IMG/VR virus record: IMGVR_UViG_3300006810_000178
Span: 1-34,056 of that record
Strand: one strand, 5' to 3'
Length of the DNA stretch: 34,056 nucleotides
DNA from: a virus
The notes under the pieces are model-generated. The model was not told the DNA's origin. It saw nothing but the letters and a program-made list of their open reading frames with translations, and made no database searches. Both the position numbers and the translations under genes were made by a program. Of the stretch, positions 1 to 34,056 are shown one piece after another. Positions within the stretch are counted from its first letter, which is position 1. Each line of letters starts with the position of its first letter.

Positions 1-1
1 G

Positions 2-34
2 GAGCTAGCAGTTGAAATGGCAGAGGCGTCATAA
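2..34 (+). CDS. 3' end of an upstream gene (partial)
   Basis: The first bases read as an open frame coding for ELAVEMAEAS followed by TAA at 32-34; the other two plus-strand frames meet stops within the first 15 bases. The frame ends just before a sigma70 promoter, where an upstream gene would be expected to finish. Ten residues are too few to identify a product. This could also be chance open sequence. Confidence 0.45.
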   Translation, partial: ELAVEMAEAS

Positions 35-42
35 AAAAAGGC

Positions 43-71
43 TTGACCTCTGGCCTAAAACCTAGTATAAT
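43..71 (+). promoter_or_regulatory. sigma70-type promoter
   Basis: TTGACC at 43-48 and a perfect TATAAT at 66-71 are separated by 17 bases, the ideal spacing for a host sigma70 holoenzyme. Transcription would start near 78, about 23 bases before the ATG at 101. In T4-like phages such promoters serve early genes, so the genes from 101 are probably expressed early, unlike the late unit that follows. Confidence 0.85.
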
Positions 72-113
72 TACACCTGTAACGAATAAAGGAATTAAAC
101 ATGGCCAGAGGTC
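45..113. repeat. 11-bp perfect inverted repeat flanking the promoter and start codon
   Basis: GACCTCTGGCC at 45-55 is the exact reverse complement of GGCCAGAGGTC at 103-113, with 47 bases between. One arm overlaps the -35 element and spacer; the other covers codons 1-5 of the gene at 101. The left arm lies upstream of the predicted transcription start, so the arms cannot pair within the mRNA from this promoter. A DNA-level role such as an operator pair is possible; function is inferred. Confidence 0.6.
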
Positions 114-1234
114 TTACTGTTCGAAAGAAAAAGAAAGTATCGTTGACTAAGACTCAAGCAAGTCTGATTAACGCAAAATACTTCGGTGAAGAACCAGTCT
201 TGAAAGAAGGTTATTCGCAATCTGATTATATCGGCGCGCTTAACTGGTATACGTATATGTGTTCGGCCGCAGAAGCTCGTAAATTTATTGAGGAGTTTTT
301 GAAAGAAACTGATCTCAATACTGAATTGCGTAAATTCAGAAAAGTTCCTGATGTATGGGTTCCAAATACTGCAGCATGGGTAGCTCGCATGCTATCTCGT
401 GGTATGCCCCTTGCGGAATCCTCTTTTGAATATATGATGGAAGAGATTAATAAATCTTTTAATAAAATTCCTTCCAATGAAAATACTAAAAAAGAAAAGA
501 AACCAGTAGCTCCGGTAATTTCGATTCAAGATCGAATGAGAGAAAAAGCCAACGATATTATCGGAGAGATTGAGTCTATTGTTGATGATCGTGAAAATCA
601 ACCGGAATTCTCTTTGTATAATTGGTTAAAAGAGCAGGATATTCCTGCGGCTTACGCCAAACATATTGTTGACTTTTATACGCCTGTTATGATTGAATAT
701 TTGGAAGTAGAGGAAGGCAAAGACAAAGATCTTAACGAAGCTTATGCATATTTGAAAAAACGTCAGCTAGCCAAAGAAATTAAGTTCTTTATGATGTTGG
801 TTGATGATGCTACTCGTTATGGGGAAGTAACCAAAAAAGTTCGTAAGCCCCGTAAACCAAAATCTATTCCGGCGGCCAAAAAGATTAAATCTCTGAAATA
901 TCAAAAAGAAGATACGAATTACAAAATTGCTTCTGTTGACCCGGAAAAGATTATTGGAGCCACCGAGTTATGGACTTTTAACACTAAGTACAAAGTCATG
1001 ACGGTATTCAGGGCTTTGAATCGAGAAGGTTTGCAAGTTAAAGGTACTAGCATCATTAATTATGATGAACAAAATTCTCATACTAAACGAACTGGTCGCA
1101 AACCGGATTATTTTGTTGAACGAGTACTTAAAGGTGGTAAAATCGTCCTCCGTAAGCTGATGGACGAGATGGACAAAGAAACAACCTTGGCTCATCGTAT
1201 TAATGATAACACAATTTTATTGAGGGTGACGTAA
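101..1234 (+). CDS. conserved phage protein of unknown function, 377 aa
   Basis: No function can be assigned. The N-terminus is strongly basic (RKKKK at residues 8-12), residues 125-140 form a charged K/E/P linker, and the middle (about 140-235) is rich in predicted helix. A second basic proline-rich stretch near 245-262 leads into a mixed alpha/beta C-terminal third (about 270-377). There is no signal peptide or membrane segment. The architecture of basic tails around folded parts would suit a nucleic-acid-associated protein, but that is only an inference. The ATG is placed about 23 bases after a sigma70 promoter start, with GGAATTAA upstream as a plausible ribosome site. The stop overlaps the next start as TAATG, so the two genes are translationally coupled. 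Similar proteins may occur near gp33-gp59-gp32 in marine T4-like phages, but I cannot confirm this here. Confidence 0.85.
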   Translation: MARGLTVRKKKKVSLTKTQASLINAKYFGEEPVLKEGYSQSDYIGALNWYTYMCSAAEARKFIEEFLKETDLNTELRKFRKVPDVWVPNTAAWVARMLSRGMPLAESSFEYMMEEINKSFNKIPSNENTKKEKKPVAPVISIQDRMREKANDIIGEIESIVDDRENQPEFSLYNWLKEQDIPAAYAKHIVDFYTPVMIEYLEVEEGKDKDLNEAYAYLKKRQLAKEIKFFMMLVDDATRYGEVTKKVRKPRKPKSIPAAKKIKSLKYQKEDTNYKIASVDPEKIIGATELWTFNTKYKVMTVFRALNREGLQVKGTSIINYDEQNSHTKRTGRKPDYFVERVLKGGKIVLRKLMDEMDKETTLAHRINDNTILLRVT

Positions 1235-1461
1235 TGATTGTATATTGTGTATGGGCTGGGGATCAATATTACCCAACTGGGCCCGGAGATCTTAAAGGTA
1301 TTTTTGAAACTAGGGAAGAAGCTCAACAATTGATAAATAAACTTAATGAAGAATATGAATATGGTTTTCGTAAACGGTGGGATTGGGTTGAAATTACGAA
1401 AGAAACAGTTCAATCAGAAAAATATCAAGACGAAGAGAATATAGACGATGAAGATGAATAA
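1234..1461 (+). CDS. small acidic protein of unknown function, 75 aa
   Basis: The protein starts MIVYCVWAGDQYYP, followed by DLKGIFETREEA and a helix. This resembles small phage proteins with a beta-strand, a DLKGVFxTxEEA-like motif and a helix, but I cannot name a family with confidence. The last 15 residues are almost entirely D, E and N, giving a very acidic tail. The ATG overlaps the stop of the upstream gene and the 3' end overlaps the next gene by 14 bases, so it sits in the middle of a tightly coupled three-gene operon. Confidence 0.75.
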   Translation: MIVYCVWAGDQYYPTGPGDLKGIFETREEAQQLINKLNEEYEYGFRKRWDWVEITKETVQSEKYQDEENIDDEDE

Positions 1462-1804
1462 AGCGCAAGAAATACGTAAAATTACATTTGAACAATATAA
1501 ATTAAGTTCTGTGAATGATGTTTATAATATGTTAACTAAACGCATAGAAAATGAAGCCGAAAAAGGCAGTTTTGGATTAACGCATTTTTTCACGGAACTT
1601 GATAAAGAGCATTCAAAAGAATTAGGTAAAGAAAAATATTATACTTATACCAGCAGTTCTTGTTATGATAAAGTTAATAATAGATGGACAATTTCAAATC
1701 ATATTGTAACCGGAAAGACGATAAAAGAAGTTATGGATTTATTACGTAAAGATGGCTTTAGTATTAAATCTGAACAAAATTGTCAGTACATAATAACTTG
1801 GTAA
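1448..1804 (+). CDS. hypothetical phage protein, 118 aa
   Basis: No function recognised. The protein is helical and charged at the N-terminus (residues 1-40), with an aromatic-rich middle (YYTYTSSSCYD) and an ending of the form LLRKDGFSIKSEQNCQYIITW. A helix followed by GF-V and a terminal strand is seen in many short phage accessory proteins, where it is uncharacterised. A second in-frame ATG at 1454 is an equally good start. It is the last gene of the sigma70-driven operon; about 60 bases later a late-promoter motif begins the next unit. No terminator is obvious between them. Confidence 0.75.
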   Translation: MKMNKAQEIRKITFEQYKLSSVNDVYNMLTKRIENEAEKGSFGLTHFFTELDKEHSKELGKEKYYTYTSSSCYDKVNNRWTISNHIVTGKTIKEVMDLLRKDGFSIKSEQNCQYIITW

Positions 1805-1864
1805 AAAAAACAGTTGATAACTTATAAAAATTCCTTTACTTCTAAACTAAAATTAAATATACTA

Positions 1865-1872
1865 TATAAATA
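1865..1872 (+). promoter_or_regulatory. T4-type late promoter (TATAAATA)
   Basis: A perfect match to the T4 late consensus TATAAATA in the intergenic region just ahead of the tmRNA. With the element at -13 to -6, transcription would start near 1878, which is about where the acceptor piece of the tmRNA should begin. Recognition would need the phage gp55/gp33 system, and gp33 is encoded downstream. The motif is AT-rich and can arise by chance, but the intergenic position and spacing support it. Confidence 0.75.
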
Positions 1873-1942
1873 ATAAGCGGATTTGATTATCAGATTCTAA
1901 AAGTTATTCAGGACACGGGGGCAGTTCCCGTCGTCTCCACCA

Positions 1943-2015
1943 GAAGAGTATTGGTTATCAGGGTTGGAATAAACCTGGTGTAATAGATTCTCCAAACGTC
2001 CAGTACTCTTTTGAT
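1943..2015 (+). other. tmRNA intervening segment, removed on maturation
   Basis: These 73 bases join the acceptor CCA to the first G of the coding piece. Bases 1944-1954 pair with 2000-2010 in an 11-bp stem with one G-U pair, so the precursor forms a long hairpin continuing outward from the acceptor stem. An inner short stem, CAGG at 1959-1962 with CCTG at 1974-1977, sits in the loop. In known permuted tmRNAs this segment is excised, with RNase P making the new 5' end of the coding piece; that is family knowledge and is not visible here. Confidence 0.85.
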
Positions 2016-2081
2016 GGGGACGATTCAGGTTCGACTGGTAATAAGTAAGTTCTCTGTAGAATACGCTATTTAAAAATAAAT

Positions 2082-2126
2082 GCTAACGATAACTTCAAAG
2101 CATTTGATTACGCCTTAGCTGCGTAA
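2082..2126 (+). other. tmRNA tag reading frame: ANDNFKAFDYALAA
   Basis: Fourteen codons from GCT (2082) to GCG (2121-2123), then TAA. With the alanine carried by the tmRNA the appended tag would read AANDNFKAFDYALAA. The terminal YALAA is the same as in the E. coli tag and is the type of C-terminus recognised by ClpXP and ClpAP. T2077 and A2078, at -5 and -4 from the resume codon, match the U85-A86 positions that set the frame in E. coli tmRNA. The frame is therefore intact and should be functional. Confidence 0.9.
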
Positions 2127-2195
2127 TCATTGGGCGGCCACTGCCTCGAAACAGAAGTGTGGCATTATTTCCTAAAATTTTATGAAAGGTTTAAC

Positions 2196-2564
2196 ATGAA
2201 AACATTTTTGATTGCAACTACTGCATTGGTAGTTTCAACAACAGCAGCCTTGGCTGGTGGAATGCAACCAGGCGTTTGGTCTGGTGAGGCTTTTGCAGAA
2301 TATGGGGTAAATGCCCAAGATGTAACACTTGGAGGCGGTGTTGCTTATGATATCAACTCAGTTAGCTTGTGGACTGAAACTGAACTTCAAGTAGCTCAAG
2401 AAGTTGATTTGACTTTGAGTGATGTTACCTTTGGTGCAGATTATGCAATTCTACCTCAAGTAGATGCGTATATGGCATTTGAGTTTGCTGGTAATCCAGA
2501 TGCAGCTAATGGTCTTGGGGTTGAATATAATGAAACTTCAATTGGCCTTCGCTACGAGTGGTAA
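2196..2564 (+). CDS. secreted outer-membrane beta-barrel-like protein, 122 aa
   Basis: The N-terminus is a clear Sec signal peptide: MK, a hydrophobic core (residues 4-13), and an ALA site giving cleavage after residue 20 before GG. The mature chain of about 102 residues is built of alternating polar/non-polar strands (VTLGGGVAYDI, VSLWTETELQVA, VDAYMAFEF) and ends in GLRYEW. A terminal aromatic residue on an amphipathic strand is the usual outer-membrane (BAM) sorting signal. Five to six strands are too few for a standard 8-strand monomer barrel, so it may be oligomeric or a partial barrel. The frame stays open back to 2130, inside the tmRNA, but the ATG at 2196 has GAAAGG 6-12 bases upstream and begins the signal peptide. 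It follows the tmRNA with no terminator between. Roles in superinfection exclusion, permeability or lysis are guesses; I recognise no specific family. Confidence 0.85.
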   Translation: MKTFLIATTALVVSTTAALAGGMQPGVWSGEAFAEYGVNAQDVTLGGGVAYDINSVSLWTETELQVAQEVDLTLSDVTFGADYAILPQVDAYMAFEFAGNPDAANGLGVEYNETSIGLRYEW

Positions 2565-2573
2565 ATTATCACA

Positions 2574-2594
2574 GGGGAGCTTCGGCTCCCCTTT
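2574..2594 (+). terminator. intrinsic terminator with UUCG loop
   Basis: GGGGAGC (2574-2580) and GCTCCCC (2585-2591) form a 7-bp GC-rich stem capped by TTCG, an exceptionally stable tetraloop, followed by a short TTT. It lies 9 bases after the barrel protein stop and closes the tmRNA/barrel unit. The T-tract is short, so termination may be partial. Confidence 0.8.
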
Positions 2595-2618
2595 CACCTA
2601 AAGATTGTTAATAATATT

Positions 2619-2843
2619 ATGGTACCAACTGACAAAAATAAATTCGTTGATGAAATAGAACTTCTATGTAAAGAAAAGAAAATGGAATATATTGATGCTG
2701 TCATTGAATGGTGTGATAAAAATAATTTAGAAGTTGAAACTGCTGCTTATTGGATTAAACGAGATCGAACAATGAAATCTAAAATTCAAACTGAAGCAGA
2801 AAATCTTAATATCTTGAAACGTGGGGCGCAATTGCCAATTTAA
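2619..2843 (+). CDS. 33: late promoter transcription accessory protein gp33
   Basis: In T4, gp33 binds the host RNA polymerase beta-flap and the sliding clamp and lets gp55-polymerase be activated at TATAAATA late promoters. This 74-residue helical protein has the compact form seen in marine T4-like phages (T4 gp33 is 112 residues): FVDEIELLCKEKKMEYIDAV, then WCDKN and AYWIKRDRTMKSKI. The assignment rests on that pattern and on position directly before gp59 and gp32, the same order as in T4. The start ATG follows an AT-rich leader with no strong ribosome site. Four bases separate it from gp59. Late promoter motifs in this window are its expected targets. Confidence 0.8.
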   Translation: MVPTDKNKFVDEIELLCKEKKMEYIDAVIEWCDKNNLEVETAAYWIKRDRTMKSKIQTEAENLNILKRGAQLPI

Positions 2844-2846
2844 ATT

Positions 2847-3431
2847 ATGAATGGTTATGAAGCTTATAAAGAATATCTTGCTTTAAAGCAACATTTTACT
2901 AAACCTACATACGATTATATTAAGTATAACGGCAAAGTAAGATCTAATCAAGATTCGTTTAATAAAAGAAAAGATAAAGTCTTTTTTGATAAACTAGCCA
3001 AACATGAAAATGTTCACAATTTCTTAATCGCAAATCTAGTTAAAGATCCTAAAGTATGGGTCAAAGAATTGGCGTATAGTGAAAATGCAGAACAGATTTA
3101 TTTGGAATGGAAAAAAAGGCAACAATCTTTATCTTATCATTTTAAGACGGAGTTGGGTAAATTAGATGAAGAATTTAATTCTAATTTTAAACCCACTAAA
3201 AACGAATCTCATCCATTTCTTTTTAGGTTATATTTGGCTGAAGTTATTAGCCTTGAAACATTATGTATTTTATTGAAAGTAACCAAATCGAAAAAATACT
3301 GGGATGATATTATGGAATATGATCCTATTTACGAAACTATAAAATTGACTATCGAAAAATATACGCCATTAATTAAGTTTGACGAAGATAAATATAAAAA
3401 GATAGTCCTTGAATTCTTCACAAATTTATAG
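2847..3431 (+). CDS. 59: gp59, loader of gp41 replicative helicase
   Basis: T4 gp59 (217 aa) is an all-helical protein that binds fork DNA and gp32 and loads the gp41 helicase. This protein is 194 residues, basic and helical, starts MNGYEAYKEYLALKQHFT and contains an FNKRKDKVFFDKLA segment, both in keeping with the family N-terminal domain. The C-terminal half (about 100-194) carries alternating helices ending near YTPLIKFDEDKYKKIVLEFF. Its place between gp33 and gp32 is the conserved T4 order and is the strongest support. It presumably belongs to one unit with gp33; gp32 additionally has its own promoter immediately downstream. Confidence 0.85.
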   Translation: MNGYEAYKEYLALKQHFTKPTYDYIKYNGKVRSNQDSFNKRKDKVFFDKLAKHENVHNFLIANLVKDPKVWVKELAYSENAEQIYLEWKKRQQSLSYHFKTELGKLDEEFNSNFKPTKNESHPFLFRLYLAEVISLETLCILLKVTKSKKYWDDIMEYDPIYETIKLTIEKYTPLIKFDEDKYKKIVLEFFTNL

Positions 3432-3434
3432 TAA

Positions 3435-3442
3435 TATAAATA
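3435..3442 (+). promoter_or_regulatory. T4-type late promoter ahead of gp32
   Basis: A second perfect TATAAATA, 4 bases after the gp59 stop codon, with predicted start near 3448. T4 gene 32 is likewise read from several promoters including a late one. The leader that follows begins directly with a stem-loop. Confidence 0.7.
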
Positions 3443-3449
3443 CACTTGC

Positions 3450-3515
3450 GGATACGGAAGTATCCAATACATATACAACAATATAAAATATACATTATAT
3501 AAGGAATATACTAAT
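3450..3515 (+). promoter_or_regulatory. gp32 mRNA leader: 5' hairpin and unstructured AT-rich tract
   Basis: GGATAC (3450-3455), loop GGAA, GTATCC (3460-3465) make a 6-bp hairpin with a GNRA loop almost at the predicted 5' end of the mRNA. The remaining 50 bases to the ATG are nearly all A and T with little pairing, and include AAGGAATAT as ribosome site. In T4, gp32 represses its own translation by nucleating at a 5' pseudoknot and spreading along an unstructured AU-rich leader; the same layout here suggests the same control. No pseudoknot partner was identified. Confidence 0.55.
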
Positions 3516-4421
3516 ATGGATTTTTCAAAACTTAAATCTCAGTCATCTAAATCTATGGATGATTTGACCAAAAAACTAGCGGCTGTATCTGGCAACGAAC
3601 GTTCTTCTGATGATCGTTTTTGGTCCCCAACTGTTGATAAAGCAGGTAACGGTTACGCAGTTATCCGATTTCTCCCAGCACCTAATGATGAAGACGTACC
3701 ATTTGTACGTTTGTTTGATCATGGCTTTCAAGGCCCAGGCGGTTGGTATATCGAAAACTCTTTGACCACAATTGGTCAAAATGATCCTGTATCAGAATAT
3801 AATTCAAAGCTTTGGAACAGTGGTATTGATGACAATAAAGCAATCGCCCGTAAGCAAAAACGTAGACTTCATTTTATTTCTAACATCTACGTAGTTGAAG
3901 ACCCGGCTAACCCTGCAAATGAAGGTAAAGTATTTCTTTATAAGTACGGTAAAAAGATTTTTGATAAGCTTAATGATGCAATGAATCCTCAATATCAAGA
4001 CGAAACGCCAATTAACCCGTTTGATTTTTGGAACGGCGCGAACTTTAAACTTAAAATTCGTAATGTAGAAGGATACCGAAACTATGATAAATCTGAGTTT
4101 GCTTCTCCTGGTGCTCTTTTGGATGATGACTCTGAATTGGAAGCAATCTGGAAACAAGAAGCTAGTTTGGCTGACTTCCTAAAACCAGATAACTTCAAAA
4201 GCTATGATGAATTGAAGCGTAAATTGGCCAAAGTTCTGGCCGAAGATTTGGAAACGGATCGTTCTAGTCGAGCAGAAACTATTGAGGAATTACAACCTAA
4301 ACCTCAACGAGAAATGGCAGCCCCTTCTATTGAAGAAGATGAAACCCCGCCATTTAGTATGAGTGGCGATGATGATGAGGATGATTCGTTAGAGTTTTTT
4401 GAAAACTTGGCAAATAAGTAA
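3516..4421 (+). CDS. 32: gp32 single-stranded DNA-binding protein
   Basis: gp32 coats ssDNA during replication, recombination and repair. At 301 residues it equals T4 gp32. The basic N-terminal region (1-25, KSQSSKSMDDLTKKLAAVSG) corresponds to the cooperativity domain; the core follows from FWSPTVDKAGNGYAVIRFLPAP and contains LTTIGQNDPVSEYNSKLW and FLYKYGKKIFDKL, typical of the OB-fold core. The C-terminus is a long acidic tail (about 245-301) containing DDDEDDSLEFFENLANK, which in the family binds other replication proteins. There is no cysteine in the protein, so the His/Cys zinc site of T4 gp32 cannot form. The ATG has an AAGGAAT site 6-12 bases upstream. Confidence 0.95.
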   Translation: MDFSKLKSQSSKSMDDLTKKLAAVSGNERSSDDRFWSPTVDKAGNGYAVIRFLPAPNDEDVPFVRLFDHGFQGPGGWYIENSLTTIGQNDPVSEYNSKLWNSGIDDNKAIARKQKRRLHFISNIYVVEDPANPANEGKVFLYKYGKKIFDKLNDAMNPQYQDETPINPFDFWNGANFKLKIRNVEGYRNYDKSEFASPGALLDDDSELEAIWKQEASLADFLKPDNFKSYDELKRKLAKVLAEDLETDRSSRAETIEELQPKPQREMAAPSIEEDETPPFSMSGDDDEDDSLEFFENLANK

Positions 4422-4425
4422 AACT

Positions 4426-4450
4426 AAAGGGAGCTTTCGCTCCCTTTTTT
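4426..4450 (+). terminator. strong intrinsic terminator between converging units
   Basis: AAAGGGAGC (4426-4434), loop TTTC, GCTCCCTTT (4439-4447) followed by T to 4450. The T-run on the plus side and the A-run on the other side make it usable from both directions. It ends gp32 transcription and probably also that of the minus-strand genes, whose last stop is at 4469. Confidence 0.88.
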
Positions 4451-4468
4451 GTTAATTCTATTAAATAT

Positions 4469-6577
4469 TTACCCAACTTTCGTACTTACCGAACCTCTAT
4501 GTGTTGGCGATGGTTCTATATTTCTGGCCGTCTGCGTAAATGATGGCGGTCTTCCTTTACCAGAGATTGAATCCGAAGGTCCGTTATCAGGGCCAGTATT
4601 ACGACTATCTTCTGAACTTTGTTGTCTTATAAGTTCCATGTTTTTAGCTGCATCATTTGCGGCGACCTTCTGTCCAGCAGTAGGATCTACTAGTTCACTT
4701 GAATCTGTAACTGGTGGTTGATTAGCCATTTCTGCATTCAATGATAACGGTGTATCTTTAGTTGGAGAATTAACTTCAATGGCTTCAGCACTACCCCCAG
4801 CGGGCTGTACTGGAGTTGTCATTGTATTTAATTGTTCGGAAGATAAAGGTAAAGTTGTTTCTGATAATGTAGGGAGTTTTGGTATCGATAATGGAGAACT
4901 AGAAGAATTCTCCGTAGCAGACGACCCGACTCCATTAACTTGGGCTCTTGATGGGGTTATTGGAATTTCTCCGGTTGTGGATTTTGTTGTATTAGAAATT
5001 CGCGGCCCGCTATATAAAGTTCTATCAAATATATCATTAAGAATATCAGGAGACTCAGTTCCCGGCGGAGCTGGATACAATTTTGAAAAATTAGAAACAG
5101 CTGGCCCCAATGGTCCTCCATTATCGGGGGTTGTTTGTTGTGGTGTTTGTTGTCGTTGCGGCGTATTTGTTTGGTGTGGTGTTTGTTGTGGTTGCGGGGG
5201 TTGATTCATAACATTAATTTCTTCGAAGATGGTTTCTCCAAGCTCTTTAACTGGCTTTATCCATGCTCCGCTTAAATCTTTACTAATACTAAGAGCCCCT
5301 TCTCTTATATATGGGTCTTGTAATACAGATCTTAATCTTTCAGCTCGTTCTTGTGGGTCTAAATCTGAACTAAATAAGCCAGCATTTTTCATTTCTTCTA
5401 GAGCTTTGATTTCTGCTTCTGAAAGGTTTCCAACAAAAGGGCCTTTTCCATCTTTTATAAATCTATTCACTATAGATTCAAAGGTAGAAATATTTTTCGG
5501 ATCTGCGGCTTCGAAATAATTTGCTAATTTATCAGGTGTGCTGGGTTCTTGCTCTTGTTGAGTTTGAGTTGCTGACGAAGCTTGAGTTGGTGCCGCAGGA
5601 GTACTATTTTCAATCCCAGTCGAAGATTCAATAGATTTCTTAACAGCATCTACTCGTTGATTAGTAAGATTAGTATCCAAATATTCAGATAAAAAATTAT
5701 CTTTTTTCGCAAAAGGAAGCGGTGAGGTATAATCATTACTGAAAGTTTCCAAAATATCAGGTTGTTTTGACATACTGAAATTACTTATCGGATCATTTTC
5801 ATCTTTTATTTGTTGATTAATTGCGGCTTTAATCGGGTCAACTGCTGGTCTTGTTTGCGGATTGGATATTGTTGTACTTGGTGTACTTGGTGTAGATAAT
5901 GTTTGTGCTGTTGAAGATCCGGTCGCAGCGCCTCTTCCGAGGTTAGAAAAGAGTGAAGATCCTGTCGCAGCGCCTCCTCCGAGGTTGGGAAGAAGTGAAG
6001 AACCTAATGATCTTACTCCGGATACAAAATTACCAAGAGATCCTAATCCGGAATTTCCTCTGAAATTACTACTTCTACTATTTCCACCAGAATTCCCTCC
6101 AAAAAAACTATTTACCGGAAAAGACTTTTGAATTAAATTTGGAACTAATGGAGCCATTAAAGCTGTTCCTGTCGATAATCCACTAATCACTCCGCCCATA
6201 CCAAATGATGATAAAATATTATCAAGTCCGCTTTGAATTGGTGAAGGGGTCGTCGATTGTGATTGTGTTCCAGCAGAAAAATTACCAAAACTGCTAATTG
6301 AACGAGTTATTCCTTCCGCAAATTCTTTTAGATTTTTGGTTAATGAAACTATTTCTTTTAGAATTTGGCCTTGAGATAATAAAGATTGCTGAGTAGAATT
6401 GTTTAAATTTTTAACTTCTTCTGAAATAGAAGAACCTTTATTTGCTATTTTTTCTAAACTAGGTTTTAGTTTTAAGCTGTTGGATTCTCGAATAGTTTCT
6501 ATTAAATCTCCAACCCCCAATTCGAAAGGATTTATATTTTCCGAGATTTCTATGTTTTGTGATGTGTTATTTTGCAT
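4469..6577 (-). CDS. low-complexity virion structural protein, 702 aa
   Basis: No enzyme domain is visible. The N-terminal 110 residues are helical with coiled-coil character (LNNSTQQSLLSQGQILKEIV). A hydrophobic glycine-rich stretch follows (about 120-160) and then G/N/S-rich sequence with two copies of a 14-residue unit (GGAATGSSLFSNL type, near 205-235). The rest is mostly S/T/P/Q-rich disordered sequence with a helical island near 360-450; 470-490 is a Q/P/T tract. The composition and overall plan (helical N-terminus, hydrophobic patch, disordered repeats) resemble the larger protein encoded upstream, so the two may be partners in the tail tube or hub. Its 702 residues would also suit a tape measure (T4 gp29 has 590). 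It ends near the shared terminator and is the last gene of the minus-strand operon. Function is inferred from context only. Confidence 0.8.
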   Translation of the reverse strand: MQNNTSQNIEISENINPFELGVGDLIETIRESNSLKLKPSLEKIANKGSSISEEVKNLNNSTQQSLLSQGQILKEIVSLTKNLKEFAEGITRSISSFGNFSAGTQSQSTTPSPIQSGLDNILSSFGMGGVISGLSTGTALMAPLVPNLIQKSFPVNSFFGGNSGGNSRSSNFRGNSGLGSLGNFVSGVRSLGSSLLPNLGGGAATGSSLFSNLGRGAATGSSTAQTLSTPSTPSTTISNPQTRPAVDPIKAAINQQIKDENDPISNFSMSKQPDILETFSNDYTSPLPFAKKDNFLSEYLDTNLTNQRVDAVKKSIESSTGIENSTPAAPTQASSATQTQQEQEPSTPDKLANYFEAADPKNISTFESIVNRFIKDGKGPFVGNLSEAEIKALEEMKNAGLFSSDLDPQERAERLRSVLQDPYIREGALSISKDLSGAWIKPVKELGETIFEEINVMNQPPQPQQTPHQTNTPQRQQTPQQTTPDNGGPLGPAVSNFSKLYPAPPGTESPDILNDIFDRTLYSGPRISNTTKSTTGEIPITPSRAQVNGVGSSATENSSSSPLSIPKLPTLSETTLPLSSEQLNTMTTPVQPAGGSAEAIEVNSPTKDTPLSLNAEMANQPPVTDSSELVDPTAGQKVAANDAAKNMELIRQQSSEDSRNTGPDNGPSDSISGKGRPPSFTQTARNIEPSPTHRGSVSTKVG
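5913..5996. repeat. two tandem 42-bp units
   Basis: GAAGATCC begins two near-identical 42-bp units (5913-5954 and 5955-5996), with a third partial copy starting at 5997. They encode repeated GGAATGSS/RGAATGSS units in the 702-residue protein and keep the frame, so copy number could change without breaking the gene. Confidence 0.7.
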
Positions 6578-6595
6578 ATACGAAGTTACCTTGGT

Positions 6596-6835
6596 TTACC
6601 AAAAGTCATTTCCTCTTGGATCGTGTTTATCCGGATCATATGGTTCTTCTTTGTCGACAGGATCGGGATCGTTCCTTGATGTGGCGGCATCAATGCGCGC
6701 ATTTGGCCAATCTCTATCATCTGAAGTATCTCCAGGTGTCTGTTCGCTGTTGTCAGTTGATTGTTGTTCTTCAGGTTGTTTTTCAGGTTCTTCAACCAAC
6801 CCATCAGTTCCAGATATATCTGGTGGATTAAACAA
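6596..6835 (-). CDS. small acidic P/D/E-rich ORF, about 79 aa, start uncertain
   Basis: This frame fills the gap between the two large minus-strand genes. It encodes a very acidic sequence (EEPEKQPEEQQ, then DPDPVDKEEPYDPD, ending GNDFW) with A/T-ending codons like its neighbours. There is no ATG: TTG at 6835 is the first usual start, and the frame stays open upstream to 6883, overlapping the end of the 1111-residue gene in the -1 frame relative to it. A competing frame at 6840-6586 has an ATG (MSCLIHQ) but its lysine/asparagine-rich product looks like an out-of-frame shadow. It may be a translationally coupled small protein. Function unknown. Confidence 0.4.
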   Translation of the reverse strand: MFNPPDISGTDGLVEEPEKQPEEQQSTDNSEQTPGDTSDDRDWPNARIDAATSRNDPDPVDKEEPYDPDKHDPRGNDFW

Positions 6836-6852
6836 CTCATAATTGATTTGTT

Positions 6853-9800
6853 CTAATGGTTCTTCTTGATCTTTGAAGGCAATTCAAGCGGTTTTCCTAG
6901 GGTTACAGAAACAAGTTCTTTATGCGTATTTTCACTAATTTCGCCATTTTCGTATTTTTCATTCAAAATTTTAATAATAGCTGAAACGGATGGATTTTCA
7001 ACTAATCCTTTGGAACCTTTCCCTTCAACAATTTCAAATCCAAGGGCTTTTGCTGCATCTCTAAGTTGACCAGCAACACTCGCCCCTTGAGCAATTATTT
7101 TTTTCGCTCCTTCTAGAATAATTCCTTTATCTATTAATTCTTGAAATACTCTACTTGGTTCTACTACACTACCTTGCGCATAGCCTTGTCCGCGCAATCC
7201 CATATGTGTAGTATCTCTTTGTCCTTTATTGTTTAAGCCTTCGGCCTTAAATGTGACAATATTTTCTTTTTTTACGTCATTTGATTCTAGGAATTCCATA
7301 AAATCTTTTGACATTTTGTGACCTTCACGGCCCAATACTACAAAATCAACTCCCTTTGCTTTGGCAGCATTAATATACATTTTTGCTTCTTTTTCGCTGA
7401 AGTGCGGGAGTATAAATACCTTTGTGAAATCTTTTCCACTTTTTTTGATATTTGTTTGTATTAATTCTTCAATTTGTTCTTGCGTTTTAGCTCTTTTTCC
7501 AGTACCAGGTGCGATTTGGACCACCATTGCAAAATTAGGAGAACCTTTGCCTGTAGTTGCTACAGCAGGTTCTTGTAGTTTCATATCTACCATATCTTCG
7601 GCTTGGAATGCCGAAAAGAGTGTAGATTTAGCTTTAGTGTATCCTCTTTCTAAATCTTTAATAAAATCAAATACACTAGCTGGATCTAAGAGTCCTCCTC
7701 CGTATTCTTTAGTTTCAAAATGTAAGTGTGGAGCGGTTATTTCTCCCCATCCATTTTCGTCAAGAAATTTAACAGTGTCATCTAGTGCCCTTTGATATAT
7801 TTCTTGTTTTTTTTCGGTAGTTAATTTTTCTTTTCCAAATGATCTTTCAAATGCATCTAAATATTCACCATACCTTTTTTGCGCTGCTCTTCCAAAATAA
7901 GTTCCACTTCCGGTTACAGTAGAAATTTGATCTCCTTGAGTTACATCATCTCCTACTTTATATGGTTTACCAGTATTTGGGTTTATTATCGGACCACCGG
8001 TGTGTAGGAAACGGTATACGATCCCATCCTTTCCTTTTATCTTAATAACTTTTCCAGCCTTTGGGGAAACACTACTTGAAGCTTGAATTATTTTTCCGTT
8101 AACTGGTGCAAAAATAGGCGCATTTTGACCAATAAGTAACCTATTAGTTACTGGGTCAATTGCATACATATCAACTCCATAGTGTTTGCGGGTTCCGCCG
8201 GTCGCTGTTCGCCTAATATCAAAAGCTCCGGAAGTAATACCTTGAACATTTCCTTTTGGTGTTATATATGATAATGCTCCAGTTATTGGCGTAATTCTTC
8301 CAAATTTATCGACATTAAGTTGAGCCCCTCCGGGCTTTCCATAAGGATAAAACTTTGTACCAACAACCTTTTGAGAGGTTTCGGTAACTCCTGTTTTTTT
8401 GGTTTGTTCAAATAATGATAAAACCGGTTGTGTTTTTTTCGTTGAAGGTATTTGTTGGCTTTGTTGCGTAGGCGATGTGATTGTAGAGGAAACTTCACCA
8501 TTTTCCGCAATCCATTTTTGATAAGCAGCATAAGCTTTTTTGGTTTTTTCGAGCCAAGCTTGTTCTTCTCTAACTATACCAGCTCCATGTATATTAGAAT
8601 ATTCTGATCTATCTTTTCTACTCCAAGTTTCTTTCGAGTTATACACTTTACCAGTTCCGGTAATAGTTTGGCTTCTTGCTGCACTTGCTGCAACAGATCC
8701 AGAAGAGTTTTGAGTTCCGAAATTACTATAATTTGAACCAGCTAATACTTGTTCTACAATTTTATCCATTTGGGCTTGTAACGCAGGATCGCCCATTAAT
8801 TTATTATAATTTTGATTAAACTTTCCACCCGAGTGAAATGGAGCGTAATAGCTACTATTTCCGCTTCCCATTGCATCCATTAACGAACTATAAGTTCCAG
8901 GGTGAGCATTAACCCTATTCATTAAAGTTTCTATTAATCCCATTTGGGTTTCTTTATCTTTATATCCCACTTCTGATAAAGTCAATGCCTGCAATCTTTT
9001 AAGAACTTTGGGATCTTTAAGTTCTTCTCTAAATCTATCTCTTTTGAATGGATCTCGAATCTCGGCCGGCATTTGATTTGGTTGAATTGTATTTGTTGTT
9101 TGTGCGGCTGGTGTTGTTGGGGGAGCTTGAGAAGAAGTTGGTTGATTCGGATGTTCAGTATTGTATCTATTTATAAAACTTTTTATAACAGCTTCGCCAC
9201 TATTCTGTAATACGAACTGTAGCGTAGGGTCGGATGATGCCTCAGTTAACAAACCAGGGGGCCAGTTATAACCTGTTGGTAGACCTAAATTCTTAGCAAG
9301 TTGCTCGATATTTTGTGCGGCTGGTGTTGTTAGAGAAGTTTGAGAAGGAGACTGAGGAGTCTGCGTTATAGGCATATCGCCGCTAGATCCAAATCTTTCT
9401 TGTATTTCTTTTAACACATTACTGGTAAAATCAGCTGACCCTGAAGATACAGAAGAATCAGAATTTTCTGAAACATTACTGGGTGAAAATTGTTGTAAAA
9501 CATTAACAGCGGCGTCTAAAGCTTGTCCAGCTGGACCAGCCTTTGGAATAAGACCATTAGTAGATGTATGCGCGTTTTTTGTATTTGATAAAGTGGCCCT
9601 ACTAGCCCCCGCAGCGTTTGCAGCAAGAGCGGCGGCTGCTAAACCTGCAAATATAGGCTTTTTTAACATTGATCCAAACATACCACCAATATCCCCCCCT
9701 GTTGCAGTAGGTTGATGGAAAAGTTGACTTCCTCCATACCCAATTCCAGAAGTTTGGGTATATGTTGGTGAAGCTGAAGTCATCGACTTCATATATTTAT

Positions 9801-10188
9801 TGATAGCAGACAGACTGGTATTTAATGAAGAAGCAGAATCCGATGCTAATGTTGATGATGATACGTTTGGAGAGGCACCGGCGCTTGGTCCTTTTGGTGG
9901 TGTCGGCCTTCCGTAACTAGACATATTCCCATAGGATTTAAACGATGATCTAGATTGTTCGAGGAATGAATTTAGGGTTTTTAACGATTGAGATATTTCT
10001 TTTTGTAACCGTATATTTTGTTGAGTTAAAGAATTATTGGTTTTAATACCACCCAAGGTTTGTATATTGTTACGTTCTATGGCATTGATTTGGGAATCAA
10101 TATTAAGATCATCGTTTTGTGAATTAGGCATAAATTGACCTAAATCTCCACCAATACCTTTTTCTGAAGCCGCTTCTCTGAAATTCAA
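6853..10188 (-). CDS. tape-measure/hub candidate with SleB-like and M23 peptidase domains, 1111 aa
   Basis: Residues 1-100 are helical; 175-195 form an alanine-rich hydrophobic segment that could be a membrane helix. Residues 200-390 are low complexity. Residues about 395-480 resemble a SleB-type cell wall hydrolase: LTLSEVGY with E406 as likely catalytic acid, followed by the helix ending in NRV (425-427). Residues about 660-840 form an M23 (LytM) zinc peptidase: H669xxxD673, H729, and HLHFE with H821/H823, so all expected ligands are present; about 90 residues are inserted before the last motif. The remaining 870-1111 is an uncharacterised alpha/beta region. It starts 15 bases after the frameshift extension of gp26, the usual place of a tape measure gene behind its chaperones. 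Tape measure proteins often carry such hydrolases to open peptidoglycan during DNA entry. A large hub protein is the main alternative. Confidence 0.85.
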   Translation of the reverse strand: MNFREAASEKGIGGDLGQFMPNSQNDDLNIDSQINAIERNNIQTLGGIKTNNSLTQQNIRLQKEISQSLKTLNSFLEQSRSSFKSYGNMSSYGRPTPPKGPSAGASPNVSSSTLASDSASSLNTSLSAINKYMKSMTSASPTYTQTSGIGYGGSQLFHQPTATGGDIGGMFGSMLKKPIFAGLAAAALAANAAGASRATLSNTKNAHTSTNGLIPKAGPAGQALDAAVNVLQQFSPSNVSENSDSSVSSGSADFTSNVLKEIQERFGSSGDMPITQTPQSPSQTSLTTPAAQNIEQLAKNLGLPTGYNWPPGLLTEASSDPTLQFVLQNSGEAVIKSFINRYNTEHPNQPTSSQAPPTTPAAQTTNTIQPNQMPAEIRDPFKRDRFREELKDPKVLKRLQALTLSEVGYKDKETQMGLIETLMNRVNAHPGTYSSLMDAMGSGNSSYYAPFHSGGKFNQNYNKLMGDPALQAQMDKIVEQVLAGSNYSNFGTQNSSGSVAASAARSQTITGTGKVYNSKETWSRKDRSEYSNIHGAGIVREEQAWLEKTKKAYAAYQKWIAENGEVSSTITSPTQQSQQIPSTKKTQPVLSLFEQTKKTGVTETSQKVVGTKFYPYGKPGGAQLNVDKFGRITPITGALSYITPKGNVQGITSGAFDIRRTATGGTRKHYGVDMYAIDPVTNRLLIGQNAPIFAPVNGKIIQASSSVSPKAGKVIKIKGKDGIVYRFLHTGGPIINPNTGKPYKVGDDVTQGDQISTVTGSGTYFGRAAQKRYGEYLDAFERSFGKEKLTTEKKQEIYQRALDDTVKFLDENGWGEITAPHLHFETKEYGGGLLDPASVFDFIKDLERGYTKAKSTLFSAFQAEDMVDMKLQEPAVATTGKGSPNFAMVVQIAPGTGKRAKTQEQIEELIQTNIKKSGKDFTKVFILPHFSEKEAKMYINAAKAKGVDFVVLGREGHKMSKDFMEFLESNDVKKENIVTFKAEGLNNKGQRDTTHMGLRGQGYAQGSVVEPSRVFQELIDKGIILEGAKKIIAQGASVAGQLRDAAKALGFEIVEGKGSKGLVENPSVSAIIKILNEKYENGEISENTHKELVSVTLGKPLELPSKIKKNH

Positions 10189-10203
10189 TGCTATATCTTT
10201 CCG

Positions 10204-10377
10204 TTAATTTGATGATTTCTTTTCAATAAATGATTTTAACAATTCTACATAAATATCCCGTTCAAATGGGACCATATTCTCTAATTCACTTATTGAATAT
10301 TTATGATGCTGAGCCATTGCAAAATTTACTTTAAAGTAATTTTCCAAGTTATTATGACTCAGCGCCAAGAGAAAAAA
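10204..10377 (-). CDS. frameshift extension of gp26 (tail chaperone T-like segment)
   Basis: The -1 frame relative to gp26 stays open from the slippery site to TAA at 10206-10204 and encodes 55 residues after the shift, beginning LLALSHNNLENYFKVNFAMA and continuing QHHKYSISELENMVPFERDI. The sequence looks like a real domain: aromatic and charged residues in a helical pattern with ELENMVPFERDIYVELL. The product with gp26 would be 286 residues. An ATG at 10317 could start a 37-residue protein on its own, but coding-like sequence upstream of it in the same frame favours the frameshift. In many tailed phages a G/GT pair made this way chaperones the tape measure protein, whose candidate gene follows directly. 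Confidence 0.7.
   Translation of the reverse strand, partial: FFLLALSHNNLENYFKVNFAMAQHHKYSISELENMVPFERDIYVELLKSFIEKKSSN
10308..10377 (-). promoter_or_regulatory. -1 ribosomal frameshift signal at the end of gp26
   Basis: On the minus strand, T TTT TTC (10377-10371) in the gp26 frame is a canonical X XXY YYZ heptamer. After a 7-base spacer, GCTGAGTCAT (10363-10354) pairs with ATGGCTCAGC (10317-10308) in a 10-bp stem with one G-U pair. The 36-base loop contains TTACTTTAAAGTAA, itself self-complementary. The gp26 stop (10361-10359) lies inside the stem. Slip site, spacer and stem all match known stimulators of -1 frameshifting. Confidence 0.75.
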
Positions 10378-11063
10378 TCGTTTAGTGACCTAAGTACGAT
10401 TTTCTTATCAATACCAGATGAATCTGTGTAAAACAATTCGTGCTTCATAGTGGGCGAATTTGATAGAAATTCCTGAACCTTTGAGAAAGTTTTTAGATCC
10501 AATGCTTCGAGAAAATCTCCAATTTCTTCTGGTGATAAATCTTCAGAATCATAGACCTCATCTCCATTATAAATTTGTTTTACACAACGAATAATAAGTT
10601 CAAACATATGTTCTTTTTCAATATCCAAAAATGTATCATCACTATAAAGGGCTGCTGATGGGTATTTCATTATAAATCCGGAATTATCATCTATTTTAAT
10701 ATTTGGATCGTTTTGTTTCGGGAAAACAACTTTTATCGTATCAAGATCTATTTCAAAATCATATAATTGCCCGTCATCTACATCTCGGAATGAAATATTA
10801 ACAATATTATCAACCGAAAACGATCTAATTTTCAAAAATGTATATTCCAAATCAAAGATAGTCAATTCGTCTGTATCTAATTCATCAAGGCAGCAATTCG
10901 TGACAATTTGTTTAATAGCAACTAATATATCAGTTGGCTCTTCACTTTCTTTTGCAATTAACAGAAGTTTTTCTTCTTTAACTAAGAAAGGTCGAAATTT
11001 AAATTCTTTATCCATAGATGGAATTTTTATAGTATGAATAGGGTGTTCAATTTTTGGTAACAT
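10359..11063 (-). CDS. 26: gp26-like baseplate hub/tail chaperone protein
   Basis: T4 gp26 (208 aa) is a baseplate hub assembly factor. This 234-residue protein has the family's N-terminal pattern IKIPSMDKEFKFRPFLVKEEKLLLIAKESE, then a beta-rich middle with FRDVDDGQLYDFEIDLDTIKV and a helical end with DLSPEEIGDFLEALDLKTFSKVQEFL. The last codons before the stop contain the slippery T-run, so a fraction of ribosomes should read on into the 55-residue extension. The gene is preceded by TGGAGTAATT as ribosome site. Its position ahead of a tape-measure-like gene supports a chaperone role, equivalent to gpG of lambda-like phages; that equivalence is inferred. Confidence 0.85.
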   Translation of the reverse strand: MLPKIEHPIHTIKIPSMDKEFKFRPFLVKEEKLLLIAKESEEPTDILVAIKQIVTNCCLDELDTDELTIFDLEYTFLKIRSFSVDNIVNISFRDVDDGQLYDFEIDLDTIKVVFPKQNDPNIKIDDNSGFIMKYPSAALYSDDTFLDIEKEHMFELIIRCVKQIYNGDEVYDSEDLSPEEIGDFLEALDLKTFSKVQEFLSNSPTMKHELFYTDSSGIDKKIVLRSLNDFFSWR

Positions 11064-11105
11064 AATTACTCCATTAAAAGTTTAGTATAATCAAAATCAA
11101 TTTAT

Positions 11106-11735
11106 TTAATAAGTCACTAAAGGATCTTTCAATCCACCGCCTTCTATGGTAAACTGAGAATAAGTTATTGAGGTTGCAAGGCGTATTAAATCGCCTTTAT
11201 CGTTCCATGCTAATGGCATTTCCAACAAAGAAGAAGGGAATGCTTCGTATAGATTTATCTTTTTAACAATATTTCCGACCTGGTCATATAAAAATATTTG
11301 CATGGTACTTGTGTATTCACTTTTATATTTTGAAACATATTTTGGTATTCTAATTCCGGATTCCGAACCATTAAATTCAAATATAGTTCTCATCCAATCA
11401 TACCAAAAATGTAATAGATCGGCCTTTTTATCTAATAAGATAGAAAAAGTTGTATCGTGATAATATGAATTGAATGGGATCTTTTGGGTTGGACCAAATC
11501 CGAATCTTTGTACTTCAGCGGAAAGTAAAGAAACCCCAGGTATTTTTACTTGATCAATTCTATATCGTAATATGTCATTGGTTACATTAAAGAGGGACTT
11601 TTCAGTTCCATCATAACTTTCTAGTTTTTTATTTTGTAATATTGGCGGAATTGATAATGCAACCTCAAATGCATGAGGTTTTAAATAGCCATATCCGCTT
11701 ATATTAGATTTAAAATTGTTTAGGTTAAATCCCAT
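11106..11735 (-). CDS. tail-tube-like protein (gp54 tube initiator or gp19 paralogue)
   Basis: The 209 residues begin MGFNLNNFKSNISGYGYLKPHAFEVALSI, as tail tube proteins of marine T4-like phages do. Tube-family features follow: a DQVKIPGVSL strand, FGFGPTQKIP, DTTFSILLDKKADLLHFWYDWM and a final beta segment (RLATSITYSQFTIEG). T4 gp54, which starts tube polymerisation on gp48, is a structural relative of the gp19 tube protein and shows the same arrangement around its FRMD-W segment. gp48 is encoded just across the divergent promoter, which favours gp54. True gp19 normally sits beside the sheath gene, which is absent here. The 3' end of the gene upstream overlaps its start by one base. Confidence 0.7.
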   Translation of the reverse strand: MGFNLNNFKSNISGYGYLKPHAFEVALSIPPILQNKKLESYDGTEKSLFNVTNDILRYRIDQVKIPGVSLLSAEVQRFGFGPTQKIPFNSYYHDTTFSILLDKKADLLHFWYDWMRTIFEFNGSESGIRIPKYVSKYKSEYTSTMQIFLYDQVGNIVKKINLYEAFPSSLLEMPLAWNDKGDLIRLATSITYSQFTIEGGGLKDPLVTY

Positions 11736-12301
11736 TATCTTTTTCTTTTACTACTGTTATAAATCCAACGTTGTAATGGTAACACTGCTACTTTAGACCA
11801 TTCAGAAGGAGCTACTAATTGAAATTTACTTTTTACATGACTATATAAATATCTTTTTATACACCCGTCAATTCCATCAAATCTAGTTGACATTTGTTTA
11901 AGCATTCTATAAGTTACATTTATTTTAGTGGTTTTGTCAAATTTATTATTGTTAGTTATTTTACTTAATTCTTGAAGAAGTGCAATCCTCATTGTTTCTG
12001 GTAAGTAGTGTAAATTTATACCCAAGAAACCATTGGCATAATATTCAATCGGAATAACCAATGGAAATGCATCATAATAAGGCAATATATGTTTATATTT
12101 TGGATCATATGAATATAAATACATTCTACCTAGTTCCGGAAATCCTACTTTTTGAAATGATTTGGCTTGTGGGTTTCTTGTAGTTGCGGTTTTTAATTTT
12201 AAAATTAAGTCTCGAATCCAATTGATTGCAGATTTTCTTTGTTCTTGTAGTTCGTAAGACGATTTGTTAAGTAAATCTTGAAAATTCGTATTCTTTGACA
12301 T
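11735..12301 (-). CDS. conserved T4-like phage protein, 188 aa
   Basis: The most recognisable segment is GRMYLYSYDPKYKHILPYYD followed by AFPLVIPI and GFLGINLHYLP (about residues 58-103), a pattern I associate with a protein conserved in marine T4-like phages. I cannot tie it to a T4 gene. The N-terminus is helical and charged; the C-terminus is basic (KWS/KRKR type), ending IYNSSKRKR. There is no signal peptide or transmembrane segment. The gene is packed between gp4 and the tube-like gene with a 1-base overlap on one side and none on the other, so a virion assembly role is likely. Confidence 0.75.
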   Translation of the reverse strand: MSKNTNFQDLLNKSSYELQEQRKSAINWIRDLILKLKTATTRNPQAKSFQKVGFPELGRMYLYSYDPKYKHILPYYDAFPLVIPIEYYANGFLGINLHYLPETMRIALLQELSKITNNNKFDKTTKINVTYRMLKQMSTRFDGIDGCIKRYLYSHVKSKFQLVAPSEWSKVAVLPLQRWIYNSSKRKR

Positions 12302-12748
12302 TTATAATATACCTAATTCTTTTTCTGTGAAAATCTTAAAGCTCCAACCACGATCATTACAATACTGTTCGGCGGCTTCCCATTTTGCTTGATTCACTCC
12401 CCAATTTTTAACTTCGGTCAAATAACTTTTTGTTATTTTTGCTTTCTTTTTTGGCTCGGTTGTAAATTTTAATGGCTTCACTTCAATCAATATGGTTTCC
12501 TTCATTCCTTTACTATTTATTTTAGATACTATGAAGTCTGGAAAATAACGATGTATTTTATTGTCAATTGGAGAGCGATATGGAATAGATAGTTCTTCCG
12601 ACGCCCAAGTAATTATTTCCTTTCTATTGTCTAAATACAACATTAATTTAAGCTCATATCCAGAACGATAAACAATATTTGTTGGATCTCCTTTGTATTT
12701 TTCTGGATATTTCGGTTTAAAAAAACCTTGAGTGTATTTTTTCGACAT
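12302..12748 (-). CDS. 4: gp4 head completion protein (nuclease-like)
   Basis: gp4 of T4 (150 aa) is needed to finish DNA-filled heads before tail joining. This 148-residue protein contains the family signature: GFFKPKYPEKYKGDPTNIVY, RSGYELK, WASEELSIPYRSPID, HRYFPDF and ILIEVKP, ending NQAKWEAAEQYCNDRGWSFK. These match a TnsA/PD-(D/E)xK nuclease core with E32, D71, E89 and K91 as candidate active-site residues, so it may trim DNA ends. It is the first gene of the minus-strand operon, 38 bases downstream of a late promoter motif. Confidence 0.9.
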   Translation of the reverse strand: MSKKYTQGFFKPKYPEKYKGDPTNIVYRSGYELKLMLYLDNRKEIITWASEELSIPYRSPIDNKIHRYFPDFIVSKINSKGMKETILIEVKPLKFTTEPKKKAKITKSYLTEVKNWGVNQAKWEAAEQYCNDRGWSFKIFTEKELGIL

Positions 12749-12785
12749 AATTCTACTAGATTACTTAATAAATAATAATTTAATA

Positions 12786-12793
12786 TATTTATA
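12786..12793 (-). promoter_or_regulatory. T4-type late promoter for the minus-strand structural operon
   Basis: TATTTATA on the plus strand is a perfect TATAAATA on the minus strand, with start predicted near 12780, some 30 bases ahead of the gp4 ATG (12748). It lies in the 58-base divergent spacer. On the plus strand the same spacer holds AATAAATA (near 12767-12774), one mismatch from consensus, as a candidate for the gp48 operon. Confidence 0.7.
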
Positions 12794-12806
12794 TAAAGGT
12801 AAAGAG

Positions 12807-13628
12807 ATGCCATTAGCGCCGACTTTAAACAAACCTCTTGTAACGAATTTTCCAACCCCTTTGGACACGGATCGTATCATAAAGAAAAGATTTCTCCCCA
12901 ATGATCTATTGTTGAATGGTGAAGAAGGGGGTAATAACTTTTATATGCAAATTGGATTTCAGGAATATAGTTTCGGAGAGCGTAATCAAATTGGATTGAC
13001 TGGGTCCGATTTGTTATACCTACCAATTCCTCAAAAAGTCAATGATAGTTTACTTGTTGGTTGGTCCGAACATAGTACGGTAAGTTTTAATGGCTTTAAT
13101 ACAAATACGGGAGCTGGTAAATCCCCGGTCAAAAATGCCGTAAAAAATGCAGGAACCGCTATTGTTGCTAATCCAACGGTTCAAAACATTACTGGATTTC
13201 AAATAAATCCATATTTGATTTTGTACTTTCAAAGGCCGTTTTTTAGACAATTTTCATTTAGTTGGACATTTGCACTGAGAACAGAGCAAGAATCAAAAAC
13301 TTTGAGATATATGGTAAATACATTGAAAGATAATGCTTCTCCAGTTATAGGTGCGGCAACTATGGGATATCCCAACGTGGCGTTAATTAATCTATTTCCA
13401 AATGACATGTTTAATATGTTACGATTTAAACCATGCGCAATTATGGGAGTTACAGTTGATCATACTCCAGTTGGCCCGGCATTTGTAGAAAACGGTTCTC
13501 CGGTATTAGCTTCCCTTAGACTAGATTTAAAAGAAGTTGGCGTTTGGAGCCAAGGTGAATTTACGGAAAGTCAACAACAAGGTGGAATTGACGATGTCGG
13601 AATAGAAGATGGCGGATTCGGAGAATAA
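12807..13628 (+). CDS. 48: gp48 baseplate tail tube cap
   Basis: gp48 caps the hub and provides the platform for tube and sheath growth. The protein has 273 residues (T4 364). The core contains the family features FQINPYLILYFQRPFFRQFS, FSWTFALRTEQESKTLRYMV, then YPNVALINLFPNDMFNMLRF, KPCAIMGVTVDHTP and GSPVLASLRLDLKEVGVWS. The frame is open upstream to 12732, but ATG 12807 has AAGGTAAAGAG directly before it and starts the conserved part. It heads the plus-strand baseplate operon, divergent from gp4. Confidence 0.87.
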   Translation: MPLAPTLNKPLVTNFPTPLDTDRIIKKRFLPNDLLLNGEEGGNNFYMQIGFQEYSFGERNQIGLTGSDLLYLPIPQKVNDSLLVGWSEHSTVSFNGFNTNTGAGKSPVKNAVKNAGTAIVANPTVQNITGFQINPYLILYFQRPFFRQFSFSWTFALRTEQESKTLRYMVNTLKDNASPVIGAATMGYPNVALINLFPNDMFNMLRFKPCAIMGVTVDHTPVGPAFVENGSPVLASLRLDLKEVGVWSQGEFTESQQQGGIDDVGIEDGGFGE

Positions 13629-13629
13629 A

Positions 13630-14523
13630 ATGGCAAATAGATTAATTACTGAAAAATATTTCGATAAATTTCCAATAATACAATATTCTAATACAGAAGT
13701 TGTGGATATAACCCGTAGGACAACCCTACTTGATACTATTTCTAAAAATCCTTATAACTTTTATTCTTACGATATATCAAATGCGGAAAGAGCGGATCAT
13801 CTAAGTTATAGATATTATAAAGATTCATATTTTAGTTGGTTAATATACCTTTCGAATAATATCATTGATCCATATTATGAATGGTTTTTGGATAGCGAAG
13901 AATTCGAGAACTTTCTAATAAAAAAATATGGTTCCATTGAAGAATCTTTGAGAAAGGTTCACCATTATCAAAATGATTGGGAATTTAAGGAAAAGATATC
14001 TATAAGTTCTTATGAAGCGTTAGTGGATTCTCAGAAAAAGTATTGGGAACCAGAATATGCATTCAACAATATAAAGCAATATAAAAGAAAGGAAATTGAC
14101 TGGAAGTCTAATACAAATAAAGTTATTTCTTATGAAGTTTCCTCTAATTCGTTCATAGAAGGGGAAGTTTGCAAAATTGTATTTAACCCAGAAGTAGAAG
14201 AATTCGGTAAAGGAGAAGTAACTACTATATCTAATAATATGATTTACATCAATAACGTATCGGGTACATTCTATACAGACGATGATGTTTCAGTTCTCCC
14301 AACAAGTTATATTTACGGGATAGAAAGTCAAACAAATACAATTTTTACTGATGTATCTTCTGTGTCTAATAATATTTCGGAAGAAGAATTAGTATATTGG
14401 AAAGAAGTCACTAACTATGAATATGAATATAATAAGAATCAATTCAACTCAACTATAAGATTGATTGATTCTAAATTTTCCAGACAAGCCGCAGAAGAAC
14501 TTAATGAATTAATGGGAAATTGA
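13630..14523 (+). CDS. 53: gp53 baseplate wedge protein
   Basis: gp53 (T4 196 aa) joins adjacent wedges around the hub. The first 130 residues hold the family pattern: FPIIQYSNTEVVDITRR, then YNFYSYDISNAERADHLSYR, YYKDSYFSWLIYLSNNIIDP, YYEWFLDSEEFENFLIKKYG. The rest (to 297) is an extension with beta strands, typical of marine T4-like gp53. I use ATG 13630 because GGAG lies 8-11 bases upstream and it follows the gp48 stop; an in-frame ATG at 13609 inside gp48 would add seven residues. Confidence 0.88.
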   Translation: MANRLITEKYFDKFPIIQYSNTEVVDITRRTTLLDTISKNPYNFYSYDISNAERADHLSYRYYKDSYFSWLIYLSNNIIDPYYEWFLDSEEFENFLIKKYGSIEESLRKVHHYQNDWEFKEKISISSYEALVDSQKKYWEPEYAFNNIKQYKRKEIDWKSNTNKVISYEVSSNSFIEGEVCKIVFNPEVEEFGKGEVTTISNNMIYINNVSGTFYTDDDVSVLPTSYIYGIESQTNTIFTDVSSVSNNISEEELVYWKEVTNYEYEYNKNQFNSTIRLIDSKFSRQAAEELNELMGN

Positions 14524-14526
14524 TAT

Positions 14527-15711
14527 ATGGCGTTTACAAAAGAAATTGGTATAGGGGATTGTATAGCTGATGTTACTTATAATGGAGAATATCTGCCAAT
14601 AATGTCTATAGACATTAAAGAAAATATATTGGATCCATTTGGCCCAAAGGCAAGTATATATTTAAGAGATGTTTTTAATAACTTTGCGTTTCTTCCTGGG
14701 AACGAGAAAGATAAAATCATAATAACATTTACGGATCATTTAAATAATAAAGTTGTATTTGACATGAGGCCGTTTAAACATGTTAATATGCACGACGCCA
14801 CCAAAAATAATAAAGGTAGCGGAAAATATCAAGTTTCTGAATTGATAGTAGTTACTCCGGAATATTTGGCAAATTTAAAAAATCCAGTACAGGGGAAGAA
14901 AGAAGGTCCAAGTACCACAACTGCAAAAAGTATATTACAAGGAAACCTGGGGACTACGAAAAATGTGATAATTGGGGATTCGTCCACGTCCCCTCAACAA
15001 ATAAATTTTACTTTAGATAAACCTTCAGATGCAATTGGAAGTAAATTGAACGGTCTTGGATCATCAAGTTCTAGCGGTTCTGCGTTTTATGTATTTTTTC
15101 AATCTGTTGTTAATGGGATTGCTTCTTATACAATTACCACCTTTAATAAATTGATGCAACAAAAACCTCAATTTGAATACGTTAAAAGATCAGATGCCGG
15201 TACGGGAAATATTTCTAAGCAAGATTTAATTTATTCTATAATGGGTTTAAACGTCGATTCTTCCTTTGACCTGGAAAGAAGAATTGATGGGCAATTGTCA
15301 GGTAAGTCATTTAATCTATCAACTGGTCAGACTTATACTATGGGTCCAATTGCACCGGCAACTAAACCCGAAGATCCAACTGTAATTGATAGAACTGTTG
15401 AAATGCCTAACCCAGTTTATATAAATATTTTGTACGATAAGGTTAATACTAAAAACAAGACAAATGTGGTTAAAGCGCAATTACAAAAAGCATGGGAATT
15501 AGCAAAGTATTCAGAAGTAAACGGTATGATAAGAATTTATGGTAATGGCGGAATACAATTGGGGAGTTTGATAGATATTGACCCAGGAGATACACCAAAT
15601 AGACTTCAAGGGAAAGGTTTGGTTACGGCCATTCAACACCAAATAGCAGACGAAGGAATTAGTCCTAGATATGTGCAAAATGTTGCTGTTGTCCCAATTC
15701 CTAAATCATAA
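14527..15711 (+). CDS. 27: gp27-like baseplate hub protein
   Basis: The hub trimer gp27 surrounds the gp5 needle and carries the tube. Length (394) matches T4 gp27 (391). The N-terminus GIGDCIADVTYNGEYLPIMS followed by IKENILDPFGPKASIYLRD is the first barrel domain; the last third has NPVYINILYD, EVNGMIRIYGNGGIQLGSLI and DIDPGDTPN, the usual ending of hub beta domains (gpD/VgrG type). A serine/glycine-rich stretch sits near 175-192. Sequence identity with T4 gp27 would be low; order gp48-gp53-gp27-gp5 supports the call. Confidence 0.75.
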   Translation: MAFTKEIGIGDCIADVTYNGEYLPIMSIDIKENILDPFGPKASIYLRDVFNNFAFLPGNEKDKIIITFTDHLNNKVVFDMRPFKHVNMHDATKNNKGSGKYQVSELIVVTPEYLANLKNPVQGKKEGPSTTTAKSILQGNLGTTKNVIIGDSSTSPQQINFTLDKPSDAIGSKLNGLGSSSSSGSAFYVFFQSVVNGIASYTITTFNKLMQQKPQFEYVKRSDAGTGNISKQDLIYSIMGLNVDSSFDLERRIDGQLSGKSFNLSTGQTYTMGPIAPATKPEDPTVIDRTVEMPNPVYINILYDKVNTKNKTNVVKAQLQKAWELAKYSEVNGMIRIYGNGGIQLGSLIDIDPGDTPNRLQGKGLVTAIQHQIADEGISPRYVQNVAVVPIPKS

Positions 15712-15720
15712 GGTGATATA

Positions 15721-17295
15721 ATGAGATTTAAATTTGCTGAAGTAAGGAATATCGAAAATGATCCTTCTCAATCCGGAAGGGTTTCGGTTAGATCTTATGG
15801 CGATCAAGATAACGAGAAACTAACACCTGACAGTGCTTTACCTTGGGCAATTCCACTCCAATCCAGTACTTCTGCCGCAACCAGTGGATTGGGAGAAACG
15901 CCAACTGGATTAGCAGTGGGTTCAAGGGTAATGATAGGTTATATGCCCGAAGATAAAGCCGAACAATTTCCCATAATTATGGGATCGTTTAGTAGGGCAG
16001 AAACCCCTTCATCCCAAGGGCCACAAGTGGGAGCTGACCCCAATAGTGGCGGTAAAATTGGCGCTCCCGCTCCAGATTTTCCTGGTGGTATTTTACCTAA
16101 GTCCGATGGAACCTTAGTTGAATATAATGATCCTGCGGATGGTTCGCCGAAGCCAAATATTTCCAAAAATCCGGCCGCAAATTTGATTATGAATAGGGAT
16201 AATTTGATTAAAGCCTTTGTTGATAATTCATATTGTGCATCTCCGACAGCTGGCGATATTGGAAGAGAAGAAAATGGTACTGCTGGTTTGAGGGAAAAAT
16301 ATGCCCCAAATGCGGATGGGCCCAGTACAGCTGCAGCTAAACCAGGTAAGGATATATTGAAGGTTTCGGAAGAAGTTGGTTTAGTACCAATTTTGCCTAA
16401 CGTATATCAAGATTTACAAAAGGCGGATATGATGTTAGCGGCATATTCGGAAAAATCTCATCTAGACATGTTAAGTGAATCTTATTTTAATGTATTGAAA
16501 TTATTCACCATACAATATTCGTATCAATATACTATTGATGTTTTGACAAAAGCTTTATCTGGGCCGAAATCAAAATTATTGAGTGAGAAATATAAGAAAA
16601 TAATAAATGATGCTCATGAACAATTTTCGGAGGAATATTTAAAAACCGGAGGTAATCTAAAAACTATTTCGTATAACGTAGTGGTAAATTCTGACTTCGA
16701 TACAATCCCGGAAAGGAATATAGTCACAAAAGTTCCGGATTTGTATATACAAGATTATTATCATTATTCTAGATCAAAATTTCCAGGTTATAAAACATGG
16801 ATTAAACCAGAATCTAATACGATTTTTTACACAAAAAGAAATCTTGGGGAAACATATTATGAGACTTCCGAAGAAGAAATATTACAACGTAGTATTGATA
16901 GATTATATAATGCCTTGAATGAATACTTTTTAAATAAAACTCTCGCGGTGAATATCTTAATAGATATATTCGATGCTGAAATTAGTAATATTAAGATTGA
17001 CTATATTGAAATATCTTTGGGAAAAAACTTCAAGAATTATTCTTCTAGTTCACCAAAAACCTTATTGGGATCAATGGCCGATAATATCAATAATCAAATA
17101 TCAACTCATTTACCTAGATCGGTAATAGATACAGATAAAGCCACAACGATTATTAAGGATTTTTCAGAAAAGATTTCTATTGCCAAAAACATGAGAAAAA
17201 TTACCAAAAACGCAATTAATAAATATTCTACTAAATTAAATAACTCGTCCAATACAAGCCCCTTGACATCAGAGGGAATACGTTTATTTGAATGA
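15721..17295 (+). CDS. 5: gp5-like hub protein with OB-fold, no lysozyme domain
   Basis: Residues 1-95 form a gp5/VgrG-type OB domain: FAEVRNIENDPSQSGRVSVR, then LPWAIPLQSS, GSRVMIGYMPEDKAEQFPIIMG. In T4 gp5 the OB domain is followed by a lysozyme and a triple beta-helix. Here residues 100-160 are a proline/glycine linker and about 170-524 are helical (e.g. YSEKSHLDMLSESYFNVLKL) with a basic C-terminus, and I see no T4-lysozyme catalytic arrangement and no needle repeats. The spike function seems to be provided by the next gene and cell-wall cutting by the M23/SleB protein. The gene has its own GGTGAT ribosome site. Confidence 0.75.
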   Translation: MRFKFAEVRNIENDPSQSGRVSVRSYGDQDNEKLTPDSALPWAIPLQSSTSAATSGLGETPTGLAVGSRVMIGYMPEDKAEQFPIIMGSFSRAETPSSQGPQVGADPNSGGKIGAPAPDFPGGILPKSDGTLVEYNDPADGSPKPNISKNPAANLIMNRDNLIKAFVDNSYCASPTAGDIGREENGTAGLREKYAPNADGPSTAAAKPGKDILKVSEEVGLVPILPNVYQDLQKADMMLAAYSEKSHLDMLSESYFNVLKLFTIQYSYQYTIDVLTKALSGPKSKLLSEKYKKIINDAHEQFSEEYLKTGGNLKTISYNVVVNSDFDTIPERNIVTKVPDLYIQDYYHYSRSKFPGYKTWIKPESNTIFYTKRNLGETYYETSEEEILQRSIDRLYNALNEYFLNKTLAVNILIDIFDAEISNIKIDYIEISLGKNFKNYSSSSPKTLLGSMADNINNQISTHLPRSVIDTDKATTIIKDFSEKISIAKNMRKITKNAINKYSTKLNNSSNTSPLTSEGIRLFE

Positions 17296-17307
17296 TAAGG
17301 AAGCAAA

Positions 17308-18051
17308 ATGGCAACCGATGATAACAAAACTTTACCTATACCTATGTGGGCGGACCCGGATAGTGGTATAGTTCCAAAGTATCCTTATTTTTATGGTAAA
17401 AGGGATCCTTCTGGTAGATATGAATTTTCATATAGTAACCCAAAGGAACTTGATAAGAGTAGTGTTGAACGGTATGAGGCTTCTGGAAGTTTTGAAACTA
17501 TTCATTCCCATCCGGATAAAAAAGAAATTAGGACTAAATTTAATGCTGGACAAAGCTTTGAATATACTGCCGGTGGATCGAGTAAACAAGTAGACGGTAA
17601 TGTATTTGAATCAACTTCTTCCACAAAACATGAAAATATTTCCGGAGATTCTGGTAAAATAACAGGTGGAAAATCCATTAATGTGTCCGGCGGTTCTCAA
17701 ATAAATATGGGTAAGAACGTTCTTATCGCATCGGCCGGAGATAGTAATTCAATTGGGATGGGTACTACTTCCGGAGAATCAATAACGGACCATGTTGGTA
17801 ATGTATATCAGAGTTTTGAAGGAAACTTTGTAAAGAGCGTAATTGGCACCGAATTGAAACTTGTGGTAGGAGATTACGGAATACAAGTTCAGGATGGAAA
17901 TTATGATGTTGATGTTTCAGGAAACTTAAGAATATTTTCCGAACAAAATGTAACTATTGAATCCGATACTCAAATTGTAATAAAAATAGGAAATACCGAA
18001 GTAATTATTGATGAGAGTAATATAGGAACGCTTAAAGCGCTATTGTCATGA
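17308..18051 (+). CDS. membrane-piercing spike/needle protein (gp5 C-terminal-like)
   Basis: 247 residues. From about residue 70 the sequence is a run of short beta repeats (FEYTAGGSSKQVDGNVFEST, KITGGKSINVSGGSQINMGK, LVVGDYGIQVQDGNYDVDVS), as in the triple-stranded beta-helix of gp5C and VgrG needles, ending NVTIESDTQIVIKIGNTEVI. The N-terminal 60 residues (WADPDSGIVPKYPYFYGKRD) would attach it to the hub. Directly after the gp5-like gene, which lacks a needle, it probably supplies the separate spike. Confidence 0.75.
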   Translation: MATDDNKTLPIPMWADPDSGIVPKYPYFYGKRDPSGRYEFSYSNPKELDKSSVERYEASGSFETIHSHPDKKEIRTKFNAGQSFEYTAGGSSKQVDGNVFESTSSTKHENISGDSGKITGGKSINVSGGSQINMGKNVLIASAGDSNSIGMGTTSGESITDHVGNVYQSFEGNFVKSVIGTELKLVVGDYGIQVQDGNYDVDVSGNLRIFSEQNVTIESDTQIVIKIGNTEVIIDESNIGTLKALLS

Positions 18052-18072
18052 TAAATATAATAACGAGGACAA

Positions 18073-18525
18073 ATGGCTAGATTAACAAGGGCGGACTTTT
18101 TTCGAAAAGATCCTAATAAAAAATTTGAATTTTATTCGGATTTTACTAATAATTTCAAAACCCTTCCTGGTGGTAAACATCTTGCTAGGGCTTTGGATGA
18201 GAGATCAATACAACAATCCCTAAAAAATATAATATTAACTGGAATTGGAGAAAGGCCATTTCAACCATTAGTCGGTTGTCAAATAGCCAAGATGTTATTT
18301 GATCCCAATAACCAAGGCGAAAAATCATCATTAGAATTTTTCATTCAATCTGCAATAGAACTAAATGAACCAAGGGTCATTTTAGTTGATATCATAGTAG
18401 ATAACGGCGAGACAATTAATAGATATCATAGAGATTCTAACGAAGTAGTGATCACTATAAAATATAAAACAATAAATGATTCCACGACGAAATCATTTAC
18501 ACAAATCCTTAAAAGAGTTCGATAA
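18073..18525 (+). CDS. 25: gp25 baseplate wedge protein
   Basis: gp25 (T4 132 aa; TssE in type VI secretion) links the wedge to the sheath and triggers its contraction. This 150-residue protein has the gp25 pattern LARALDERSIQQSLKNIILT, GIGERPFQPLVGCQIAKMLF and the EPR motif at residues 99-101. GATAAATA just upstream (18050-18057) is one mismatch from the late consensus and could be an additional promoter. The stop overlaps the gp6 start (TAATG). Confidence 0.93.
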   Translation: MARLTRADFFRKDPNKKFEFYSDFTNNFKTLPGGKHLARALDERSIQQSLKNIILTGIGERPFQPLVGCQIAKMLFDPNNQGEKSSLEFFIQSAIELNEPRVILVDIIVDNGETINRYHRDSNEVVITIKYKTINDSTTKSFTQILKRVR

Positions 18526-20363
18526 TGGCAGCAAATACAAATAGTACATTAACTTTAAGTTCTTTGGATTTTGATACACTCAAAGATAATTTTAAAAGTT
18601 TTCTTCAATCTCAAGATAAATTTAAAGATTATGATTATAACGGATCTAATATTAGTGTTCTGTTAGATATTTTGTCATATAATTCATATTTAAATTCATT
18701 TTATTTGAATATGGCAGTATCAGAAATGTTTCTAGATTCGGCTCAATTATATGATTCAGTTATTTCTCACTCAAAGGAACTGAATTATGTTCCTGCCAGT
18801 GCAAGGTCTAGTTCCGCCAAAATTAATTTTACCGTTGATGTATTAGGTCAAGATGGTATTTTAACTTTACCCAAAGGAACCAGATTCAGGGGTTATAACT
18901 CTAATAGTTCATATATATTCACCACGAATAATACATTAACAATTCTTTCTTCAAATGATACATTTTCTACTTCTAATTTGGAAATATTTGAAGGAGAATA
19001 TTATCAAGATACATATATTGTAAATTATAACGAAGAAAATCAAAAATTTTTACTAACAAACCAAAAATCTGATATTAATAGTGTTGTGGTTAATGTAACT
19101 GAAGATTCTTCAAGTAAAGATTATAAGAGAAAAGATCACTTATTTGGTCTAAACGGTAATTCAGAAATATACTTTATACAACCTTCAAGAGACAATTTAT
19201 ACGAAATTGTATTTGGGGATGGGCTTTTTGGTAAAAAGCCAAAACATGGCGCGACTGTAAAAATAAGTTATAGAGTTACATTCGGAGAAGAAGCAGATAA
19301 CATTAATGCATTCGATTTTGTGGAAGATTATTATTTTGATATTCCTAACATAGAAGTTGTGGAAATTTCTTCCGGGGGGGCTGAACAAGAATCTATTGAA
19401 AGTGTTAAATTTGCGGCCCCGAGGTATTTTGCCACTCAACAAAGAGCGGTCAGTTCGGACGATTATTCTTCATTGGTATTTTCGCAATTTAGTAACGAAG
19501 TTTCTGACGTAAATGTATACGGTGGACAGGAAGTAGTTCCTAAACAATATGGTAAAGTAATGTTAGCGATCAAACCTTCGGTTGGGGTGATTGCATCTCA
19601 ATATTTAAAAGATAGCATCTATAATTATTTGCAAGAATATATCGCATTACCCAACAGAATTGTCATTGAAGATCCGGATTATTTCTATTGTTCGGTTATT
19701 TCCAAAGTACAATACGACCAGGCAATATCAACTAAATCTCCTTCAGAACTTCAATCAGATTGTATTTCTTCCATCGTTACATATAGTAAAAATAATCTAG
19801 AATTATTTGGCAAAGATTTGAGATATAGTAAACTCGTTAAACAAATTGATGATAGTGATGCCAGTATTACAAGTAATGACACAGAAATTAGAATTGTTAA
19901 GAAATTAACACCAGCTATTGGCACAGATACATCTTACAATATTCAAACTGGTAACGAAATTTATTACAATTCAACAGTATATGTATCAAATACAGTTCAT
20001 GAATCGTATCATACAAGTAGTTATGACTTGCATTCCGAACATACTTCTATTCTTTCTTCTCGATTTACGTATAATTCCAATGATGGAAAAACATACCCAT
20101 TGAGTTTTATTGAAGAAGATCAAAAAGGTAATTTAGTGGTGTTCGTCACTGTTGCAGATCAATTAGTCAAAAATGACATAGTTGGTTCAGTTGATTATGC
20201 AACTGGAGAAATTAATATTGAAAATATTAATGTGGCAGATTATACCGGAAGTATTAATTTGTATATTAAAACTGATACTAAAGATATTCTTTCCAAACAA
20301 AATAAAATTCTTATTATTGATCCCGCCGATATCACTGTAGATATTATAGAGCAATTAGTATAA
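18525..20363 (+). CDS. 6: gp6 baseplate wedge protein
   Basis: gp6 forms the continuous ring of wedges and is the homologue of P2 gpJ and TssF. The 612 residues (T4 660) begin with the conserved LDFDTLKDNFKSFLQSQDKF, then NISVLLDILSYNSYLNSFYL, NMAVSEMFLDSAQLYDSVIS and ELNYVPASARSS. The central IYFIQPSRDNLYEIVFGDGL FG-type segment and AAPRYFATQQRAVSSDDYSS are also typical. The remaining C-terminal part is beta-rich. It overlaps gp25 and the next gene by one base each, so all three are coupled. Confidence 0.94.
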   Translation: MAANTNSTLTLSSLDFDTLKDNFKSFLQSQDKFKDYDYNGSNISVLLDILSYNSYLNSFYLNMAVSEMFLDSAQLYDSVISHSKELNYVPASARSSSAKINFTVDVLGQDGILTLPKGTRFRGYNSNSSYIFTTNNTLTILSSNDTFSTSNLEIFEGEYYQDTYIVNYNEENQKFLLTNQKSDINSVVVNVTEDSSSKDYKRKDHLFGLNGNSEIYFIQPSRDNLYEIVFGDGLFGKKPKHGATVKISYRVTFGEEADNINAFDFVEDYYFDIPNIEVVEISSGGAEQESIESVKFAAPRYFATQQRAVSSDDYSSLVFSQFSNEVSDVNVYGGQEVVPKQYGKVMLAIKPSVGVIASQYLKDSIYNYLQEYIALPNRIVIEDPDYFYCSVISKVQYDQAISTKSPSELQSDCISSIVTYSKNNLELFGKDLRYSKLVKQIDDSDASITSNDTEIRIVKKLTPAIGTDTSYNIQTGNEIYYNSTVYVSNTVHESYHTSSYDLHSEHTSILSSRFTYNSNDGKTYPLSFIEEDQKGNLVVFVTVADQLVKNDIVGSVDYATGEINIENINVADYTGSINLYIKTDTKDILSKQNKILIIDPADITVDIIEQLV

Positions 20364-22774
20364 TGCCATATCAAATTCCAACTCATATTTCGAATTTAAT
20401 CGAAAGTCAATTTCCTAATATCTATAAAGAAGATGGGCCCAATTTCGTTCTATTCATGAAAGCATATTATGAATGGATGGAATCGGCGTGGGATAACGAG
20501 TTCAACGGATATGGTGGTCCAATTCGCGAATCAAGAGAACTTTTGGAATATAGAGATATCGACCAAACTATTGTTAAGTTTCTTGAATATTTTCAAAAGA
20601 AATATCTATACGGTATTCCGTTTGAGGTAATTTCAAATAAAAGATTTCTTCTAAAACATATTCTGGATGTTTACAGGTCAAAGGGTAGCATTCAATGTTA
20701 TCGTTTGTTATTTAAATTACTATATGATGAAGATATTGAAGTTTATATCCCTGGGCGCGACTTATTGCGCCCATCAGAAGGTATCTGGAGACAACCAAAA
20801 TATTTGGAAGTAACCGGAAATAGTTTACTTGAAAGTTATGTTGGTCAGACAATTATCGGAAGTTCTTCTCGAATTACAGGTATTGTTGAAAGCTATTCCA
20901 AAGAATATTTTAATGATGATATTATTCACATTTTACACTTGTCAAACACCAGCACCAGAGATAAAGATTTTGAAGTTGGCGAAAAAGTTGTTCTTTACGG
21001 CGAACAATCTGATACTTCTAAAATTGAAGCAGCTCCTGCTATTAAAGGTTCTTTACAATCATTAGAAATTACCAATGGTGGGCAAGGTTTTAGCGTCGGC
21101 GATATAATCAAGATTGTTCATAAAGATTTGGATACTAATGATGTAATTTCTTATGGATCTGAAGGGGTTCTTAGGGTTTCATCTGTTAGTAACGAATTCG
21201 GAACAGTTAATTTCTTAATCCTTGATAGTGGTACTGGGTTTACCAATACCGCTCAAACGTTTGTTTATAGATCTTCAGATCAAGGAGAAGGTGCATCTTT
21301 TGAAATAGGAAATTTATCTTCCACACGGATTATTGAATATAATACTGACATTCTTGGGAATTATTTGACGGTTCCTTTAGATGCAACGGCTTATGGATTA
21401 CCGAAAGATGTTTCGGCCAATTTATCATCAACTATTGGATCTTCTTTAGAAAAAGAATCTCAAACTTTTGGTTCTATTTTGACCTTGGATAATATTTTCA
21501 CGGGTAATAACTATGCAGCAGAACCTTACGTATTTGCAAGACCAGTTCAAACTTCATTACCGATGTATGGTAATGTGGCTTATTCAACTACATCAAATAC
21601 TATCGTTGGAACAAATACTAATTTTGATTATTTCTTTTCCAATGATGATGTAATAGGTTTAAAATATTCTTCAACTGTATCGGAAGCTGGATACGAATAC
21701 GCTGTTATCAAAGAAGTGGTTTCTAATACAGAAATTACATTGTATGGACCACCGTCAACAAACTCAATGGCAAACGCTCAATATATGGTAGCGCCAACCA
21801 TTCTTCCTTCTAACTTTGCTACTTATGATTTATACAGTAATTCTTCTATTTATCCATTGGATGGTGGTATTCCAGGTGAAGATGAAACTATCAAAGCATT
21901 TCCTTCTAGTGGTAACAATGCAGCGGCGACTGCAGTTGCGGTTAACTCGGGAAAATCGTATGTAGAGAATGAAGAAGTTATTGCTTATTTACATGGCGGT
22001 ATTGCCAGTAATGTAGAAATCGTTTACGGTGGCACTGGATATGCTAACGGCGAATTGTTATTATTTGCGGGAACAGGTGATAATTCCACAACGGCTAATG
22101 GTTATATCAGTACAAATAGCACTGGCGGTATTATTTCGGCGTATGTATCTAATGGCGGATCTGGTTATTTCCAAATTCCGGAAGTAAGGGTAATTACGGC
22201 AAATGGTACAGGCGCGACATTAAGAGCTTCTCTTCAAGAATTTAATACATATTCTGGTATTTCGGGTAAAGTCAGAAACGGTGGACTTGGGCAATCCAGA
22301 GGATATTGGGTAAATAATAGAAGCTTTTTGGATTCAAATAAATATATACAAGATAGTTATTACTATCAAGACTATTCTTATGAAATTAAAGTGGCTAAAC
22401 AATTATCTAAATACAAAAAGATAATACAAGACACTTTCCACGTTGCTGGTACTGAATTATTCGGAAGTTTCTTAAAAAGTTTGACTATTCAAAGTTCAGT
22501 TAGTCTTTTGAGAGAAAGCACTTTATTGTATGAAGATAATTGGGGAGCTGATTCGGGTAATACTATTGTATTCAGGGCTAGTTCTAATGTAGTTTCCGTG
22601 GACTCTAATAATATAACATCAGATGTTACTATTAGGGATTATACAAATTATTTGTCAGCCGATAACGTTGAAGTCAGGGCTGATAATAGAAAATTCGTTA
22701 GATATGTTTATGCTTCGGGTACACAATTTAGAGCTAGTGATAGTAGAGTAACAGTCGATAGATATTTTGTTTAA
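20363..22774 (+). CDS. 7: gp7-like baseplate wedge/virion structural protein, 803 aa
   Basis: Residues 1-155 contain ISNLIESQFPNIYKEDGPNF, VLFMKAYYEWMESAWDNEFN, ILDVYRSKGSIQCYRLLFKL and IYIPGRD-like sequence, characteristic of a wedge protein of marine T4-like phages located after gp6. The middle and C-terminal parts carry GGxGF/GGTGYxxG repeats (ITNGGQGFSVGDIIKI, VYGGTGYANGELLLFA, SNGGSGYFQIPEVRVI), each likely a small beta unit. T4 gp7 has 1032 residues, so it is shorter. The order gp25-gp6-this-gp8 is that of T4 6-7-8. The gp7 name rests mainly on position. Confidence 0.7.
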   Translation: MPYQIPTHISNLIESQFPNIYKEDGPNFVLFMKAYYEWMESAWDNEFNGYGGPIRESRELLEYRDIDQTIVKFLEYFQKKYLYGIPFEVISNKRFLLKHILDVYRSKGSIQCYRLLFKLLYDEDIEVYIPGRDLLRPSEGIWRQPKYLEVTGNSLLESYVGQTIIGSSSRITGIVESYSKEYFNDDIIHILHLSNTSTRDKDFEVGEKVVLYGEQSDTSKIEAAPAIKGSLQSLEITNGGQGFSVGDIIKIVHKDLDTNDVISYGSEGVLRVSSVSNEFGTVNFLILDSGTGFTNTAQTFVYRSSDQGEGASFEIGNLSSTRIIEYNTDILGNYLTVPLDATAYGLPKDVSANLSSTIGSSLEKESQTFGSILTLDNIFTGNNYAAEPYVFARPVQTSLPMYGNVAYSTTSNTIVGTNTNFDYFFSNDDVIGLKYSSTVSEAGYEYAVIKEVVSNTEITLYGPPSTNSMANAQYMVAPTILPSNFATYDLYSNSSIYPLDGGIPGEDETIKAFPSSGNNAAATAVAVNSGKSYVENEEVIAYLHGGIASNVEIVYGGTGYANGELLLFAGTGDNSTTANGYISTNSTGGIISAYVSNGGSGYFQIPEVRVITANGTGATLRASLQEFNTYSGISGKVRNGGLGQSRGYWVNNRSFLDSNKYIQDSYYYQDYSYEIKVAKQLSKYKKIIQDTFHVAGTELFGSFLKSLTIQSSVSLLRESTLLYEDNWGADSGNTIVFRASSNVVSVDSNNITSDVTIRDYTNYLSADNVEVRADNRKFVRYVYASGTQFRASDSRVTVDRYFV

Positions 22775-22784
22775 AGGGAAATAA

Positions 22785-23558
22785 ATGGCACAACAAACTA
22801 TTAATATTGGTTCAGCAGCAAATGATGGCACTGGTGACCCAATTCGTGATGCTTTTGATAAAGTAAACGATAACTTCAATGAGATGTACGGTTCGTTCGT
22901 CGCTACTGGATCGGTAACAGTTGGTAACTCCACTGTTAATTCGGTAGTTTCGAATACTGGAGGTCTTGTTACCGGCAGCAGCACAGTAAATGCTGTGGCC
23001 AATTCAACTAATTTTGCAGTTGCTAATTCAACAACAAGCGCAGTATTAGATCCAGGCACATTGACGATTGGTTCAAATTTGTCAATCAATACATCAAAAG
23101 TTACAGTTGGCAATAGTACAGTTAACACAACTTATAATGTTGGGGAACTTACTTTAAAAACTGCGGCTTCGAATGCAACTTTGACACCGACTACTATGTA
23201 TGTTGGTAATTCAACAGTTTATACTTCGGTAAATACCACGCATGTCCATACTGGATCTGCTAACCTAACTTCTAACACATTGACTTTAGGTACTTCTACT
23301 GATTCCGCAAATGGATATACATATCTTCCTAACGGATTTAAGATGATTTGGGGATCTGTAGAAGCAAACTCAACAACTGGTACTGCGGTGTTTACTTCTG
23401 CGTATTCAACAAATGCTTATGTTGTGACTGCAACAAGTAATACTTCTTCTGACGTCACTTACAGTGCGGCAGTTGTGGCTCAAAATAACTCGGTTGTTGA
23501 AATTAGAACTTCAAACGCAACTTTGACTACGGTATATTTCACTGCTATAGGTAAATAA
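22785..23558 (+). CDS. gp10-like baseplate-attached fibre protein, 257 aa
   Basis: The N-terminus INIGSAANDGTGDPIRDAFD followed by KVNDNFNEMYGSF closely resembles that of T4 gp10 (and gp9), which anchors fibres to the wedge. Residues about 45-170 are a repetitive shaft with the heptad-like unit VGNSTVN present three times and several NST variants. The C-terminal 75 residues (KMIWGSVEANSTTGTAVFTS, ending TTVYFTAIGK) look like the compact tip domain of phage fibres (IWG...F...AY.V pattern). It is probably a homotrimeric short fibre or pin. It sits between gp7-like and gp8 with AAAGGGAAAT as ribosome site. Confidence 0.75.
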   Translation: MAQQTINIGSAANDGTGDPIRDAFDKVNDNFNEMYGSFVATGSVTVGNSTVNSVVSNTGGLVTGSSTVNAVANSTNFAVANSTTSAVLDPGTLTIGSNLSINTSKVTVGNSTVNTTYNVGELTLKTAASNATLTPTTMYVGNSTVYTSVNTTHVHTGSANLTSNTLTLGTSTDSANGYTYLPNGFKMIWGSVEANSTTGTAVFTSAYSTNAYVVTATSNTSSDVTYSAAVVAQNNSVVEIRTSNATLTTVYFTAIGK

Positions 23559-23560
23559 TA

Positions 23561-24244
23561 ATGGGTAAAATCCTTCCAGCGTATAAAAAAGCATTATACG
23601 AAGAAATCTTTGATAATATTCAAAGTAATACATCGGCGTATTATGCTTATGGGTCGCATCCGATTGAATATCCTAGTTCTGTTCCTCAGGTTGCAAATAA
23701 TGCATACGAGACTAATTTTGAACAAAATTGGTATATGCTTTTTGGCAAAAAAGTACAACCTGGTGATATTTCTCCGGTTGTGAAGAAAAACATATGGACA
23801 ACAGGAACTGTATACGAAAAATATGACAGCACTTCGAATACGCTGGAAGCGAACAATAACTTTTATGTTATTTGCGACCCATTAATTGATGGTGGTCAAT
23901 ACCACGTTTATAAATGTATTGACAATTCTAATGGAGCAGTTTCTACTTCCAATCCATCTTTGATCGGGCTACCAACACAAAAGGCAACCTTCGAGACAAG
24001 TGATGGATATAAGTGGAAATACCTCACATCAGTTTCATCTTTGAATTATGATAAATTCGAATCTGATGATTATGCTCCAATCAATTCCAATGCCTCTATC
24101 GTGGCAACTGCTGCTGAATATTCAGGCGTTGATGTGGTTGTTATTTCTAACAGCGGTAATGGATATACATCGTCAACTAATGGTATCGTATCATCTGTAC
24201 AAAATACCACTGTTATTCAGATTCAAAATGATGCTTCGTCCTGA
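23561..24244 (+). CDS. 8: gp8 baseplate wedge protein, N-terminal part before a frameshift
   Basis: gp8 is a wedge component in all T4-like phages. This frame holds the family N-terminal half: MGKILPAYKKALYEEIFDNI, FEQNWYMLFGKKVQPGDISP, then GGQYHVYKCIDNSNGAVSTS and FETSDGYKWKYLTSVSS. At TGA (24242-24244) the frame ends although the fold is incomplete. The homologous sequence continues one base later in the +1 frame (CCT GAT AAC at 24240 onward, PDNFYVNN). So the gene is split by one extra base, by a genuine +1 frameshift, or into two chains. Confidence 0.85.
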   Translation: MGKILPAYKKALYEEIFDNIQSNTSAYYAYGSHPIEYPSSVPQVANNAYETNFEQNWYMLFGKKVQPGDISPVVKKNIWTTGTVYEKYDSTSNTLEANNNFYVICDPLIDGGQYHVYKCIDNSNGAVSTSNPSLIGLPTQKATFETSDGYKWKYLTSVSSLNYDKFESDDYAPINSNASIVATAAEYSGVDVVVISNSGNGYTSSTNGIVSSVQNTTVIQIQNDASS

Positions 24245-25121
24245 TAACTTTTATGTCAATAATGCAATTTATGTGTACAATACAATTGAAAGCACATCAC
24301 AACTTCGTTTAATCACGGATTATGTTGTTAATGCCACTGGTAGATTTGTTTACGTAAATACCGCAATGGATATTTCAAAAATCACACCAGGTATTACAGA
24401 ATATTTGATCAGCCCTGCTGTTGTATTTAATACTGATGGCGACTCTAATCCTTCGGCTTATTGTTTGGTGAATGATTACACTACCAAGATTAGCGAAATT
24501 GTATTGCTTGATTCGGGTTCAAATATTTCCTGGGCTAATGTTGAAATTCAATCACAATATGGTTCTGGTGCTAATGTTTATGCCATTGTTCCTCCTCCGG
24601 GTGGTCATGGTTATGATCCAGCGATTGAATTAAATATGCAAGGTATAGCATTTAATATTACATTCGCGAACACCGAACTTGACATTATCCCAACAGCAAA
24701 TACTTTGTATAATAAAATTGGTATTGTTAAAAATCCAAAATATGCAGTATCAAATACTGCCCTGGGAACAGTCACCCCTGGAGATAGATTTTATGAACGT
24801 TCTTTTAATAATTTATTAAAGGCTTCCGTTTCGCCAGCTTATACTTTTACTGCAGGTGATATTGTAACTGGTGCAACAAGTAATTCATTGGCCACAGTTG
24901 TATTTTCAAATTCCAGTGTTGTTCACTTATCTGGTGATAAGACTTTTGTTAATGGAGAATACCTGGCAAATACTGGTGGATACAATGTCACTACTATAAA
25001 TATCTCTACAGTTGGTGATATATACACCAAAGAACTACAACCAATGTACGTCGATAATATAAATAACATAAATCGTAAAGACGATCAAACTGAAACTTTT
25101 AAGTTGACTATCGAAATTTAA
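24228..25121 (+). CDS. 8: gp8 baseplate wedge protein, C-terminal part after the frameshift
   Basis: From about 24240 this frame continues gp8: PDNFYVNNAIYVYNTIESTS, PPPGGHGYDPAIELNMQGIA, NTLYNKIGIVKNPKYAV and the end FKLTIEI. GGHGxDP with RQIGI/KIGIVKNP-like sequence is characteristic of gp8 family C-terminal domains. Residues encoded before 24228 in this frame do not look like protein. Tandem ATGs at 24228 and 24231 would allow reinitiation close to the upstream stop at 24244, giving a separate chain of about 297 residues, although no ribosome site is visible. Joined with the first part the product would be about 520 residues. Confidence 0.8.
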   Translation: MMLRPDNFYVNNAIYVYNTIESTSQLRLITDYVVNATGRFVYVNTAMDISKITPGITEYLISPAVVFNTDGDSNPSAYCLVNDYTTKISEIVLLDSGSNISWANVEIQSQYGSGANVYAIVPPPGGHGYDPAIELNMQGIAFNITFANTELDIIPTANTLYNKIGIVKNPKYAVSNTALGTVTPGDRFYERSFNNLLKASVSPAYTFTAGDIVTGATSNSLATVVFSNSSVVHLSGDKTFVNGEYLANTGGYNVTTINISTVGDIYTKELQPMYVDNINNINRKDDQTETFKLTIEI

Positions 25122-25130
25122 GGTAAAATA

Positions 25131-28100
25131 ATGGCAAATTTTAATATCCCACCATACTTTGATGATTATGATCCTGATAAAGGATATCATAAAATTTTGT
25201 TTAGACCTTCTGTTGCGGTGCAAGCAAGAGAACTTAACCAAATGCAATCAATTTTACAAAAGCAGATTGAGCGTTTTGGTTCCCATGTTTTCAAAGAAGG
25301 TACAATCGTTTTAGGCGGCGGGTTTGATATTGAATTGGATGTTCCTTATATCAAAGCTTCTTCTGTTGAGTTTCCTAACAAAAAATTAGATGATTTTGTT
25401 GGTCAAATATTTGAAGGACAAACTTCCGGATTGAGAGCTTATGTTAAAGCTGTCGAATATGACGAAGATGATTCAACATATGTTTTTATGATTCGATACA
25501 CAAGAGGTTCGGAAACTTCAAATGTATTTCTTGAAAATGAAATTGTTTCTTTGGTTGGCAGCGAAACATTAAACTTTACTGTAGCTCCAACTAGCGCTTC
25601 TGGATTTGGTAGTGTATTTAGTATTGAAGAAGGCGTTATTTTCTCAAAAGGAATGTTTGTCGCATTTTCGAAAGATTCTATTATCTTAGATAAGTATTCA
25701 ACCACCCCTTCTGTCACTATTGGCCTTGAAACGTCTGAAAATTTTGTTACCGACTTAACTGACGTTACTCTTTTGGATAATGCGCTTGGTTCACCAAACG
25801 AAAATGCGCCGGGTGCGCATAGATACGCTATTGAAACAGGGTTGTCTAAAATCGTTCTAGATGGAGATTTTGACGAAGAAACATTTATTCCTTTGTTTTC
25901 TATGGACAATGGCGCAATTACCCTTAGAAAAGAAAGAACAGAATATTCAAGAATTTATGACGAATTAGCTAAAAGAACCTATGACGAATCTGGTGATTAT
26001 TATGTTAAAGGGTTTGATTTAAGAACAAGAGAATATCTAGATACAGGAGAAAATGAAGGGTTATTAACTACTGCTCAAGGCGGGAATTCTGAATTTTTAT
26101 CTGTAGATGTTCTCCCAGGTTTAGCCTTCGTCAAAGGTTATGAAATTAATAAATTAACCACTACTCATGTTATTGTTCCAAAATCAACCAATTTTAAATA
26201 TGTTGATAATCAATTGGTAAATGCTAGATCTGGTGGCTATTTTTTCATTAAAGAAATTGTAGGTTCGCTGCAGCACGATAAAGCTATCACAGTAGACCTT
26301 TATGATGCAGCAGAAACAAGAGTAACAAATGACGTAAAAGGCTCAGTATCTCCTACTGGAAATAAAATTGGTACAGCTAAATTAAAATCTTTAGTATACC
26401 AATCTGGTACATTAGGTCAACCGTCTGCGCAGATGCGCGCATATCTATTTGACCACAAAATGAACGCTGGTAGAACTTTATCAGAAGCGAAATCCATTGC
26501 GTATACAACTTCTCCAAATTATTTCTTTGCAGATATTGTATTGTCAGACGGCAAAGCTGTTATTAAAGAAACAAATACTAATACATTATTGTTCCCAATT
26601 GGTAAAGATTATGTAAGAACAGTAAGAAGTAATACTGGAGCTGTTGGCACTACTTTTAGCTTTAATAGATCAGAAACGTTATCTGCTAATCTAGATGCAG
26701 CGGAATCATTGTCAACGACTGTTTCTACTTCTGGTGAATCTTTATCTTATTCGTCAGGAAATTTATCTGCTGCAGAAAAAAGAGAATTAATTGTTTCGGC
26801 TTCTCAAGATGTCGATTTTGTTCTTGAAGGTACTGTGGCAGTTGACAATGGAAATAATATTGTTACAGGAACTGCGACTAATTTTGATAAATTAATACCA
26901 GGTACTAGATTAGTATTTGAAGGAAGTGGTTCACAATATTACATTAATGCTGTAACAAACAGTACTTCTCTTACGTTAAAAAGTAATTTGGCCGAAAGTA
27001 CATTAACTGGTAATACTTTTTCTAAAGCTATCAGAACAGGCGATATTCTTGACTTAACTGCCAATGGTTCTTCTGGCGTTACAAGAACTGCAAATGTTTC
27101 TTCTGGCTCTTTAATTATTGATCTAAAAGAATATAGTACTGGCACAATCGGTAGTATCGATACTCAGGTGACATATAGAGTAATTAGAAATGTTGCAGCA
27201 GAAGTTAAGAAAAAATTAAGATCTGCAAGATATGTAAAAATTAATACATCAAATAACGTAGCAAATTCAGTCGGTCCTTATAATTTAGGTATCCCTGATG
27301 TATTTAATGTAGTCTCTGTAAGAATGGACACTAGTGATTTTACTACTGCGTCGCAAGGTACAGATGTAACATCATCATTTAATTATAATAATGGACAGAA
27401 AAATAATTTCTACGACCATGGTTCAATCATTCATACTGGTAGTTTAGATCTTACTAATAAACATTTATTGGTAGAGTTGGAGCATTTTGAACCAGATTTT
27501 TCTAGCGGCTATGGTTATTTTTCTGTTGATTCGTATCCGGTAGATGATACAGCATCTTCAAATACTACTATTTTCACATACGAAATTCCTAAGTATGGTA
27601 ATTATGATTTAAGAAATGTATTAGACTATAGGCCATATAAATCTAATACAGCGGTATCATCTGTAACAGTTGGTAGCGCCACAGTCAATCCTGCGATTAC
27701 AGATAATTTCAGAACTGATACAAATGGTTTAAGAATTGCTTCAATTGATAGCGATATTAATGTTGATTATTCTTATTACCTGGCTAGAAGAGATTTAATT
27801 ACTATCAATAGAGAAGGGCTTATCTCTTCAATTACTGGTACTCCTGCGGAAGATCCAGTAAGTCCAGTAAAAACTGGCAATTCTATGACTCTCTCAAAAG
27901 TCTATATTCCTCCTTATCCATCAATTTCTGAAACATTGGCCAGAAATATTGGTCAAACAGGCGCTTCAGTTATAACAGAAAAAGTAGCTCCTAAACGATT
28001 TACTATGAAAGAAATTGGTGTTATTAACCAAAAAGTTAATAATTTAGAATATTATAACGCATTGAATCTGTTAGAAAAAAGTGCATTAGACTTAAAAATT

Positions 28101-31100
28101 ATTGACGAAAATGGTTTAGACCGTTTTAAAAATGGTTTCTTTGTAGATAACTTTTCTTCTCATGCTCTAGGCGACACAGATAATATTGATTATAGAATTA
28201 GTGTTGATACAGAAGAAGGTTCTATTAGACCATTTTTCGAAACTGAAGCATTTAAATATGAATTAGACGAAGAAACTTCTTCAAATTATCAAGTTACTGG
28301 CGATATTATTACTCTCCCATATTCTGAAAAGAAATTAATGGAGATTAAAAATGTTACAACTACAAGAAATATTGAAAAATCTTCTTATAGATTTGTCGGT
28401 GTTACAAAGTTAGAACCAAGTACAGATAATTGGGTCGATACAAGCACAGTAGATAAAGTAATTGATATTTCAGACCCATCAAAAACATTAGGATCTACTT
28501 CTTCAACTGTCTGGGATTCTTGGAGAAAAAATGTTACAGGATATACTGTAATTGTAACTTCCGCCAATGGTAATAGAAATGTTTATAATGTTGCAACAAG
28601 AGCGCAAGCAAACAAATATTTTAAACCAAAAACTGTTTGGAGCTCAGGCGCGAAACAAACTTATGAGTTGAGAGAAAATTATTATAACGACCGTTCTGGT
28701 ACAAAAACTACAATTACAAATACTAAAGTTTCTGAGGAGCTTGGAGAATTTGTAACCGATGTAGATATTAAAACTTATATCAGGCCACAGACAATTAAAA
28801 TTCTTGCAGAACATCTTAAGCCTAATACCAGATTTTATGTTTTCTTTGATAATGAAGACATGAATGAATACACTACACCCGTAGATTATGAAAATTCTGG
28901 TCCAGGCGGCGCTGGCGTAGATCCTGTTATTTGTGTTTACCCGCCAATAAGATTATATGAAGGCACATACAATCTTCAAAGTCAACGACCACTTAATCCT
29001 TACGTGATCGATCCAGTTAGACCAGGTACTCTTAATGAAATAATTGACCCTTCAACTATTTTGTTAAAATCTGAAGGTTCGGAACTGCGCTCCGACGAAA
29101 ATGGAACATTAGTAGCTTATTTACGATTGCCAGAAACTGGTAAAAGGTTCAGAACAGGTACAAAAGAAATTGTCATCACTGATTCGCCTACGAATTCGAC
29201 CGACGATTCATCTTCTTATTCTGTAAGTTATTTTGTTGCAAATGGACTTACTGCACCAAAACAAAATACAATTCTTTCTACAACAATTGCAATTGTGCAA
29301 GATAAGCCATTGTATCAAAAAAATTATGGAGTTTCGCGTAGTTTTGGATCTGATACTGTTAGAAGAAGAATCGTTTACCCGCCACCAAGAAGCACGTCTG
29401 CTGAGGATAGACGACTCAGCCCTGCGGAACAGCGCCGCGCAAACGCCCCCGATAGGTGGCCTGAATCTTGCTTAGCGTATTCTTTCAAAATAGAAGCTCC
29501 TGCTGGAGAAGATGGTATCTTCTTAACTTCTACTGATATATGGTTGCAAGCCAAAGACCCAACGCTTGGTATTTGGTTTGAAATCAGAACGATGGATTCT
29601 TCAGGTCAAATTTCTGGCACTCAAGTTCCAGGTTCTGAAGTTTGGTACAAATCTGAAGATGTTCCTTTGTGGGATGGTGATCTAAATACAGAAGAAGATA
29701 ACAAATTTAGAGTAACTTTCCCATCACCAGTATTTTTGATGAATGATCAGGAATATGCCTTTCTTATCCATACAGAAGGTGTAAATCCAAATTATTATTC
29801 TTGGATCGCTAGATTGGGCGAAACTGATATTATAACTGGTAAACAATATACTACAAGAAAATTAAATGGTAATTTGTTTACTACGAATAATAACAGAAAC
29901 TGGGATATGGTACCAGATGTTGACCTTAAAGTTGTATTTAACAGAGCAAGTTTTACTGTCGGAGAGGCTAATGTAAATATCGGCAATAGTCGTGTTGAAA
30001 TGCTAAACCTTTCTGATTCAGCTAATACTTTCCAAAGCGGTGAATTAGTCAAAACAGATGAGTTTTTGTCTCTTTCTGAAGTAACATTTGGCTCTAATAA
30101 TATTGTTGTAGGAGATATTATTACAGGCACAACTTCAGGCGTTACTGCTAATGTCACTCAAATTATTAGTTCAAAATACTACACTGATAATGTTGGTTTT
30201 GAATTAAATGAAACATATACTATTTCTGATTCGGGTTCTACTGACAAATCAATTACTGGTAGTATTAATCTAATTGAATATGGTATTGGTGTTGTCAGAA
30301 AATATGATTCTACTAATAATTTTATGATCATTGACCATACGAACGGATTGTTTAAACCTAATACAGTAATTCGCGGAATTTCTTCCAATAATACTAATAC
30401 AATTGCATCTTATGATACGTATAAATATTCTGTGCAAAATTTAAATGCTTATCATTTAACCTTTGAAAAAACATTTGCTTTGTTTGGATCTAAAGTTTTA
30501 TATACTTCTAATACTTTCTCTGATTATTCTTCTATTATTCCTAATGAGAATTATAATTATAGAAAAGAATGCGAGTTATTATCATATTCTGACGAACTTT
30601 CTAGATTTGGTAGTAGTAACAATTATTCTTTGAATACTAATGTTATACTTATTACTGAATCTGAATATGTTTCGCCTGTATTAAATATCAACCGTTCGCA
30701 GGGCGTGTTTGTTCATAACCTTTTGAATAATGACTTTACTGGCGAAACAGAACCTTCTGGTGGCAGCCTGTTAAATAGATATATTTCGCTTCCTGTTACT
30801 TTGGCTGATGGTCAAGACGCCGAAGATTTATATGTAAGTTACTCAGGGTACAAGCCAGTAAATAGTGATGTTAAAGTTTGGGGTAGATTTAGAACAGAAG
30901 AAGATAATGAATTACTTGATCTCCAAAATTGGATAGAATTAACACCAAGATCAAATGTGTATTCTTCTACTGCCAATGATTATGACTTTATTGAATATGT
31001 GTGTGATATTCCTGACGAATATAAAAATTCTAATGGAGTGTTCCAATATGTAAGAAACGCCACGCCTATTGTCGCAAATACAACTGGGTTTGATGTTGTA

Positions 31101-31445
31101 AATAATGCTATTTTTATCACAGACGCGAATACTATTTTTACTGCAAACCAACAAGTTTATTATATGGTCCCAGATGGTGGTACTCCATTGACGCCTCTAG
31201 AAGCGAATACTGCTTATTATGTGGATACTGTTAATAGTACGGCTGTTACTCTGAAAGCTTCTTATGTAGGTTCTACAATTGATATTACTGATTTTAGAAC
31301 AGACGCCGAACCTGAAGCGCATACACTAGGCGGTGAAGTATATAATGGGTTTAAACAATTCCAGGTAAAAATTGGATTGGCTGGAACTGATTCTGCTATT
31401 CCGCCAAGGGTTGCTGATTTAAGAGTGATTGCATTGCAGGTTTAA
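25131..31445 (+). CDS. very large virion protein with DUF4815-type N-terminus, 2104 aa
   Basis: The first 250 residues (FNIPPYFDDYDPDKGYHKIL, FRPSVAVQARELNQMQSILQ, QIERFGSHVFKEGT) match the DUF4815 proteins found in cyanophages and related T4-like phages, where they are baseplate-associated structural proteins, perhaps the counterpart of gp10 or a fibre base. About 1415-1445 is an unusual arginine/proline linker (PPPRSTSAEDRRLSPAEQRR). It is followed by a beta-sandwich-like domain (FLTSTDIWLQAKDPTLGIWF, FPSPVFLMNDQEYAFLIHTE, YSWIARLGETDI) also common in this family. The C-terminal 600 residues are beta-rich with two TSGVTA/GDI-type segments. No catalytic motif was found. It is 6.3 kb long, follows gp8 closely and takes the place of T4 genes 9-12, so a host-contacting peripheral baseplate role is likely. 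Confidence 0.9.
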   Translation: MANFNIPPYFDDYDPDKGYHKILFRPSVAVQARELNQMQSILQKQIERFGSHVFKEGTIVLGGGFDIELDVPYIKASSVEFPNKKLDDFVGQIFEGQTSGLRAYVKAVEYDEDDSTYVFMIRYTRGSETSNVFLENEIVSLVGSETLNFTVAPTSASGFGSVFSIEEGVIFSKGMFVAFSKDSIILDKYSTTPSVTIGLETSENFVTDLTDVTLLDNALGSPNENAPGAHRYAIETGLSKIVLDGDFDEETFIPLFSMDNGAITLRKERTEYSRIYDELAKRTYDESGDYYVKGFDLRTREYLDTGENEGLLTTAQGGNSEFLSVDVLPGLAFVKGYEINKLTTTHVIVPKSTNFKYVDNQLVNARSGGYFFIKEIVGSLQHDKAITVDLYDAAETRVTNDVKGSVSPTGNKIGTAKLKSLVYQSGTLGQPSAQMRAYLFDHKMNAGRTLSEAKSIAYTTSPNYFFADIVLSDGKAVIKETNTNTLLFPIGKDYVRTVRSNTGAVGTTFSFNRSETLSANLDAAESLSTTVSTSGESLSYSSGNLSAAEKRELIVSASQDVDFVLEGTVAVDNGNNIVTGTATNFDKLIPGTRLVFEGSGSQYYINAVTNSTSLTLKSNLAESTLTGNTFSKAIRTGDILDLTANGSSGVTRTANVSSGSLIIDLKEYSTGTIGSIDTQVTYRVIRNVAAEVKKKLRSARYVKINTSNNVANSVGPYNLGIPDVFNVVSVRMDTSDFTTASQGTDVTSSFNYNNGQKNNFYDHGSIIHTGSLDLTNKHLLVELEHFEPDFSSGYGYFSVDSYPVDDTASSNTTIFTYEIPKYGNYDLRNVLDYRPYKSNTAVSSVTVGSATVNPAITDNFRTDTNGLRIASIDSDINVDYSYYLARRDLITINREGLISSITGTPAEDPVSPVKTGNSMTLSKVYIPPYPSISETLARNIGQTGASVITEKVAPKRFTMKEIGVINQKVNNLEYYNALNLLEKSALDLKIIDENGLDRFKNGFFVDNFSSHALGDTDNIDYRISVDTEEGSIRPFFETEAFKYELDEETSSNYQVTGDIITLPYSEKKLMEIKNVTTTRNIEKSSYRFVGVTKLEPSTDNWVDTSTVDKVIDISDPSKTLGSTSSTVWDSWRKNVTGYTVIVTSANGNRNVYNVATRAQANKYFKPKTVWSSGAKQTYELRENYYNDRSGTKTTITNTKVSEELGEFVTDVDIKTYIRPQTIKILAEHLKPNTRFYVFFDNEDMNEYTTPVDYENSGPGGAGVDPVICVYPPIRLYEGTYNLQSQRPLNPYVIDPVRPGTLNEIIDPSTILLKSEGSELRSDENGTLVAYLRLPETGKRFRTGTKEIVITDSPTNSTDDSSSYSVSYFVANGLTAPKQNTILSTTIAIVQDKPLYQKNYGVSRSFGSDTVRRRIVYPPPRSTSAEDRRLSPAEQRRANAPDRWPESCLAYSFKIEAPAGEDGIFLTSTDIWLQAKDPTLGIWFEIRTMDSSGQISGTQVPGSEVWYKSEDVPLWDGDLNTEEDNKFRVTFPSPVFLMNDQEYAFLIHTEGVNPNYYSWIARLGETDIITGKQYTTRKLNGNLFTTNNNRNWDMVPDVDLKVVFNRASFTVGEANVNIGNSRVEMLNLSDSANTFQSGELVKTDEFLSLSEVTFGSNNIVVGDIITGTTSGVTANVTQIISSKYYTDNVGFELNETYTISDSGSTDKSITGSINLIEYGIGVVRKYDSTNNFMIIDHTNGLFKPNTVIRGISSNNTNTIASYDTYKYSVQNLNAYHLTFEKTFALFGSKVLYTSNTFSDYSSIIPNENYNYRKECELLSYSDELSRFGSSNNYSLNTNVILITESEYVSPVLNINRSQGVFVHNLLNNDFTGETEPSGGSLLNRYISLPVTLADGQDAEDLYVSYSGYKPVNSDVKVWGRFRTEEDNELLDLQNWIELTPRSNVYSSTANDYDFIEYVCDIPDEYKNSNGVFQYVRNATPIVANTTGFDVVNNAIFITDANTIFTANQQVYYMVPDGGTPLTPLEANTAYYVDTVNSTAVTLKASYVGSTIDITDFRTDAEPEAHTLGGEVYNGFKQFQVKIGLAGTDSAIPPRVADLRVIALQV

Positions 31446-31449
31446 TGTT

Positions 31450-31659
31450 ATGGATTTAGTACAAACTGAAGTTTCTGATATTGGTAGGGATAATACAAAC
31501 AAAGCACTATTAAACACAAATAATAGTGCTTTGTCGGCCTACAAACTAAAAAAACAAAAACAAAATGAAATAAATACATTAAAAGAAGAAGTTGATAATA
31601 TGAAAAATGATATCTCTGATATCAAAAATATGTTATCTAAATTAGTAGAGAAATTATAA
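31450..31659 (+). CDS. short coiled-coil protein, 69 aa
   Basis: The protein starts MDLVQTEVSDIGRDNTNKAL; residues 28-69 form a heptad helix (YKLKKQKQNEINTLKEEVDN, then MKNDISDIKNMLSKLVEKL) fit for a dimeric or trimeric coiled coil. The frame is open a further 7 codons upstream into the large gene, but ATG 31450 comes just after its stop and begins a sensible protein. A perfect 14-bp inverted repeat lies inside codons 17-28. Possibly a trimerisation or chaperone peptide for the fibres around it; function not known. Confidence 0.75.
   Translation: MDLVQTEVSDIGRDNTNKALLNTNNSALSAYKLKKQKQNEINTLKEEVDNMKNDISDIKNMLSKLVEKL
31499..31534. repeat. perfect 14-bp inverted repeat inside a gene
   Basis: ACAAAGCACTATTA (31499-31512) and TAATAGTGCTTTGT (31521-31534) are exact reverse complements with an 8-base loop. 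In mRNA this makes a strong 14-bp hairpin about 50 bases into the coiled-coil gene. No T-run follows, so it is not a standard terminator. Confidence 0.85.
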
Positions 31660-32259
31660 ATGACAATTACAGTAGCTCAAGTTTCAAACACAAATACGTT
31701 CGAGTATTTAATTAATAGAGTAAATGATGTGGCTAATGCCATGTCAACTTATACAGTTACCACTGATTCAAATACAGCTGTTGGTAATGCTGCGATTAGC
31801 GGTCAATTTTGGTCCAATACTGTTTTAGTTGGCAATTCTACTGAAAATATTGAGATCATCCAACCAAATACGGTACAGGCGGCTTCCACTAAACATTATC
31901 TAAATGCAAATGGTCAATGGTCGGAGGTATCTGCATTTGATACTGGAACGGTAATTACTAATGGAACATCTCTCCAGACCGTTGATCAATTTGACGCATC
32001 CACATATAAAGCTGCCGAATATCTATTACATATTACAGATACTACAGCAAATGGTTATCAACTTTCAAAAGTTTTGGTAGTTCACACTGGGAACAGTTCG
32101 GTATCTGGCCAAGCCTTTGCCACAGAATATGGTATTGTGACTTCAAATACTGTCCTTGGCGTATTTTCTGGTAGTATTTCTGGGGCCAATGTTGTTCTTT
32201 CAGTCACCCCATCCACAACAGGTTCCACGGTTTCATTCTCAAGGGTTAATATGGAATAA
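31660..32259 (+). CDS. virion fibre-associated protein, 199 aa
   Basis: The N-terminus TNTFEYLINRVNDVANAMST resembles the baseplate-attachment segment seen at the start of T4 gp9/gp11/gp12-like proteins. A short shaft with VGNSTENIEI leads to a C-terminal beta domain (VDQFDASTYKAAEYLLHITD, KVLVVHTGNSSVSGQAFATE, YGIVTSN, LGVFSGSISGANVVLSVTPS) that occurs widely in marine T4-like phage structural proteins. It probably forms a trimeric fibre or decoration. It starts directly after the coiled-coil gene stop, and its own stop overlaps the next start (TAATG). Confidence 0.75.
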   Translation: MTITVAQVSNTNTFEYLINRVNDVANAMSTYTVTTDSNTAVGNAAISGQFWSNTVLVGNSTENIEIIQPNTVQAASTKHYLNANGQWSEVSAFDTGTVITNGTSLQTVDQFDASTYKAAEYLLHITDTTANGYQLSKVLVVHTGNSSVSGQAFATEYGIVTSNTVLGVFSGSISGANVVLSVTPSTTGSTVSFSRVNME

Positions 32260-32591
32260 TGTCAGTTATTAAAGAAGATCTAGTAATTCCTCAGGGAACC
32301 ACATATTCAAAAACATTTTCGGTAAAAGATTCAAATGGCGATCTTATGAATTTGTCTGGATATACAGCAAATTCTCAAATGCGCAGAGAGTTTACTTCCA
32401 ATACCGTGACTTTATCCTTCACGACAGCAGTTGATACTGGCGGGTATGTTACTATATCCACAACTCCGGCTCAAACTTCTCCAATAGAAGCTAGGCGTTA
32501 TTTGTATGATGTTGAAATTAATGATGGCTCCGATAATATAACAAGAATTCGGGAAGGTATAATCACCTTAACCCCAGAAATAACTAAATAA
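32259..32591 (+). CDS. small beta-sandwich virion protein, 110 aa
   Basis: The sequence VIPQGTTYSKTFSVKDSNGD, LSGYTANSQMRREFTSNTVT, YLYDVEINDGSDNITRIREG, IITLTPEITK has the pattern of a small immunoglobulin-like domain widespread in phages (similar to the N-terminal domain of some baseplate/fibre upper proteins). It is probably a virion decoration or connector next to the fibres. It is translationally coupled to the gene before it. The specific partner is unknown. Confidence 0.7.
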   Translation: MSVIKEDLVIPQGTTYSKTFSVKDSNGDLMNLSGYTANSQMRREFTSNTVTLSFTTAVDTGGYVTISTTPAQTSPIEARRYLYDVEINDGSDNITRIREGIITLTPEITK

Positions 32592-32620
32592 TAAAAACAA
32601 GTCTAAGGGGAAAGGGAACC

Positions 32621-32788
32621 ATGAGCACTTTACAGGTAACTAATTTAAGCATACAAACTGTCAACGCTGAAATTATGATATCTAATAGCGTCGCTGTTAG
32701 CTCAAATATTACAATTAATAGCGTTAGCGTTGCAACTACAACCCAAGTTGCGGACGAAGCAACAGCATTATCAATAGCATTGGGGTAA
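32621..32788 (+). CDS. 55-aa S/V/T/N-rich peptide
   Basis: ATG at 32621 is preceded by AAGGGGAAAGGGAACC, the strongest ribosome site in the area, and the frame ends at TAA 32786-32788, 3 bases before the next gene. The product starts MSTLQVTNLSIQTVNAEIMI and consists of short alternating strands (ISNSVAVSSNITINSVSVAT) with a helical end TQVADEATALSIALG. The repeats resemble fibre shaft sequence, so it may be a fibre fragment or a small adaptor. It is short but its ribosome site and position make it likely real. Confidence 0.65.
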   Translation: MSTLQVTNLSIQTVNAEIMISNSVAVSSNITINSVSVATTTQVADEATALSIALG

Positions 32789-32791
32789 AAA

Positions 32792-33118
32792 ATGGCTAAT
32801 AGTTTTAAAAATTCGTCAATAGAAGCAACAACTACATATCAAGAACTTTATGCGGCTCCTATATCAAGTGAAGTTGTTATACTTGGATTAGCAATTGCTA
32901 ATAAGACAGACAACGTTGTTAGCGCTACTGTACAGTTTGAAGATAATTCGGCTGCAGCTACATTTCAATTGTTAGATGCTGTTGAAATTCCAGCACATAC
33001 TACATTAGAAACACTTGCTGGTCAGAAATATATTCTAGAAAGTTTAGATTCTCTTAATGTTAAGGCTGGTGCAAATTCATCTATTGATGTTGTACTAGGT
33101 GTGATGGAGAAAACATAA
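32792..33118 (+). CDS. small virion protein, 108 aa
   Basis: The protein begins MANSFKNSSIEATTTYQELY and continues VVILGLAIANKTDNVVSATV, then VEIPAHTTLETLAGQKYILE and NVKAGANSSIDVVLGVMEKT. This is a beta-sandwich pattern commonly encoded near fibre and neck genes of marine phages, where it is called a structural protein. It contains no signal peptide or cysteine. The stop overlaps the next start (TAATG), coupling it to the C1q-like gene. Exact location in the particle is unknown. Confidence 0.7.
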   Translation: MANSFKNSSIEATTTYQELYAAPISSEVVILGLAIANKTDNVVSATVQFEDNSAAATFQLLDAVEIPAHTTLETLAGQKYILESLDSLNVKAGANSSIDVVLGVMEKT

Positions 33119-33675
33119 TGACGATTTCTAAAATATTATCAGATAGTTTAGATACATCATTAGATTTGTCTGGAAAGACTATAACAAATTTTGCGACTAC
33201 TGGTATTGATGATAATGCTAGTAGTACTTCTTTGATGATTGATTCTAACGGGTATGTCACTATGCCGTATCAACCTAGCTTTCTTGCGTCAGCGGCAGAT
33301 CAAGCATTCAACAATACTGTAACATATAACCGAGTGTCTTTTGACTCTGTTGTTTACCATAATATAGGAGGATGTCTTAATCCTTCTACTGGTGTTTTCA
33401 CTGCGCCTGTTAATGGTGTATATCAGTTCAACACTAATCTACGTTGGGATGAAATTGCAGGTACATATCATCTTATTAGACCGTACTACAACAGCACTTT
33501 AGTACCTGGTTTATACTGGATTAACCAAGAAAGTGGTAGTTACGATTCCGTTCAAAGTAGTTGGACAATCTATATGTACGCAAATGATACTATGGATGTT
33601 AGAGCCATGTCACATTCTGACGACGCTTGGAGTATAGATTCTCAATCATCGTTTAGTGGCTTCCTAGTCGGCTAA
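33118..33675 (+). CDS. C1q-like receptor-binding or fibre tip protein, 185 aa
   Basis: Residues 1-55 are an attachment/shaft segment (SLDLSGKTITNFATTGID). Residues about 60-185 form a C1q/TNF-like jelly roll: YNRVSFDSVVYHNIGGCLNP, STGVFTAPVNGVYQFNTNLR, WDE..., ending SFSGFLVG. The FTAPVxGxYxF signature and the final S-FSGFLV strand are typical of the family. Such trimeric domains in phages sit at fibre tips and bind surface sugars or proteins. It follows a small virion gene with overlap and precedes more fibre-associated genes. Receptor binding is an inference from the fold. Confidence 0.82.
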   Translation: MTISKILSDSLDTSLDLSGKTITNFATTGIDDNASSTSLMIDSNGYVTMPYQPSFLASAADQAFNNTVTYNRVSFDSVVYHNIGGCLNPSTGVFTAPVNGVYQFNTNLRWDEIAGTYHLIRPYYNSTLVPGLYWINQESGSYDSVQSSWTIYMYANDTMDVRAMSHSDDAWSIDSQSSFSGFLVG

Positions 33676-33702
33676 CCCAATAAATTCAAAAGGAAATAAA
33701 CA

Positions 33703-33969
33703 ATGACAACAATTACAATTGAAATCACAGACACAGAATATAGTGCGATGGAATATGCAGCATTATCACCAGAAGATTGGTCGGATAATGCTGTAAAGAA
33801 CCGAGCAAGAATTGCAATTGATGAAATAGTGCAATTATATACTTCAAAAGCACTCGATGAAGGTGTTCAAATACCCACAACTAGAGAAGAAATTGTTGCC
33901 GATGCATTTGCGAGAGGATGGGTCAAAACATCAGCTCAGGTAAATGCAGAAATAGAAACACCGGTATAA
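33703..33969 (+). CDS. hypothetical protein, 88 aa, linked to fibre genes
   Basis: The protein begins MTTITIEITDTEYSAMEYAA, followed by SPEDWSDNAVKNRARIAIDE and helical sequence to the end (EIVADAFARGWVKTSAQVNA). A short beta start, then an EY(A)ALSPEDW motif and a basic helix are seen in small phage proteins next to tail-fibre genes. It is acidic, soluble and lacks a signal. It has a good AAAAGGAAATAAAC ribosome site. A fibre-assembly chaperone is conceivable but unproven. Confidence 0.7.
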   Translation: MTTITIEITDTEYSAMEYAALSPEDWSDNAVKNRARIAIDEIVQLYTSKALDEGVQIPTTREEIVADAFARGWVKTSAQVNAEIETPV

Positions 33970-33972
33970 ACT

Positions 33973-34056
33973 ATGCCATTTATAGGTCAACAACCATTAT
34001 CAGGTGTATTTAAAAGTTTAGATACCATCACACCTGATGGTAATACCTCATATTCA
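33973..34056 (+). CDS. 5' end of a fibre/virion gene, cut by the window edge
   Basis: ATG at 33973 starts a frame open to the last base (28 codons): MPFIGQQPLSGVFKSLDTIT, PDGNTSYS. A start of the form M.(F/Y)IG..P..G.F..(L/C)D.IT..G...Y is common to marine phage fibre-type virion proteins. The rest of the gene is outside the window. Confidence 0.75.
   Translation, partial: MPFIGQQPLSGVFKSLDTITPDGNTSYS

Follow-up and report, generated by a model that had tools for sequence, protein, structure and literature searches.

A circularly permuted tmRNA gene behind a predicted late promoter in a T4-like bacteriophage

Known two-piece tmRNAs of phages and bacteria

Phage two-piece tmRNAs of the alphaproteobacterial type were reported in 2022 for the Methylophilales phage Melnitz and its relatives (PMC9004378). 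In the same study, ARAGORN assigned a two-piece form to 53 of the 133 unique tmRNA structures from phages; aquatic samples accounted for 50 of these 53. For the tmRNA of Melnitz, the study reports an early promoter together with a glutamine riboswitch (PMC9004378). This was the only paper found that discusses the expression of phage two-piece tmRNAs. The tmRNA database contains 79 unique bacteriophage sequences of all forms (PMC11915505). Phage-borne ssrA-like genes of the one-piece form are present in mycobacteriophages Bxz1, Wildcat, and others, as well as in Bacillus phage G, while the RNA of DS6A has no tag, unlike the tmRNA described here (PMC4131195).

The locus under study is located in a 34,056-nt stretch of DNA (IMG/VR record IMGVR_UViG_3300006810_000178, positions 1–34,056), which was analysed as a whole and is referred to as the window; all features lie on the forward (+) strand unless stated otherwise. 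Its tmRNA resembles that of Melnitz in being permuted and of the alphaproteobacterial type, and the annotated SsrA of Melnitz likewise stands shortly before gp33-gp59. The Melnitz tag ends in DYALAA, and an exact T4-type late promoter motif, TATAAATA, could be found 49 nt before the Melnitz T-stem. However, the two sequences are strongly diverged without a DNA match, and a search for a glutamine riboswitch at 1500–2700 of the window returned nothing even at E-values up to 5, unlike in Melnitz. The window tmRNA is a strongly diverged addition to the phage two-piece tmRNAs already published.

The Caulobacter-type two-piece tmRNA (RF01849) shares with the window tmRNA the permuted order, the G3-U70 stem, the GGC-type T-loop, and the ANDN tag start, whereas the window copy has a far lower alpha_tmRNA score (86 bits against 143–312 bits for the main copies in alphaproteobacterial genomes), a shorter H2 and pseudoknot-1 region, and a predicted phage late promoter in front. 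Permuted tmRNAs of the betaproteobacterial type are also borne by phages, namely at three related loci (L008, L009, and L012, all of RF01850 type) and in the Stenotrophomonas phages DLP_6 and Marzo; these differ from the window tmRNA in their T-loop (TTCGANT) and have no TATAAATA in front. To our knowledge, the tmRNAs of the mycobacteriophages and phage G are not permuted.

Identification of the tmRNA gene

ARAGORN, run in permuted mode, predicted a permuted tmRNA at 1848–2217 with the tag ANDNFKAFDYALAA. The Rfam model RF04321 (tmRNA_permuted) scored 94.7 bits (E = 2e-17; cut-off 47), and RF01849 (alpha_tmRNA) gave 86.4 bits (E = 3e-22; cut-off 50), the cut-offs being the curated gathering scores of Rfam. 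Among the three lineage tmRNA models, RF01849 was the only one that scored above its cut-off and was kept. The region 1878–2166 (+) is a complete, phage-encoded, circularly permuted tmRNA gene (ssrA). An earlier note, made from the sequence alone, had claimed such a gene at 1877–2165 and had proposed the ARAGORN and alpha-tmRNA searches as checks; both were positive, and the acceptor and coding elements were found at the positions claimed. Only the ends were shifted, to approximately 1878 (5′) and 2166 (3′), as the 5′ boundary was set by the promoter position. The gene is carried by three near-identical contigs, with a single SNP at position 1990, inside the intervening segment.

Organisation of the two pieces

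The acceptor (3′) piece of approximately 65 nt (1878–1942) was delimited by the promoter position and the encoded CCA. A predicted 8-bp hairpin at its 5′ end (1879–1897) is followed by the 3′ strand of the H2 helix (UUAUU, 1904–1908), whose partner lies at 2040–2044 in the ARAGORN structure; this helix, which would join both pieces, has approximately 5 bp and is shorter than in the alpha_tmRNA model. The T-arm (ACGGG-GGCAGTT-CCCGT, 1915–1931) shows the T-loop of the alphaproteobacterial form. The segment 1932–1942 consists of the 3′ strand of the acceptor stem, CGTCTCC (1932–1938), the discriminator A1939, and the encoded CCA (1940–1942). The intervening segment of 73 nt (1943–2015) forms a hairpin that extends the acceptor stem and is predicted to be removed on processing. 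The predicted fold of the precursor loop (1932–2022) had an energy of −37.5 kcal/mol compared to −21.1 kcal/mol in shuffled sequences (z = −5.2; 0 of 200 shuffles).

The coding (5′) piece of approximately 150 nt (2016–2166, with an approximate 3′ end) could be recognised by both RF01849 and RF04321. It begins with GGGGACGATTCAGGTTCGAC at 2016, after the CCA-ending acceptor half. Its first part (2016–2038) comprises the 5′ strand of the acceptor stem, GGGGACG (2016–2022), and a D-like loop with GGTTCGAC; a T-arm is present and a D stem is absent. All seven pairs of the acceptor stem (GGGGACG/CGTCTCC) are formed, including G3-U70. A resume site is present together with the tag frame GCT...TAA (2082–2126), which encodes ANDNFKAFDYALAA followed by a stop and ends in the hydrophobic AA. 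A predicted 9-bp hairpin around the tag end and the stop codon (2105–2129) resembles helix 5, and a 3′ terminal hairpin (2137–2163) contains the conserved AACAGAA. No clear pseudoknot 1 was seen by eye before the tag, where the region is shortened relative to the alpha_tmRNA model. Unconstrained cofolding of the two pieces did not recover the native acceptor stem; imposing the acceptor and T-stems on the cofold cost 1.5 kcal/mol.

Genomic neighbourhood

Comparison with PHROGs and Pfam revealed the window as part of a T4-like phage of marine type, with gp6, gp53, gp25, tail tube, gp32, gp59, and gp33-like genes. The gp6 protein was nearest to those of Caulobacter phage Cr30, Stenotrophomonas phage DLP_6, and Sinorhizobium phage phiM12, at approximately 35% identity. 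Downstream of the tmRNA lie genes for a gp33-like late-transcription coactivator (2619–2843; PF16805, PHROG 254), a gp59-like helicase loader (2847–3431), which served as the query for related loci, and a gp32-like single-strand DNA-binding protein (3516–4421), with TATAAATA in front at 3435. The placement of the tmRNA in a late region, as first described, was half right: it precedes gp33-gp59-gp32, which are late-transcription and replication genes, while it does have a predicted T4-type late promoter of its own.

Between the tmRNA and gp33, an ORF of 122 amino acids (2196–2564) starts in the manner of a signal peptide, has an aromatic C-terminus (LRYEW), and possibly codes for a small outer-membrane protein; no match could be found for it in Pfam, PHROG, or phage proteins. 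It is followed by a GC-rich hairpin (GGGGAGC-TTCG-GCTCCCC, 2574–2591), seen in the sequence as a possible terminator, which received no call in a terminator scan. A tRNA-Lys called by ARAGORN inside the tail-tube gene (11347–11441, −), without Rfam support, is probably false. A 59-kb contig (L069; IMGVR_UViG_3300034375_011170), nearly identical to the window over the part compared, has an array of eight tRNAs called by ARAGORN at approximately 2.4–5.6 kb.

Prevalence and conservation in related phages

A permuted tmRNA scored above the cut-off in 28 of 50 IMG/VR records sampled by a related gp59, and the 27 copies that could be placed lay 0.4–5.9 kb upstream of gp59 and on its strand. A further 155 gp59 loci, some on contigs seen before, yielded 77 with a permuted tmRNA on the gp59 strand. 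Since loci were picked by gp59, these frequencies describe the surroundings of that gene and should not be extended to T4-like phages in general. The earlier view of a permuted tmRNA in this position as very unusual is contradicted by these counts, as well as by the published cases of Melnitz and its relatives (PMC9004378). The copies upstream of gp59 at L008, L009, and L012 were of the betaproteobacterial type. Permuted tmRNAs were also present in phages HTVC008M, DLP_6, Marzo, and RHph_I1_18. In Pelagibacter phage HTVC008M (NC_020484; L062), the gene lies at 145161–145370, upstream of gp33, and is not annotated in the record; in DLP_6, Marzo, and RHph_I1_18, it is placed elsewhere, near or inside tRNA arrays. 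Neither the prevalence near gp59 nor the HTVC008M copy was found in the literature searched.

The HTVC008M tmRNA overlaps the end of a hypothetical gene, with no TATAAATA in front. In many related loci in which ARAGORN called no tmRNA (L017–L032), a tRNA-Glu(TTC) is located approximately 2 kb upstream of gp59.

Across distinct phage relatives, acceptor stem positions 4–7 covary while G3-U70 is kept. The finder used for this stem comparison demanded GG at positions 1–2 and seven pairs, and thus full pairing was given by construction and G3-U70 was not; the finder used for the promoter surveys described below imposed GGG/TCC, and the invariance of G3-U70 is taken from the stem comparison only. 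The T-stems also covary among distinct phage copies. The tags vary in length and sequence, but 32 of 33 begin with A-N-x or N-D-N and finish in AA. These patterns mark the tmRNA as a gene under selection.

A predicted late promoter at a fixed position

An exact match to the T4-type late promoter motif TATAAATA is located at 1865–1872, and therefore transcription would begin at the acceptor piece, with a predicted start at approximately 1878, which is the base of its 5′ hairpin. A sigma-70-like promoter (TTTACT, 17 nt, TATACT; 9 of 12 positions) could also be called at 1835–1863; such sites are not more frequent in the region than in shuffled sequences, which makes this call weak. The window holds 11 exact copies of TATAAATA, three of them in intergenic DNA, which makes up 3.8% of the window, and all three intergenic copies precede genes on the same strand, namely the tmRNA, gp32, and a head-closure gene.

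The position of the motif was then compared among phage copies. In a first set of 33 distinct phage tmRNAs, 15 had the exact motif starting 45–53 nt before the T-stem, and all 15 exact motifs within 400 nt upstream fell in this interval. Shuffled upstream DNA gave a mean of 0.026 loci and a maximum of 1. The 15 loci formed 12 groups without similarity in upstream DNA. The prediction of the promoter position was fixed in writing before it was applied to new loci. In this held-out set, 23 of 38 distinct tmRNAs had the exact motif 45–51 nt before the T-stem, with one more at 44 nt and no exact motif elsewhere in the 200 nt upstream; among held-out groups unrelated to the first set in upstream DNA, the motif was present in 12 of 22. 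It was found at this place in none of 43 alphaproteobacterial genes, many from genomes that are GC-richer.

These positions suggest that many phage tmRNAs, including that of the window, are immediately preceded by a late promoter of the phage itself. Roughly half of the phage copies are without the exact late motif. In several relatives, TTGACA lies 16–17 nt upstream of the promoter site, or of a −10 element immediately preceding that site, pointing to a combination of early and late promoters in these phages. A late promoter for any phage tmRNA was not found described in the literature searched, which covered few subscription papers, and the fixed late promoter is the main new point of this analysis.

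Proposed function and alternative explanations

T4 late transcription uses the sigma factor gp55, the coactivator gp33, and the clamp gp45. In the window phage, the late transcription system, with gp33 encoded in the window itself, would use TATAAATA to start the transcript at approximately 1878. The intervening hairpin of 73 nt would be cut out by host RNase P and 3′-end nucleases, leaving the acceptor and coding pieces of approximately 65 and 150 nt joined via H2 and the acceptor stem. Alanine charging by host AlaRS would rely on G3-U70, and host SmpB would deliver the RNA to stalled ribosomes, where the nascent chain would receive the ALAA-ended ANDNFKAFDYALAA and then be broken down, with host ClpXP as the most likely protease. 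The phage may benefit from a rescue RNA of its own when nuclease attack and mRNA decay yield many non-stop messages and host ssrA is shut off. This account of transcription, processing, charging, and benefit draws on established tmRNA biology. The earlier proposal that the phage supplies its own ribosome rescue is a sensible inference; however, it must lean on the host, as smpB was absent from the eight phage records searched, among them the 59-kb contig mentioned above, and the phage would therefore depend on host SmpB.

The anatomy, the conservation, and the promoter position are observed, and with them it is very probable that the gene gives rise to a functional two-piece tmRNA, transcribed largely late in infection, charged by host AlaRS and delivered by host SmpB, and tagging stalled chains. 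Alternatively, the phage RNA could chiefly block or redirect host trans-translation by competing for SmpB and AlaRS. Interference of this kind has been proposed for the tag-less RNA of mycobacteriophage DS6A (PMC4131195; PMC11915505), and the RNA of phages without smpB would draw on host SmpB in any case; nevertheless, nearly all copies have a complete tag frame and have kept the tag hairpin and the resume region, which a decoy would not need, making this explanation unlikely. For Melnitz, tagging of host proteins early in infection to recycle amino acids was suggested from an early promoter (PMC9004378), and the TTGACA elements of several relatives would fit such a role. Here, conservation is seen for a late promoter, which would be active when mostly phage proteins are made, and trans-translation targets stalled ribosomes without choosing host proteins; as the chief function, early recycling is thus very unlikely.

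The gene could also be a decayed, non-functional copy derived from a host, or an artefact of joining host and phage DNA during assembly, as could be proposed from its low covariance-model score and from the restriction of bacterial DNA similarity to short stretches. Compensatory stem changes, intact tags, the fixed promoter position across many lineages, a like placement in complete isolate genomes, and the three near-identical contigs argue against this explanation, which is extremely improbable.

In a broader sense, there is a reasonable probability that the split tmRNA is a standard regulated gene in a large group of T4-like phages, mostly from aquatic samples, with its own late (often early and late) promoter starting at the acceptor piece, by which the phage takes charge of rescuing ribosomes as virions are produced but still depends on SmpB from the host. 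The results show that split tmRNAs are more than a curiosity, being widespread and under selection in T4-like phages, and they indicate when these RNAs are probably made. Early expression, as proposed for Melnitz, is at odds with the fixed late promoter, which predicts two RNAs of approximately 65 and 150 nt that rise together with the late genes in infection time courses. The reason why a lytic phage would have a ribosome rescue of its own also becomes testable.

Type and origin

The T-loop GGCAGTT fits the pattern GGC[AG]GT, the form seen in 43 distinct alphaproteobacterial genes. The best-matching bacterial genes among those compared were also alphaproteobacterial, the only class that was sampled broadly. 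The suggestion that the phage gained the gene from its host lineage is plausible on the basis of this T-loop and these matches. DNA similarity to bacterial genes was confined to short stretches, mostly 30–40 nt of the acceptor piece. An exact 23-mer of the 5′ half was absent from 84,980 bacterial and archaeal genomes, and therefore no near-identical host donor was found. A DNA search of 50,697 phage records with the tmRNA also returned no match, despite the relatives recognised by structure.

A second diverged permuted tmRNA was observed in an alphaproteobacterial genome (G109, contig 5; L248:9464–9843), with 72.8 bits and the tag ANDNSPVAMAA. It is located beside tRNA-Pro, tRNA-Met, and tRNA-Trp, amid phage-like ORFs resembling portal, terminase, and capsid genes, and is probably a prophage copy.

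Follow-up and report, generated by a model that had tools for sequence, protein, structure and literature searches.

The window (the whole 34,056-nucleotide stretch of viral DNA that was analyzed), which belongs to a marine T4-like phage, encodes on its minus strand a homolog of T4 gp26, located between a tail tube-like gene upstream and a 1111-aa ORF downstream that is called tape measure by its position (Table 1). The gp26 sequence matches positions 7 to 233 of the 282 positions of the phrog_150 profile. The M23 peptidase domain is the only domain match of the 1111-aa ORF itself, and its designation as “tape-measure-like” rests on its place in the gene order and on the partial match of its counterpart in phage S-PM2 to the tape-measure family phrog_9570 (5.3e-21).

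The last codons of gp26 are GAT TTT TTC TCT TGG CGC TGA, which puts the heptamer T TTT TTC in phase with the gene, three codons before its stop. The earlier note had described this heptamer, a 7-base spacer, and a 10-bp stem enclosing the gp26 stop codon, followed by an extension of 55 residues that ends 15 bases before the next gene; on the minus strand, every one of these elements is confirmed to the base. The minimum-free-energy fold (−21.7 kcal/mol; z −3.9) includes the stem, which closes a 36-nt loop, and none of 200 dinucleotide shuffles folded as well. A backward slip of one base would join 231 residues of gp26 to the 55 residues of the −1 frame, giving a predicted product of 286 aa; the stop codon of the extension occupies 10206-10204, and exactly 15 bases separate it from the 1111-aa ORF, which starts with TTG at 10188. 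The window's genes (10,552 codons) contain six in-frame T TTT TTN sequences, and of these, only that in gp26 is 12 codons or fewer from the end of a gene. Since the junction is identical in three sister contigs (in which gp26 is 100% identical), it is not an assembly error.

Table 1. Coordinates of the gp26 locus and of the elements of the predicted −1 frameshift signal in the window
Feature	Position	Strand	Remarks
Tail tube-like gene, 209 aa	11106..11735	−	Just upstream of gp26; phrog_45, 9.1e-28
gp26 ORF, 234 aa, putative short form (TAC-N)	10359..11063	−	PF12322 T4_baseplate, 1.2e-50; phrog_150, 2.8e-55
Slippery heptamer T TTT TTC	10371..10377	−	In gp26 frame; kept as T TTT TTN in 67/69 lineages
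Spacer, 7 nt	10364..10370	−	
5' arm of 10-bp stem	10354..10363	−	Holds gp26 stop; compensatory changes in clade alignment
gp26 stop codon TGA	10359..10361	−	Predicted to be bypassed by the −1 shift
3' arm of stem	10308..10317	−	Includes the first downstream in-frame ATG (10317-10315)
−1-frame extension, 55 codons + stop	10204..10371	−	Putative TAC-C / gp51-type domain
1111-aa ORF, TTG start (10188)	6853..10188	−	Tape measure gene position; M23 peptidase PF01551, 1.4e-06

Several other features of these genomes deserve mention. The window's plus strand carries at 23561-25121 a broken gene for a structural protein, with a 227-aa ORF that ends near 24244 and continues in another frame; a sister contig with 100% identical sequence in this region has a frame open for 443 codons, so this break, unlike the gp26 junction, is peculiar to the window (an error or a mutation). 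Two overlapping ORFs of 84 and 79 aa lie in different frames at 6586-6840 of the minus strand, between the 1111-aa ORF and a 702-aa ORF, and the 79-aa product looks acidic and Pro-rich, as do its neighbors. A 144-aa ORF at 2130-2564 of the plus strand, with an apparent signal peptide and outer-membrane-protein-like features, is unusual beside phage structural genes and may be host derived. In S-PM2, the large protein encoded after gp51 (L002:4880-8380) has a phage tail lysozyme domain (7e-25) and, in its N-terminal part, an ADP-ribosyltransferase-like match (PF01129, 1.3e-05).

Conservation of the junction among gp26 relatives

Relatives of gp26 were gathered from viral contigs and phage records, with the slippery site playing no part in their selection, and were collapsed to 69 lineages sharing less than 70% identity. 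In 67 of these lineages, an in-frame T TTT TTN was found 0 to 8 codons ahead of the gp26 stop; in all 67, the −1 frame stays open past the heptamer and encodes the same domain. The heptamer is TTTTTTC in 38 of them, TTTTTTT in 28, and TTTTTTG in a single one. The residue encoded before the Phe-Phe pair varies (Asp in 41 lineages, Ser in 18, Asn in 5, and Ala in 3), but the third base of its codon is always T, and the first Phe codon is TTT in every lineage. Given the genes' own codon usage and with lineages taken as independent, the log10 P values for the fixed T and the fixed TTT are about −12 and −11, respectively; the independence is only approximate and both values are thereby overstated, but there is little doubt that the heptamer is conserved beyond chance. 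The pattern extends outside the marine clades, to Rhizobium phage RL2RES (which has TTTTTTG), Vibrio phages D490 and PVA23, and Aeromonas phages AS-zj and PX29. The window site has the in-phase X XXY YYZ heptamer of the canonical bacterial −1 site. The expectation voiced in the earlier note, that slippery site, stem, and extension would recur in relatives, was borne out: the site is found in 67 of the 69 lineages, a hairpin in most of them, and the extension is conserved from its first residues on.

In the Ackermannviridae-like phages Det7, Maynard, phiMAM1, Vibrio D503, and SUMAE, too, gp26 is followed by a C domain that is read in the −1 frame. None of these five has an X XXY YYZ heptamer, and all of them end in NTT TTC NNN stop; a C domain in the −1 frame without such a heptamer counts against the frameshift reading. 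It is possible that these phages use a reduced TTTTC slip site or some other route.

The extension itself has a match (1.4e-25) to phrog_634, “baseplate hub assembly catalyst”, which T4 gp51 matches too, and another (4.8e-07) to the C-terminal positions 229 to 277 of phrog_150. It aligns to residues 200 to 244 of T4 gp51 and gives no alignment with T4 gp26; searched alone against Pfam, it has no match. Its conservation follows the pattern FFxxxLSHxxLxNYY...QHHKYS..EIENMxPxERDIYV, and the structure predicted for it alone consists of two main helices, with modest confidence (pLDDT 75.6).

The family to which the extension belongs is annotated as gp51 in cyanophages, whose records list a separate gp51 gene. 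The extension could accordingly be read as a small gene with its own start, at which ribosomes that have terminated on gp26 would begin again, through reinitiation or translational coupling. The records of S-PM2, S-ShM2, Rhizobium phage RL2RES, and Vibrio phage D490 indeed annotate a separate ORF that begins at the gp26 stop or just behind it. Yet no conserved start codon for the extension was found across the 67 lineages: 14 of them have no ATG within the first 30 extension codons, and in the remainder the first ATG is anywhere from codon 1 to codon 19. In the window, the first ATG (10317) lies 18 codons into the extension, within the 3' arm of the stem; a start there would remove the LSHxxLxNYY part, which is the conserved first third of the domain. 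The earlier note had singled out expression from this ATG alone as the outcome that would overturn its proposal; nothing in the comparison ties the extension to it. A separate gene would also leave unexplained the fixation of T TTT TTY at synonymous positions and a −1 frame that runs open through the gp26 stop codon. This explanation appears quite improbable. In marine T4-like phages, the short ORF annotated as “gp51” or “baseplate hub assembly catalyst” is very probably the C-terminal part of a frameshifted tail chaperone rather than a free protein.

RNA structure downstream of the slippery site

Over the 66 nt that follow the heptamer, folding is stronger than expected from synonymous recoding (mean z of −2.88 in 65 lineages) and stronger than in two control stretches (mean z of −0.34 and −0.64; p for the difference about 1e-9 or less). 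Most lineages have a downstream hairpin, whose sequence and register differ among them. For the clade of the window, the stem was evaluated in a gap-free alignment of 26 lineages, in which 82.8% of the cells are paired, compared to at most 50% when the arms are slid by 1 to 3 columns. Two-sided changes are seen at 4 of the 13 pairs (C-G to A-U, A-U to C-G, G-C to A-U, and C-G to U-A), the covariation score was matched by none of 500 shuffles, and RNAalifold independently recovers the same stem core. Most sequences of the clade do not pair at columns 5/66 and 17/54, so that the conserved part is the stem core and not the full 10 bp of the window. A structure 5 to 9 nt downstream, a feature of canonical −1 sites, is therefore present and covarying, and its role is predicted to be stimulatory.

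These data also bear on the possibility that RNA polymerase slips on the T run, producing a fraction of mRNA in which the long form is encoded in one frame. A run of 6 to 7 T residues is present in every case, which would suit such a mechanism, although runs of 6 are short for polymerase slippage. For polymerase slippage, the phase of the run would not matter and no hairpin with compensatory changes would be required behind it, whereas the majority of lineages outside the window clade have precisely TTTTTTC, set in the X XXY YYZ phase; the probability of this explanation seems marginally lower still than that of a separate gene. Chance resemblance of an AT-rich gene end to a slippery site, followed by a spurious ORF, might be suggested by the six in-frame T TTT TTN sequences of the window, but it is refuted by the conservation in 67 of the 69 lineages and is also hard to reconcile with a covarying stem and with a conserved domain found within T4 gp51; its probability is negligible.

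In many lineages outside the window clade, a GAGGG motif resembling a Shine-Dalgarno sequence lies approximately 10 nt upstream of the heptamer (mean −5.8 kcal/mol). Its role as an upstream stimulator is held to be tentative, because the same bases encode conserved residues. A search for an upstream Shine-Dalgarno-like stimulator in the window clade gave a mean of −1.9 kcal/mol, no better than controls. A possibility, somewhat less likely than not, is that lineages of one homologous gene pair have kept the slippery site constant while swapping the stimulators, with a compact-hairpin design in some and a long-range-stem design in others. Cyanophage-type lineages would have a compact hairpin directly after the site, often combined with the upstream GAGGG, and the window's uncultured clade would lack that motif and have a long-range stem that closes a 36-nt loop and includes the stop codon on its 5' side. 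If so, these phages would provide a natural series of frameshift-stimulator turnover at constant output. With its 67 lineages, the comparative set could be used to ask which elements of the signal determine the ratio between short and long form.

A predicted two-form chaperone and its relation to T4 gp26 and gp51

The AlphaFold model of the window's gp26 has a pLDDT of 93. When the model was compared with the PDB, the three best matches, over residues 1 to 94, were 3FGX, 2OB9 (the tail assembly chaperone, TAC, of HK97), and 3KLU (YqbN, a prophage chaperone of the XkdN kind), with Z scores of 7.1 to 7.8, followed by the next chain at 2.6. A structural Z score just under 8 is moderate, and the Foldseek E value for the HK97 TAC was 1.1, though this protein ranked first. 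The compact 2OB9 (107 residues) is matched by residues 1 to 84 only of the 234-aa gp26. An hmmsearch of the gp26 profile against the PDB sequences gave no match at E ≤ 1, and the TAC relationship was found by structure comparison alone. Residues 1 to 86 of gp26 thus appear to adopt a TAC-like fold, judged from a model with a moderate comparison score.

Both parts of the window's gene have homologs in T4, whose gp26 and gp51 belong to the same families (PF12322, phrog_150, and phrog_634): the N domain corresponds to gp26 and the extension to the C-terminal domain of gp51. T4 carries two phrog_150 genes, with gp26 consisting of the N part alone and gp51 of the N and C parts. In 11 other records, there is a single N copy and the C domain occupies a separate open frame directly after it; the last two of these records are Ackermannviridae-like, with marginal C-domain scores. 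Six phage records of 157 to 253 kb with the separate C frame likewise have a single N copy. A 59-kb sister contig, which is a fragment, has one N-domain copy and the −1-frame C domain, compared to the two N copies of T4. Several groups of T4-like phages reportedly retain frameshifting, while T4 relies on genes 26 and 51.

The signal and its conservation can be read from the sequences directly, as can the compensatory changes in the stem, the homology to T4 gp26 and gp51, and the TAC-like fold predicted for gp26 residues 1 to 86. On these grounds, the gene encodes, with high probability, a tail assembly chaperone in two forms, the longer one made by a −1 slip on T TTT TTC. A short form and a longer form that share their N-terminal part are recognizable at the sequence level, and the best reading of gp26 and gp26-gp51 is a TAC-N/TAC-NC pair of the kind known from lambda G/GT, with a −1 shift giving rise to the longer member. 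What follows on the slip itself, how often it happens, and what the two forms do is inferred. The 234-aa short form (TAC-N, the equivalent of lambda gpG) would come from the majority of ribosomes, which terminate at 10361-10359. On T TTT TTC, a minority aided by the stem 7 nt downstream would move back by one base, and their reading of the −1 frame would yield the 286-aa form with the 55-residue gp51-type domain (TAC-NC, the equivalent of gpGT). By analogy with lambda, the short form would coat the tape measure protein, the long form would recruit tail tube subunits, and both would leave before the tail is completed.

Such a reading corrects the widespread gp51 annotation in marine T4-like phages. 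It also supports regarding T4 gp26 and gp51, described for decades as hub assembly chaperones, as chaperones of the tape measure, with T4 being the exception in which the long form comes from a second gene.

Comparison with known systems

Frameshifting of the −1 type in T4-like phages was described in 2022, and the case of the window is largely anticipated by that work: Vladimirov, Gautam, and Davidson (Virology 566:9-15, as cited in PMC10885494 and PMC12846349) identified the TAC genes of T4-like phages, which share with the window the gp26 family and the same two-form scheme. In the PRFect paper (PMC10885494), this study is the reference for T4-like phages that have both a short gene and a longer fusion gene; in PMC12846349, it is the reference for T4-like TAC-N genes with poly-T slippery sequences. 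Three points were not found stated in the literature consulted: how widely the pattern is conserved among uncultured marine clades, the support for the stem from compensatory changes, and the differing stimulator designs. The unification of gp26 with the G/GT system proposed in the earlier note was right, if largely anticipated. T4 differs from the window in having a second, full-length gene (gp51, 249 aa) for the long form, which involves no shift.

The pairs of the lambda G/GT, siphovirus, and P2 type (Xu, Hendrix, and Duda 2004, as cited in PMC8785237) resemble the window's gene in combining a short form with a −1-shifted long form, which is predicted for the window, and in being encoded just before the tape measure gene, a putative one in the window. 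The window differs in its T TTT TTY heptamer, and the likeness considered here is one of layout. The TAC locus of Vandenendeviridae and Andersonviridae, represented by phage Adele, is described as having a −1 shift motif GTTTTT (PMC12846349); it has in common with the window, where the shift is predicted and the tape measure gene putative, a conserved −1 shift before the tape measure gene and a poly-T motif, the latter differing from the window's T TTT TTC.
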